From the NCBI GenBank assembly GCA_009927665.1, contig RFMM01000183.1, forward strand, positions 1 to 56,949: 56,949 nt of DNA, in the 5' to 3' direction. How positions within the stretch are numbered: position 1 is the first letter of the stretch; each line of letters starts with the position of its first letter. The notes under the pieces are model-generated. The model was not told the DNA's origin, searched no databases, and saw nothing but the letters and a program-made list of their open reading frames with translations. This DNA is from Actinomycetota bacterium (lineage in GTDB: Bacteria; Actinomycetota; Acidimicrobiia; Acidimicrobiales; Ilumatobacteraceae). The position numbers and the translations under genes were made by a program. Shown one piece after another: positions 1 through 56,949 of this stretch.

Positions 1-542
1 GCCTGGGTGATCTTGCGAATGTCACCGATGATCGAACGCAGGTGGCGCACGGCTTCAACGATGTTGCCGGTACCCGCCTCGCCCTTCGAGCGAATCAGCG
101 CTGCGCCTTCGGCGATGCGGCGCAGTGCTTCGCCGAGGTTGGTCGCACCGCAGACGAACGGCACGGTGAACTTCAGTTTGTCGATGTGGTGGGCTTCGTC
201 AGCCGGCGTGAGCACTTCGCTCTCGTCGATGAAGTCAACGCCGAGCGCTTCGAGCACTTGGGCTTCGACGAAGTGACCGATGCGAGCCTTCGCCATGACC
301 GGAATCGACACGGCTGCCTTGATGCCCTCAATCATCTCGGGGTCGCTCATGCGCGCCACCCCACCGTCACGGCGGATGTCGGCCGGCACGCGCTCAAGCG
401 CCATCACCGCAACAGCACCGGCGTCTTCGGCGATTTTGGCTTGGCCGGGCGTGACGACATCCATGATCACGCCACCCTTCAACATCTCGGCCAAACCGCG
501 CTGCACGCGCATCGAGCCGGTGGTGCGATCAGCGTTCGCCAT
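1..542 (-). CDS. pdxS: Pyridoxal 5'-phosphate synthase subunit PdxS, 3' end beyond window
   Basis: Minus-strand reading [68 protein letters not shown]...[23 protein letters not shown]...[20 protein letters not shown] is the characteristic PdxS N-terminal half; ATG at 542. Confidence 0.96.
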
Positions 543-596
543 AGCGACTCAAGGCTACCGATTCAGGTGATGGCGTCCGTAACGAAGCGCCAAGCG

Positions 597-1676
597 TCAC
601 GGGTACTTGAACGACGTCGGGTCGGTGCCAGGCAAGAACGAAATCGCCTTGCCTACACGAACCAGCTCAACCCAGGTGTTACCCGGGGTCAACGCGATGA
701 CGTTGCCGGCGGTGTCTTTGAGCGTGAACGGCTTGGCGGCGTCGTCACGTTCCCAGGTGCCTTGGAACAACTTGCCCGCGGTAAACACCCACGCTTCGCC
801 CGAACCTTTCGTCTTGGCGACCGGGCTGTAGCCACTCTTGCTGTATTGCACGAAGAGCACCACCACGTTGGCTGCATTCACCCGCACGTCATCGGTGTCG
901 ACATGCGGCTTGTCATCTTGCGATCGCACGAAGCGACTGAAATCGGCATTCCATTCCCACAAGACCTTCACGCCGTCCATCGTCAACTTTGCGCCACCCG
1001 TCTCGCGAGCGGTTGCCGGAATCGCCTCGTCGGCGGCGCGATAGGTGAACTGTGCTTGAGGCGGAGTCGCACCTTCGGGTGCGAGGGTCCACAATTTCGA
1101 CGTGTCAGCCAACAAGTTGTGCGGGGCTGAGCGCGAACCTTCGCGACGGTATCCACCTTCGTTGTTCGCCGACGAATGACTGAGGTCAATCATCGTCGAA
1201 GCGCGAATCAACTTGGTGACTTCGGCATTGCCACCGCTCCAGGCAAAGAGCGGTGCGTTGAACGACTCGAGCAGGTCGACGTCTTGCTTGCGACCGCTGC
1301 GAATCGGACCGACCGGGTCGCTGTCATTGGTGTGGAAGACAGCGGCGAATCGCGTCAACATCTCGACGTTTTCTTCGAACACGATGTCGGCTTGATTGAG
1401 ACCCCACTGCGGTCGCGCCTTTGGATGGTTGTCAATCTTCACGACGAGTGCCGGGCGCGTGATTGCCGCGTCAACAGGCAAGCCAGTGAGCGGAGCCACG
1501 ATTGGCGGCAACGTCGTAGTTGTCGTCGTCGTTTCAGCAACGGTGGTGGCCACAGCCGCAGGTTCGGCGACGGTCTCGTCGGTCGCCGTGTCGGTGCCGC
1601 CGCTGCATGCAGCGAGAACAGTAAGGGCAAACAGGGCTGCGGTGAATGCTGCACGTGAACGCCACGATGCCAACAC
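597..1676 (-). CDS. DUF3048 (YerB-like) domain lipoprotein
   Basis: Signal peptide with lipobox (LTVLAAC), Thr-rich linker, then PLTGLPVD...RPALVVKIDNHPKARPQWGLNQADIVFEENVEMLTRFAAVFH typical of DUF3048. Confidence 0.88.
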   Translation of the reverse strand: MLASWRSRAAFTAALFALTVLAACSGGTDTATDETVAEPAAVATTVAETTTTTTTLPPIVAPLTGLPVDAAITRPALVVKIDNHPKARPQWGLNQADIVFEENVEMLTRFAAVFHTNDSDPVGPIRSGRKQDVDLLESFNAPLFAWSGGNAEVTKLIRASTMIDLSHSSANNEGGYRREGSRSAPHNLLADTSKLWTLAPEGATPPQAQFTYRAADEAIPATARETGGAKLTMDGVKVLWEWNADFSRFVRSQDDKPHVDTDDVRVNAANVVVLFVQYSKSGYSPVAKTKGSGEAWVFTAGKLFQGTWERDDAAKPFTLKDTAGNVIALTPGNTWVELVRVGKAISFLPGTDPTSFKYP

Positions 1677-1693
1677 GATGGGTCTCCTTTGAC

Positions 1694-2599
1694 TCAGATC
1701 TCGCGAAGCAGCGCAATGCGCTCTTCGAGAGGCGGGTGGGTATTGAAGAGTTTATGGAAAAACCCGAGCCGACCTGTGTCATTCACCCCCGACAACGGCT
1801 GCTCAATCCACATATGGGCGGTGGCCATTGATGCGGAATGTGTCACGGTGCTATCGGCACGCAGTTTCTCGAGCGCCGAGATGAGCCCAGGCGGATACCG
1901 CGTGAGCTGCACTGCCGACACGTCGGCGAGGGTCTCACGCCTGCGACTTACGGCGGCCTGCATCGCGCGCGCCAGTAAGGGTGCGACGATCAAAAGGATG
2001 ATGCCGATGAGTGCAAACGGGTTGGCACGATTGTCGCGATCACCGCTGCGGGCCACTCGCCCACCGTTCCACCACATCATGCGCAACGCGATGTCGGTGA
2101 CGATTGCGACTGCGCCGACCAGCGTCACGGCCATCGTCATCACGAGGATGTCGTAGTTCTTGATGTGCGACAACTCGTGAGCGACTACGCCTTCGAGCTC
2201 GACACGATTCATCTTCTCAAGCAGACCCGTTGTCACCGCGATAGCCGCATGCTTCGGATTACGACCGGTCGCGAAGGCATTCGGCGCCGGGTCATTGATC
2301 ACATATACGCGCGGCTTCGGCACGCCGCCCGCGATACACAAACCTTCGACCAGGTTGTGCAGTCGCTTATAGACGACGGGGTCGGCCGGCACCGCGCGGC
2401 TCACGCGCAATGCAATGGCGTCTGACTTCCAATACGAGACGAACGCCATCACGGCAGAAATCACGAGTGCGGCAATCGTGCCGACGGTGCCGTTGCCCAC
2501 GAGCACACCGACGGCCATGCCGACGAGCACGAGCACGACGACAAAGCCGACGAGCAATGCCACCGATCGGCGTTTGTTTGCAGCGATGAGGTCGTTCAG
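1694..2599 (-). CDS. htpX: M48 family zinc metalloprotease HtpX; start uncertain (GTG 2563 or CTG 2599)
   Basis: VVAHELSHIKNYDILVMTMA (HExxH-type motif), two N-terminal TM helices, PLEERIALLREI C-terminus; downstream of lemA. Confidence 0.93.
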   Translation of the reverse strand: MNDLIAANKRRSVALLVGFVVVLVLVGMAVGVLVGNGTVGTIAALVISAVMAFVSYWKSDAIALRVSRAVPADPVVYKRLHNLVEGLCIAGGVPKPRVYVINDPAPNAFATGRNPKHAAIAVTTGLLEKMNRVELEGVVAHELSHIKNYDILVMTMAVTLVGAVAIVTDIALRMMWWNGGRVARSGDRDNRANPFALIGIILLIVAPLLARAMQAAVSRRRETLADVSAVQLTRYPPGLISALEKLRADSTVTHSASMATAHMWIEQPLSGVNDTGRLGFFHKLFNTHPPLEERIALLREI

Positions 2600-3150
2600 A
2601 ATTTCACCACAGGTGGGTTGGCAGCGGCAGCTTCGGCCTCGAAGTATTCGCGGTCGGCAAAGTTGAACGACTTGGCGAAGATGACACCGGGGAACGACTG
2701 CGTCGTGTTGTTATATCGCTCAACTGCGTCGTTGTAGAACTGGCGCGCATAGGCGACACGGCTCTCGGTGTTCTGTAGCTCTTCTTGCAGCGCCAAGAAG
2801 TTGGTGTTCGCCTTCAAGTCGGGATACGCCTCAGACAGCGCGAAGAGTTGCCGCAGCGCCCCAGTGAGGCCCTGGTCGGCCGCCCCTTGCGCTGCTGGTG
2901 TTGGCGCAGCCGACATCGCCTTCGACCGCGCATCGATGACCGCGGCGAGTGCGCCCTTCTCGAAATCGGCATAGCCCTTGACGGTTTCAACGAGATTCGG
3001 GATGAGGTCAAGTCGGCGCTTGAGTTGCACGTCGATCTGCGACCAGGCGTTGTCGACCTCATTACGGCGACTCACCAGACGGTTATACGAGAAGATCACC
3101 CACACGGCGAGAAGTGCCACCACGATGAGCACGATCCAGAGAGCGTTCAT
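2596..3150 (-). CDS. lemA: LemA family protein
   Basis: N-terminal TM then YNRLVSRRNEVDNAWSQIDVQLKRRLDLIPNLVETVKGYADFEKGAL, classic LemA. Confidence 0.95.
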   Translation of the reverse strand: MNALWIVLIVVALLAVWVIFSYNRLVSRRNEVDNAWSQIDVQLKRRLDLIPNLVETVKGYADFEKGALAAVIDARSKAMSAAPTPAAQGAADQGLTGALRQLFALSEAYPDLKANTNFLALQEELQNTESRVAYARQFYNDAVERYNNTTQSFPGVIFAKSFNFADREYFEAEAAAANPPVVKF

Positions 3151-3160
3151 GGTCGAAAGG

Positions 3161-4453
3161 CTACTCGTCGTCGTTCTTGTCGCCGCTCACTCGCTCGCGT
3201 AGCTGCTGTGACTTGTCACGCAATACCGCGACGGTGTCGGCGACGGTATCTGAGACGGTGTCGACAACGTTTTGCGAGAATCTTGCGAGTCGCGGGCGAC
3301 GCAACAATCGTTCTTCGAAGTATCGCACTGCGGCACTTGGGCGCACCACAATGCGTTCTTCGGCTTCTGCTTGCAACACGTCACGGTAGATCTGCACGTA
3401 ACGCTGCGCAAGTTTCGACATCGACATCTCTTCGGCACGCTCGGTTGCTGCTGCGACGAGTCGCGCCGCATACTCACGATCGCGCGTCACGCGCACGAGT
3501 GCCGCTGAGAGCGAGACTGCATCGCCCGGTGGCACCAGAAGGCCGTTCACATCATTGGTCACCACGGTTCGGTATCCGTCGATGTCACCGGCAACCACCG
3601 GCGTTGCCGCAGCCATCGCTTCGAGCAAGACGAGACCGAACGATTCACCGCCGACCGACGGCGCGCAGAAGACGGTGCAGCGTGCAAGGCGGTCGAGTTT
3701 GTCTGGCTCTGAGATTTGCCCAAGCCATTCGATGCGTGACGCCACTTGTGCGTCGGCTGAATACGTTGCGCGGAGTTCGCCGATCTTCGGGCCGTCTGCT
3801 GCGATCCACAAACGAAAGTTGTCGGGCAACAAGTGGAAGGCGTCGAGTAGCACTTCAAGACCCTTGCGGGGTTCGTGACGACCGCAGAAGAAGATCGTCG
3901 GTTGGGTTTCGCGCGCTGTGTGCGGTCGACGATAGGTGGCGACATCGATGCCGTTGTAGAGCACTTCATATTCACCCGCGAGGTGTGACGCCGCCATGTC
4001 GCGGGCTGCGGTCGACACTGCAACGCGATGGTCAAGATGCGTCGCCAACCACTCGACCCCTTTTCGTACACGGCGATACCACGCGATGTCTCCCGACGAA
4101 TGAAACGTGCCGACCATCGGCGCCAGACGCAGCATCAGGGCCGTCACCGTCGGCCCCGGTGCGAGCGGCTCGTGCAGATGAAGGATGTCGAACGCCTCAT
4201 CGTTCAACGCCCGCAGGGTGCGCAGGGCCGCCGACGGGTCGGGGGCAATCGGCACCATCGAGCCGTTGGCGGCCGTTGGCAGGCTGTTGCCGAGTGGAGT
4301 GATGAACGGTTCAGGCGGCGGCCCGTCACAGGGCCCGAGCACCCGTACTTCATGTCCCATGCGGCGCAGTTCGCGCGCCAACCCCAGCACCTGGTGTTGC
4401 ACGCCGCCAGGAATGGTGAGGCTGTAGGGGCTCACCATCGCAATGCGCAACAT
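3161..4453 (-). CDS. pimA: Glycosyltransferase family 4, PimA-like phosphatidylinositol mannosyltransferase
   Basis: MLRIAMVSPYSLTIPGGVQHQVLGLARELRRMGHEVRVLGPCDG..., GRHEPRKGLEVLLDAF, GESFGLVLLEAMAAATPVVAGDIDGYRTVV; gene neighbourhood matches mycobacterial PIM cluster. Confidence 0.88.
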   Translation of the reverse strand: MLRIAMVSPYSLTIPGGVQHQVLGLARELRRMGHEVRVLGPCDGPPPEPFITPLGNSLPTAANGSMVPIAPDPSAALRTLRALNDEAFDILHLHEPLAPGPTVTALMLRLAPMVGTFHSSGDIAWYRRVRKGVEWLATHLDHRVAVSTAARDMAASHLAGEYEVLYNGIDVATYRRPHTARETQPTIFFCGRHEPRKGLEVLLDAFHLLPDNFRLWIAADGPKIGELRATYSADAQVASRIEWLGQISEPDKLDRLARCTVFCAPSVGGESFGLVLLEAMAAATPVVAGDIDGYRTVVTNDVNGLLVPPGDAVSLSAALVRVTRDREYAARLVAAATERAEEMSMSKLAQRYVQIYRDVLQAEAEERIVVRPSAAVRYFEERLLRRPRLARFSQNVVDTVSDTVADTVAVLRDKSQQLRERVSGDKNDDE

Positions 4454-4536
4454 GTCGTTGCGGCGTCTGACCGATTCGGCGACTTCCACCCCCTTAACAG
4501 TACGGTGGGCTGCGCGATGTCGTTACGAGCCACACC

Positions 4537-5466
4537 ATGACCACGCACTCGAACACGCAGCGCCCCGCGATCTCGCTCGTCGCATCTGCAACGCGGCGCA
4601 CTGCAGTGCTGCAACTTGCAGCGCAGGCAGAAGACCACGGCTTCACCCATGTCGCGTGCCCGAGTCTCGGTGCGGCGATGCCGTTGTGCACGTCGCTTGC
4701 TCACGCAACCACGACGCTTCGGTACTTCACGTCGATTCAGCCGATCTATCTCGCACACCCTGTCGAGGCAGGCAACACTGCATCGCATATTCATGAAGTG
4801 TCGGGCGGACGATTTGCGTTTGGCATCGGAGTAAGTCACGGCCCTGTCACGCAGCGACTGGGCGTGCAGACGGGCAAACCGCTCAGCGACATTCGCAACT
4901 ATGTGGCGGCCATGCGTGCCAACGAAAAGTTTGGTGGAACTCTGCCACCGATCTACCTAGCCACCCTGCGTGACAAGATGCTCGACCTCGCAATCGAGAT
5001 TGCCGACGGCGCGCTTTGGGCCAATGCATCTCTGCGCGGCATCGCGCGTCAGGTTGAACGAGTGCCGAGCGACAAGCGGACGACGTTCTTCATGGCGAAC
5101 ATGATTCCCACGGTGGTGAGTGACGATATCGAGGCGGCGCGGGCGGTGAACCGCCGCACGTTGGTGATGTACGCGACGCTTCCCAATTATCGAAACTATT
5201 GGCGCGACTCGGGCCATGCCGAACAGGTTGAGGCGTTTGAGCGCGTGCTGTCGAGCGCACCTCGTGAGAAATTGAGCGATGAACTCACCGCGGTGATGCA
5301 AGATGCCTGGCTCGACGACTGCACCATCTCGGGCCCCGCCGACCTCGTACGCGAGCGATTCTCCACTTGGTGGGCTGCTGGGGTGATGCCCGTCGCGGTG
5401 ATGTCAGCGGTCGACGGCGGCCAAGCCAAAGGTGTGGCCAACCTCTTCGCTGCCTACACGGCGTAA
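4537..5466 (+). CDS. LLM-class (luciferase-like, probably F420-dependent) oxidoreductase
   Basis: TIM-barrel luciferase-like protein: LVASATRRTAVLQLAAQAEDHGFTHVACPSLG..., GGRFAFGIGVSHGPVTQRLG, PIYLATLRDKMLDLAIEIADGAL. Confidence 0.85.
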   Translation: MTTHSNTQRPAISLVASATRRTAVLQLAAQAEDHGFTHVACPSLGAAMPLCTSLAHATTTLRYFTSIQPIYLAHPVEAGNTASHIHEVSGGRFAFGIGVSHGPVTQRLGVQTGKPLSDIRNYVAAMRANEKFGGTLPPIYLATLRDKMLDLAIEIADGALWANASLRGIARQVERVPSDKRTTFFMANMIPTVVSDDIEAARAVNRRTLVMYATLPNYRNYWRDSGHAEQVEAFERVLSSAPREKLSDELTAVMQDAWLDDCTISGPADLVRERFSTWWAAGVMPVAVMSAVDGGQAKGVANLFAAYTA

Positions 5467-5513
5467 TTCGACGGGCAAGTCACCGCGAGAGCCCAGCAAG
5501 CACGGCGGCGTAA

Positions 5514-6428
5514 TCAGGTCGCATAACCCGGATCGCTCGGCCAGTTCGGCGAGAACAGATGCCATTGCTCAGGGGCACGACGAATCAACATCTCAAACTC
5601 ACCCAGCAACTGCTGCGTGAGTCGAGCGACATCATCACGCAAGCCGCCACGCGACTCGAGCGCCAACGGTGGTCGCACAACGGCGTGGTGACCATTTACC
5701 CGCCTGGTGAAGTACACCGCGATTGGCAAGAGCGGCGCGCCGGTGCGCAGCGCAAAGAACGCCGGCCCAGCTGGCGCCGTGGTTCGTTCGCCAAAGAAAT
5801 CGACCGCGACTCCGTTGCGCTGAATGTCGCGATCACACAACAGGCTGACGACGTGGTTCGCCCGTAGCGCTTCTTGCACCGCCACACCGGCGTGGTCATC
5901 GAGCGGAATCACGTTGACGCCGTAGGCGCGTCGCACGTCGGTGAACGCTTGATAGGCCTCTTTGTTGTCGAGCACCTCAACCACCGCGCTGAGTTGGTGG
6001 CCGCGCTCGATCAGCCAACGACCGGCCCATTCCCACCCGCCGACATGTGGCAACGCGAGAATCACGCCCTTGCCCTGCGCGAGACCCGCTTCGATGTGCG
6101 AGAACCCTTCGACGCTGAAGCCCTCTTCGATTTCGTTGGGCGTGAAGGTCGGCATGCGAAACGTCTCGACGTAGTAACGCATGTAGCTCTGAAATGCATC
6201 ATTGACGCGACGCTGCATCTGCAGCGCACTCAGGTGCGGTGAGACCCGACGTTGATGACGTTCGACCATCTTGCGCTCATTGCGCATCGCAAGGGCTCCG
6301 AAGCCGCCCATACCAAGCGCAGCACCGTGCGCAATTACATCAGGTACTGCGGCACCAAACAGCGAGGCGAGACGAAACGCGAGCCCGGGGCCAGGTGTGC
6401 GCGAGGGTCTGGCGCGTTCAGCCATCAC
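5514..6428 (-). CDS. LPLAT-family acyltransferase (HtrB/PatA-like phosphatidylinositol mannoside acyltransferase)
   Basis: Hx4E-type motif ALPHVGGWEWAGRWL, overall LpxL/PatA fold; sits between pgsA and pimA as in the mycobacterial order. Confidence 0.85.
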   Translation of the reverse strand: MMAERARPSRTPGPGLAFRLASLFGAAVPDVIAHGAALGMGGFGALAMRNERKMVERHQRRVSPHLSALQMQRRVNDAFQSYMRYYVETFRMPTFTPNEIEEGFSVEGFSHIEAGLAQGKGVILALPHVGGWEWAGRWLIERGHQLSAVVEVLDNKEAYQAFTDVRRAYGVNVIPLDDHAGVAVQEALRANHVVSLLCDRDIQRNGVAVDFFGERTTAPAGPAFFALRTGAPLLPIAVYFTRRVNGHHAVVRPPLALESRGGLRDDVARLTQQLLGEFEMLIRRAPEQWHLFSPNWPSDPGYAT

Positions 6429-7107
6429 GGCGACGCGACGTCAAACGGTCACGCCGTGAGGCAACCGCGCTGCGTCGCGACGCTCGACGCGAACGACGCG
6501 ACTCGAGCCGCTCGGCGGTCAACGGTGACACTGCCGCGAGACGCCAGATCTTCACGAATCGCTGCACTGCGGTGACCGAAACGAGCACAAGCATCGCCCA
6601 CATCACCCAGTAAAGCCCTGAGTCGAACAGAAGTCCGATGCACAATACGACGATGCGCTCAGCGCGCTCCATCAAACCGCCCTTGGCCTGGATGCCGAGC
6701 GACTCTGCCTTGGCCCGCTGGTACGAAATCAACTGCGACACCGCCATAACGGCGAATGGCAACACTGCAGCGGTGCCACCGCGAGTATCGCCGAGATACC
6801 ACGCGACGCCACCCAACATCAGCGAGTCGGTGATTCGGTCGACGGTCGAGTCAAAGAAGGCTCCGCGCTGGCTCGACACGTTTGACGCCTTGGCGAGCGC
6901 GCCGTCGAGCATGTCGGGCAATGCCGCCGCGATCACGAGAAGCAGCCCGAGCCGCAGATAGCCGGCTCCGATGGCCACTGCCGCGCCAACTGCGATGGCG
7001 AGGCCGACGGCCGTCAGGTGGTCGGGGGTGATCTTGGTGCGCGTCAGCGTGACGCCGACGGGGCGCACGTACTTATCGACATGCACGCGAAACTTGCCGT
7101 CAAACAC
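6418..7107 (-). CDS. pgsA: CDP-alcohol phosphatidyltransferase (phosphatidylinositol phosphate synthase-like)
   Basis: DMLDGALAKASNVSSQRGAFFDSTVDR matches DxxDGxxA[R]x8GxxxDxxxD except R->K; several TM helices; context thrS-HIT-pgsA-patA-pimA. Confidence 0.88.
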   Translation of the reverse strand: MFDGKFRVHVDKYVRPVGVTLTRTKITPDHLTAVGLAIAVGAAVAIGAGYLRLGLLLVIAAALPDMLDGALAKASNVSSQRGAFFDSTVDRITDSLMLGGVAWYLGDTRGGTAAVLPFAVMAVSQLISYQRAKAESLGIQAKGGLMERAERIVVLCIGLLFDSGLYWVMWAMLVLVSVTAVQRFVKIWRLAAVSPLTAERLESRRSRRASRRSAVASRRDRLTSRRRDG

Positions 7108-7116
7108 ACGACAAGG

Positions 7117-7644
7117 CTACTCGCGCGGGTTGTCTTCTACGAGGGTCTCAATGATGCGACCGTCGACGGCATCGACCAACACCAAGCCACGTTGCAGCGG
7201 TGGCTCTTGTGCGCTGTAGCAAAACACTCGCCACGTCGGACGACTGCGCAATCCGCGCCACACTTGTTGAGCCGATGCGTGACCAACGGCAAACCCGACG
7301 GCTTGAGTTGCGCGCACCAACGCCTCGCGTTCGTTGATGCTCATCTTCCACGACGACGTGAAGACGTACGTCGCAAAAGCGCCAAGCACTACCGCGACAT
7401 ACAACAGCCCGTCGTTCACGAGTGACGCCGTGTCGTTGCGTTGTGCGAACCACAGCACCAAACAGATGAGCGCAACCAGCGAGTAGATCGCAGCGGGCAA
7501 TCGTCGTCGGCTGTTGTCAGGAAACTGGTAGGCGCCGACGAAGCCGGTGACGTCGAGGTCGGCCGGAAGCTGATCGCGAATCTCATCGGCGCTGGCTGAC
7601 ACAGCGCCATCGGCGCTGGCTGGCTGCTCTCCGGGTGTCGTCAT
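7117..7644 (-). CDS. Hypothetical protein with two predicted TM helices
   Basis: Uninterrupted ORF tightly packed between HIT and pgsA genes (4-nt overlap with HIT stop); hydrophobic segments AAIYSLVALICLVLWFA and GLLYVAVVLGAFATYVF. Confidence 0.7.
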   Translation of the reverse strand: MTTPGEQPASADGAVSASADEIRDQLPADLDVTGFVGAYQFPDNSRRRLPAAIYSLVALICLVLWFAQRNDTASLVNDGLLYVAVVLGAFATYVFTSSWKMSINEREALVRATQAVGFAVGHASAQQVWRGLRSRPTWRVFCYSAQEPPLQRGLVLVDAVDGRIIETLVEDNPRE

Positions 7645-8159
7645 CGCTTCCCCTTCGGCCAGGCTGACCGCAGGCGCGTGGCTGTGGTGGCGAGCGATTC
7701 AGAGAGCACCTTGGTATTGGCAATCGCCACCGTGAAGTTGGTGTCACCGACCCACCGCGGCACGAGATGCACGTGCAGATGCTGTGAAACACTGCCGCCC
7801 GCCGGGGCTCCGAGGTTGAGGCCGACGTTGAGACCCGCCGGTGCATAGGCCTGCTTGAGCGCCAGCGTGGCATCGCGCACGGTGATCCAGAGTTCTTCGC
7901 GCTCGGCGTCAGTGAGATCTTCGAGATTTGCCACCTGGCGATACGGAAGCACCAGTACGTGACCACTGGCGTAGGGATACGCGTTGAGGATCACGAAACA
8001 CAGCGACCCGCGGTGGATGATGTGGGTCTCATCGTCGGGTAGCCCGCTCGCCAAGATGCGCGCAAAGATCGATTCACCGCTGGCTGGCGCGTTGTTGCCT
8101 TCGGGGCCAAAACCCGACACGTACTCCGAACGCCACCCGGCCCACAAACGTTCGAGCAT
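7641..8159 (-). CDS. HIT-family (histidine triad) hydrolase
   Basis: Histidine triad QHLHVHLVPRW and N-terminal FARILASGLPDDETHIIHRG...NAYPYASGHVLVLPYR. Confidence 0.94.
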   Translation of the reverse strand: MLERLWAGWRSEYVSGFGPEGNNAPASGESIFARILASGLPDDETHIIHRGSLCFVILNAYPYASGHVLVLPYRQVANLEDLTDAEREELWITVRDATLALKQAYAPAGLNVGLNLGAPAGGSVSQHLHVHLVPRWVGDTNFTVAIANTKVLSESLATTATRLRSAWPKGKR

Positions 8160-8165
8160 GTCGTG

Positions 8166-10144
8166 TTAGCGACCCGAGCCGTCAGCGACGTCGGCGGCGA
8201 GTCGCGCCCGAAACGCATCGAACGGCGCATCTCGTTGCACTTCTCCCCCGCGCGGGTTGACGCCGACGGTTCCGGCTTGCACATCGTCGTCACCGACCAC
8301 GAGCACATACGGAATGCGCTCGAGTTTTGCAGCACGAATGCGCTTGCCGAGTTGTTCGTCGGCGGCGACCGTGTCGACGCGATACCGTCGCCCGCCAACT
8401 GTGACACGAGCGTCGCAGTGTGCGCTTCGTGCGCGCTCGTCACCGGCAAGATGCGCACCTGCACTGGCGCAAGCCAGGTCGGCAACGAACCGCCGTAGTG
8501 CTCGAGCAACACACCAAAGAAACGCTCAACCGAGCCGAGCAGGGCTCGGTGCAACATGATCGGTCGATGGCGTTGGTTGTCGGCGCCGACATACTCAAGA
8601 CCGAATCGCTCGGGCAACTGAAAGTCGGCCTGAATCGTCGAAAGCTGCCACTTGCGACCAATCGCGTCACGCACGTCGACGTCGATCTTCGGGCCGTAGA
8701 AGGCAGCGTCGCCTTCGCCGATGGTGTACTGCACGCCAAGACGCTCGAGCGCGTTGCGCAGAGCGCTCGTCGCCTTATCCCACATCTCGTCGGTGCCGAT
8801 CGACTTCTGCGGGTCGCGGGTCGACAGCTTGTAGGTGAAGTCGTCGAACCCGAAACGTCGCAGCACCGAGAGCACGAAGTTGAGCAGCGAGCGAATCTCG
8901 TCGGCGAGCTGTTCCTGCGTACAGAAGATATGACTGTCGTCTTGGGTGAACCCACGAATGCGCATCAGGCCGTGCAGCGTGCCCGCTCGCTCGTAGCGAT
9001 AGACCGTGCCCAACTCGAAGAGTCGCAGCGGCAACTCGCGGTAGCTGCGTTGGCGGTCGCGATAGATGAGACAGTGCATCGGACAGTTCATCGGCTTGGG
9101 GTAATACGTGCCGTTGTCCATCTCCATCGGCGGATACATGCCGTCTTTGTAGAAATCGAGGTGACCAGAGGTCTCGAACAACTTGGCGTTGGCCAAGTGC
9201 GGCGTATAGACGAACTGGTAACCGCCGTTCTGATGTCGCTCGCGGCTGTAGTCCTCCATCAACTTGCGAACGATGGCCCCTTTCGGATGCCACACCGCAA
9301 GACCGCCGCCGAGTTCAGGCGGAAACGACAGCAGATCCATCTCGGTGGCGAGGCGGCGGTGATCGCGCTTCTCTGCTTCTTCAAGTCGCACCAGATGTTC
9401 TTGCAACGCGGCCTTCGATTCCCACGCCGTGCCGTAGATGCGCTGCAGCATCGGGCCCTTTTCGTTGCCACGCCAATACGCACCGGCGACCTTCATCAAG
9501 GCGAAGTGGCCGAGCTTGCCGGTGCTGGGCACGTGCGGACCACGGCACAAGTCAACGAACGAGTCGCTATTGCGGTACACGCTGACACTGTCGCCTCCGC
9601 CAACTTCGCCGGCGTCACCGTCATCGGCAGCACCCGAAGTGACGCGCTGGATGATTTCGCACTTGTACGGCTGGTCGGCGAAGAGGGCCAGCGCCTGCGC
9701 CGGTGCCATCTCTGATCGCACGAACGGCTGGTCGGCCTGCACGATCTCTTGCATGCGCTGGGTGATCGATGCGAGGTCGTCGTCGGTGAAGGTGCGCCCG
9801 CCGGGCAATTCAAAGTCGTAGTAGAAACCATCTTCAATCGCCGGACCGATGGTGAACTTGGCACCCGGAAACAACTGCAGCACCGCTTGGGCCATTACGT
9901 GCGCGGTGGAATGCCGCAGCACATGTCGGCCGGCGTCACTGTCTGCGGTGATGATTGCGACCTGGTCGCCGCTAGCGAGTGGCGCGCTGAGGTCGGTCTC
10001 GTGACCGTTGACGACTGCGGCAACTGCCGCCTTGGCGAGCCGCGAACCGATCGCACTCGCAAGCACCGCTGAGGTTGCGTCGGCGGGCAGTTGTTTGCTG
10101 GAACCGTCTGGCAGCCGAACGTCGATCAGCGCTGCGCTTGACAT
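8166..10144 (-). CDS. thrS: Threonyl-tRNA synthetase, interrupted by an apparent 1-nt deletion near 8378-8382
   Basis: TGS/editing domains, class II motifs and MNCPMHCLIYRDRQRSYRELPLRLFELGTVYRYE are ThrS; frame breaks after LVSQLAGDGI and continues in another frame as VDTVAADEQLGKRIRAAKLERIPYVLVVGDDDVQAGTVGVNPRGG...GSGR*; span is 3n+2. Confidence 0.93.
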
Positions 10145-10156
10145 GCGCGTCTTATT

Positions 10157-10951
10157 CTACGCGTGCGACGACTCTGCAGAAGCGATGCGCTCGTCAGAGA
10201 AGCGCGGAATCTCTGCCGTTTCGGCAACGATGGTCTCGGTGCGCTTCTTCGTGGCGTAGGTGTTGCGGTATTCCTGCCCGGTGAGCTCTCGAATCTCGAA
10301 CATCAACTCATCGGTGATCTCGCGCAGCATCATTGGATCATTGCCGCGTGCGGCGTAGCGCGCTGCTTCGATTGGACGCCCAATAGAAATGCGCACGGTG
10401 CCACCAAGTCGTGGCAGCGCCGCATCGGGCGGCTGAATGTCACGTGTGCCGACGATGCCAACCGGAAACAGCGGACAGCCGAGTTTGACCGCCAACCGGG
10501 CTGCACCGGTGTGACCCTTGTAGAGCATGCCGTCGCGGCTGCGCGTGCCTTCGGGGAAGATGCCGAACAACTCGCCTCGTTGCAGCACTCGCTCTGCTGC
10601 ATCGAGGGCGGCGTGCGATTTTTCACCCCCGGCGCGATCGACAGGGATCATGCCAACTTTTGGAAAGAACCAACGTGTCTTCCACGAATCCATGTATTCG
10701 CTCTTGCCGATGAACGAGATGTTGCGCGGCGCCAACAGCATGAGAAACGCCGAGTCAAGAAAGCTGATGTGATTCGGAGCCAAGATGGCCGCACCGTGCT
10801 TGGGTAAGCGGCCGAAGCCATCGAGTTCGAATTTCCACGCGAAACGAGCGAGCGGCTGCAGTGTGGTGCGCAGGCGCGCTTGAAACTGGGTGGCACCGTT
10901 GAACACCCAGTCAGGAAACTGCTTGGCGTGCGTTGCGCCCGAGTTCGTCAC
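10157..10951 (-). CDS. plsC: 1-acyl-sn-glycerol-3-phosphate acyltransferase (PlsC family)
   Basis: NHISFLD (NHx4D) and FPEGTRSRDG motifs. Confidence 0.92.
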   Translation of the reverse strand: MTNSGATHAKQFPDWVFNGATQFQARLRTTLQPLARFAWKFELDGFGRLPKHGAAILAPNHISFLDSAFLMLLAPRNISFIGKSEYMDSWKTRWFFPKVGMIPVDRAGGEKSHAALDAAERVLQRGELFGIFPEGTRSRDGMLYKGHTGAARLAVKLGCPLFPVGIVGTRDIQPPDAALPRLGGTVRISIGRPIEAARYAARGNDPMMLREITDELMFEIRELTGQEYRNTYATKKRTETIVAETAEIPRFSDERIASAESSHA

Positions 10952-12099
10952 AGCCGCACCCCGAGCAAGGCGGCCGCTGCGGTCACGTCGACCCCATCGC
11001 GGGCGGCAGCGTCAATGGCGGCCAGAGCACCAGGGGTGTCGAGATCAGCGTCGAGTCGGGCGCGAACTGCGTTCAACACGTCTGACTCCCCCTGTTCGTT
11101 GCGTTGCGAATTGCCTCTCTTTGAGTCAACAGCAGCGACCTGCCATATGCCAAGCCGATCGGCGGCTCGATCGATGAGACCTTCGTCCCATTCCCACTCG
11201 TGGCGGTAGTGGTTCACGAGAAGTCCGAGGCGAATCGCCCGTGGGTCGTATCGGCGGCGCAAGGCATCAACGAACACCAGGTTGCCCCGGCTCTTTGACA
11301 TCTTGTGGCCATCCATCCAGACCATCGCCACGTGCATCCAGTGGCGCACGAACGGCTGACCGGTGGCGGCCTCTGACTGGGCTCGCTCGCACTCGTGATG
11401 CGGGTAAATGAGGTCGGTGCCACCACCGTGCAGGTCGATGGTGGTGCCAAGCTCGCGCAGGGCAAGGGCGCTGCACTCGATGTGCCAGCCCGGCCGCCCG
11501 GCACCCCAGATGGTGTCCCACGACGGTTCATCGGCCGCCGACGGTTGCCAGAGCACGAAGTCGAGCGGGTCTCGCTTGTTCGGGTCCTCGACATTGCCGC
11601 CCCGCTCTCGCGCCAGCGCCAGCATCACCTCACGGTCGTAGTGCGAGACCGAACCAAAGTCACGAGAACGGGCAACGTCGAAGTACACCGCACCACCCGA
11701 CTCGTAGGCGAACCCCCGCTCGAGCACCATGCCGATGAACCCGCGAATGTCGGCAATCGCCGATGATGCCCGCGGCGTCGAATGCATCGGCACCAGTTCG
11801 AGCGCGGCGAGGTCGTCGTTGAGTCGCGTCTCCTCGCGCGCCGCAAGATCGAGATAGTGCACGCCAAGCTCGCGCGCCTTGGCAAACAGTGGATCATCGA
11901 CATCGGTGACGTTGCGTACACATTTGACACTGCGGCCCGTGTCGAGCAGTCGACGAATGAGGATGTCATAGGCCATGAACGTGAATGCGTGACCGAGATG
12001 GGTTGCGTCATACGGCGTTACTCCGCAGACGTACATCTTCACTTCGCTGCCGGGTGAGAACTCGACCACCTCTCGCCGAGCGGTGTCGAAGAGTTGCAC
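10948..12099 (-). CDS. mshC: Cysteine:GlcN-Ins ligase MshC (mycothiol biosynthesis; CysS paralogue)
   Basis: MYVCGVTPYDATHLGHAFTFMAYDIL, RNVTDVDDPLFAKA, GTTIDLHGGGTDLIYPHHECERAQSEAATGQPF, KMSKSRGNLVFV; TPYDATHLGHA signature favours MshC over CysS. Confidence 0.88.
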   Translation of the reverse strand: MQLFDTARREVVEFSPGSEVKMYVCGVTPYDATHLGHAFTFMAYDILIRRLLDTGRSVKCVRNVTDVDDPLFAKARELGVHYLDLAAREETRLNDDLAALELVPMHSTPRASSAIADIRGFIGMVLERGFAYESGGAVYFDVARSRDFGSVSHYDREVMLALARERGGNVEDPNKRDPLDFVLWQPSAADEPSWDTIWGAGRPGWHIECSALALRELGTTIDLHGGGTDLIYPHHECERAQSEAATGQPFVRHWMHVAMVWMDGHKMSKSRGNLVFVDALRRRYDPRAIRLGLLVNHYRHEWEWDEGLIDRAADRLGIWQVAAVDSKRGNSQRNEQGESDVLNAVRARLDADLDTPGALAAIDAAARDGVDVTAAAALLGVRL

Positions 12100-12113
12100 G
12101 CCGATGCCGTTGG

Positions 12114-12788
12114 TCAGTTGATGCCAGTGAAGCGGGGCGCGACACGGGTCTTGTAGCGCACGTTCAGCTGTAACAACACGGCGGTCAGCGCTTCAATCGC
12201 CAATGCGTTCGACAGCAACCCGGCGTTCAATGGTCGACAGCCTGCGATGCGCGAAACCATCTCGCTCACATCTTGGGTAGCTTCGCGAAAGTCTGAGCAA
12301 ATCAAGACGTCGCTGTCGACCGCGTGGTCGAGGGCACCCAACTCGGTGGCAGGTAGGTGTTGGAACGCAGCAACCACGCGCGACTGAGGAATCGCAGCCT
12401 GCACGTGAGCAGCAATGCTGCCGCGCGGTGGAATCAGCGGTTGAAACTCTTTACCGACGCGCACGAGCGCATTCGCCATGGTGATCACGATTTTGCCGCG
12501 CAAGTGATCGGCGAGTTCAGTCACCGTCGTGGCGGCAGAATCCCACGGTGTCGCGAGCACCACGATGTCGCGTGAGGCGGCATCGACATTGTCGCCACCG
12601 ACGAGGTCAAGGTGGTGTCGCGGCCACTTGGCCTTCATCTCGTCTGCGACCTGGATGCCACGCTCTTTGGTGCGCGAACCGATGCACCCCGCGTAACCCA
12701 CCGACGCGAGTCGTACCGCAAGCGCGCTGCCCGCTGGGCCGGTGCCGCCGACGTATCCGATGCTCGGAAGCGTGTCGGGCATGTCCAC
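12114..12788 (-). CDS. npdG: NADPH:F420 reductase (Fno/NpdG-like)
   Basis: Rossmann GYVGGTGPAGSALAVRLASVGYAGCIGSRTKERG, VVLATPWDSAATTV, VAAFQHLPATELGALDHAVDSDVLICSD. Confidence 0.86.
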   Translation of the reverse strand: MDMPDTLPSIGYVGGTGPAGSALAVRLASVGYAGCIGSRTKERGIQVADEMKAKWPRHHLDLVGGDNVDAASRDIVVLATPWDSAATTVTELADHLRGKIVITMANALVRVGKEFQPLIPPRGSIAAHVQAAIPQSRVVAAFQHLPATELGALDHAVDSDVLICSDFREATQDVSEMVSRIAGCRPLNAGLLSNALAIEALTAVLLQLNVRYKTRVAPRFTGIN

Positions 12789-12800
12789 TACCGTAGCGAC

Positions 12801-13568
12801 GTGGCGATTCTTGCGGGTAAGCGACTCGTCATCACGGGTGTGCTCACCGATGCATCACTGGCTTACGGTGTCGCCGAACTGGCAGTTGCACAGGGAGCAC
12901 AGGTGTTGCTCACAGGTGCGGGTCGTGGTCTGTCGATCACACAACGCACTGCCAAGAAGCTCTCACCCGCCCCTGCGGTGGCCGAGTTTGACGTAACGAA
13001 TCCTGCACATGTCGAGTCGGTGCGCGAGGCCGCACGTGAGCATCTCGGTCAAGTCGACGGGGTGCTGCACTCGATTGGGTTTGCTCCCGCCGCGTGCCTC
13101 GGTGACGACCTCATGGCTGCTACGTGGGACGACGTGGCAGTCGCCATGCAGGTGTCGGCATTTTCGTTGAAGACGCTTGCCGATGCCTTCGTGCCGCTCA
13201 TGGGTGACGGTGGCAGCATCGTTGGGCTCGACTTTGACAACACCGTGGCGTGGCCCGCCTACAACTGGATGGGGGTCGCGAAGTCGGCGCTCGAGTCAAC
13301 GAGTCGCTATCTCGCTCGCGAGCTTGGCCCACGAAAAATTCGCTGCAACCTCGTTGCCGCCGGACCGATTCGCACGATGGCCGCCAAGTCGATTCCGTCG
13401 TTCGCCCAATTCGAAGACATCTGGAACGCCCGCGCCCCACTCGGTTGGGACATCCACGACTCGACTGCGGTCGCGCGCGCGTGTTGCGCGTTGCTCTCTG
13501 ATTGGTTCCCCGCCACGACGGGCGAGATTGTGCATGTCGACGGCGGCTACCACGCCGTCGGCGCGTGA
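12801..13568 (+). CDS. InhA-like enoyl-ACP reductase
   Basis: GTG start; GKRLVITGVLTDASLAYGVAELA, GVLHSIGFAP, PAYNWMGVAKSALESTSRYLARELGPRKIRCNLVAAGPIRT, CALLSDWFPATTGEIVHVDGGYH; Yx6K catalytic pair. Confidence 0.92.
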   Translation: MAILAGKRLVITGVLTDASLAYGVAELAVAQGAQVLLTGAGRGLSITQRTAKKLSPAPAVAEFDVTNPAHVESVREAAREHLGQVDGVLHSIGFAPAACLGDDLMAATWDDVAVAMQVSAFSLKTLADAFVPLMGDGGSIVGLDFDNTVAWPAYNWMGVAKSALESTSRYLARELGPRKIRCNLVAAGPIRTMAAKSIPSFAQFEDIWNARAPLGWDIHDSTAVARACCALLSDWFPATTGEIVHVDGGYHAVGA

Positions 13569-15553
13569 ACCGGCTCGCCGGCGAATCATCGCCGTACCTT
13601 CGGCAACACCGCGACAACCCGGTCGACTGGTGGCCGTGGTGCGACGAGGCGTTCGCCGAAGCCAGGCGACGCGATGTGCCGGTGCTGTTGTCGGTCGGAT
13701 ACTCCGCATGTCACTGGTGCCATGTGATGGCCCACGAATCGTTCGAAAACGCCGACGTCGCCGCCATGATGAATCGACTGTTCGTCAACGTGAAGGTCGA
13801 CCGCGAAGAGCGACCTGACGTCGACAGCATCTATATGGATGCCGTACAGGCGATGACCGGGCGGGGCGGGTGGCCGATGACGGTGTTCTTGACGCCGAGC
13901 GCCCAGCCGTTCTTCGGCGGCACCTACTACCCCGCACCATCGTTCATGCAATTGATGAATGCCATCGATGACGCCTGGCGAAATCGGCGCGAAGACATCG
14001 ACAACAACGTGGCGGCACTCGTCGAGAACATCGGTCGCACATCGCAGATCAGCACGAACGAGCATCTTCCATCAATCGACGTGTTCAAGGCCGCGGTGCA
14101 ACGACTCGACGCCGACTTTGATGCCCGCTGGGGCGGCTTCGGCAATGCCCCGAAGTTCCCCGGAACGATGGCCCTCGAGTTGCTGCTGCGTGCATATCTC
14201 AACGACGAGTCGCCGCGCACTCGACAGATGCTCACCACCACCCTCGATGCGATGGCCTCGGGCGGCATGTACGACCATCTCGGCGGTGGCTTTGCCCGCT
14301 ACAGCGTCGATGAACAGTGGCTGGTGCCGCACTTCGAAAAAATGTTGTACGACCAGGCCCTGCTCATTCGCCCCTACCTGCATGCGTCACTCGTCTTGCG
14401 TGAGCCGCGCTGGCAGCAGGTCGTCACAGAGACCATCAACTACGTGTTGCGTGATCTTTGCTCGCCAGAAGGCGCGTTCTATAGCGCTGAAGACGCCGAC
14501 TCACTCGATGAGTCGGGTCACTCGCACGAAGGGCACTTCTACGTGTTCACTCCGGCCCAGGTGCGTCAGGTGGTGCCCAGCCATCTCGTCGACACCGCAC
14601 TTTCGTGGTACGAAATCACCGACGCCGGAAACTTCGAAGGCAAGTCGATTCCCTGTCGGTTGTCGAATCGGGGAAACCTGCTGCGCAACGAAGATGTAGA
14701 AGCGGTTCGCCAACTGCTTTTTTCTGCTCGCAACACCAGACACCGACCCGGTCTTGACGACAAAGTGATTCTCGAGTGGAACTCGCTCATGATCGCATCG
14801 TTGTGTGAAGCCGCCGCAGCACTGCACAACGACGAATGGGCACGGGCCGCGCAACGCGCCGGAGATTTCATGGCGACGACCATGCGACGCACCGACGGCC
14901 GATGGTTGCGCACATGGCATCGCGACGCGACACCCAAGCACTTGGCGATGGCTGCCGACCTCGCCAATCTGGTCGACGCCTTCACACGGCTCTATGAACT
15001 GACCGGCGTCGCACGTTGGGTGCAGCTTGCGCGCGAAGCCGCCGATCAACTGATCGCCCACCACCATGACGCCGCAGAGGGCGGCTTCTTCACCACGCCA
15101 AATGATGGTGAACGGCTCATCGTGCGCCAGAAAGACCTGATCGACAACGCCACGCCATCAGCGAACTCGGTCGCCGCTCTCGCCCTGCAACGGCTCGCCG
15201 CTTTGACCGGCGTCGAGCAGTACCGCACACACGCCGAGGGTGTTTTCAAATTGCTGGCACGCATCGTGCAAAGTGCGCCGACGGCGTTCCCCCATCTGCT
15301 GTGTGCGTTGCACCTGCACCACGTCGGGTTGACCGAGATCGCAATCACCGGCAAACGCGGCGAGCTCGTGTCGTATCTGCAATCGCAGTGGCTGCCGACG
15401 GTCGTTTTGGCATGGGGCGAAACGTTCGATACCCCGCTCTTCGCCGATCGTCGAGATGGCCTTGCGTATGTGTGCCGCCAGTACGCGTGTCAGGCACCCG
15501 CGACGTCACGCGACGAATTGGTGGCTGCCTTGCGCGCCGCGCTGTCGGGCTGA
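13565..15553 (+). CDS. Thioredoxin-domain protein of the YyaL/DUF255 family
   Basis: NRLAGESSPYLRQHRDNPVDWWPWCDEAFAEARRRDVPVLLSVGYSACHWCHVMAHESFENADVAAMMNRLFVNVKVDREERPDVDSIYM; GTG start overlapping previous TGA. Confidence 0.92.
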   Translation: MNRLAGESSPYLRQHRDNPVDWWPWCDEAFAEARRRDVPVLLSVGYSACHWCHVMAHESFENADVAAMMNRLFVNVKVDREERPDVDSIYMDAVQAMTGRGGWPMTVFLTPSAQPFFGGTYYPAPSFMQLMNAIDDAWRNRREDIDNNVAALVENIGRTSQISTNEHLPSIDVFKAAVQRLDADFDARWGGFGNAPKFPGTMALELLLRAYLNDESPRTRQMLTTTLDAMASGGMYDHLGGGFARYSVDEQWLVPHFEKMLYDQALLIRPYLHASLVLREPRWQQVVTETINYVLRDLCSPEGAFYSAEDADSLDESGHSHEGHFYVFTPAQVRQVVPSHLVDTALSWYEITDAGNFEGKSIPCRLSNRGNLLRNEDVEAVRQLLFSARNTRHRPGLDDKVILEWNSLMIASLCEAAAALHNDEWARAAQRAGDFMATTMRRTDGRWLRTWHRDATPKHLAMAADLANLVDAFTRLYELTGVARWVQLAREAADQLIAHHHDAAEGGFFTTPNDGERLIVRQKDLIDNATPSANSVAALALQRLAALTGVEQYRTHAEGVFKLLARIVQSAPTAFPHLLCALHLHHVGLTEIAITGKRGELVSYLQSQWLPTVVLAWGETFDTPLFADRRDGLAYVCRQYACQAPATSRDELVAALRAALSG

Positions 15554-15570
15554 CGCTGCCTCACGAGACG

Positions 15571-15647
15571 GCGTCGCCCCGCTCAAACACGCGCGTCGCC
15601 CCGCTAGACACAGGCGTCACCCCGCTCAGACGCAGGCGTCACCAGCC
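15571..15647. repeat. Degenerate 21-22-bp tandem repeat, about 3.5 copies
   Basis: GCGTCGCCCCGCTCAAACACGC / GCGTCGCCCCGCTAGACACAG / GCGTCACCCCGCTCAGACGCAG / GCGTCACCAGCC between convergent genes. Confidence 0.85.
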
Positions 15648-16271
15648 GCCGAAGTGCACGATGCTGTCGGTACTCGCCCTCGGCAATCGGGCACTTGCAC
15701 CGCGCGAGAACGCCGAGTCGTCGCGCTCGTTGTCATCGGGCTCGCGTTCGAACCCGAGAGCGACGGCGCCGAGCAACTGCACCGACGCTGGCACATGCAA
15801 CTCGTCGCGCAGTTGCTGCTCGCCATTGAACACCCCGAAGAACAATGCACCCAATCCGGCATCGTGTGCAGCCAAGAGCATCGTCATCGTTGCGAACGAC
15901 GCATCGATGGTCCAGTACGGCACTGGCCACGCATCAAGCGACTCACCGAGGCCGGTGCGCGACTTGTCGCTCGCCGAGTAGCGGTCGAGGTACGCCTGCG
16001 GGTCAGCGAACGACAGTGCGATGACAGGTGCGTCGAGCAGATGCCTCCAGCGAAAGGTCTCGCGCGTCTCTGCACTCATCGTTGCTCGCCAGAAGCGACC
16101 GGTGTCTTCGCCTTCGAGCACCACCAGATGCCAGCCCTGCGTCTTGCCTGCCGAAGGCGATCGTGATGCGAGGTCAACAATGTGCGCGAGCACCGCTCGG
16201 TCGATCGGGTCTCGACGAAAGGCCCGCACCATGCGACGCGTGCGCACCAGGCGTGAAAACTCGTCGCTCAC
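15639..16271 (-). CDS. Nitroreductase family protein
   Basis: RTRRMVRAFRRDPIDRAVLAHIVDLASRSPSAGKTQGWHLVVL and DASFATMTMLLAAHDAGLGALFFGVF; GTG start at 16271 proposed. Confidence 0.85.
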   Translation of the reverse strand: MSDEFSRLVRTRRMVRAFRRDPIDRAVLAHIVDLASRSPSAGKTQGWHLVVLEGEDTGRFWRATMSAETRETFRWRHLLDAPVIALSFADPQAYLDRYSASDKSRTGLGESLDAWPVPYWTIDASFATMTMLLAAHDAGLGALFFGVFNGEQQLRDELHVPASVQLLGAVALGFEREPDDNERDDSAFSRGASARLPRASTDSIVHFGGW

Positions 16272-16284
16272 GGCGACGGCCGCG

Positions 16285-16938
16285 CTACTTCTTCTTGCCG
16301 AGTTTGGCCAATGACTCAGCCATGGTCCAACCATGAACGATGAGCACGCCACCCTTGGCGACGTTCACCGGCTTGAAGAACGCGAGAATGTCGGCGGCAA
16401 TCTTCGCTTTCTTCACCGGTTCATAGTCGATGAAGCCCGACTGCGCATTCGACTTGGCAACGAAAGAAGCCTGGTCGTATTGCGGTTCAATGGCGTAACG
16501 ACGCGCCAGACGGCGACCCCACGCACGTTGCTCGCCCACCGCGTTGTGCTTTGGGCGCGGAATGATGTCGGTGACTGGGGCAAATGCTTCAAGCGCGTCG
16601 GCGCTGACGAAGCGAGCCCCGATGACGACATCTTCGTCGGGAAAGGCCATGAGCGCACGATGAAATGCCTCAGTCATGAGGCCGCGCAATACCGTATCTC
16701 GCTTGGCGATGCGCTTGACGCTGAGCAGACCCATCACGACGCATGGTGTGCCGCCGAGACGCTCGAGCGTGAGAAACATGAAGCCCACAAGGTTGTTGCC
16801 CTCGCGTGCGGTGGTCGCTAGCACCCACTGGTCTTTGGCCTTCGACACCGCACCGATGCCGAACGCACCACCCATCGAGGCGAATTCATCAAGATCGGCG
16901 TCGGTGAGCGCGCTGGCGTCGCGGGTAACGACTTTCAT
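16285..16938 (-). CDS. Hypothetical protein, possibly GNAT-like
   Basis: Conserved-looking ORF MKVVTRDASALTDADLDEFASMGGAFGIG...LVGFMFLTLERLGGTPCVVMGLLSVKR; weak resemblance to GNAT acetyltransferases. Confidence 0.6.
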   Translation of the reverse strand: MKVVTRDASALTDADLDEFASMGGAFGIGAVSKAKDQWVLATTAREGNNLVGFMFLTLERLGGTPCVVMGLLSVKRIAKRDTVLRGLMTEAFHRALMAFPDEDVVIGARFVSADALEAFAPVTDIIPRPKHNAVGEQRAWGRRLARRYAIEPQYDQASFVAKSNAQSGFIDYEPVKKAKIAADILAFFKPVNVAKGGVLIVHGWTMAESLAKLGKKK

Positions 16939-16979
16939 CGCATCTATTCTGCCAGCGAAAAACGCGTTTCGGACGCGTG

Positions 16980-19900
16980 TCAACCGATGCTTACTGCTTC
17001 ACCAAATTTGGCACGCAGCTGCCCGATGACGCTGGGAATGCTCACTGCGAAATCTGGTCCGAGCGCGACAGTTCTGTCACCGACTTTGAGAAAGACCGGT
17101 GAGTCGCCTGCATGCTCGCGCAAGAGATCGCGAATCTCATTCACCTCGCTCGCGCCAACACTGCGTCGCGCAAGATCGATGTACAGCGATTCAGTTCCGG
17201 TCTTTGGAACATCAACGACCTGAATGTCGCTCGCCATCAGCATCACGCGCGCTTCATCGCGACGGTCAAGACGGCCGCGCACGACGACGATCTGGTCGTC
17301 GACCACGAGATGACCTTGCGTCTGATGGGTCTTAGGGAACACCGTCACTTCGATGGCGCCTGCCATGTCTTCGAGCGTGAAGGTGCACATCGCCTCGCCC
17401 TTGCGGGTGTACTTGCGCTCACAGCCCGTGATGACACCAGCCAAGGTGATGTTGTCTTCGGTGCGATCGACGACGTCGACGATCGTGCATGTAGCTCGTC
17501 GCGCCAACAGGTGCTCTAGCCCGCGCAACGGGTGGTCGGAAACGTACAACCCGAGCATCTCTTTTTCGAGCTTCAGCTGCTCGGCACGCTCGTAATGCAG
17601 ATCAGGAATCGGCAATCGCTCGTCAAAGCCCGCATCGTTGTCGGGCGTATCACCGAACAAACTCATCACACCTTGGTCGCGTTCACGGCGTCGCAGCAAT
17701 GCTTGGTCGACGAGCGACTCGAACACTGCGAGAAGACCGCGGCGCGGGCAGCCGAGTGAGTCAAACGCCCCAGCTTTGATCAGCGACTCTAAGGCGCGCT
17801 TGTTCAACACCGACTCTGGTGCGCGGTCGATGAAGTCATAGAACGACGCAAACTTGCCGTGTTCGGCACGGTGCGCGACGAGTGCTTCGGCGGCTCCTTC
17901 TCCGACATTGCGAATGCCTGACAGACCAAAGGTCACCTCGCGCTTGCCGTCGACTGGTACGAAGTCGACAGCCGAGTCGTTGATGTCGGGAGTTCGAACC
18001 GTGACGCCATTGGCGCGCGCGTCGGCGAGATAGAGAGCGGCGCGATCGCTGTTGCCCTTTACCGAAGTGAGCAAGCAGGCGAAGTAGGCAACCGAATGGT
18101 GCGCTTTCAACCAAGCGGTCTGATAGGTGATGAGCCCGTAGCCGAACGCGTGACTCTTGGTGAAGGCATAGTCGGCGAACTTCTCGATGATGCCGAAGAG
18201 TTCACGGCCGAGCGACTCGCCATAGCCGTTGTGCGCGCACCCGCCGACGAACTTTGGCCGCTGTTCAGCCATTGCCTTCGGATCTTTCTTTGCGCACGCC
18301 TTGCGCAGAGAGTCGGCTTCTGCCAACGAGTAGCCGGCAAACTTCTGCGCTACGCGCATGATGCTTTCTTGGTAGATCATCAGCCCGTAGGTGTCGTCAA
18401 GCACGTCGCGCGCATCGTTGTGGAAGAACCGTGCCTGTTTGCGGGCGTTCTTGAAGTCGGCAAAGTCGTTGTGCATGTTCTCGGCCATCGGGCCTGGTCG
18501 GTAGAGCGCCAAGACGGCTGCGACGTCTTCAAAACGTCGAGGAACGAGTGATCGCAGCAAGGCGCGCATCGGTGCCGACTCGAGTTGAAAGACCCCAATG
18601 GTGTTGGCGGCTGCGAGCAGGTTGTAGGTCTTGGTGTCGTCAAGCGGAATCGAGTCGATGTCGAAGTCGGGCTGTGCGCGACGAATCAGTTGTTCGCAGT
18701 CGGTGATGACGTCAAGGTTTCGCAACCCGAGAATGTCCATCTTGAGAAGGCCCAGCGACTCGACGCCGTGCATTTCGTATTGCGTCACGACGGGTGCATC
18801 ATCGGGGTTCTGACCCGCTTCAGGCTTGCGCTGAATGGGCAGATACTCAGTGAGTGGCTCTTTGGTGATGACCACTGCGGCAGCGTGAATGCCGACCGAA
18901 CGCTTGAGACCCTCAAGACCACGCGCCACGTCGACAACTTGCTTGACGTCAGGGTCTGACTCGTACATCGCACGCAGGTCGGCGGCGGCGCGATAGCCGT
19001 CGACGTGTTTTTCGTTTTGCTCGAAGCAGTATCGCAGCGGCGTGTCGCGACCCATCACGACGGGTGGCATCACCTTGGCGACTCGGTCGCCCAACGCGTA
19101 GGGCATACCCAGCACTCGTGCCGCATCGCGCACCGAGTTGCGCGCCTTGATGGTGCCGAAGGTGATGATCTGGGCAACACGATCGCGACCATATTTCTCG
19201 GCGGCATAACGAATCATTTCATCGCGGTAGCGCGAGTCGAAGTCCATGTCGATGTCAGGCATCGACACGCGATCGGGGTTCAAGAAGCGCTCGAACAGCA
19301 GGTCGTACTTCACGGGGTCAAGATCGGTAATACGCAACGCGTAGGCCACCGCGCAGCCTGCTGCCGAGCCTCGACCCGGACCCACACGAATGCCCGACTC
19401 GCGTGCATGACGAATGAGGTCCCAGACGATGAGAAAGTACGACGCAAAACCCATGTCGCAGATGACCTTCAACTCGTAGGCGAGCCGCTCGACGATCGCC
19501 GGGGGCAAGGGGTCACCCCAACGCTTCGTGGCACCCTCTCGCGCCAGGTGCTCAAGATAGGCGCGATCGTCGGCGAATTCGGCCGGAATCGGAAAATCTG
19601 GCAGCACATACTTGCCGAGTTCGATCTGGGTGTTGGCGCGCTCGGCGATCCACAAGGTGTTGTCACACGATTCAGGCACGTCGCGAAACAACTGGCGCAT
19701 CTCGGCCGCTGACTTGATGTAGTGCTCTTCGCCTTCGAAGCGAAATCGGTTCGGCTCATTGATGGTGCACCCGGTCTGCACGCAGAGCAACGCATCGTGG
19801 GCCTTTGCATCGTGGCGGTGCACGTAGTGGCTGTCATTGGTGGCCAAGAGTGGTGCATCGATCTCGCGGGCCAACCGAATGAGATCGCTCATCGTCGACT

Positions 19901-20492
19901 TCTGTTGCGCCAGACCGTGATCTTGCAGTTCGACGAAGAGATTGTCGCGACCAAAGATGTCTTGTAGCCGGGCGGCGGTGCGCTTGGCTTCGTCGTAGTC
20001 ATTGCGCAACAGTGCCTGCAATACATGCCCACCAAGACAGCCGGTCGTGGCGATAAGGCCCTCGTGGTGACGTTCGAGCAGTTCCCAATCCATGCGCGGT
20101 TGGTAGTAGTAGCCCTCTAAGAACGCAAGGCTCGCCAGCTTGATGAGATTGCGATAGCCCGTGTTGTTTTCTGACAGCAACGTCAGGTGGTAGTACAGCT
20201 TGCGCCCAGCCTCAGTGTCTCCGCCTGAGTCGTCAAGACGTCCACGCCGCTGGGGTCGCTCGAAACGCGACTCGTACGCCATGTAGGCCTCGGTGCCGAT
20301 GATCGGGTTGATGCCCGCACTACGACACGCTTCGTAAAAGTCGAGAACGCCATACATGTTGCCGTGGTCGGTGATGCCAATGGCAGGCTGGCCGTCGTCG
20401 AGCACCCGCTGGATGATGTCGTCAATGCGCGCAGCACCGTCGAGCATCGAAAACTCGGTGTGCACATGCAGGTGGGTGAACGAAGAACTCAT
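16980..20492 (-). CDS. dnaE: DNA polymerase III alpha subunit (DnaE1-type) with PHP domain
   Basis: [83 protein letters not shown]-type motif; 1170 aa continuous. Confidence 0.97.
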   Translation of the reverse strand: [1170 protein letters not shown]

Positions 20493-20523
20493 CGGCAGGA
20501 ATGCCGAGAGTACCAGCGACGTG

Positions 20524-20988
20524 TCAGATGTAGGTGCCGGGTCGCTCGTGAGAAGGCTTCGTTGCGGGCAATTGTCGCATCTGTTCGAGTTGTTGACGCG
20601 CCGCCAACTGTTGAGCAAAGAGCGTCGCTTGAATTCCGTGGAACAAACCCTCGAGCCAACCGACGAGTTGGGCCTTGGCGACCCGCAACTCGGCTTCGCT
20701 CGGGATCTCCCCTTCTTTGAATGGCAGCGCGAGTGTCTGGAGTTCTTCGCGCAGGTCGGGTGAGATCGCCTCGGCCAACTCGACGATCGAACGCTCGTAG
20801 ATTTCTGCCAAGCGTTCGCGACTTGGCGCGTCAAGCTGCATCTGGCGCACCTCGTCGAGCAACTGCTTGATCATCGAACCGATGCGCATCACCTTGGCGG
20901 GCTCTTGCACCGTCTCGTCACCGGAGAAGTCGGGCATGCTCTGCGCGCCGTTGACGAGTTCGCCGCGCTCGGGGGTCTCGTTGCTCAT
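20524..20988 (-). CDS. bpa: Bacterial proteasome activator-like protein (Bpa family)
   Basis: VMRIGSMIKQLLDEVRQMQLDAPSRERLAEIYERSIVELAEAISPDLREELQTLALPF core and C-terminal ...ERPGTYI tail reminiscent of the Bpa GQYL/HbYX-like end. Confidence 0.83.
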   Translation of the reverse strand: MSNETPERGELVNGAQSMPDFSGDETVQEPAKVMRIGSMIKQLLDEVRQMQLDAPSRERLAEIYERSIVELAEAISPDLREELQTLALPFKEGEIPSEAELRVAKAQLVGWLEGLFHGIQATLFAQQLAARQQLEQMRQLPATKPSHERPGTYI

Positions 20989-21023
20989 CGGCAGATAGTT
21001 CTATCAGGCTCTGCAATCGCTCT

Positions 21024-22160
21024 TCACGCGTTGCGCAAGGCGAGCAACGGCACGTCAATTTCGGCCGTGGTGAGGGATCCATGACGACACTGCAAGTCGA
21101 AGTAGGTCTTGTCAATCGGGTCATCAAAACTCACGTCATTTTTGGCGAGCACCGCGACATCGCCGAACCGACGACGCACCACGTCGTTGACACGGGCACC
21201 GAAGAACCCGCCGCCAATCATCTCGTCGCGAGTGAGCACCCAGGCGTCGGCGCCGTGGTGTGCGCGCGCCGCGGTCACCACCTCGTCGACTCGACCCGGC
21301 AGAACATGCAACCAGCGGAAGCGGCCTTCTCCTGATTGATGACTGAGATGGCGGGTGACGTCGTCGTGCAGCAGCATCGTGTTGCGACCGACCATCACCT
21401 GACCATGATCGGCGGTGACGAGCAACACCGCTTCAGGTGGCAAGACGGCAGCGAGGTCACCGACGATGCGGTCAGCGGCAGTCAATTCGGCATCGTAGAA
21501 CTCACCGAAGCCGCGTTCGTGGGCGATCTTGTCGACACCGTCGTAATAGCAATACACGAACGGCTCGCCACGCATCAACAGATGTTGCACATCGACCGCA
21601 ATGCTCGACGCCGCACGCCAACTGTGCATGCGCGAACCACGCAGGTGCGACTCGGTGAATGCGGTGCCGTCGAACTCGGCCTTTGACAACACCGGCACAC
21701 TCGTGCCGAGAAACGGCGGACACGGCTGTACATCACGTGGCGGCAGGCGACGCCGCGCATCACCTTGCGAGTCGCCCCAGCGCAACATCTGCACGACTCG
21801 ACCAGAGAAATCAATGCGATAGCCGACCAAGCCATGCTCACCGGGCGTGGCACCTGTGGCAATCGACGTGAGGGCAGTGACCGTCGTGGTCGGCGACACG
21901 GTGGTGATGGGCCCGCCCTGCATCGTCGCCAAGGTCGGAGCCAGCGTCGGCCGCGCAGCCACTCGATCGCGCAACTGGTGCCAACCGAGACCGTCGATCA
22001 CGAGCAGCACCACCTGACGGGCGTCGCGAGCCAGCGCCGGGAAGAAGTGAGGTAGATCGGCGGTGCCACGCGGGCCAAGCAATGACGGCACGATGTTGGT
22101 GACGCACGCGCCCGCATAGTCGGGGCAGCGCGGGGCGAGGTCGGTGAAGTGCTGCTGCAC
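21024..22160 (-). CDS. Alkaline phosphatase superfamily protein (nucleotide pyrophosphatase/phosphodiesterase-like)
   Basis: VVLLVIDGLGWHQL, GGPITTVSPTTTVTALTSIATGATPGEHGLVGYRI, LLVTADHGQVMVG. Confidence 0.88.
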   Translation of the reverse strand: MQQHFTDLAPRCPDYAGACVTNIVPSLLGPRGTADLPHFFPALARDARQVVLLVIDGLGWHQLRDRVAARPTLAPTLATMQGGPITTVSPTTTVTALTSIATGATPGEHGLVGYRIDFSGRVVQMLRWGDSQGDARRRLPPRDVQPCPPFLGTSVPVLSKAEFDGTAFTESHLRGSRMHSWRAASSIAVDVQHLLMRGEPFVYCYYDGVDKIAHERGFGEFYDAELTAADRIVGDLAAVLPPEAVLLVTADHGQVMVGRNTMLLHDDVTRHLSHQSGEGRFRWLHVLPGRVDEVVTAARAHHGADAWVLTRDEMIGGGFFGARVNDVVRRRFGDVAVLAKNDVSFDDPIDKTYFDLQCRHGSLTTAEIDVPLLALRNA

Positions 22161-22195
22161 GGCAGCCTCTAGTCAACCGCGCTTACGATGGTGAC

Positions 22196-22657
22196 GTGCG
22201 GGTTTCGACACGAGGCGACTATGCGTGTCGTGCAATGTTGTCACTCGCCTTGCATGCCGACGAACCAGGGCCGATCTCCGTGCGCGACATCGCAACCCGC
22301 ACTGCCCTGCCCCAGCCGTATCTCGAGCAGATCCTGTTGGCTTTGAAGGGTGCCGGGCTCGTGCACTCGAAGCGCGGCGTTGGTGGTGGTTACACGCTTG
22401 CGCGACACCCAGACAAGATCTTGTTGTCGGAGATTTTGTCGGCTGCCGACGGCCCGATTTCACTCGGCGATTTCGGTGAACCACACCGCAACGGCGCCTG
22501 CGATCACGAGGGTCAATGCGTGCTGCTTGCCATCTGGCACTCGGTTGGTGAACACTTGCGCGACCACCTCGCACAGTTCACGCTCGGCACGGTGTTGGCT
22601 GCGGCCCGCGGAGACGCGCCGTGGCCGGCGGAGACACGCAAGAAGAAGCGGCGCTAA
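22196..22657 (+). CDS. Rrf2-family transcriptional regulator
   Basis: MRVSTRGDYACRAMLSLALHA...VRDIATRTALPQPYLEQILLALKGAGLVHSKRGVGGGYTLAR; C-x5-C (CDHEGQC) in the putative Fe-S region. Confidence 0.93.
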   Translation: MRVSTRGDYACRAMLSLALHADEPGPISVRDIATRTALPQPYLEQILLALKGAGLVHSKRGVGGGYTLARHPDKILLSEILSAADGPISLGDFGEPHRNGACDHEGQCVLLAIWHSVGEHLRDHLAQFTLGTVLAAARGDAPWPAETRKKKRR

Positions 22658-23601
22658 CGCAGCGTCGCGACGACCGCCGCAAAGTCGGCCGGTGCCGCCG
22701 CCTGAAAGCTGACCCGCTCACCCGTGCGCGGGTGGTCGAACGCCAACTCGCGCGCATGCAGCATCGGCCGCCCGGCGCGAATGCCGGCACGCGCTCCTCC
22801 GTACTGAGCGTCTCCCACGACGGGGTGCCCGATCGAAGCGAGGTGCACGCGAATCTGATGCGTGCGTCCGGTCTCGAGGCGACACTCCAGCAGCGACGCC
22901 TCGCGTGGGGTGTGAAACGACTGTTCGAGTGCATAGTGCGTGCGCGACGCGCGCCCATCGACGACCACGGCCATGCGCGTCACGTCTCGATGATCTCGAC
23001 CAATCGGCGCGTCGATCACGCCGTTGACTGAGGCGGGAATCCCCCACACGAGGGCGGAATACACACGGGTCACACTGCGCGCGGTCATCTGGGCAACAAG
23101 CGAGTCATACGCCGCTGCTGTGCGCGCCACCACCATGAGCCCTGTCGTGCCGGCATCAAGGCGATGCACGATGCCCGGACGCATCGGGTCACCCGCCGAC
23201 GCCATCTCTGGGTAAAGATCGAGCAAGAAGTTGACAAGTGTTCCGTCGGGATTACCCGCACCAGGGTGCACGACGATGCCCGCGGCCTTGTTGACGACGA
23301 CGACCGATTCGTCTTCATGCACGATGTCAACTGCGCCACCGGCTTGTGCAGCAGGCAACTCAGGACCAGGTGCCTGCGAGACGTCGACGGTGATCGTCTG
23401 ACCCTGCTGCACACGTTCTTTGCCGGCGACGACCACCTGTCCGTCGACGGTGACGGCGCCGGCATCGATCAACGCCGCAGCAGCGCTGCGACTGACGTCG
23501 GCAACCAGCGACACCACGCGATCAATGCGCACGTCTGCCAACGAGGCAGGAATCTCTTCGGTCACGCGCCGCGCAATGCCGAGCGTGTCGTCGTTCGTCA
23601 T
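22654..23601 (-). CDS. rluD: RluA/RluD-family pseudouridine synthase
   Basis: S4 domain (RIDRVVSLVADVSRSAAAALIDAGAVTVDG), catalytic GIVHRLDAGTTGLMVVARTA, LETGRTHQIRVHLA. Confidence 0.93.
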   Translation of the reverse strand: MTNDDTLGIARRVTEEIPASLADVRIDRVVSLVADVSRSAAAALIDAGAVTVDGQVVVAGKERVQQGQTITVDVSQAPGPELPAAQAGGAVDIVHEDESVVVVNKAAGIVVHPGAGNPDGTLVNFLLDLYPEMASAGDPMRPGIVHRLDAGTTGLMVVARTAAAYDSLVAQMTARSVTRVYSALVWGIPASVNGVIDAPIGRDHRDVTRMAVVVDGRASRTHYALEQSFHTPREASLLECRLETGRTHQIRVHLASIGHPVVGDAQYGGARAGIRAGRPMLHARELAFDHPRTGERVSFQAAAPADFAAVVATLR

Positions 23602-24068
23602 GTTGTGCTTCTCGATTCGCGAACCGATGCCACGATCATGAGCACTGCACCGACGCTGATCGCAGCGTCGGCGAGGTTGAAGATGGGCCACCACTGCACG
23701 TCGATGAAGTCGACCACGGCGCCGCGTAGCCACGCATCGCCGCGCAACAGGCGATCGATGAGATTGCCTGTCGCACCACCAACGATCAATCCGGCGGCGA
23801 CACCGGCCACACCGTGCGCGCTGCGACGCAACCACAGCACGATCACGATGATGACCACGAATGCAATGGCACCGATGATCGGCCCGGCACCGGTGGCCTG
23901 TGAGAACGCCATGCCCTTGTTGAATGCCAAGTTGAAGCGCAGCGAACCAACGAGGTCGATCGTGCGACCATTTGACAAGCGGTTCAATGCCCAGTGCTTG
24001 GTGGCCTGATCAACCGAAACAATGCAGGCGATGAGTAGCCAAAGCCGGCGCGTCGCCGAGATCGTCAT
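23598..24068 (-). CDS. lspA: Lipoprotein signal peptidase
   Basis: DQATKHWAL, LRFNLAFNKGMAFS, GGATGNLIDRLLRG, VVDFIDVQWWPIFNLADAAI; ATGA overlap with rluD. Confidence 0.94.
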   Translation of the reverse strand: MTISATRRLWLLIACIVSVDQATKHWALNRLSNGRTIDLVGSLRFNLAFNKGMAFSQATGAGPIIGAIAFVVIIVIVLWLRRSAHGVAGVAAGLIVGGATGNLIDRLLRGDAWLRGAVVDFIDVQWWPIFNLADAAISVGAVLMIVASVRESRSTT

Positions 24069-25271
24069 CGACTGCCCAGACCGCCGGCGCGTTCAGTGAC
24101 GAGCTCGGTGGTCCAAGGCAATGCTTCGAGACGCTCGCGCGGTATCGGCAGACCCGAGTACGACGAGTAGCCGTATTCTCCGATCTTCAGCCGCTCAAGT
24201 GCCGCGTCAATCGATTCAACTTGCTCGCGGGCCTGTTGTGAGAGCGTGAGATCGCGCTCGCGCTCGACGACCATCGTGTCGCCTTCGCCGCCTTCTTCGC
24301 CGAAATCGACGTCGCCCATCTCTTGGTTCGCCACAATCTCGTTGGCGTCTCGTTCAAGACGGTCAGCCTGACCGATGAGTTCGGCGCGCTTCTCGAGCAA
24401 CAACTGTCGCTGACCCTTGAGAAAAGCGATGTCGAATTCTTTGGTCGGCGTGATGCCATCAACTGGCTCGAGCTTGATAACCGGTGGCTTGACCGGCTTG
24501 GCCATCGCCCGCTCTTGTTGGGCACGAATTCGTGCTTCTTCTTCTTCGCGAATCGCGCGCAGTCGCGCACGCTCAGCTTCGCGAACCTGTCGCTCGGCTT
24601 CTTTCGCCTTGTTGATCTTGTCGCGTTCGCGCTGCTTCTCGCGGCGCTCTTCTTCGATCGCCGCCTTCTTGCGGGCGATCTCGCGGCGTCGCTCTTCTTG
24701 GGCGACGAGTCGCTCGAGTTGGCGGCGCTTGCGCTCAGCGTCACGCTCTTTCTGAATTCGTTTGCGCTCGGCCAACTTTTCTTGTGCGACTCGCTTACGT
24801 TCGCGCTCGGCGAGCAGGCGCGCTTGCTTTCGTTCACGCTCAGCGGCGAGCCTGGCTTGCTTACGCTTGCGATCTTCGACCTTGCGCTGAGCCACCTTCT
24901 GGCGACGTATGGCCTCGGCTTTGACGCGGGCGGCGCGACGCGCGAGCTCGGCCTTTTTCTTGGCGGCCTTGCGGCGCGCATCGTCGGCCTTTTTTCTTGG
25001 CGGCCCTGCGCTGAGCCTCGGCCTTCAGACGCTGAGCTCGACGCTGAGCCTCGAGCTTGAGGCGAAGCTTGCGGCGACGAGCATCTTCGAGCTTCTTGCG
25101 GGCCGCCTTGCGGCGCCGTTCTTCGAGCTCTTTTTTGGCCTTTTTGCGACGCAGTTCGTCGGCTTTGCGGCGTTTGGCTGCGGCGAGCGCCTGGGCCCTC
25201 TTTTTTGCGGCCTGTTGCTTGGCCTGGGCCTTCTTCTTGGCGGATGCTTTGCGCTTCGCGGCTGCGTTCAT
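24065..25271 (-). CDS. DksA/TraR-like protein with long Lys/Arg/Glu/Ala-rich N-terminus, frame broken by 1-nt insertion in an A6 run (24990-24995)
   Basis: C-terminus LLEKRAELIGQADRLERDANE...QQAREQVESIDAALERLKIGEYGYSSYSGLPIPRERLEALPWTTELV aligns to DksA/TraR; N-term MNAAAKRKASAKKKAQAKQQAAKKRAQALAAAKRRKADELRRKKAKK... continues into AAKKKADDARRKAAKKKAELARRAAR only after a +1 shift. Confidence 0.75.
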
Positions 25272-25278
25272 GACCCCG

Positions 25279-28200
25279 TCAGGGTAGCCGTTCGACGGCC
25301 ACTCGCACGGCCACGTCGTCGAGCGTCGCGTTCGTCTCACCATTGACGCCACCGAGCACCAACTCGCGAGCCAGGGTCTCGGTGCGCACCATCTCGTCGT
25401 GCTCGCGTACCGCGACGGCCAGCTCATCGGGCAGACCGAGCGTCACACGAATGCGGTCTGATACGTGCAGCCCTGCGTCGCGTCGTGCTTGTTGCACGAG
25501 TCGAATCACATCGCGCGCCACACCCTCGCGTGCGAGATCGTCGGTCACCGCCAAGTCGAGCACCACCAGGCCTTCGCCGCCGGCCAACGCAGCACTGCCG
25601 CGCTCGCCCTCACCGGTTGCTACGAGGCGCAGTGAGTACTCGCCGTCGTGCAAGTCAACGCCGCCAGCCACGACTCGCCCGCCGGTGATCGACCAGTCGC
25701 CCTGTTTGACGGCGCGAATCACCTTCTGGGTCTCGGCACCAAGCCGCGGGCCGAGCGCAGCCGGAGTCACGTTGAGCTGGCGCTTGGCGTGCGCGTCGAC
25801 ATCGGTGCGCAGGTGCACGTTGCGCACGTTGACTTCGTCTTTAATCACGTCGACGAAGTCGCTCAACAACTCGGCATCAGGGCTGGCAACCACAAGTGAC
25901 GCAAGCGGCAGTCGCACACGGCGCTGGTGCGCCTTGCGCAGAGAAAGAGTTGCCGAACAGACGTCTCGAGCCAGATCCATGCTGGCAACGAGTGCATCGT
26001 CGGCAGCCAGCGTGTCGACGGTCGGCCACGTCGTGAGGTGCACACTGCGCTCTCCGGTAAGACCGCGGTAGACCGCTTCGGTGGTCAGCGGCAAGAGTGG
26101 CGCCGCCACACGACAGATGACACTGAGCACGCTGTGCAGGGTGTTGATGGCTGCTTGGTCGCCGCTCCAGAATCGATCGCGACTGCGGCGGATGTACCAG
26201 TTGGTGAGCACGTCAAGGAAGTCGCGCACCTGTGCGCAAGCCTCGAACAAGTCGTTGCGTTCGAACGCTTCAGTTGTCGCCAGCACCAAGGCACGAGTCT
26301 TTGCCACCACATAACGGTCAAGCACGTTGGTGCTCGAAGTGTCGTAGGTGCCCGACACGTTGGCGGCGTTCGCATACAACGAGAGGAAGTACCACGAGTT
26401 CCACAACGGCAGCAGCGTCTGGCGCACGGTGTCGCGAATGCCTGCTTCATTAACACTGAAGTCGGCCCCGCGCAGAATCGACGAAGACAACAGATACCAG
26501 CGCATGGCGTCAGCCCCATAGGTGTCGAAAATCTGCATCGGGTCGGGATAATTGCGCAGGCTCTTTGACATCTTCTGACCGTCATTGCCAAGCACGATGC
26601 CGTGGCTGACGCAGCTCTTGAACGCCGGGCGATCAAACAGCGCAGTCGCCAACACATGCAAGGTGTAGAACCAGCCACGCGTTTGTCCGATGTACTCCAC
26701 GATGAAGTCACCCGGATAGTGGCTCTCGAACCACTCGCGGTTCTCAAACGGATAATGCACCTGCGCAAAGGGCATCGAGCCGCTCTCGAACCAGCAGTCG
26801 AGCACTTCAGGAACGCGGCGCATCATCGACTTGCCCGTCGGGTCGTCGGGGTTGGGTCGCACCAGATCGTCGACGAACGGGCGATGCAATTCCGCAACTT
26901 TGACACCAAAGTCGCGCTCTAGGTCGGCGATGCTGCCATACACATCGATGCGCGGGTAGTCGGGGTTGTCGCTGCGCCACACCGGAATCGGCGAGCCCCA
27001 AAAACGGTTGCGGCTGATGGTCCAGTCGCGGGCGTTTTCCAGCCATTTGCCGAAGGAACCGTCGCGAATGTGGTCGGGCACCCACGAGATCTGTTGGTTG
27101 AGCGCCACCATGCGTTGCTTGATCGCTGTCACATTGACGAACCACGAACTGACCGCGCGATAGATGAGCGGCGTTCCGGTGCGCCAACAGTGCGGATACG
27201 AGTGGTCGTACGTTTCGTGCCGCAGCACGACACCCTCAGCCTTGAGTCGCTTGATGATGTTGGCGTTTGCCTCAAACACGTGTTGACCGGCGAAGTCGCT
27301 GACTTCCGTCGTGAAGCAACCTCGTGAATCGACGGGCACCACGAGGGCAATTCCCGCGTCGGCGCATGCTCGTTGGTCATCTTCACCGAAGCCCGGCGCC
27401 ATGTGCACGACTCCGGTGCCGTCTTCGGTCGTCACGAAGTCGCCGCCGAGCACGCGGAACGCCCCGCGCTCGGCATGGTCGGCAAAATACGAGAACAACG
27501 GCGTGTAGCGCCGTCCGACGAGATCACTGCCGCGCAAGGTTCCGACGTGCACGGCACCCTCGAGCTCACGTTCATACGCCTCGCGCCGAGCGACCGCCAT
27601 GACATATCGCGTGCCGTTGAGTTCGTACAGGCCATAGTCCACCTCTGGCGCGACGGCAAGAGCGAGATTTGACGGCAGCGTCCACGGTGTCGTCGTCCAC
27701 GCGAGCAGGCGCTCACCGGTCTCAAGCAAGAAACCCACCGTGAGCGCGGGGTCTTGCACCATCTTGTAGGTGTCGTCGAGACGCGTCTCAGAATTCGACA
27801 GCGGCGTCTCGAGCGCCCACGAATACGGCAACACGCGGAACCCCTCGTAGATGAGCCCTTTGTCCCACAGTGCCTTGAACGCCCACATCACACTTTCCAT
27901 ATACGGAAGATCGAGTGTCTTGTAGTCGTTGTCGAAGTCAACCCATCGTGCTTGGCGAGTTACGTAGCGGCGCCAGTCGTTCGTGTACTGCAACACCGAC
28001 GTGCGGCAATGATCGTTGAACTTGTCGATGCCGAAATCGGTGATCGCCTGGCGCCCCGAGATGCCGAGCTGGCGTTCTGCTTCGGCCTCGGCGGGCAAAC
28101 CGTGGCAGTCCCAACCGAAGCGTCGCTCAACTCGTTTGCCGCTCATCGTGCGGTAACGCGGCACCGCATCTTTGACATACCCCGTCAGCAGGTGGCCGTA

Positions 28201-28416
28201 GTGCGGCAACCCATTGGCAAACGGCGGACCGTCGTAGAAGACGAACTCGGCGTCGGGGGCACCGCCAACCGCGCTGCCAGCCACACCGCCACCTTGGCGC
28301 GGATGCTGCTCGACCGATGCTTCAAACGTGTTGTCGCTCGCCCAATACGCGAGCACCTGCTCTTCAGTCTGTGGCAGGTTCGGCTGGGCCGCGACGTCGG
28401 GATACCGCCGTGCCAT
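25279..28416 (-). CDS. ileS: Isoleucyl-tRNA synthetase (IleS2-like architecture)
   Basis: [81 protein letters not shown]; 1045 aa continuous, no C-terminal Zn-finger seen. Confidence 0.96.
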
Positions 28417-28429
28417 TAACGCCGCCTGC

Positions 28430-28674
28430 TCACAGGCCAACTGACCCGAGCAGACGCTGCACGAAGCCCAACGCAAACACCACGACGATCGGCGAGATGT
28501 CGAGTGGTCCGAGAGATGGGATTACACGCCGTGCCGGCCCGAGCACGGGCTCAGTGACCTGAAACAACACGCGATTGATTTGCCCAAAGGGTCCACTCGG
28601 ATTCATCGGAAACCAGCTCAAAATGATGCGCACGAAGATAACGAAGGTATACAACTGATGAGGCTCGAGAGCAT
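28430..28674 (-). CDS. yggT: YggT family membrane protein; N-terminus possibly frameshifted (TTG 28654 in-frame, ATG 28674 in another frame)
   Basis: [69 protein letters not shown]. Confidence 0.85.
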
Positions 28675-28686
28675 GACGACCGTCGA

Positions 28687-29196
28687 TTACTCGCGCGGCA
28701 GCCGCACGCCGTTGGGCGTAAGGCGAAACACGCGGGTCGAAACGACATCGATCGAACCATTGAGGCCATACACCATTCCGGCTGCAAAATCGATGATTCG
28801 GCGACGTTCAACTTTGTCGGTGGCGATGAGGTTCAAGATCACCGGCTGACCACCTTTGAAGCGATCGGCAATCTCTCGGCAGTGGTCGTATGACGTTGGC
28901 TTCAACGTGATCGGTTCTACGGTTGCCGCATCGAGCGGCTTCACCGTTTTGGCTGGCGACTGACCTGCAACACCGCGCACCGTCACCCCCGAATCATCGC
29001 GCCGAGCTGTCGATCGCCGCGGTGGCGGCGCCTCTTCGACATCGTCGTAGTCGTCATCGAAATCGTCGTCGTCATAATCGTCGTTGGTGGCGGCGCCACG
29101 AGTCGGTCGCCGTGAGCGGGTCGACTGATCGCCATCGTCGTACATCTCATCGGCGCCAAGACCCAGGTATTCCATGGCCCGTCGGAACATCGACAT
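28687..29196 (-). CDS. sepF: Cell division protein SepF
   Basis: MSMFRRAMEYLGLG..., acidic linker, PTSYDHCREIADRFKGGQPVILNLIATDKVERRRIIDFAAGMVYGLNGSIDVVSTRVFRLTP. Confidence 0.95.
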   Translation of the reverse strand: MSMFRRAMEYLGLGADEMYDDGDQSTRSRRPTRGAATNDDYDDDDFDDDYDDVEEAPPPRRSTARRDDSGVTVRGVAGQSPAKTVKPLDAATVEPITLKPTSYDHCREIADRFKGGQPVILNLIATDKVERRRIIDFAAGMVYGLNGSIDVVSTRVFRLTPNGVRLPRE

Positions 29197-29213
29197 ATCG
29201 CTAAAAGAGTACC

Positions 29214-29858
29214 TCAGCGTGGCCCAAACAACGCGGTACCGATGCGCACCAGCGTCGAACCCTCGGCGAGCGCAATGGTGAGGTCGCCCGTCATGCCCAT
29301 CGAGCAACCGTACAGGCCGAGTTCGTCGGCGTGGCGGCGAACGGCGGCAAACGCGGCGCGGGTGCGCTCGGGGTCGGTGTCGGTGGGCCCGACGGTCATC
29401 AGACCCTCAACGACCAGACCAGTATCACGGGCCTGGGCGACAAGTTCGCCAGCCTCATCTGCAGCACAACCACCTTTCTCGGGCTCACCGGTCGCATTCA
29501 CCTGCACAAAGATGCGGCCCCCCGGGGCGCGCTTGGCGATCTCTGCCACGAGCGCGGCGCGGTCAACGCTCTGCCACACCGCAACGATCGGGGCGAGGCT
29601 GCGCACCTTGTTGGTTTGCAGCCGACCGATGAAATGCACGGGCGGATGATCGTCGCCAACTTCAGCGTGTTTGCGCACGACGTCTTGGGCGTAGTTCTCG
29701 CCGATTGCAACACAACCGAGCCGCTTGGCTAACCGCCACGCAGAAGCGTCGAACCCCTTGGTTACCGCACAGAGCGTCACCTCGCCCCGTTGCTGCTCGT
29801 TGGCGATCGTTGCGCGCAGTGCGGCGAGCCGCTCAGCAACGGCCGCCTCGTCGATCAC
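29214..29858 (-). CDS. YggS/PLPBP family PLP-binding protein
   Basis: LCAVTKGF, IGENYAQDVVRK, HFIGRLQTNKV, GLMTVGPTD, SMGMTGDLTIALAEGSTLVRIGTALFGPR. Confidence 0.94.
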   Translation of the reverse strand: MIDEAAVAERLAALRATIANEQQRGEVTLCAVTKGFDASAWRLAKRLGCVAIGENYAQDVVRKHAEVGDDHPPVHFIGRLQTNKVRSLAPIVAVWQSVDRAALVAEIAKRAPGGRIFVQVNATGEPEKGGCAADEAGELVAQARDTGLVVEGLMTVGPTDTDPERTRAAFAAVRRHADELGLYGCSMGMTGDLTIALAEGSTLVRIGTALFGPR

Positions 29859-29873
29859 GCGTACCGCGAACGA

Positions 29874-30980
29874 CTACTTCAGAAAGTCGGGGATGTCGTC
29901 ATCGTCGTCGTCGACTGTGTCGCTGCCGAAGATTTCGCGAATACGCGAGCTTCCCCGACCAGCCTCTGGTCGAGCAGCGCCGCTCGTGGCCGTGTCGCCG
30001 CGCGTGCCGACTCGACCGGCGCCAGAATCCCAGCGCTCAAAGCCTGAGGCGATGACGGTGACACGCACCTCGTCGCCGAGATCGTCGTCAATCACCGCGC
30101 CGAGAATGATGTTTGCGTCTTGATGCGCGACACGCTGCACCGTCTGGGCGGCTTCGTCGAGCTCAAACAGCGTCATATCTGACGGACCCGCAACGTTCAA
30201 CAGAATGCCTCGTGCACCCTCGATTGCGGCTTCAAGCATGGGTGACGTCACTGCGGCCATGGCGGCGTTGGCAGCGCGCTTGTCGCCGCTCGCCACACCG
30301 ATGCCCATCAACGAAGAGCCCGCGTTGAGCAGAATCGTCTTCACGTCGGCAAAGTCGGTGTTGATGAGACCCGGTGTCGTGATGATGCCTGTGATGCCCG
30401 AGACGCCCTGCATCAGCACCTCATCGGCCTTCTTGAACGCGTCAAGCAGCGTTGTCTTGTCAGTGGCAATCGACAACAGCTTCTCGTTCGGAATCACGAT
30501 CAGCGTGTCGACTTTCTCTTTCAGTTTCGCGATGCCGGCATCGGCTTGAATCGCACGACGGCGACCTTCGAAAGAAAACGGACGCGTGACAATGGCGATG
30601 GTCAACGCACCTTCTGCGCGCGCAATTTCGGCGACGATAGGTGCAGCACCTGTACCAGTGCCGCCACCTTCACCAGCCGTGATGAACACCATGTCAGCGC
30701 CAGCCAACTGTTCTTGAATTTCGTCTTTGTGTGCTTCTGCCGCTTGTCGACCAATCTCCGGGTCGGCACCAGCGCCGAGACCACGCGTCAGGTCGCGACC
30801 GATGTCAATCTTGTGGCTGGCATCACTCATGATGAGTGCTTGCGCGTCGGTATTGATTGCGACGAAGTCAACGCCACGCAGCCCGGCATCGATCATGCGG
30901 TTGATTGCGTTGACGCCGCCGCCGCCGATTCCCACCACTTTGATGACTGCAATCGGCGTGTTTTGCGAACTACTCGGCAT
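29874..30980 (-). CDS. ftsZ: Cell division protein FtsZ
   Basis: [55 protein letters not shown]-terminal DDDIPDFLK peptide. Confidence 0.99.
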
Positions 30981-31068
30981 GTTCCCTTTAACCCCCAAGT
31001 TGAGCATGAGGCTCACGCTCTAGTACAGGCACACTAGTCACTCGCGGCACCCGCCACCCAATGGCGCA

Positions 31069-33306
31069 TTAGGCGTTCTGCACGACGGCCTGACCGCTCG
31101 AGACGTCGATTGACACGATGAACTTGGGGTCTTGCTGCGCGAGCACGGTCGCAACGACGACCAACTTGTAGCGCAAGTCGACCGGTGCGCCCATCTTCAC
31201 GACCGTGCCGGTCTTGAGGGTCATGCCGAGTTGCTCGGGTCCATCGACGTTGAGGTGCTTGACTCGCTCTCGCACCCCATCTGGCAACGCGACAGCGAGC
31301 TGTGCCGCCCCGACATAGACGGGCGTCGTCACCGTGCCTGCCGCCAGGTTCGGACCCACACCCTCAATCTTGAGGAACTGCGTCGGCTGGCCTTCAAGCA
31401 CCTGCAAGACCCGACCGTCACGATCGAGCACCCGTGAACGATTGTCGACACCGACGAACCACGCCACCGGAGAGCGCTCATCGATCTCAATGACGACACG
31501 ATCGGGCAGATACCAGGCGAGCCTCGCACTACGCACCCACGGGTCACCTTCGAGTCGTCGCTTGGCTGAGTCGAGATCTGCCGTGAACACACTGGCGCCG
31601 CTCAACGATTCTTTGACGCTCTCGAGCAGCACGGCGTCGGTGTAGGTGAGACCAATCACTTCGATGCGGCGTACCGCAAAGATCGGTGATGCGAGCACGA
31701 CGAGCGTGAGCGAGAGCAACACGATGACAACCCCAAGTGCCACAAGCGGCGACACCCGTCGCAACCGCAACCAACGTGGTAGTCGACGCCGCGTCAGGCG
31801 ATCGTCGACGATGACCGCTGCCAACGACTCGTCATCGACTACGCCGGTGCGCGGGTCGGCGAACGGGCTCGTTGGATCGATGGTGATGCTGCCCGATCGT
31901 GCCTCGTCGACGGCCGGAATCGCTGCTGAACCCTCGGTGCGTTCATGCGGCAAGCGCAGTGCCGTGTCGTCGATGACCACGGGGCTTCGTGGAGCGCTTG
32001 CGGTGGTGACGGCAGTGATGTCGACGACGGGGGCAACAGGAGTGTCGCCCGATGTAGCGCCCGACGTAGTGGCGCGTGTGTCGGTCGCGGGCGTTGCGGT
32101 CGCGGTCTCGCCTGTTGGTCGTGCGGTCTCGACTGTTGGTCGCACGATCTCGCCGGTCGGTGCGAACAGTTCAGCGAGTTCTGCCACCGCATCATCGGGC
32201 AGCGGTGGCGCGATCGTCACGACACTGAGGGTCTCATCGCCAGCAAGCGGACCAAAGACGCGATCGAGAGCTGTCGTCGCGCCGTGTTGCGCGCCCGATT
32301 GCGCGCCAAGCTGGGCGCGGTCAGGTGTTGCCCCTGCAGCTTCGGCCGTAGTCGAAGTGAAACCCACCAACCGCACTTCGCTGCGCAGATCGATGCCAAG
32401 TTCGTCACGCACACGGCCGCGCACGTGCGTCATCACCGCAACGACATCATCGGCGCTTCCATCAGGGTCGCATTGAATGAAGTTCGCGTGTTTCGTCGAC
32501 ACCTCGGCCGTGCCGATGCGAAAGCCCCGCAATCCGAGACGATCGATGATCGCCCCTGACGAGCCACCTCCTGGCTCGGGGTTGACGAACACCGATCCGG
32601 CGTTCTGGCCACCGGGCTGGTGTTCACGGCGCCACCGCACGATCTCCGCCATCTCTGCTTCGCTGGCGGTCTTGTCTCCCCACGACAACGCGAACGTCGC
32701 CGACAGCACCACGTGCTCAGGGCCGAGATCGCTGCCGCGAAATCGCAACCCGAGGTCGCTCGCTTTGACGTTGGCGACGATGCCCTTGCCGAGGTGGAAG
32801 ATCTTCACCACTTCAAGGCTCGAGGCCATGTCGCTGCCGTGACCACCAGCGTTCATGCGCACTGCCCCACCGACCGAGCCCGGAACCCCGACACCCCATT
32901 CGAAGCCCGTGAGGCCGCGTGCCGCACACTGTCGCGCGAGCACCGGCAGCGGCACAGCACCACCCGCAACGACGCGCGGCACAGCCGGAGCCTGAGGCAA
33001 CACGATGTCTTCGGCAAACTCACCGAGCACCAATGCCAAGCCCTCGAAGCCGTCATCAGACACCAGCAGATTGCTGCCACGACCAATCACCAAGAGTGGA
33101 ACTTGTTGCTCACGCAAGGCGCTGCTGACGGCGTGCAAGTCATCGATCGTGCGCGCCGTGACCAAGAGACTCGCAGGGCCACCGACCTTGTACGTCGTGT
33201 ATGGTGCGAGATCAACGTCGCGTCGCACGCGTGCGCCGAGCAAGATGCCGAGACGGTCGATTGCCCGAGTGCGCCGCGTGTAATCGTCGGTGTCGTCAGC
33301 GGCCAT
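31069..33306 (-). CDS. murB-ftsQ: MurB-FtsQ fusion: UDP-N-acetylenolpyruvoylglucosamine reductase joined to FtsQ POTRA division protein
   Basis: One uninterrupted 745-codon ORF: MurB (YTTYKVGGPASLLVTA, GRGSNLLVSDDGFEGL, GVGVPGSVGGAVRMNAGGHG, NAGSVFVNPE, STKHANFIQ, LRSEVRLVGF), Thr/Pro/Ala-rich linker, one TM (SPLVALGVVIVLLSLTLVVL), POTRA (FAVRRIEVIGLTYTDAVLLESVKESLSGASVFTADLDSAKRRLEGDPWVRSARLAWYLPDRVVIEIDERSPVAWF). Confidence 0.93.
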   Translation of the reverse strand: MAADDTDDYTRRTRAIDRLGILLGARVRRDVDLAPYTTYKVGGPASLLVTARTIDDLHAVSSALREQQVPLLVIGRGSNLLVSDDGFEGLALVLGEFAEDIVLPQAPAVPRVVAGGAVPLPVLARQCAARGLTGFEWGVGVPGSVGGAVRMNAGGHGSDMASSLEVVKIFHLGKGIVANVKASDLGLRFRGSDLGPEHVVLSATFALSWGDKTASEAEMAEIVRWRREHQPGGQNAGSVFVNPEPGGGSSGAIIDRLGLRGFRIGTAEVSTKHANFIQCDPDGSADDVVAVMTHVRGRVRDELGIDLRSEVRLVGFTSTTAEAAGATPDRAQLGAQSGAQHGATTALDRVFGPLAGDETLSVVTIAPPLPDDAVAELAELFAPTGEIVRPTVETARPTGETATATPATDTRATTSGATSGDTPVAPVVDITAVTTASAPRSPVVIDDTALRLPHERTEGSAAIPAVDEARSGSITIDPTSPFADPRTGVVDDESLAAVIVDDRLTRRRLPRWLRLRRVSPLVALGVVIVLLSLTLVVLASPIFAVRRIEVIGLTYTDAVLLESVKESLSGASVFTADLDSAKRRLEGDPWVRSARLAWYLPDRVVIEIDERSPVAWFVGVDNRSRVLDRDGRVLQVLEGQPTQFLKIEGVGPNLAAGTVTTPVYVGAAQLAVALPDGVRERVKHLNVDGPEQLGMTLKTGTVVKMGAPVDLRYKLVVVATVLAQQDPKFIVSIDVSSGQAVVQNA
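32104..32166 (-). repeat. 21-bp in-frame tandem repeat (3 degenerate copies) in the MurB-FtsQ linker
   Basis: Plus strand: GGTCTCGCCTGTTGGTCGTGC / GGTCTCGACTGTTGGTCGCAC / GATCTCGCCGGTCGGTGCGAA, encoding the heptad series APTGEIV-RPTVETA-RPTGETA. Confidence 0.9.
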
Positions 33307-34723
33307 GTGACAATTCTTCTCGTCGCGCGACCACTTCGTCTGGCAGGGTCTCGATGTCGCCGCAACCCATCGAGACGCACAGATCGCCGGGGCCAACCTC
33401 GCGGGCGACAAAATCGATCAGTTCGCTGCGTTGGGGAACCCATTCGACACGCATCTGCGGGTGCGCGCGACGCACGGCATCAACCACGAGTTCGCCGGTG
33501 ACGCCGTCGATTCGTTCGGTGCCCGAGGCGTAGATGTCGGTGATCACGACAAGATCGGCAGAGACGAACGAGTCACGGTACTCGTCGCTCATCAACGCCA
33601 TGCGATGAAACCGGTTCGGCTGAAACACCGCGATGACTCTGCGCCATGTGTCGCTCTCGTCGCGCGCCGCTGCAAGCGTCGCCACAATCTCTGCAGGAAG
33701 ATGCGCGTAGTCGTCAACGAACGTGGCACCATCATGGTGCGCACGAACCTGAAAACGTCGGTGCACGCCCGAGAAGGTGTCGACGGCTGCTGCCGCGACC
33801 ACAGGTGACACACCGAGAGCCTGCGCCATGGCAAGTGCGGCAAGAAAGTTGCGCACGTTATGCAGGCCGCGCAACGGCAAGCGAACGGGCACACTGTCGT
33901 GTTCACTGCTGCCCCACCGAGCGACGAAATGGGCAGCACCGGCCGCAAAGCGCACGTCGGTGGCACGCACCGTGGCTGTCGGCGAGATGCCATAGGTGAT
34001 GGCGTCATGCGCGGCAACGAGTGATGCCGCTGCCGGGTCGTCAGCGCACACGACACGCGGACCATCAGTGGCAGCCAACATTGCATCGAACGAAGCCGTG
34101 ATACCCGCCAACGAGCCGTGTTCATCGAGATGATCGACGTCGATGTTGGTGAGAATCGACGCCCGCGCTCTGATGGCGAGGTGGCTCGAATCGCTCTCGT
34201 CGGCCTCGAGCACAAAGAGTTCGCCGCCCCAGTGTGCACTGGCCGGCAACTGCGGCACGTCGGCACCGATGAGCCAACCGGGGTTGACTCCCCCGGCACG
34301 CAACATCATCGTCAACAAGCTGGTGGTGGTGGTCTTGCCGTGCGTACCGGCCACCGCAACGGTGCGTGCGTGCGGCGTAATGGCACCAAGCATTTCGGCC
34401 CGTGTGAGCACGGTGATGCCGTTGGCCGTGGCCGCCTGTAACTCGAGATTCGTCGCGGGCACGGCAGCCGATGCCGTTACCACGTCACACCCATTGACAA
34501 CGTCGGCGCGATGCGGCACGTTCACGGCGATGCCACGCTGACGCAGGCGCGCAAGTGTCTCGCTCTCGCGCATGTCGCTGCCCGATACGCGATGGCCCAT
34601 TTCCGCCAAGATGATGGCGATGGCGCTCGTACCAGGGCCGCCAACACCCACGATGTGCACTCGTCGTGGCGCCGCCAGCAGCGATCGCAAGTGAGCGGGG
34701 TTCTGCGAGGCGCGAGCGACCAT
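33296..34723 (-). CDS. murC: UDP-N-acetylmuramate--L-alanine ligase
   Basis: VHIVGVGGPGTSAIAIILAEMGHRVSGSDMRES, VAVAGTHGKTTTTSLLT, VLEADESDSSHLAI, TNIDVDHLDEHGS. Confidence 0.96.
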   Translation of the reverse strand: MVARASQNPAHLRSLLAAPRRVHIVGVGGPGTSAIAIILAEMGHRVSGSDMRESETLARLRQRGIAVNVPHRADVVNGCDVVTASAAVPATNLELQAATANGITVLTRAEMLGAITPHARTVAVAGTHGKTTTTSLLTMMLRAGGVNPGWLIGADVPQLPASAHWGGELFVLEADESDSSHLAIRARASILTNIDVDHLDEHGSLAGITASFDAMLAATDGPRVVCADDPAAASLVAAHDAITYGISPTATVRATDVRFAAGAAHFVARWGSSEHDSVPVRLPLRGLHNVRNFLAALAMAQALGVSPVVAAAAVDTFSGVHRRFQVRAHHDGATFVDDYAHLPAEIVATLAAARDESDTWRRVIAVFQPNRFHRMALMSDEYRDSFVSADLVVITDIYASGTERIDGVTGELVVDAVRRAHPQMRVEWVPQRSELIDFVAREVGPGDLCVSMGCGDIETLPDEVVARREELSHGR

Positions 34724-34724
34724 C

Positions 34725-35888
34725 TCAGCGTGCTGCCGACTCGATCAATGCCCCAAGCGCACTCGACCGATTGAGCGCCCCCAGGGCGTAGGCCTTCGCT
34801 GCAACTCGCTCACGTAGCGCGGTGTCGTCGATGAGTTGCGCGAGTGCTCGCTTGAAGCCATCTGCAAGATCTGCCTCGTCGACCACGAGTGCGGCACCTG
34901 CTTGAGCGAGCCAGTCGGCATTACGTCGCTGATGATCATCGGCAGCCTGCGCCCATGGCACGACTACTGCAGGTGCGCCAACGGTGACGAGTTCAGCGAG
35001 AGTGCTCGCTCCGGCTCGCGAAACCGCCACATCGGCAATGCGCCAAATGTCGTGCATTCGTTCATGACGCGCCACCCGCACGTACTGCACTTGCGCATTC
35101 GCAGGCAGCGCGAACTTCGTCTGCATGAATCGTTCGCCAGCCAAGTGCACCACTGCCAGATCGCCACGCGACGCGTGCTGCAGCACAAAGTTCTCCACTG
35201 CGTCATTCACGATGTGCGAGCCCAGCGAGCCGCCCATCGCCACGACGATGAGCCGTGCAGGGTCGACACCAAATTCGCGGGCCACTCGCGCTCGCTCACT
35301 TGCCGCGTCGTCACCGTGGCGTGACACACCGCGAATCGCAGCGCGCACGGGCGCGCCGGTGTGACTGGCACCAGGCAGCGTTGAGCCGGAGAATGCCGTG
35401 GCGACTGCGGCTGCCTTCTTAGCCTGCATTCTCGTCGCCAGACCAGGGTGTTGGTCGTAGCTCACGACGACGACAGGGATTCCGAGCGCGCGTGCCGCAC
35501 GAACGGCCGGTTCACTCGCGAATCCACCAACGCTTACGACGACACGTGGTCGCCACTGACGAAACTGTCGTGTCACGCGGGCGGTGGCAATGACGAGCTT
35601 CGGCACGGCGATGATCGAGCGCGCTAGCGCTCGTGGCGTCAGACTGCGCTGAAATCCGTCGACCGACAACAGCAGACGCGGGTGGTCGGTGGCACCCAAG
35701 AGTTGCTCATCGATCGGCCGACGAGAGGCGACGAAGGCGATCGAGCGGGTCGATCGACCACGCTCACCGAGGTGCTCGGCCAGAGCCAAGGCAGGAATCA
35801 CGTGGCCGGCGGTGCCGCCGCCCGCAATGACGGCAAACACTCGCGGCGACGAAGGCGTGTTCGGCGTCGTCACAACAACGCTCCGCAC
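34725..35888 (-). CDS. murG: UDP-GlcNAc:undecaprenyl-PP-MurNAc-pentapeptide GlcNAc transferase
   Basis: VFAVIAGGGTAGHVIPALALAEHL, VSVGGFASEPAVRAARALGIPVVVVSYDQHPGLATR, AVSRAGASTLAELVTVGAPAVVVPWAQAADDHQRRNA. Confidence 0.95.
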   Translation of the reverse strand: MRSVVVTTPNTPSSPRVFAVIAGGGTAGHVIPALALAEHLGERGRSTRSIAFVASRRPIDEQLLGATDHPRLLLSVDGFQRSLTPRALARSIIAVPKLVIATARVTRQFRQWRPRVVVSVGGFASEPAVRAARALGIPVVVVSYDQHPGLATRMQAKKAAAVATAFSGSTLPGASHTGAPVRAAIRGVSRHGDDAASERARVAREFGVDPARLIVVAMGGSLGSHIVNDAVENFVLQHASRGDLAVVHLAGERFMQTKFALPANAQVQYVRVARHERMHDIWRIADVAVSRAGASTLAELVTVGAPAVVVPWAQAADDHQRRNADWLAQAGAALVVDEADLADGFKRALAQLIDDTALRERVAAKAYALGALNRSSALGALIESAAR

Positions 35889-35903
35889 GCTACCGCACTC
35901 GAG

Positions 35904-37106
35904 CTATGCAATCTTGCGCGCGATGTTGAGCAACAGCCCCGAAGATCCGAGGGTGATCATCAGCGAACTTCCGCCATACGAAATCAGCGGCAACGTGAGA
36001 CCCGTCACGGGCAAGACGCCGATTACTCCACCGATGTTGATGATGGCCTGCACACCGAACCACATCGTGATGCCGGCAGCAAGAAGCGCTCCCGAATAGT
36101 CGGGCGCACGCATCGCCACCAAGAATCCGAGTGCCGTGAGCGTCGCGAAGCCACCGATCACGAGCACTGAACCAATGAGGCCGAACTCTTCGGCAATCAC
36201 CGTGAAGATGAAGTCGCTGTGCGCGAGTGGCACATAGCCCCACTTGCTGGTGCCAGCGCCTGGGCCGACGCCAGCCAACCCGCCGTTGGCGATGCTGAGC
36301 ATCGACTGCCACACCTGATATGACGTGTGTGCGCGATTGCCCTCGATGTCGAGAAACGCTGTCCAGCGAGCCATACGTGAAGCAGAAGTAAGCAAGAACA
36401 TGAAGGCGCCGACGAAAGCGACAGCACCCGACAGGGCGATCCACCGCACCGGAACGCCCGCCATGTACAACACGGTGAGGGCAATTGCCGACAAGATCAC
36501 TGCCGCACCGAAGTCGCTCTGCGAGAGCGCGAGCACGACGGCGAAACCCCAGGCAATGAGCGCCGGATACAAGGTTCGTCTCGGGTTCGTCAATTCAGAC
36601 TGACGACGGCCAAGCAGGTTGGTGAGATAGATGATGAGTGCAAACTTGAGCAACTCTGAGGGCTGAAAGCGCACGGGTCCGAGTTCGACCCAGGCTCGGG
36701 CACCGTTGATGGTGATTCCAATCGGAAACCGTGGCAACACGTTGAGCACGATGGCGAAAGCCAACAGTGGCCGATTGAGTAGTCGCCACGCGTGATATGG
36801 CATGCGATAGGTGCCAATGGCAACGCAGATACCGACACCTGCCCACATCAGCTGCTTCAAGAACATGGTGAACGCCGAACCACCGTTGTTCACCGACACG
36901 ATCGACGATGCCGACAACACCATCACGAGACCGACGGCGACCAAGACGCCGACGATGAGGAAGATCGCATAGAACACGCGCGTCGGTGCGCGTTCGACGC
37001 TGCTGCGATCGGCACGGGCGCGGTGGCCAGCGAGTGCAGCACGCCGACGAGCACTAAGAGAAGGAACCGCGATGTCTCCGGTCGGGTCGATATTGACGGT
37101 GGTCAT
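35904..37106 (-). CDS. ftsW: Peptidoglycan glycosyltransferase FtsW (SEDS family)
   Basis: Multi-TM SEDS protein: NGARAWVELGPVRFQPSELLKFALIIYL, QSDFGAAVI, AHSDFIFTVIAEEFGLIGS, GVLPVTGLTLPLISYGGSSLM. Confidence 0.96.
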   Translation of the reverse strand: MTTVNIDPTGDIAVPSLSARRRAALAGHRARADRSSVERAPTRVFYAIFLIVGVLVAVGLVMVLSASSIVSVNNGGSAFTMFLKQLMWAGVGICVAIGTYRMPYHAWRLLNRPLLAFAIVLNVLPRFPIGITINGARAWVELGPVRFQPSELLKFALIIYLTNLLGRRQSELTNPRRTLYPALIAWGFAVVLALSQSDFGAAVILSAIALTVLYMAGVPVRWIALSGAVAFVGAFMFLLTSASRMARWTAFLDIEGNRAHTSYQVWQSMLSIANGGLAGVGPGAGTSKWGYVPLAHSDFIFTVIAEEFGLIGSVLVIGGFATLTALGFLVAMRAPDYSGALLAAGITMWFGVQAIINIGGVIGVLPVTGLTLPLISYGGSSLMITLGSSGLLLNIARKIA

Positions 37107-38440
37107 TCGTTGCTTCCTTTCATCAATTGGCGCACACATCGAGCAAAATCGTCGCCGCGTTCGGCATAGTTGCTGTACCAGTCGTAACTCGTGCATCCAG
37201 GCGACAGCAGCACCACATCACCCGGTTCGGCGAGGCGGCGCGCGGCCGCAACGGCGTCTTCCATCGACTCGGCACGCACCACACGACACACGCCCTCGAA
37301 GGCTGCGGCGATGAGCTCGGCTGAATACCCTGTCGCCACGACGCCGCGCATGCGTTGTGGCTGGCTCGCCATCGACGACAAGTCGAGCCCTTTGTTCTTG
37401 CCGCCCGCAATCAACACGATGCGATCAAACGAGGTCAGTGCCGCTTGGGCTGCGTGCGGGCTCGTCGCCTTGCTGTCGTTGTAGTACGTGACTCCATCAA
37501 GTTCGCCAACGAGCTGAATGCGATGCGGAGCATGGCGATACCGCGTGAGCGCGGCTGCCACACCTTCGACGGTGCCGAGATTGGTCTCAAGAACGAGGGC
37601 ACTTGCGGCCAGCGCATTCGTCAGGTCATGGGGCAAACTGCGCGCGAGTGCTCCGACATCGACAATGCGACCAGTTGGTCCGACGAGAGCACCGGTCTCG
37701 ACGCGATAGTCACCACGAGTCAGACCAAAGGTGACGGTGCGGGCCGCGGTGCTGCGTGCCGACTGCTCGATCAACTCATCGCCGATCGGCGCGACTGCAA
37801 CGTCTGCGCTTCGCGCTGCTGCCCAGATTCGGGCCTTTGACGCTCGGTATGCGTTGATGTCTGCGTGCCAATCGAGGTGATCTGGTGCGAGATTCAACCA
37901 GGTCGCCGCTTCAGCGCGAAACTGCGTGGTGAAACGCAGACGAAAACTTGAGCACTCCACCGCAAAACAGTCATGTGCCTCGTCGAGCACCTCGACCCAC
38001 GGGGTCTCGGTATTGCCAACGGCGGCTGCCTTGCGTCCCGATGCGCTCAGCATTGCCGCCGCCATCAGCGTGGTTGTCGTCTTGCCATCGGTACCCGTGA
38101 TCGCGACGATCGGGCGCGGCGCGCCACTGCGCTGCTCGAAGCGATATGCCAACTCGATTTCTGAAACCACTTCGACACCAGCGCGTTGCGCAGACGAGAT
38201 GATCGGGTGCGACTCGGGAACTCCTGGTGCCGGCACGAGCATGGCAAAGTCGCCGATTCGTCGTGCACACATCATCGCTGCATCGGGGCCCTCGAACAAC
38301 TCGGCGCCGAGTGACTCGGCAAATGCTGCGTTCTCTGCCGACACTCGATCGTCGGCCAAGACCAGCGACTCGCCGCGACCCGCCAAGAATCGCGCGGTGC
38401 TCTTGCCAGCCACCGCCAGACCAAAGACGAGTGTGCTCAT
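37103..38440 (-). CDS. murD: UDP-N-acetylmuramoylalanine--D-glutamate ligase
   Basis: FGLAVAGKSTARFLAGRGESL, IVAITGTDGKTTTTLMAAAML, LNLAPDHLDWH, TYYNDSKATSPHAA, LSPGCTSYDWYSNYAERGDDF; ATGA overlap with ftsW. Confidence 0.96.
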   Translation of the reverse strand: MSTLVFGLAVAGKSTARFLAGRGESLVLADDRVSAENAAFAESLGAELFEGPDAAMMCARRIGDFAMLVPAPGVPESHPIISSAQRAGVEVVSEIELAYRFEQRSGAPRPIVAITGTDGKTTTTLMAAAMLSASGRKAAAVGNTETPWVEVLDEAHDCFAVECSSFRLRFTTQFRAEAATWLNLAPDHLDWHADINAYRASKARIWAAARSADVAVAPIGDELIEQSARSTAARTVTFGLTRGDYRVETGALVGPTGRIVDVGALARSLPHDLTNALAASALVLETNLGTVEGVAAALTRYRHAPHRIQLVGELDGVTYYNDSKATSPHAAQAALTSFDRIVLIAGGKNKGLDLSSMASQPQRMRGVVATGYSAELIAAAFEGVCRVVRAESMEDAVAAARRLAEPGDVVLLSPGCTSYDWYSNYAERGDDFARCVRQLMKGSNE

Positions 38441-39504
38441 TTGACCGCGTCTCCGATGATGCGGATCTCGTTCGTGAAGTCGGCGATGAAGAGTGCAACG
38501 CCAGTGGCGACGCACAACGCCGCCAGCAACCAGAAGCGAATAATTACCGTCGTCTCTGGCCAGCCCTTCAGCTCGAAGTGGTGATGAATTGGCGACATGC
38601 GGAACAATCGCTTCTTGCGGCCACTGGCCTTGAACACACCCATCTGAATGGCGACCGAACCTGCCTCCATCACGTTGATGCCGCAGATGATCGGCAACAA
38701 GAAATGCGTGTTCGTGGCTACCGCGAGCAGCCCAAGCGCCGCACCAATGCCAAGCGCACCGACGTCACCCATCATGATTCGTGCGGGTGCTGCATTCCAC
38801 CAGAGGAAACCTCCACATGCTCCGGCCATCGCTGCAGAGAGCACACCCAAATCGAGCGGGTTGACAATTGCAGAGTAGATGTCGGCATTGCGAAACGCGA
38901 AGTACGCGATCAAGGTGAACGCACCGAACCCGAACATCGCAGAGCCAGCCGCTAGGCCGTCGAGACCGTCGGTGATGTTGACCGCATTGGTGGTTGCCCA
39001 CACCATGAGCGCGGTCCAGATGATCCACACCGGCGTGCTGACGTCCCAGCCGGGCACTGCGGCACGTGTGAAAGAAATCGTCTCGCTCACACTGGTTTGA
39101 GCGGCGAGCAACCACATCAGTAAGACGACGATGCCGAAGGTGATCCAGCCCTTCTTCTTCCAGAAGATGCCGCGATTGTGTTGACGACGCACCTTGAGGT
39201 AGTCGTCAAGAAAACCAATCGCTGCGAGAACGAAAATGGTGAGCCACATGATGAGCGCTTGATCAGAAAACGCAAGACCAGCGCGCGCGTGCGGTATCAC
39301 CCAACCGATGAATGCCGCGAGCAGAATACCGATGCCGCCCATCGTCGGAGTGCCCTGCTTGTGCATGTGGTGCTGCGGACCGCGATCTTCGGCGCCGAGA
39401 ATCGGTTGACCTTTGCCGAGACGCGCAAAGAACGCCATAAGGCCGCGCGTGAAGACGAGCGACAGAACGATGGCGATACCACCGGCCAGGAGAATCGAGA
39501 TCAC
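38437..39504 (-). CDS. mraY: Phospho-N-acetylmuramoyl-pentapeptide transferase
   Basis: GPQHHMHKQGTPTMGGIGILLA, NAVNITDGLDGLAAG, MMGDVGALGIGAALG, FRMSPIHHHFELKGWPETTVIIRFW. Confidence 0.97.
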   Translation of the reverse strand: MISILLAGGIAIVLSLVFTRGLMAFFARLGKGQPILGAEDRGPQHHMHKQGTPTMGGIGILLAAFIGWVIPHARAGLAFSDQALIMWLTIFVLAAIGFLDDYLKVRRQHNRGIFWKKKGWITFGIVVLLMWLLAAQTSVSETISFTRAAVPGWDVSTPVWIIWTALMVWATTNAVNITDGLDGLAAGSAMFGFGAFTLIAYFAFRNADIYSAIVNPLDLGVLSAAMAGACGGFLWWNAAPARIMMGDVGALGIGAALGLLAVATNTHFLLPIICGINVMEAGSVAIQMGVFKASGRKKRLFRMSPIHHHFELKGWPETTVIIRFWLLAALCVATGVALFIADFTNEIRIIGDAVK

Positions 39505-40931
39505 GACGCTGCCCCCAACACTTCGTGCGCCACTACCGCGTCGTCAAACGGCACCTCGCGACCAGCTACCGACTGCATTGACTCGTGACCACGACCCGCG
39601 ATGATGACCACGTCGCCGCGACGAGCGTCGGCAATGGCTCGACCGATGGCGCGACGACGGTCAACCTCGACGAGCACTCTGGCGCGTTCAGAGTCTGGGA
39701 TTCCTCCGACAATTGCGTCGATGATGGCCTGAGGTGACTCGTGCCGTGGGTTGTCGCTCGTGATGATGATCGAGTCGGCCGCCACGGCTGCCGCACCCAT
39801 CTCGGCACGCTTGCTCGGGTCGCGGTCGCCACCGCATCCGAACACGACGGTGACACGACCGCTGCCGGTGCCGAGCAGAGCCCGTGCCGACGACAAGACG
39901 TTGCGCAGCGCCTCGGGTGTATGCGCGTAGTCCACAATGACGGCGAAGTCGCCACCAGCGTTGACATTGTCGAAGCGTCCGGCGATTCGCCCAACGGCGG
40001 CCAATCCCGACACCACGTCAGTGACGCTGATGCCCAGACTGGCCGCCGCCGTGGCAGCAGCGAGAGCATTGAGAACATTGAAGTCGCCACCGATGCCATA
40101 GCGCACCTGGGCCCCACGCCAGGTGAACTGCGCCTGCGATGCATCGACGGTGACGGCGCTGGCATCGTCACGACCAAAGGTCACCACATCGACGTCTGTC
40201 GAGTCGGCAATCTTGCGACCGTATGCATCGTCTCGATTCAGCACAGCGAGCGTCGTGTAGGTCGACGAGAAGAGGCTTGCCTTGGCCGCAAAGTAGGCGT
40301 CGTGAGTGCGATGGAAGTCGAGATGATCATGACCGAGGTTGGTGAAGATCGCTGCCGCAAAGTGCATGCCAGCAACTCGCTGCAGTGCAAGTGCGTGTGA
40401 CGACACTTCCATCACCACGGCCGTCGTGCCTTTTGCGCGTTCGTGTGCCAGCGTGCGCTGCAACTCGGGCGCCTCTGGTGTGGTGCGAGTGCCCGTGAGC
40501 GTGCCGAACACGCTCGTGCGTTTGCCGCTCTGCGAGAGAATTGCGCCGAGCATCTGTGCCGTCGTGGTCTTGCCGTTGGTGCCCGTCACACCTACGACGG
40601 TGAGCGCGCGACTCGGGTGCTGGTGAAAGGCGGCCGAGACGTATCCCATCGAGCGCCGCACATCACGCACCACCACTTGCGTCACATGTGCGCCAGGCAC
40701 TTCGCGCTCAACCAACAGCGCGGTTGCCCCAGCTTGGGCTGCTTCTACGGCAAAGTCGTGACCGTCGCGTTGTTCGCCAGGCACGCAGCAAAAGAGCGAG
40801 CCGCGTTGCACCGTGCGACTGTCATGCGTTACGTCTGAAATGTCGACGTTGGTCGCACCCGACACTCGAAAATCACCGCGCGCAACTTCGCTCGCGTCGA
40901 CTCGTGCGAGCACTTCACCGAGCGAAGCCAT
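39501..40931 (-). CDS. murE: UDP-MurNAc-L-Ala-D-Glu--2,6-diaminopimelate ligase
   Basis: VVGVTGTNGKTTTAQML, FTNLGHDHLDFH, DYAHTPEALRNVL, FGCGGDRDPSKRAEMG, TSDNPRHESP (DNPR mDAP motif). Confidence 0.95.
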   Translation of the reverse strand: MASLGEVLARVDASEVARGDFRVSGATNVDISDVTHDSRTVQRGSLFCCVPGEQRDGHDFAVEAAQAGATALLVEREVPGAHVTQVVVRDVRRSMGYVSAAFHQHPSRALTVVGVTGTNGKTTTAQMLGAILSQSGKRTSVFGTLTGTRTTPEAPELQRTLAHERAKGTTAVVMEVSSHALALQRVAGMHFAAAIFTNLGHDHLDFHRTHDAYFAAKASLFSSTYTTLAVLNRDDAYGRKIADSTDVDVVTFGRDDASAVTVDASQAQFTWRGAQVRYGIGGDFNVLNALAAATAAASLGISVTDVVSGLAAVGRIAGRFDNVNAGGDFAVIVDYAHTPEALRNVLSSARALLGTGSGRVTVVFGCGGDRDPSKRAEMGAAAVAADSIIITSDNPRHESPQAIIDAIVGGIPDSERARVLVEVDRRRAIGRAIADARRGDVVIIAGRGHESMQSVAGREVPFDDAVVAHEVLGAAS

Positions 40932-40935
40932 ATCG

Positions 40936-42834
40936 CTAATGCCCTGGTCCGAGTTCTGCGGGTCGCGAACCGACGCAACCCGTATCGCCGGGTGATGGTC
41001 GCAGGTCGAGCTCGTTCACGATGACTTGACCGATACGCGCAAACACGGGTGCTGCAGCGGTGCCACCGAAACGATCGCGTGAACCCGGATCGGGTTCATC
41101 AACCGACACCAGCACCGTGTATTCGGGGTTTGACGCGGGCAGGAATCCGACGAATGAGGCGAAGTAGGCGCGCGAGCCGTCGTCTTTCAGGTAGGTGCCG
41201 TTGTCTTGGCGAATGTAGCCCGTGCCGGTCTTGCCCGCGACGGAGAGTCCGGGCATCTTGGCCAACTGCGCGGTGCCGTAACACACCACATCAGTCATCA
41301 GCGTGCGCATCGTCGCCGCCGTCGCACTCGACAACACTCGACGCGTCGGTGAAGCCGCCGTCGTCTCACGAGTGCCGTCGGCCTTCACCACTTCACTCAC
41401 CAGTTTCGGGCCGATGTAGACGCCGTCGTTGGCAACCACGTTGATGGCCGACACGAGTTGTATCGCCGTTGAGCCGTAGCCGTAACCATAGGCGAACGTG
41501 AACTTCTCGGTGCCCTGCCAATTGCGCGCCAGCTTCAAGAGACCTTTCGATTCACCCGGAAACTTGAGCGATGTTTTCTCGCCGAATCCGAATGCCGAGA
41601 GCCACTGACGGTTGCGTTCGGTGCTGAGCGTCTCAGAAATCTGCACCGTGCCAAGGTTCGATGAGTCGACCAGAATCTTGCGCACCGTCATTTGCTCGAG
41701 ACCGTGCGGGTATGCGTCTTTGATCTCTTGTTCCCATTGCGTGCCCTTGTTGAACACCTGCTTGCCCGGCACGAGGAACTTGGTCTCGGGCGTCACTTTG
41801 CCTTCTTCAATGGCTGCGGCGACACTGAACACCTTCGCCACCGAGCCAGGTTCATGGGCTTCGACGGCTGCGATGTTGCCTGAATTGCTCGTGTAGGTAC
41901 CGTCATCGTTGCGCCGCACGCTCGACATGGCATAGATCTCGCCGGTCTTCGTGTGCATCACGATTGCAACGCCGCTGCGAGCCATGAGCCGTTCGACTTG
42001 TTGCGTGAGGATTCCATCGACCTGAAACTGCAGGGTGCGATGAATCGTCGTGATGAGGTTGTCACCCGATTGGGCGTCTTTGTATTCGTTTTGCGCCGAC
42101 GCGATGCTCTGCCCGCGGCTGTTCACCTCGCGTTGCACGAATCCATTGACACCCGTCAACGCAGCGTCGTATTGCAACTCGAGCCCGCCGGTTCCGAGAC
42201 CATCGGGGTCGACACGGCCGACGATCGGTCGCAGACCCTCACTCGTGAGTGCTCGCCCATACTCGCGATATGAGCCGATGCCCGGCAGGTTGAGATCGGC
42301 CACTGCTTTCGCGATACTCGAATCGACCTGACGCACAACGTAGGCAAACGACGAGTTCTTGTTCTGCATGCGACGCACGAGGTTGAACTCTTCTTCGGGC
42401 GTCAGCTGCAATACCGTCGCGAGCGCTCGCCCCGTGGTGACTGGGTCAGTGACCTCGCGCGGATCAGCGAAAATGGTGCGAGCCGGAATCGCGATTGCCA
42501 ACTCGTTGCCATCGCGGTCGAGGATGCTGCCGCGCTCAGCCGGAATCACTTGCTCTCGTGTGCGCTGTGCCTGGCTGTAGGCCTGATACACCGGCGCACG
42601 CCAGGTTTGCAGTGTCACCACACGGGCAAACACCACGAAGAGCGCCAGAAGCAGCACGCCGAACATCACCGAGATGCGCTTGCGCATGTCGCCAGCGTGG
42701 ATGTTGGTGGTCATCTTGTTCACGCCGTAGCGCGACAAACCCGTGAAGATCTCACCGAGGCCGCTGCCAAGGCTGCGCGGCGGCTCTTCTCGACGTGCTC
42801 GTCGCGGTCGGCGCAGTGGCGCGGTGTCGCTCAT
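40936..42834 (-). CDS. ftsI: Class B penicillin-binding protein FtsI/PBP3
   Basis: TM + dimer domain IPAERGSILDRDGNELA; SxxK in HEPGSVAKVFS, SxN in VDSSNLG, KTG in AGKTGTGYI. Confidence 0.95.
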   Translation of the reverse strand: MSDTAPLRRPRRARREEPPRSLGSGLGEIFTGLSRYGVNKMTTNIHAGDMRKRISVMFGVLLLALFVVFARVVTLQTWRAPVYQAYSQAQRTREQVIPAERGSILDRDGNELAIAIPARTIFADPREVTDPVTTGRALATVLQLTPEEEFNLVRRMQNKNSSFAYVVRQVDSSIAKAVADLNLPGIGSYREYGRALTSEGLRPIVGRVDPDGLGTGGLELQYDAALTGVNGFVQREVNSRGQSIASAQNEYKDAQSGDNLITTIHRTLQFQVDGILTQQVERLMARSGVAIVMHTKTGEIYAMSSVRRNDDGTYTSNSGNIAAVEAHEPGSVAKVFSVAAAIEEGKVTPETKFLVPGKQVFNKGTQWEQEIKDAYPHGLEQMTVRKILVDSSNLGTVQISETLSTERNRQWLSAFGFGEKTSLKFPGESKGLLKLARNWQGTEKFTFAYGYGYGSTAIQLVSAINVVANDGVYIGPKLVSEVVKADGTRETTAASPTRRVLSSATAATMRTLMTDVVCYGTAQLAKMPGLSVAGKTGTGYIRQDNGTYLKDDGSRAYFASFVGFLPASNPEYTVLVSVDEPDPGSRDRFGGTAAAPVFARIGQVIVNELDLRPSPGDTGCVGSRPAELGPGH

Positions 42835-43472
42835 GGCATCATCGCTTCATTGCCGATGGGGATGATCTTGCGGCCCGTCGGTTGCGGTGCTGCCGCGGGT
42901 TGCTGTGCTGCTGCGGACGGTGTCGCAGGCTGTGCCGCAGACGGTGTCGACACCTCTTGCACCCTCAGCGCCCGCTCAGCAGCGACGCCCGCCGGCGGGT
43001 CGGCAAACATCGGGTCCATATCGGCCGTGCTGATCAGCACGGCGGCAATCACTTCTGCAGGCACCTCAACGAATTTTGCGGTGAGCCCCTGATACATGCC
43101 GAGCATCATCGCTTCTTCCCGAAGACGTGCGGGTGCGAGCAACTCTGCACGTTGTTGGCGCAAGTTGTCGTAGTGCGTCTCGGCCATTCGCAAATCACCC
43201 GACACCCGATCAAGTCGCAATTGCTGTTCGGCAATGGTCGCCTGAAACACGATCACCAAGATGATGAAGATGCTGAGACCGACCACGAACATGCTGAGCT
43301 TCGACAAGGTGCTGCGATGCGAGGTCGCGGTCGACTCGGGGCGCGGAACGATGCGCAGATTCGGTCGGGTCGTAGCGCGAGAGGCGGGCGAACTCGGCAG
43401 TATCTCAGGCACTGCGTCGCCGTGTTGCAACTGACGACGAGCGCGCGCACGAGCGGTGGCTGCCGAAGTCAT
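42831..43472 (-). CDS. ftsL: FtsL-like septum protein
   Basis: Single TM (LSMFVVGLSIFIILVIVFQATIAEQQLRLDRVSGDLRMAETHYDNLRQQRAEL), position between rsmH and ftsI, ATGA overlaps both sides. Confidence 0.8.
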   Translation of the reverse strand: MTSAATARARARRQLQHGDAVPEILPSSPASRATTRPNLRIVPRPESTATSHRSTLSKLSMFVVGLSIFIILVIVFQATIAEQQLRLDRVSGDLRMAETHYDNLRQQRAELLAPARLREEAMMLGMYQGLTAKFVEVPAEVIAAVLISTADMDPMFADPPAGVAAERALRVQEVSTPSAAQPATPSAAAQQPAAAPQPTGRKIIPIGNEAMMP

Positions 43473-44440
43473 GCAGAGACCTCGCATCGCTGCATCACTC
43501 GCAATTTGGCCGATGCCGCGCGCGGGTTGCGGCGCACTTCATCGCTTGTCGGAGTTTTCGCCACCCGCACCTTGCGCCACGCACGGGGGGCCGTGCGCGA
43601 CGGGTGGGCATATGGGGTGGCGATGTTGGGTTGACTGTGATCGGTTTCGGCATCACGCATCACCTGCTTGACGATGCGGTCTTCACCGCTGTGATACGAC
43701 AGCACGGCGATTCGGCCACCCGGCGTAACCATCGACATCACGTCGCGCAGTGCGCCGGGCAAGATGTCGAGTTCGCTATTTACCTCGATTCGCAACGCCT
43801 GAAACGTGCGCTTGGCGGGGTGACCACCCGTGCGTCGAGTGGCTGCAGGAATCGCCGACACCACGATTTCCGCCAACTGTGTCGTGGTGTCGATCGGTCG
43901 CGCGGCGACGATTGCGGTTGCGATGCGCTTCGCAAACCGCTCGTCGGCATTGCGCTGTAAGAGATCTGCGAGTGCGTCAACGCTGTATTCGTTCACGATG
44001 TTCCACGCGCTGAGAGCCGCGCTGCGATTCATGCGCATATCGAGGCGCGCCTCGTGGCGATACGAGAAACCTCGTTCGGCGACATCGAGTTGGGGCGACG
44101 AAACGCCGAGGTCGAACAAGGCTCCCGACAAGTGCTCGACACCAACAGCTCGCAGCGTGCGGGCGGCATCATCAAAGCGACCACGAAAGGCATCGAAGCG
44201 CGCGGCGTCGGCACCGAGCGTTGTCTTTACGTGCTGCGCATTGGTGATTGCCATATCGTCTTGGTCGATTCCGACAACTCGCAGACCTGAATGACGCCGG
44301 AGTATCGCCGTGGCATGACCCGCGAGACCGAGTGTCGCGTCGAGCAACACCCCGTCGGGAATCTCTGCAAACAGTTCGACAATCTCGGCGAGCATCACCG
44401 GTTCGTGTGTCTCGCTCACCAGCAGCCCCCCGGCCAACAT
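43469..44440 (-). CDS. rsmH: 16S rRNA m4C1402 methyltransferase RsmH/MraW (alternative GTG start 44419)
   Basis: VSETHEPVMLAEIVELF, GVLLDATLGLAGHATAILRRH, FDLGVSSPQLDVAERGFSYRHEARLDMRM, RTFQALRIEVNSELDIL, AVLSYHSGEDRIVKQ. Confidence 0.96.
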   Translation of the reverse strand: MLAGGLLVSETHEPVMLAEIVELFAEIPDGVLLDATLGLAGHATAILRRHSGLRVVGIDQDDMAITNAQHVKTTLGADAARFDAFRGRFDDAARTLRAVGVEHLSGALFDLGVSSPQLDVAERGFSYRHEARLDMRMNRSAALSAWNIVNEYSVDALADLLQRNADERFAKRIATAIVAARPIDTTTQLAEIVVSAIPAATRRTGGHPAKRTFQALRIEVNSELDILPGALRDVMSMVTPGGRIAVLSYHSGEDRIVKQVMRDAETDHSQPNIATPYAHPSRTAPRAWRKVRVAKTPTSDEVRRNPRAASAKLRVMQRCEVSA

Positions 44441-44445
44441 GTGCC

Positions 44446-44464
44446 TCCGGGATTTCTCCCCGGA
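44446..44464 (-). promoter_or_regulatory. Inverted repeat immediately 5' of rsmH, overlapping a GGAGG element
   Basis: Minus strand TCCGGG-GAGAAAT-CCCGGA followed by GGCACATG. Confidence 0.6.
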
Positions 44465-44638
44465 TGGCGAAGACGGAAGCGGGCGGAGTTGGGGCTGTCC
44501 ATCTTTGCTGACCGGGAGACTGCTGATGAGCGAAACCTCAACGAGACCAGTGGTCGCGTCGAAGCGTGCCTCGGTGCTCCTTTCTGTTGTTGTAGTGACG
44601 ACTCGTGTCGCACGGTGCCGCGACCCACAACGATGAGG

Positions 44639-44686
44639 TGCACGGCGCTGCGATGCACGGCGCTGCGATGTGCATCTGCGATGCAC
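44639..44686. repeat. Short tandem repeat and hairpin in mraZ-rsmH intergenic region
   Basis: TGCACGGCGCTGCGA x2 then TGTGCATCTGCGA; contains perfect inverted repeat GTGCATC-TGC-GATGCAC at 44670-44686. Confidence 0.8.
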
Positions 44687-44698
44687 TGCCCAGCGGTG

Positions 44699-45115
44699 TC
44701 ACGCCGCGCCCCCTGCCATTTCTTGCGTGCCGGCTTCGCTCACGCGTTGGTGGCGAGTAGGGTCCCAGATTTCGCAGCGGTCGAACGAGCCGCTGATGAT
44801 GACGCGTGAGTCGAGCACCAGGCCGGCGTACTCACGCAGTTTTTCATCGATGTTGATGCGACCCTGCGCGTCGATGGTGACTTCGACCGCGCTCGCTGCC
44901 AGTGCACGCTGTTGTGCGCGAGTCATCTCGCCGCGACGCACCTTTTCCATCACGTCGTTGGCGACACGCTCGAAGGCTTCGGCAGTAAGCACGTCTACGC
45001 ACTTGTCATTGCCCAGCGCGAGATAGCACCGCGGTTCGAGGCGCGGACGAAACGCCGCCGGCAAGGCAACGCGACCTTTCGGATCGAGTTGTCGTTCGTG
45101 GACTCCAACGAACAT
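44699..45115 (-). CDS. mraZ: Transcriptional regulator MraZ
   Basis: MFVGVHERQLDPKGRVALPAAFRPRLEPRCYLALG...TIDAQGRINIDEKLREYAGL; AAGGAGG Shine-Dalgarno upstream. Confidence 0.96.
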   Translation of the reverse strand: MFVGVHERQLDPKGRVALPAAFRPRLEPRCYLALGNDKCVDVLTAEAFERVANDVMEKVRRGEMTRAQQRALAASAVEVTIDAQGRINIDEKLREYAGLVLDSRVIISGSFDRCEIWDPTRHQRVSEAGTQEMAGGAA

Positions 45116-45178
45116 GTCGCTTGCCTCCTTCCCATCCGGTGATCCGGACCCCGTGGTGGGTTTCCCCACCGCCAGCAG

Positions 45179-45220
45179 ACGCTACACCATTTCTCCCCAC
45201 TGTCAACCATTACTCCCCAC
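45179..45220 (-). promoter_or_regulatory. mraZ promoter with MraZ-type 10-bp-periodic operator
   Basis: Minus strand GTGGGGAGTA|ATGGTTGACA|GTGGGGAGAA|ATGGTGTAGC|GT: TGG every 10 bp; TTGACA (45201-45206), 16-bp spacer, TAGCGT (45179-45184). Confidence 0.75.
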
Positions 45221-45345
45221 TTGGCTCGATGGACCCCCACCTCGGCTCCACTCCGCGTCCCCTTAGCCCCGCGGTGCCCCCACCGAGGAGACCCCACCCA
45301 GGAGACCCCTCAGCACGTCGTCATCGGTATCGTCACGAGGTGCAG

Positions 45346-47199
45346 ATGCACCCCCACGCCCTGCTGCCGCGTCACGCCGACGCCGTTGCAGGCACGTCGC
45401 TCGAGCGTGAAACCCTGCGCCGTGTGTGGCGCTTCGCCCGGCCATACCGAACCACCATCGGCATTTTTCTCGCCGCCATCTTGGTCTCAGCTCTGGTGGC
45501 CATCATTCCACCCTTCGTGTTTCGGGCGATTCTCGATACCGCCATTCCCGAAGGCAACCGAGCGTTGGTGTGGTTGCTGGCGCTAGCGGCTGTGGCCGCG
45601 GCCCTTACCGAAGCAGCACTGGCCATCGTGCAGCGCTGGGGCTCAGCACGCGTGGGCGAGGGCTTGATCTACGACCTTCGGGTCGCACTCTTCAACAAGG
45701 TGCAACGCATGCCGATTGCGTTCTTCACCCGCACTCAAACCGGCTCGCTCATCAGTCGACTCAACAACGACGTCATTGGGGCACAGAGCGCGGTGACTTC
45801 CACGCTTGGCACGGCGGTGAGCAACGCCGTGGTGCTCGTCACCACCGTCGCCGCCATGCTCGCACTGGAGTGGCGGCTCACCTTGCTGTCGCTCGTCGTG
45901 TTGCCAGCTTTCATCATTCCCGCGCGTCGCGTGGGTAAGCGCCTGCAAACAATTGCAGCAAGACAGATGGACCTCAATGCACAGATGAACACCCAGATGC
46001 AGGAACGGTTCAACGTGTCTGGTGCACTCCTGGTGAAACTGTTTGGCCGCCATCGAGATGAGGTGGATGCGTTTTCCGGTCGTGCCGCCGGCGTGCGCGA
46101 CTCCGGAGTCCTTGCTGCGATGTATGGACGGGTGTTTTTTGTTGCTCTCGGTTTGGTGGGGGCACTGGGCGCCGTCGCCGTCTACGGAATCGGCGCCCAG
46201 CTCGTGGTGTCTGGCGATATCACCTCCGGCACACTCGTGGCGCTGGCAGCCTTGGTCACTCGGGTGTACATGCCGCTGACGGCATTGAGCAATGCGCGGG
46301 TGGAGCTCCTCACCTCATTCGTCAGCTTTGACCGCGTTTTTGAGGTGCTCGATGCCCCCATGTCCGTCGTCGATCGAGCAGGCGCTATTGATCTGATCGA
46401 ATCTCGTGGACGAATCGACATCGACCATGTCACGTTTCGATATCCGCCAGCCGCCGAGGTGGCCATACCGTCCCTCGAAGCACCTGGCGCCCCGACGGGC
46501 GACCCCGATCATGACGTGATAACCGACATCACGCTCAAGATCGAGTCGGGCGAAAACGTTGCAATTGTCGGCCCCTCGGGATCCGGCAAGTCGACACTGG
46601 CGGCACTCATCCCGCGCCTCTACGACGTGACGTCAGGAGCCATCCGACTCGACGGCATCGACGTGCGCGATCTCACGAGCGACTCGCTGCATGCAGCAAT
46701 CGGCGTGGTCTCGCAGGACCCGCACTTGTTCCACGAAAGCATCGAATCCAACCTGCGATACGCACGACCCGACGCCACGCTCGAAGACATCGAGGCCGCA
46801 TGCAGGGGCGCCCGAATTCACGACACGATTTCGGCGTTACCCGATGGCTACCGCACGATTGTGGGCGAACGTGGCTACCGCTTTTCGGGCGGAGAAAAAC
46901 AGCGCCTTGCAATTGCGCGACTACTGCTGAAGAACCCCGTGGTGATGATTCTCGACGAGGCAACAAGTCACCTCGACAACGAGAACGAATCCCTCGTGCA
47001 GGCGGCCCTTGACGAGGCAATGCGTGGACGCACGTCGGTGGTGATCGCGCATCGACTCTCGACAATCACCAATGCCGATCGCATCGTGGTGCTTGAACAT
47101 GGTCGAATCGTTGAACAGGGCACGCATCACGAGCTCATGGCACACGATGGCGCATATGCACGCCAGGTGCGGGCCGGCGGAATGTACGCGTCCGCCTAG
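45346..47199 (+). CDS. ABC exporter, fused TM + ATPase domains (start uncertain: ATG 45346 or 45229)
   Basis: Type IV ABC TM domain, Walker A GPSGSGKST, signature FSGGEKQRLAIARLLLKNP, Walker B VMILDEATSHLD, H-loop IAHRLST. Confidence 0.93.
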   Translation: MHPHALLPRHADAVAGTSLERETLRRVWRFARPYRTTIGIFLAAILVSALVAIIPPFVFRAILDTAIPEGNRALVWLLALAAVAAALTEAALAIVQRWGSARVGEGLIYDLRVALFNKVQRMPIAFFTRTQTGSLISRLNNDVIGAQSAVTSTLGTAVSNAVVLVTTVAAMLALEWRLTLLSLVVLPAFIIPARRVGKRLQTIAARQMDLNAQMNTQMQERFNVSGALLVKLFGRHRDEVDAFSGRAAGVRDSGVLAAMYGRVFFVALGLVGALGAVAVYGIGAQLVVSGDITSGTLVALAALVTRVYMPLTALSNARVELLTSFVSFDRVFEVLDAPMSVVDRAGAIDLIESRGRIDIDHVTFRYPPAAEVAIPSLEAPGAPTGDPDHDVITDITLKIESGENVAIVGPSGSGKSTLAALIPRLYDVTSGAIRLDGIDVRDLTSDSLHAAIGVVSQDPHLFHESIESNLRYARPDATLEDIEAACRGARIHDTISALPDGYRTIVGERGYRFSGGEKQRLAIARLLLKNPVVMILDEATSHLDNENESLVQAALDEAMRGRTSVVIAHRLSTITNADRIVVLEHGRIVEQGTHHELMAHDGAYARQVRAGGMYASA

Positions 47200-47870
47200 C
47201 CCAAGGCTTCGCTGAGTCGCAGTACTACGGCACCAGCAATGGCGCTCAGCTTTTCACCAACTCCGGCAGCTTCGCCGAGACCCGAAGCAACGACGTCACG
47301 CAACAGAGACGAGTACAGGGCCACATCTATCGAGCGAAACACCGTGCACTGAAACCTGGCGGCGTCTTTGGTGCGGCGTTGCGCAATGCCCACCACTTTG
47401 CGCCCCTCTCGGGTGACCTCGCCGGGCCCGAGGGCGGCGAAACATACGCTGCGATCGCCACCGCGGGCTACGAGGCGATCGCGATGCACCGCCCAGCCTG
47501 TGTCGCCCTCAACCGAATCGCCCCCACCGAACGTCGCAGCCAGTGCCTCGCACCACGCTTCACCCAACCACCAGGTGGCGCGTTCGACGTCGTCGTGCCA
47601 GAGCGGGTGACCCCGCGGCACGGTCACGTCAATCCACACGTGGTCATCGGGTTGCAGAATCACCACACCTCCCCCGCTGCGGCGGCGAACGACCTCGAAC
47701 CCCAGCGCTGCTGCGCGATCAGTGTCAACGAGGTCAAACGACTGGGTGCTGCCCAACACCACCGCGGGTCGCGAGATCTGCAGCACTTCGACCAGCGCCT
47801 CGTTACTGATCGGACGAGCGTGCAGCTCGCCGGCACTCGTCACGAGGCGATCAGCAGATACTGCTTCCAC
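47196..47870 (-). CDS. Lipoate-protein ligase A/BPL-LPL family protein
   Basis: FEVVRRRSGGGVVILQPDDHVWIDVTVPR and GRKVVGIAQRRTKDAARFQCTVF; GTG start approximate. Confidence 0.85.
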   Translation of the reverse strand: MEAVSADRLVTSAGELHARPISNEALVEVLQISRPAVVLGSTQSFDLVDTDRAAALGFEVVRRRSGGGVVILQPDDHVWIDVTVPRGHPLWHDDVERATWWLGEAWCEALAATFGGGDSVEGDTGWAVHRDRLVARGGDRSVCFAALGPGEVTREGRKVVGIAQRRTKDAARFQCTVFRSIDVALYSSLLRDVVASGLGEAAGVGEKLSAIAGAVVLRLSEALG

Positions 47871-48336
47871 GCCTCGGGCACGCGACCCACGGCAGTGGTG
47901 ATCCACGCCATGTCGCGCGGCGTATGCGGTGTTTTGGCGAGAATCATGCCCGCCTCATTCGGCGTTCGATCGCGCTTGTGCAGATTGCATCGCCTGCATG
48001 CCGCCGCCACGTTTTCCCACGTGTGCTCACCACCACGCGAGCGCGGCATGACATGGTCGATCGAGTCGGCCGGCTTGCCGCAGTATTGACACTTGTAGCC
48101 GTCGCGGGCAAAGACGGCCCGTCGCGACAACGCGGTGCGCCGCCGAAACGGAGCCCGCACGACGTAGTTCAATCGAATCACAAGCGGACCACGCATCACC
48201 ACGACGCAGCGCGAATCTCGGTGCCATCGTCTTCGACGATCTCGGCCTTCTCTGACAGCACGAGGCAGATGGCCCGACGTGCCGAGACCACGCTCAGCGG
48301 CTCGAACGTCCCATTGAGAACGAGCGCGCTGCGCAT
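47840..48336 (-). CDS. HNH endonuclease, frame broken near 48201-48208 (apparent 1-nt deletion)
   Basis: 5' part [46 protein letters not shown]; 3' part in another frame [79 protein letters not shown]; together match the actinobacterial HNH family; span is 3n+2. Confidence 0.88.
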
Positions 48337-48340
48337 CTCG

Positions 48341-48604
48341 TTACCCCCTGGCTCTCTTCCTACGCAACGCGCGCTGGTACGAACGGCACCACGCGAGATA
48401 CGTCACGAGGTCATGCGGTTCAGCGTTGTGCACGGCATTACCGTACTGCGTCTCGAGCCGAAAACCGAGATATCGCCGGTCTGGCAACGGCAAGAACGGT
48501 GCGCGGCACCACCAGCGGTTCGGGGCAAGTCGCACTGCTTGCCGCACGGCAACCGACCACAACCACGGTCGACGCACGACGGCCCACAGGCCCGTCGCGT
48601 TCAT
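48341..48604 (-). CDS. Conserved hypothetical protein, 87 aa
   Basis: [87 protein letters not shown]; compact ORF between HNH and acyl-CoA dehydrogenase genes. Confidence 0.65.
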
Positions 48605-48611
48605 CACGCCC

Positions 48612-49832
48612 CTACTTCGGGCGCGGTTCTTTGGGCAGACCGAGCACCATCTCGCCGATGATGTTGCGCTGAATCTGCGAAGAACCCGCGTAGATCGTGC
48701 CGGCTCGCGCATTTAAGAACGTCATCGCCCAACTCATCGACGAGTTCGCCGCACCGCTGTCGTCGGTCTGAAACGAGGTGCTGGGCTTTCGACCGACGGG
48801 AACCAACGCATCAACGCCCATGATGTCAAGCGCGAGTTCGGTCGACTTCTTGTGATACTCGCTCCAATACAACTTGGAGATTGCCGCATCAGGGCCCGGA
48901 TGGTGACCAGCGAGGAACTTCGTGAGCGTGCGCTGCCCGAGATACTTCATAATCTGCACCTTCGAATAGCACCACGCAAGTCGCTGACGAATGCGCGGGT
49001 CGTTCGCGACGCCACGTTCATTGGCCAGCGCCAGCAAGCGGTCGAACTCGGCTTCGTATCGAATCGGGCCGGTTGCCGCTGCCTCGCCGCGTTCGAAACC
49101 GAGCAACGCCATCGCGACGGCCCAGCCGTTGTTCACGCCACCAACGACGTTGGCCTTCGGCACGCGCACGTCGGTGTAGAACACCTCGTTGAATTCGCTT
49201 TCGCCCGAAATCATTCGGATCGGCCGCACCTCAATGCCCGGCTGACGCATGTCAACCAAGAGGAACGAGATTCCCTTGTGGCGCGGTGCGGTCGGATCGG
49301 TTCGTGCGAGCGTAAAGATGTGCGTCGCAAGATGGCCGGCGGAGGTCCAGATCTTTTGGCCATTGAGCACCCACTCGTCGCCATCAAGTTCAGCCTTGAG
49401 ACCGAGATTTGAGAGGTCGCTGCCGGCGTTGGGTTCGCTGTAGCCCTGACACCACACGTCGTCGCCCGAAATGATGCGTGGCAGATAGTGGCGCTTTTGT
49501 TCTTCGGTGCCGAAGAGCAACAGCGTGTTGCCGAGCATCTGAATGCCGAAGACATCGTTCATCGCGCCAGTCGGCACGCCGGCGCGCGTGAACTCTTCCG
49601 CCACGATCACCTGCTCGAGCGCTGAGAGACCACCGCCGCCAAACTCGGCCGGCCAACCCGGAGCCAGATATCGAGCCTGGGCCAGGTGCACTCGCCACTC
49701 TTTGATGAACGTCTCAAGTTCGTCGCCATCAAGGGCGCCGATGCCTTTCCAATTTGCGGGAAGCTTCTCGGCGAGAAACGCCTGAACCTTCTCGCGATAG
49801 GCCTCGGCTTCGGCGGAATAGGTCGGTCGCAT
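48612..49832 (-). CDS. Acyl-CoA dehydrogenase
   Basis: AEFGGGGLSALEQVIVAEEFTRAG, WCQGYSEPNAGSDLSNLGLKAELDGDEWVLNGQKIWTSAGHLA, C-terminal GTIYAGSSQIQRNIIGEMVLGLP. Confidence 0.95.
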   Translation of the reverse strand: MRPTYSAEAEAYREKVQAFLAEKLPANWKGIGALDGDELETFIKEWRVHLAQARYLAPGWPAEFGGGGLSALEQVIVAEEFTRAGVPTGAMNDVFGIQMLGNTLLLFGTEEQKRHYLPRIISGDDVWCQGYSEPNAGSDLSNLGLKAELDGDEWVLNGQKIWTSAGHLATHIFTLARTDPTAPRHKGISFLLVDMRQPGIEVRPIRMISGESEFNEVFYTDVRVPKANVVGGVNNGWAVAMALLGFERGEAAATGPIRYEAEFDRLLALANERGVANDPRIRQRLAWCYSKVQIMKYLGQRTLTKFLAGHHPGPDAAISKLYWSEYHKKSTELALDIMGVDALVPVGRKPSTSFQTDDSGAANSSMSWAMTFLNARAGTIYAGSSQIQRNIIGEMVLGLPKEPRPK

Positions 49833-49842
49833 GGGGCTGACG

Positions 49843-50700
49843 CTACTCCACGTGTCGACGCGCAACGGCGGCGGCACCAACGAGCGGAGCATCTGCGCCG
49901 AGCCCAGTTGGTCGCACCTGAACTCCCCGTGAAAACTTGATTGATGCCTGACGGTCGACCTCGGCTTGCACCGCTGAGTAAAAGGGGTCACCGAATCCGA
50001 GTGCGACCGAACCTCCGATAACTGCGAGACGAAGGTCGAGCAACACCGCAACCGACGCAACTGCCCGCCCCACGTAGATGCCCGTCTGCTCGATCACCGC
50101 GAGCGAGGCTTCGGCAGCGGGTCGGCCCGTCATTTCGGCGATTGCGGTGCCTGATGCTTGCGCTTCGAGGCATCCGTATGCCCCACATTTGCAGCGCCGC
50201 CCGCCTGGGGCGACGCACACGTGACCGATGTGACCCGAATTGCCGGTGTTGCCGTCAAGCAAGCGACCGTCGCTGATGATGCCACCGCCGACGCCCGTCG
50301 ACACGACCATGCCGATGACATCTCGACACCCGACCGCTGCACCACACCAGGTTTCACCCAAGACCACGGCCTTGGCGTCGTTGTCGACGAAGGTTGGCAA
50401 ACCGGTGAGCGAGGCGAGCGATGACCGCAGCGGGAAGTCGCTCCAACTCGTGATGTGCAGGTTCGACACCTTGTCGCCCTGGTCAGACATCGGCCCACCG
50501 CAGCCCACCCCGCATGCGACAACGTCGACATCACGCGATGCCTGCACACGCGAGACGAGAGCAGCGAGGGCATCCCACACGCCATCACGAGGTGTCGGCG
50601 TGCGGTCTTGCGCCAACACCTTGCCCGCCAACGAGACGATTCCGGCAGAGAGTTTTGTTCCGCCGATGTCGACCGCGAGATACGCCCGCTCACGGGTCAT
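49843..50700 (-). CDS. ROK family sugar kinase (glucokinase-like)
   Basis: AVDIGGTKLSAGIVSLAG, VDNDAKAVVLGETWCGAA, STGVGGGIISDG, GHVCVAPGGRRCKCGAYGCLEA (ROK Cys motif). Confidence 0.93.
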   Translation of the reverse strand: MTRERAYLAVDIGGTKLSAGIVSLAGKVLAQDRTPTPRDGVWDALAALVSRVQASRDVDVVACGVGCGGPMSDQGDKVSNLHITSWSDFPLRSSLASLTGLPTFVDNDAKAVVLGETWCGAAVGCRDVIGMVVSTGVGGGIISDGRLLDGNTGNSGHIGHVCVAPGGRRCKCGAYGCLEAQASGTAIAEMTGRPAAEASLAVIEQTGIYVGRAVASVAVLLDLRLAVIGGSVALGFGDPFYSAVQAEVDRQASIKFSRGVQVRPTGLGADAPLVGAAAVARRHVE

Positions 50701-50722
50701 GCGCTGCGGTCTTCCGACTGGG

Positions 50723-51076
50723 TTACTGCTCGCGGCCCATCTGGTCGCGCATCTTGCGGGCGTTCTCGCGAGTGGTGCGCAACACCGCCGACAGATCGCG
50801 CACTCCGGCCTTGCCCATCGAACGCAACTCGCGTTCAATCACCAACATGCAGGCGAGCATCAAGACAAAACCAGCGAAGCCAGCGGTGAAGTGAAACTGC
50901 AAGCCAACGAACACCAAGCCGAGCGACAACACCGCGCCGAGCACCGCCCATCGCACGCGCCGAACCGCTGGTCGGTATAAACCAGAGGGAGACACCGCCT
51001 GGGCAAAGCGCTCGTCAGACTCAAGTTGCGCTTCGATCTGCCGCAAGATCTGTTGTTCGTTGTCAGACAGTGGCAC
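50723..51076 (-). CDS. DUF3040 family membrane protein
   Basis: PLSDNEQQILRQIEAQLESDERFAQAV followed by two TM helices; GTG start proposed. Confidence 0.8.
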   Translation of the reverse strand: MPLSDNEQQILRQIEAQLESDERFAQAVSPSGLYRPAVRRVRWAVLGAVLSLGLVFVGLQFHFTAGFAGFVLMLACMLVIERELRSMGKAGVRDLSAVLRTTRENARKMRDQMGREQ

Positions 51077-51154
51077 GGGTGGCTCCTCTCTTGCCTTGCG
51101 AGCGTAGTCGGCACTTGTCACGACGCACCCAGCCCTTTGCGCATTCGACAGAGG

Positions 51155-52408
51155 TCACTCGCGTTGCGGCCCCCAAGGTGTGCTCTCTGTCTCGGCGTCG
51201 GGCCCTGTCGAGATGGCATCGTCGCCGAAACGCCGGCGAATGCGATCAATGGCGCGCGAGGCAATCCCCCAATTCGCGTTCTGGGTCTGCTGTTCATCAC
51301 CGTCGAACAACTGCATCTGAGTGTCGGGCTCAGCGAAGTTGCGGGCGCTCACCCCCGCTAGGCGTATTCCGCGGGCGATGTCGATATCGGGCAGAAGTTC
51401 GTCAATCTCGCCGATGATTGCCTGGCTCGTGTCGAGGGGTTCAGCAGTGGTGTGTGAACGAGTGATGGTCGAGAAGTCGCCATAGCGAATCTTGAGCGTG
51501 ATGGTGCGGGCGGCAAGACCCTGTTCTCGGCAGCGACGCGCCACCGTGTCAGACATGCGCAAGAGGTGGCGACGCAACGTGGCCGGCGACAGCACATCTT
51601 CTGAGAACGTCTCTTCGCTGCCAATCGATTTGGTCTGACGATCTGGCTCAACCAACCGGTCGTCTATGGCGTGACTGAGGTCGTACAAGTGTTCCGCCAA
51701 TCCAACCCCTAGGGCGGCGGCCAGCACACGACGGTCGCACGCTGCGACATCACCCACCGTGCGCAGCCCGAGCCGATGCAGCTTCTCGAGCGTGACCGGC
51801 CCGACGCCCCACAACATGCCCACCTCGAGCGGATGCAAGAACGCAACTTCGCTGCCGGGTGCAACTTCGAATACGCCGGGCCCTGGGTCAATGCGATCGC
51901 GACTGGCCCGCGGTTTGGCGAATTCGGTGGCCAGTTTCGCAATGAACTTCGAAGTTGCTACCCCGACACTGCAGGGCAAGCCCACCTGTTCGCGAACCGC
52001 ATCGCGAACTCGGTAGGCGATCGCTTCGGCGGCTCCGAACATTCGTTGGGCACCGGTGACATCGAGAAAGGCTTCGTCGAGTGAAAGCCCTTCGACGAGT
52101 GGCGTGAAGTGGTGGAAGACCTCGAAGACTCGTGCGCTGATGTCGCCGTAGTACTCATGGTCACCGTCGAGAAACACTGCGTGCGGGCAAAGGCGCTGTG
52201 CCTGTGCCGACGCCATGGCGCTCTTCACACCAAACTGACGGGCCTCATATGACGCGGCCGCCACGACACCGCGCTGCGCCGAGCCGCCGACGACGACCGG
52301 TCGGCCCACAAGTTCGGGGCGGCGCAACAGTTCGCACGCCACGAAGAATGCGTTCATGTCGACGTGCAGAATGCGCCGAACGGCAACGTTGTCGGCAAGT
52401 GCCGCCAT
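51155..52408 (-). CDS. dinB: DNA polymerase IV (Y family)
   Basis: ILHVDMNAFFVACELLRRPELVGRPVVVGG, VEGLSLDEAFLDVTGA, GVATSKFIAKLATEFAKP; C-terminal TQMQLF clamp-binding-like motif. Confidence 0.95.
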   Translation of the reverse strand: MAALADNVAVRRILHVDMNAFFVACELLRRPELVGRPVVVGGSAQRGVVAAASYEARQFGVKSAMASAQAQRLCPHAVFLDGDHEYYGDISARVFEVFHHFTPLVEGLSLDEAFLDVTGAQRMFGAAEAIAYRVRDAVREQVGLPCSVGVATSKFIAKLATEFAKPRASRDRIDPGPGVFEVAPGSEVAFLHPLEVGMLWGVGPVTLEKLHRLGLRTVGDVAACDRRVLAAALGVGLAEHLYDLSHAIDDRLVEPDRQTKSIGSEETFSEDVLSPATLRRHLLRMSDTVARRCREQGLAARTITLKIRYGDFSTITRSHTTAEPLDTSQAIIGEIDELLPDIDIARGIRLAGVSARNFAEPDTQMQLFDGDEQQTQNANWGIASRAIDRIRRRFGDDAISTGPDAETESTPWGPQRE

Positions 52409-52440
52409 GCGCGCAACGCTAGTAATACGGTGTTGGGGTC

Positions 52441-52716
52441 ATGAACGAACGATCATTGTCGGCTTTGCCATCGCGCACCGCGCGCGTGGTGGCGTTCTCG
52501 TCGGTGTTGGTCGCTGGCCTCGCTGGCGGCACCATTGGCTACGCCCTCGTCGACGTGCAGTGCACTGGTGAGTGCGCAGTGCCAACTGGCATCGGCATGT
52601 TGGTGGGTTCGGTGGGCTTTGCGCTGGGGATGAGCGTGGTGGCGGTGCTCGGTCTGCGAGCCGTTGGCGAATGGCGCGAACGCAACAGCCCAGACGACAC
52701 CGACCCGACACGCTGA
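52441..52716 (+). CDS. Hypothetical membrane protein
   Basis: ORF with two TM helices, TGATG overlap into IMPase gene. Confidence 0.7.
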   Translation: MNERSLSALPSRTARVVAFSSVLVAGLAGGTIGYALVDVQCTGECAVPTGIGMLVGSVGFALGMSVVAVLGLRAVGEWRERNSPDDTDPTR

Positions 52717-53507
52717 TGCAATCGCTCATCACCCTCGCCGCCGATCTCGCACGTCGTGCCGGCCACCACGCGCGTAATGGTCGCGCCCAAGGTATGCAGG
52801 TCGTCGGCACCAAACTGACCGACACCGACATGGTGACCAAGTTCGACCGCGAGGCCGAGGCGATGATCGTTGAGGGTCTGCGTGCCGCACGACCCGACGA
52901 CAGCATCGTCGGCGAAGAAGGCGGCGCCCACCAGGGCACTTCGGGTGTCGAGTGGCTCGTCGACCCAATCGACGGCACCACGAGTTTCATGTACGGCTTG
53001 CCCACCTGGTGCGTGTCCATTGGCGCCCGCGACGCCGACGGCGGCCTCGTTGGCGCGGTCTATCTGCCCGATCTTGATGAGATGTTTCTTGCCGAACGCA
53101 GTCGAGGTGCAACGCTCAACGGCCACGCGATTCGGTGCTCGTCGATCACTGACTTAAGCAAGGCCCTGGTTGCCACTGGCTTCAGTTACACGCCAGCCCA
53201 GCGCACGGTGCAGTCGCGGCGCGTCACCGAGTTCATCCACCAGATTCGCGATGTGCGCCGCATGGGCGCGGCCGCAGTCGATATTTGTTTCGTTGCCTGC
53301 GGTCGACTCGACGCGTACTTCGAAGAGAATCTGCACGCTTGGGACATCGCCGCCGCTGAGGTCATCGCCCGCGAGGCAGGGGCACTTGTCGGCGACTACG
53401 CAGGCAGACCCCTGCGCCCTGCAGAAACCTTGATTGCGGCACCCGGGGTCTTCGATGCGCTCTCTGCGTTGCTGACTGCGGCACAACGCAAGCATCCGCA
53501 CTCATAG
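52716..53507 (+). CDS. Inositol monophosphatase family protein
   Basis: VGEEGG, WLVDPIDGTTSFMYGLPTWCVSIGA, AWDIAAAEVIAREAGA motifs. Confidence 0.92.
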   Translation: MQSLITLAADLARRAGHHARNGRAQGMQVVGTKLTDTDMVTKFDREAEAMIVEGLRAARPDDSIVGEEGGAHQGTSGVEWLVDPIDGTTSFMYGLPTWCVSIGARDADGGLVGAVYLPDLDEMFLAERSRGATLNGHAIRCSSITDLSKALVATGFSYTPAQRTVQSRRVTEFIHQIRDVRRMGAAAVDICFVACGRLDAYFEENLHAWDIAAAEVIAREAGALVGDYAGRPLRPAETLIAAPGVFDALSALLTAAQRKHPHS

Positions 53508-53575
53508 CTCGCGGCAGGCGCACCTACGCGCGTATCTCGTCGCACGCTCCCCGACCAGCACTACCTTGGTGCTCG

Positions 53576-54256
53576 GTGTCTACGCGCATTTTGACGGTGG
53601 AAGACGATGAGCGCATTCGCACGTCGGTGCGACTCGCGCTGGAAGAAGAAGGCTGGGTCGTCGACGAGGCAGCCAACGGCGAAGATGCCGCCGAAAAGTT
53701 CAGCATGACACCAGCTGACGTGGTGCTCATCGACATCATGCTGCCTGGCATCGACGGTTTCGAATTGTGTCGCAAGATTCGCTCATCGAGCAGTGTGCCG
53801 ATCGTGATGGTGACCGCACGCAGCGATACCCACGACGTGGTCGCCGGTCTTGAAGCCGGTGCTGACGACTATCTCACCAAGCCGTTCGCCCCCAAAGAAC
53901 TCTCGGCGCGAATTCGGGCCCTCTTGCGACGCATCAAGACCGTCGATCATCAGCACCAAAACCTCGTGTTCGGCGATCTCGTCATCATTCCCGAAGAGGG
54001 TCGTGTGACCCTCGCAGGTGAAGAAGTTCCTCTCACGAAAACCGAGTTTCGTTTGCTGTGCGTGCTTGCCGAAAACCCGAGCGGTGTCTTCAGTCGCGAA
54101 ACGCTCTTGAAGCGCGTGTGGGAATACGACTATTTCGGCGACGGGCGACTCGTCGACGTGCACGTACGACGACTGCGCATGAAGGTGGAGCGCGACCCCG
54201 CCGAACCGCGCCACGTGGTGACGGTGCGCGGTCTCGGTTATCGACTGCAGGCGTGA
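53576..54256 (+). CDS. OmpR-family response regulator, MtrA-like
   Basis: ILTVEDDERIRTSVRLALEEEGW, DVVLIDIMLPGIDGFEL, GADDYLTKPFAPKEL, VWEYDYFGDGRLVDVHVRRLRMKVERDPAEPRHVVTVRGLGYRL. Confidence 0.93.
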   Translation: MSTRILTVEDDERIRTSVRLALEEEGWVVDEAANGEDAAEKFSMTPADVVLIDIMLPGIDGFELCRKIRSSSSVPIVMVTARSDTHDVVAGLEAGADDYLTKPFAPKELSARIRALLRRIKTVDHQHQNLVFGDLVIIPEEGRVTLAGEEVPLTKTEFRLLCVLAENPSGVFSRETLLKRVWEYDYFGDGRLVDVHVRRLRMKVERDPAEPRHVVTVRGLGYRLQA

Positions 54257-54312
54257 CGAGCGCAGTGACATCGTGACGAACGCAGTGACATCGCGACGAG
54301 CGCAGTGACATC
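54253..54312 (+). repeat. Three 20-bp tandem repeats spanning response-regulator stop / kinase start
   Basis: GTGACGAGCGCAGTGACATC / GTGACGAACGCAGTGACATC / GCGACGAGCGCAGTGACATC followed by GTGACCAGC (kinase start). Confidence 0.97.
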
Positions 54313-55472
54313 GTGACCAGCCCCGTTCGCCCTGACGATCTCTCGGTTACCAAACGCGCCCGTGGGTTCGTGCGGCGACACCGCCCTCGACGCATGGGTC
54401 TGCGCACCCGAATCTTGCTGACCTTCGGTATCGGTGCCCTGATCTTGTCGGGGGTGTTGACATTTCTCACCTACACACTCACCCGCTCGAACCTGATCGA
54501 GCGTGAGGGTGAGCTGGGCATCAGCAACCAAGTGATCGCCGAGACGCTTGACAGTTTGCGCATTGCACTGTTTGCGGCTGCCGCCATCACGTTGCTCGTC
54601 GGTCTGTTGCTCGGCATTCTGGCCAGCGAACGCGTCGTGCGGCCGCTCGCCGGTGCCGCTGACGCCGCTCGCGCCATCGCCGAAGGCCGTCTCGACACTC
54701 GACTCGAGCCCACCGACGACCCCGACCTCAATGCGCTGACTGAATCGTTCAACGACATGGTGGCGCGACTGCAAGATCGTGTCGAGCGTGATGCCCGATT
54801 CGCCAGCGACGTCAGCCACGAGTTGCGTTCTCCACTGATGACACTGGCGGCGTCGGTTGAGGTGATGTCGTCACGCCGTGACGAGCTGACCGAGCGCAGT
54901 CAGGCAGCTCTCGATCTTCTGGTCGCCGACGTCGCTCGATTTAGCGGCATGGTGGAAGACTTACTCGAAATCTCGCGCTACGACGCCGGAGCCATTCGCC
55001 TCAACCGAGACATGTTGCGTGTCGCCGAACTCGTGCAACAGTCGGTGCTCGCCAGCAGCATGCCACGCACAGCGCTGCACATTGACGAGCGCTGCAGCCA
55101 ACCACGTTGAGCGGCGATCGTCGACGACTTGCGCGTGTCGTCGCCAATCTCATTGATAATGCTCGTTCGCACGGCGGTGGTGCAGCGACGGTGCACGTGT
55201 GCCCTGCCGATGACTCGGCTTCGCACGTGTGGATTGCTGTTGAAGACCGCGGTGACGGTGTTTCGAGCACCGATGCGCCCCACATTTTCGAACGATTCGC
55301 CCGCGGGGCTGGGGCCAGCAAACGCGGGGCTGGCGAAGGTGCGGGGCTCGGGCTCGCCCTCGTGCGCGAACACGTGCGGCTGCACGGCGGTCGAGTTTGG
55401 GTTGAGGCCCGTCGCGACGGCGAACCTGGCGCGCGCTTCGTCGTTGAGTTGCCCTGCGAGATACGCAACTAA
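54313..55472 (+). CDS. Sensor histidine kinase, frame broken near 55090-55108 (apparent 1-nt deletion)
   Basis: TM + HAMP, RFASDVSHELRSPLMTLAASVEVM (H box) in frame 1; after ALHIDERCSQ the ATPase domain (LSGDRRRLARVVANLIDNARSHGGG, VEDRGDGV, IFERFARG, GEGAGLGLALVREHV) is in another frame; span is 3n+2. Confidence 0.9.
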
Positions 55473-55481
55473 TCTCACGCC

Positions 55482-56949
55482 ATGGCCACTTCTGGCGTTG
55501 TACTCGCTATAGATGCAGGCACGACGGGGGTGCGCACGCGTGCGGTGTTTGCCGACGGCCGTGCGTCAATCGCCGACTATCGCGAGTTCACACAGCACTA
55601 TCCGCAACCCGGCTGGGTCGAGCATGACGCCGAGGAAATCTGGCAGGCCGTGCGCGCCACATTGCAGTCGGTGTGCGCGCGAGTCAGCGAACCGATTGCC
55701 GCCATTGGCATCACCAATCAACGTGAGACCGTGGTGGCGATCGACCGCATGACAGGGGCCCCGTTGCATCGCGCCATCGTGTGGCAAGACCGTCGAACGG
55801 CTGCACGCTGCGATGAACTTTCGCCGCATCTCGACCTCGTTCGCTCGACCACCGGACTCGTGCTCGACCCGTATTTCTCAGGCTCAAAGGTCGAGTGGCT
55901 GTTGCGCAACACCGAAGTTGCACGCAACAAGAACCTTGCGTTCGCCACGATCGATGCATTTCTCGTGCACCGACTCACGGGTGGTGCTGCCTTCGCGACC
56001 GACGTGACCAATGCATCGCGCACGATGTTGTTCGATATTCGCACGCTGCGCTGGAGCGATGACACGTGCGCGCTGTTCGGCGTCGACAAACACCAGTTGC
56101 CCGAGGTTTGCCCCTCGAGCGGTCGCATCGGTACGACGATTGCCGACGGCGCGATTCCCGCTGGTGTGCCCGTGAGTGGCATTGCCGGCGATCAGCAAGC
56201 GGCGCTCTTTGGCCAAGCGTGTTTCACACCGGGCAGCGCCAAGAACACCTATGGCACCGGCAGTTTCGTGTTGCTGAATGTCGGCACGTCGTGTCCGGCG
56301 CCGACCCAGGGCATGCTCACCACGGTGGCATGGCAACTCGATTCGCAACCAGCGGTCTATGCACTCGAGGGTGCAATCTTTGTGACCGGGGCTGCCGTGC
56401 AATGGTTGCGCGACGGCCTCAACATCATTGATGCCTCGAGCGAAGTTGGTCCGCTCGCAGAAAGCGTGCCCGATGCCGGCGGAGTCGTGCTCGTCCCAGC
56501 ATTCGTCGGGCTCGGCAGCCCCTGGTGGGACCCGTATGCGCGAGGCGCCATTTTCGGTATCACCCGTGGCACCACTCGTGCGCACATCGCACGTGCCACC
56601 GTCGAGAGCATGGTGATGCAAACCCGCGACGTGGTCGACGCCATGACCCGCGCGTCGGGTGTGGCGATTCGTGATCTGCGGGTTGATGGTGGTGCCGCGG
56701 TAATGAACCTCATGTTGCAGATGCAGGCCGACCAACTCGGTGTCGACGTGCTGCGTCCGACCGAACTCGAAACCACCGCCATCGGCGCGGCCTATCTGGC
56801 CGGTCTTGCCGAAGACGTATGGGGTTCGACCGACGACATCGCCTCGCGGTGGGCACTTGAGCGCCGCTTTACACCGTCGACCGACGTCGCATCACGCGAT
56901 GCCGCCCACGCCCAATGGTTGCGTGCCGTCGAGCGCTCGCGCGCCTGGG
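55482..56949 (+). CDS. glpK: Glycerol kinase, 3' end beyond window
   Basis: VVLAIDAGTTGVRTRAVFADGRA, HDAEEIWQAVRATL, AAIGITNQRETVVAIDRMTGAPLHRAIVWQDRRT, GDQQAALFGQACFTPGSAKNTYGTGSFVLLN. Confidence 0.95.
   Translation, partial: MATSGVVLAIDAGTTGVRTRAVFADGRASIADYREFTQHYPQPGWVEHDAEEIWQAVRATLQSVCARVSEPIAAIGITNQRETVVAIDRMTGAPLHRAIVWQDRRTAARCDELSPHLDLVRSTTGLVLDPYFSGSKVEWLLRNTEVARNKNLAFATIDAFLVHRLTGGAAFATDVTNASRTMLFDIRTLRWSDDTCALFGVDKHQLPEVCPSSGRIGTTIADGAIPAGVPVSGIAGDQQAALFGQACFTPGSAKNTYGTGSFVLLNVGTSCPAPTQGMLTTVAWQLDSQPAVYALEGAIFVTGAAVQWLRDGLNIIDASSEVGPLAESVPDAGGVVLVPAFVGLGSPWWDPYARGAIFGITRGTTRAHIARATVESMVMQTRDVVDAMTRASGVAIRDLRVDGGAAVMNLMLQMQADQLGVDVLRPTELETTAIGAAYLAGLAEDVWGSTDDIASRWALERRFTPSTDVASRDAAHAQWLRAVERSRAW

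Follow-up and report, generated by a model that had tools for sequence, protein, structure and literature searches.

In Verrucomicrobia, MurB is fused to MurC, and the fused protein rescued E. coli murB and murC mutants (PMC4803751). Other described fusions are MurG/MurC in Cellulomonas gilvus and FtsW/MurG in Kribbella flavida (PMC4929429, Figure 3), MurE-MurF in Bordetella (PMC6420597), and MurC/Ddl in Chlamydia. It has long been asked why bacterial genomes keep mur and fts genes together. One answer, the idea of 'genomic channelling' (Mingorance et al. 2004, as cited in PMC7761207), is in the summary given by the citing paper that this helps precursor synthesis to be assembled where the cell divides.

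Here we describe a gene in which murB and ftsQ form a single reading frame, located in a 56,949-nucleotide stretch of DNA (the window) from a draft genome of the Ilumatobacteraceae (contig RFMM01000183.1, assembly GCA_009927665.1). It joins two dcw neighbours in one uninterrupted frame that is conserved within a lineage. A search of mostly open-access papers found no description of a MurB-FtsQ fusion, which is not among the MurE-MurF, MurB-MurC, MurG-MurC, MurC-Ddl and FtsW-MurG pairs, and we class it as a dcw gene fusion that brings together a new pair.

Results

The fusion gene occupies 31069..33306 on the minus strand, starting with the ATG at 33306 and ending with the TAA at 31071-31069, and its 745 codons plus stop form an uninterrupted frame encoding 745 residues. 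The preliminary description gave the coordinates and length correctly and did not state the strand, which is minus. Residues 1-317 (32356..33306, minus strand) form the MurB part, where Pfam places FAD_binding_4 at 46-161 (E 3.9e-17) and MurB_C at 217-314 (E 7.5e-25), and the NCBIfam MurB equivalog PRK13905 exceeds its cut-off over residues 25-316. A sequence search against solved structures likewise matches this half to MurB proteins (4pyt, 3.6e-42). Aligned to the solved structures, the MurB half retains Arg190 (FRGS), Ser238 (AGSVF) and Glu310 (LRSEVRLVG), the established catalytic residues of MurB, and together with the two domains and the equivalog score they place it in the MurB family. 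The FtsQ half has the architecture of the FtsQ/DivIB family, a single N-terminal transmembrane helix (residues 520-538, 31693..31749, minus strand) followed by a POTRA_1 domain (residues 543-611, 31474..31680, minus strand; Pfam E 4.7e-8) and an FtsQ_DivIB_C beta domain (residues 621-735, 31102..31446, minus strand; Pfam E 5.8e-6), and it matches an FtsQ of a divisome complex among solved structures (25hr, also 8bh1; 1.6e-4). All four Pfam domains exceed their gathering scores. Each half is complete with its motifs intact, and the single open reading frame of the preliminary description, with a full MurB, a linker, one transmembrane helix and the FtsQ POTRA/beta region, is borne out by the frame itself and by the four-domain architecture found in one protein.

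An AlphaFold2 model of the protein, built from an alignment of 21 rows, is confident at both ends (pLDDT mostly >90) and of low confidence over most of residues 332-515. Foldseek returned 4pyt as the best match for the MurB part of the model (TMt 0.91) and the FtsQ fold for the other part (6h9o, 5z2w, 8hhf). The model contains the helix at 520-538, a hydrophobic stretch that is preceded by an arginine-rich segment. On the positive-inside rule and the known topology of FtsQ, MurB would lie in the cytosol and the POTRA/beta domains outside, so the coherent topology proposed earlier for the fused protein, with MurB cytosolic and one membrane-spanning helix, holds up. It follows from this FtsQ topology that MurB would be membrane-anchored.

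The gene sits within a normal dcw cluster whose order along the minus strand is rsmH, ftsL-like, ftsI, murE, mraY, murD, ftsW, murG, murC, murB-ftsQ, ftsZ, YggS-like and SepF-like. These names were assigned by eye from the translations; murC, murG, ftsW, murD, mraY and ftsZ were also queried and found their relatives where expected. Upstream, murC (33296..34723, minus strand) overlaps the start of the fusion gene by 11 bases in a different frame, and ftsZ (29874..31016, minus strand) follows downstream as a separate gene. The genome yields one MurB_C match and one POTRA_1 match, both inside the fusion frame, and a search of it for a second murB or ftsQ copy found none; the fusion gene is thus the only detected source of MurB and FtsQ in this genome. 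The same single matches recur throughout the genus, except in one genome with a contig ending inside the gene. An FtsB/DivIC-like gene is present elsewhere in the genome, and two MreB paralogues are retained in the genus. The murF gene lies outside the dcw cluster, and its copy in the genome of the window (G000, contig C214:1-986) is divided between two overlapping frames where the contig begins, probably through a draft-assembly indel. In a plasmid collection, no place covered 80% of the query.

We then compared the locus across 61 relatives and 222 genomes of the family, extracting the loci and testing true stop-to-stop frames by domain searches. Single full-length matches occur in three genera (designated g1, g4 and g6), and the other genera mostly give two separate matches. 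A single frame encodes MurB and FtsQ in 12/12 genomes of g1, 27/27 of g4 and 20/20 of g6 in which both halves are readable, which makes 59 of 59 testable genomes across three Ilumatobacteraceae genera, with no reversal to separate genes among them. Throughout this set the Ser and Glu motifs are present in 59/59 and the Arg motif in 58/59, the remaining row being cut by a contig end. Contig ends also truncate two loci (L013 of g1 and L053 of g6), and four incomplete genomes gave partial matches only and were left out (G083, G212) or gave no match (G067, G206). No one-frame MurB-FtsQ was found at the loci examined from other genera of the family. Open-frame lengths had suggested fusions in genus g13 and among high-GC relatives as well, but genuine stop codons separate the genes there, and these candidates were rejected. 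A scan of 150 genomes across the phylum with POTRA_1 led to 15 long-frame loci that were read, of which 0 encode MurB-FtsQ.

In a tree of MurC, MurB and FtsQ from 63 genomes, g1, g4 and g6 form a single clade (SH-aLRT 99) and the fused state changes once, and a tree of MurC and FtsZ alone, both outside the fusion, recovers the identical clade (99), again with one change. Both trees were made by a short search and individual branches are somewhat uncertain; together they indicate a single origin of the fusion, in an ancestor that the three genera share. The route was probably loss of the stop codon between neighbouring murB and ftsQ, joining them in frame. In part of g13 (L096, L106, L110, L115), murB and ftsQ share a frame with a lone TAG between them. 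These four loci stand one base change away from a murB-ftsQ fusion and are a plausible visible example of the route; since g13 is not the sister group, they illustrate a possible path and not the ancestor. In two other draft genomes of g13 (L123 in G093 and L124 in G092), murB appears broken over several frames, which may be real or an assembly error.

Between the two halves lies a mostly disordered, Ala/Thr/Pro-rich linker of ~202 residues (318-519; 31750..32355, minus strand), comprising the junction and the native cytosolic tail of FtsQ. Unfused FtsQs of the family mostly carry a long cytosolic N-terminal tail with a helix motif, such as DVPADVLDELTTAF (L067), HVPDHVLDELQTAF (L103) or ISPEVLEELSAVF (L019), and VVIxDD-like stretches. 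The same elements stand between MurB and the transmembrane helix of the fused proteins: in the window, the family helix motif LPDDAVAELAELF (residues 369-381, 32164..32202, minus strand; helical at 371-380 in the model) is accompanied by VVIDD (residues 443-447, 31966..31980, minus strand), and the corresponding helix reads LSDEVLAELKDAF in g4 and VSDEVLEELREAF in g6. Of 101 family tails, 86 contain the motif, whereas shuffling the tails leads one to expect 0.9; this comparison gives scale and not a strict probability, because the motif expression was written after viewing the sequences. It was found in 0/7 loci from outside the family, and the tails of g13 are short and lack the helix. The earlier proposal that MurB replaced the cytosolic N-terminus of FtsQ therefore fails, as fused and unfused proteins of the family have the same tail and helix motif; judging from these shared motifs, the linker is the native tail and not new sequence, and MurB was placed before an intact FtsQ. 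The cytosolic FtsQ tails of many Ilumatobacteraceae have a short conserved helix motif near VPxxVLDELxxAF.

The linker evolves as coding sequence in the fusion frame. In pairwise comparisons dN is well below dS, for example 0.07 and 0.50 (L011/L012), 0.071 and 0.83 (L021/L028), and 0.002 and 0.19 (L015/L044); this purifying selection extends to the linker segments before and after the tail motif, and linker lengths differ by whole codons. We also scanned the linker for internal starts (ATG, or GTG/TTG with a Shine-Dalgarno-like sequence). Candidate starts are scattered, with none shared from one genus to another, the window copy has none by this criterion, and a conserved internal FtsQ start was rejected accordingly.

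Other joins occur within the same gene order. A MurG-MurC fusion is present in 10/10 g4 loci showing both genes (L055-L058, L060, L062-L066) and in one g6 genome (L050). At these loci it lies directly upstream of MurB-FtsQ, such that four dcw genes encode two proteins. All 7 g2 loci read carry a MurC-MurB fusion, and 3 of these are MurG-MurC-MurB triple fusions (L067, L068, L069) with linkers of ~17 residues, the L067 frame encoding 1164 aa on the minus strand. In another family of the order, a plus-strand frame of 830 aa from base 550 encodes MurC-MurB (L130 in G354); it has a long branch and is likely an independent event. Fusions with differing break points imply that joining along murG-murC-murB-ftsQ happened several times in the family.

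Discussion

We consider it likely that this is a genuine MurB-FtsQ fusion of single origin, made as one polypeptide, that it is the sole detected MurB and FtsQ of the cell, and that its MurB is membrane-anchored and moves with FtsQ. That an assembly or sequencing error joined two genes in a draft genome would be suggested by the fragmentation of this genome into 268 contigs, but we give this reading practically no weight: every one of the 59 testable genomes has the open frame, 58 of them assembled separately from this one and mostly 48-73% identical to it in protein, and no stop or indel splits the genes in the linker of any of them. It is also improbable that two proteins result, with FtsQ made additionally from a start within the linker or the linker cut after synthesis. 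The linker is long and predicted to be disordered, and some genomes have scattered in-frame ATG, GTG or TTG codons within it; against this stand the lack of a start shared across genera or meeting the scan criterion in the window, and the in-frame selection on either side of the tail motif. Close relatives encoding two proteins with a start in the linker, which would have told against the fusion as first described, were not seen, same-genus relatives being fused throughout. Leaderless internal starts or proteolysis of the linker may occur.

A more substantial alternative, though still an unlikely one, is that a genuine fusion was nearly neutral, fixed by drift or compaction, with a tether that has no role in placing or regulating MurB and a product that serves the whole cell. 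The small genomes of the three fused genera (1.0-2.2 Mb), the other dcw fusions of the family with their different break points, the retention of MreB-type elongation, and the arrangement in part of g13, where loss of a stop alone would suffice, are all in keeping with such a history. Against it stand the absence of reversals in 59 genomes, even though the stop and start codons required form easily, and purifying selection on both halves and the tail; under either, the linkage itself could still be neutral. Beyond the anchored fusion that we favour, we regard as rather doubtful the stronger proposal that MurB works on FtsQLB/FtsWI, its placement or activity following divisome assembly, with the tail helix docking one more cytosolic protein, either a division protein or a Mur protein.

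If the favoured reading is correct, murB-ftsQ would yield one polypeptide whose MurB half, presumably active in the fused state, reduces UDP-GlcNAc-enolpyruvate in the cytosol to give UDP-MurNAc. The native flexible FtsQ tail would join MurB to the transmembrane helix with a reach of ~200 residues, and the outer POTRA/beta domains would bind FtsB/FtsL, placing MurB with FtsQLB. MurB would then go where FtsQ goes, in part at least to the division site, a septal enrichment that is suggested by the behaviour of FtsQ in model bacteria. Because the genus has two MreB paralogues, elongation probably also calls for precursor outside the septum, and UDP-MurNAc, being soluble, could diffuse to the machinery that carries it out. 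Precursor synthesis confined strictly to the septum is thus unlikely to be the full account, and a lineage without elongation, needing precursor at the septum only, is unsupported given those paralogues. In model bacteria FtsQ is scarce, so fixing MurB to it 1:1 may carry a cost alongside a gain; any benefit of the tether is putative.

In these genera of small-genome aquatic actinobacteria, two neighbouring genes have become one, so that an early precursor enzyme is covalently joined to a divisome scaffold; this happened a single time, and all three genera have retained it. This makes the idea of genomic channelling testable, and points to MurB functioning, or at the least being tolerated, when membrane-anchored in a fixed ratio to FtsQ. 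Were MurB indeed coupled to the divisome, supply of the first committed cell-wall precursor would be part of the division machine.

The nearest comparison is with other Ilumatobacteraceae, whose separate murB and ftsQ have the same gene order, orthologous domains and the same FtsQ tail motifs, and differ in the stop codon between the genes that the fusion lacks. The Bordetella MurE-MurF and Chlamydia MurC/Ddl proteins resemble MurB-FtsQ in having peptidoglycan precursor enzymes within a fused chain, but they are enzyme-enzyme fusions without a membrane anchor or divisome part. As in MurB-FtsQ, the Verrucomicrobia protein joins MurB to the product of a dcw neighbour in a lineage-specific manner; there MurB is paired with the soluble enzyme that acts next in the pathway, whereas its partner in MurB-FtsQ is a membrane division protein. 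Both the Cellulomonas gilvus MurG/MurC and the Kribbella flavida FtsW/MurG proteins are, like MurB-FtsQ, actinobacterial dcw fusions, and the latter also combines a membrane division protein with a precursor enzyme, so that MurB-FtsQ is not the first fusion of this kind. The two nevertheless differ in what they connect: FtsW/MurG unites a membrane enzyme with the last, lipid-linked step, while MurB-FtsQ unites an early soluble enzyme with a non-enzymatic scaffold.
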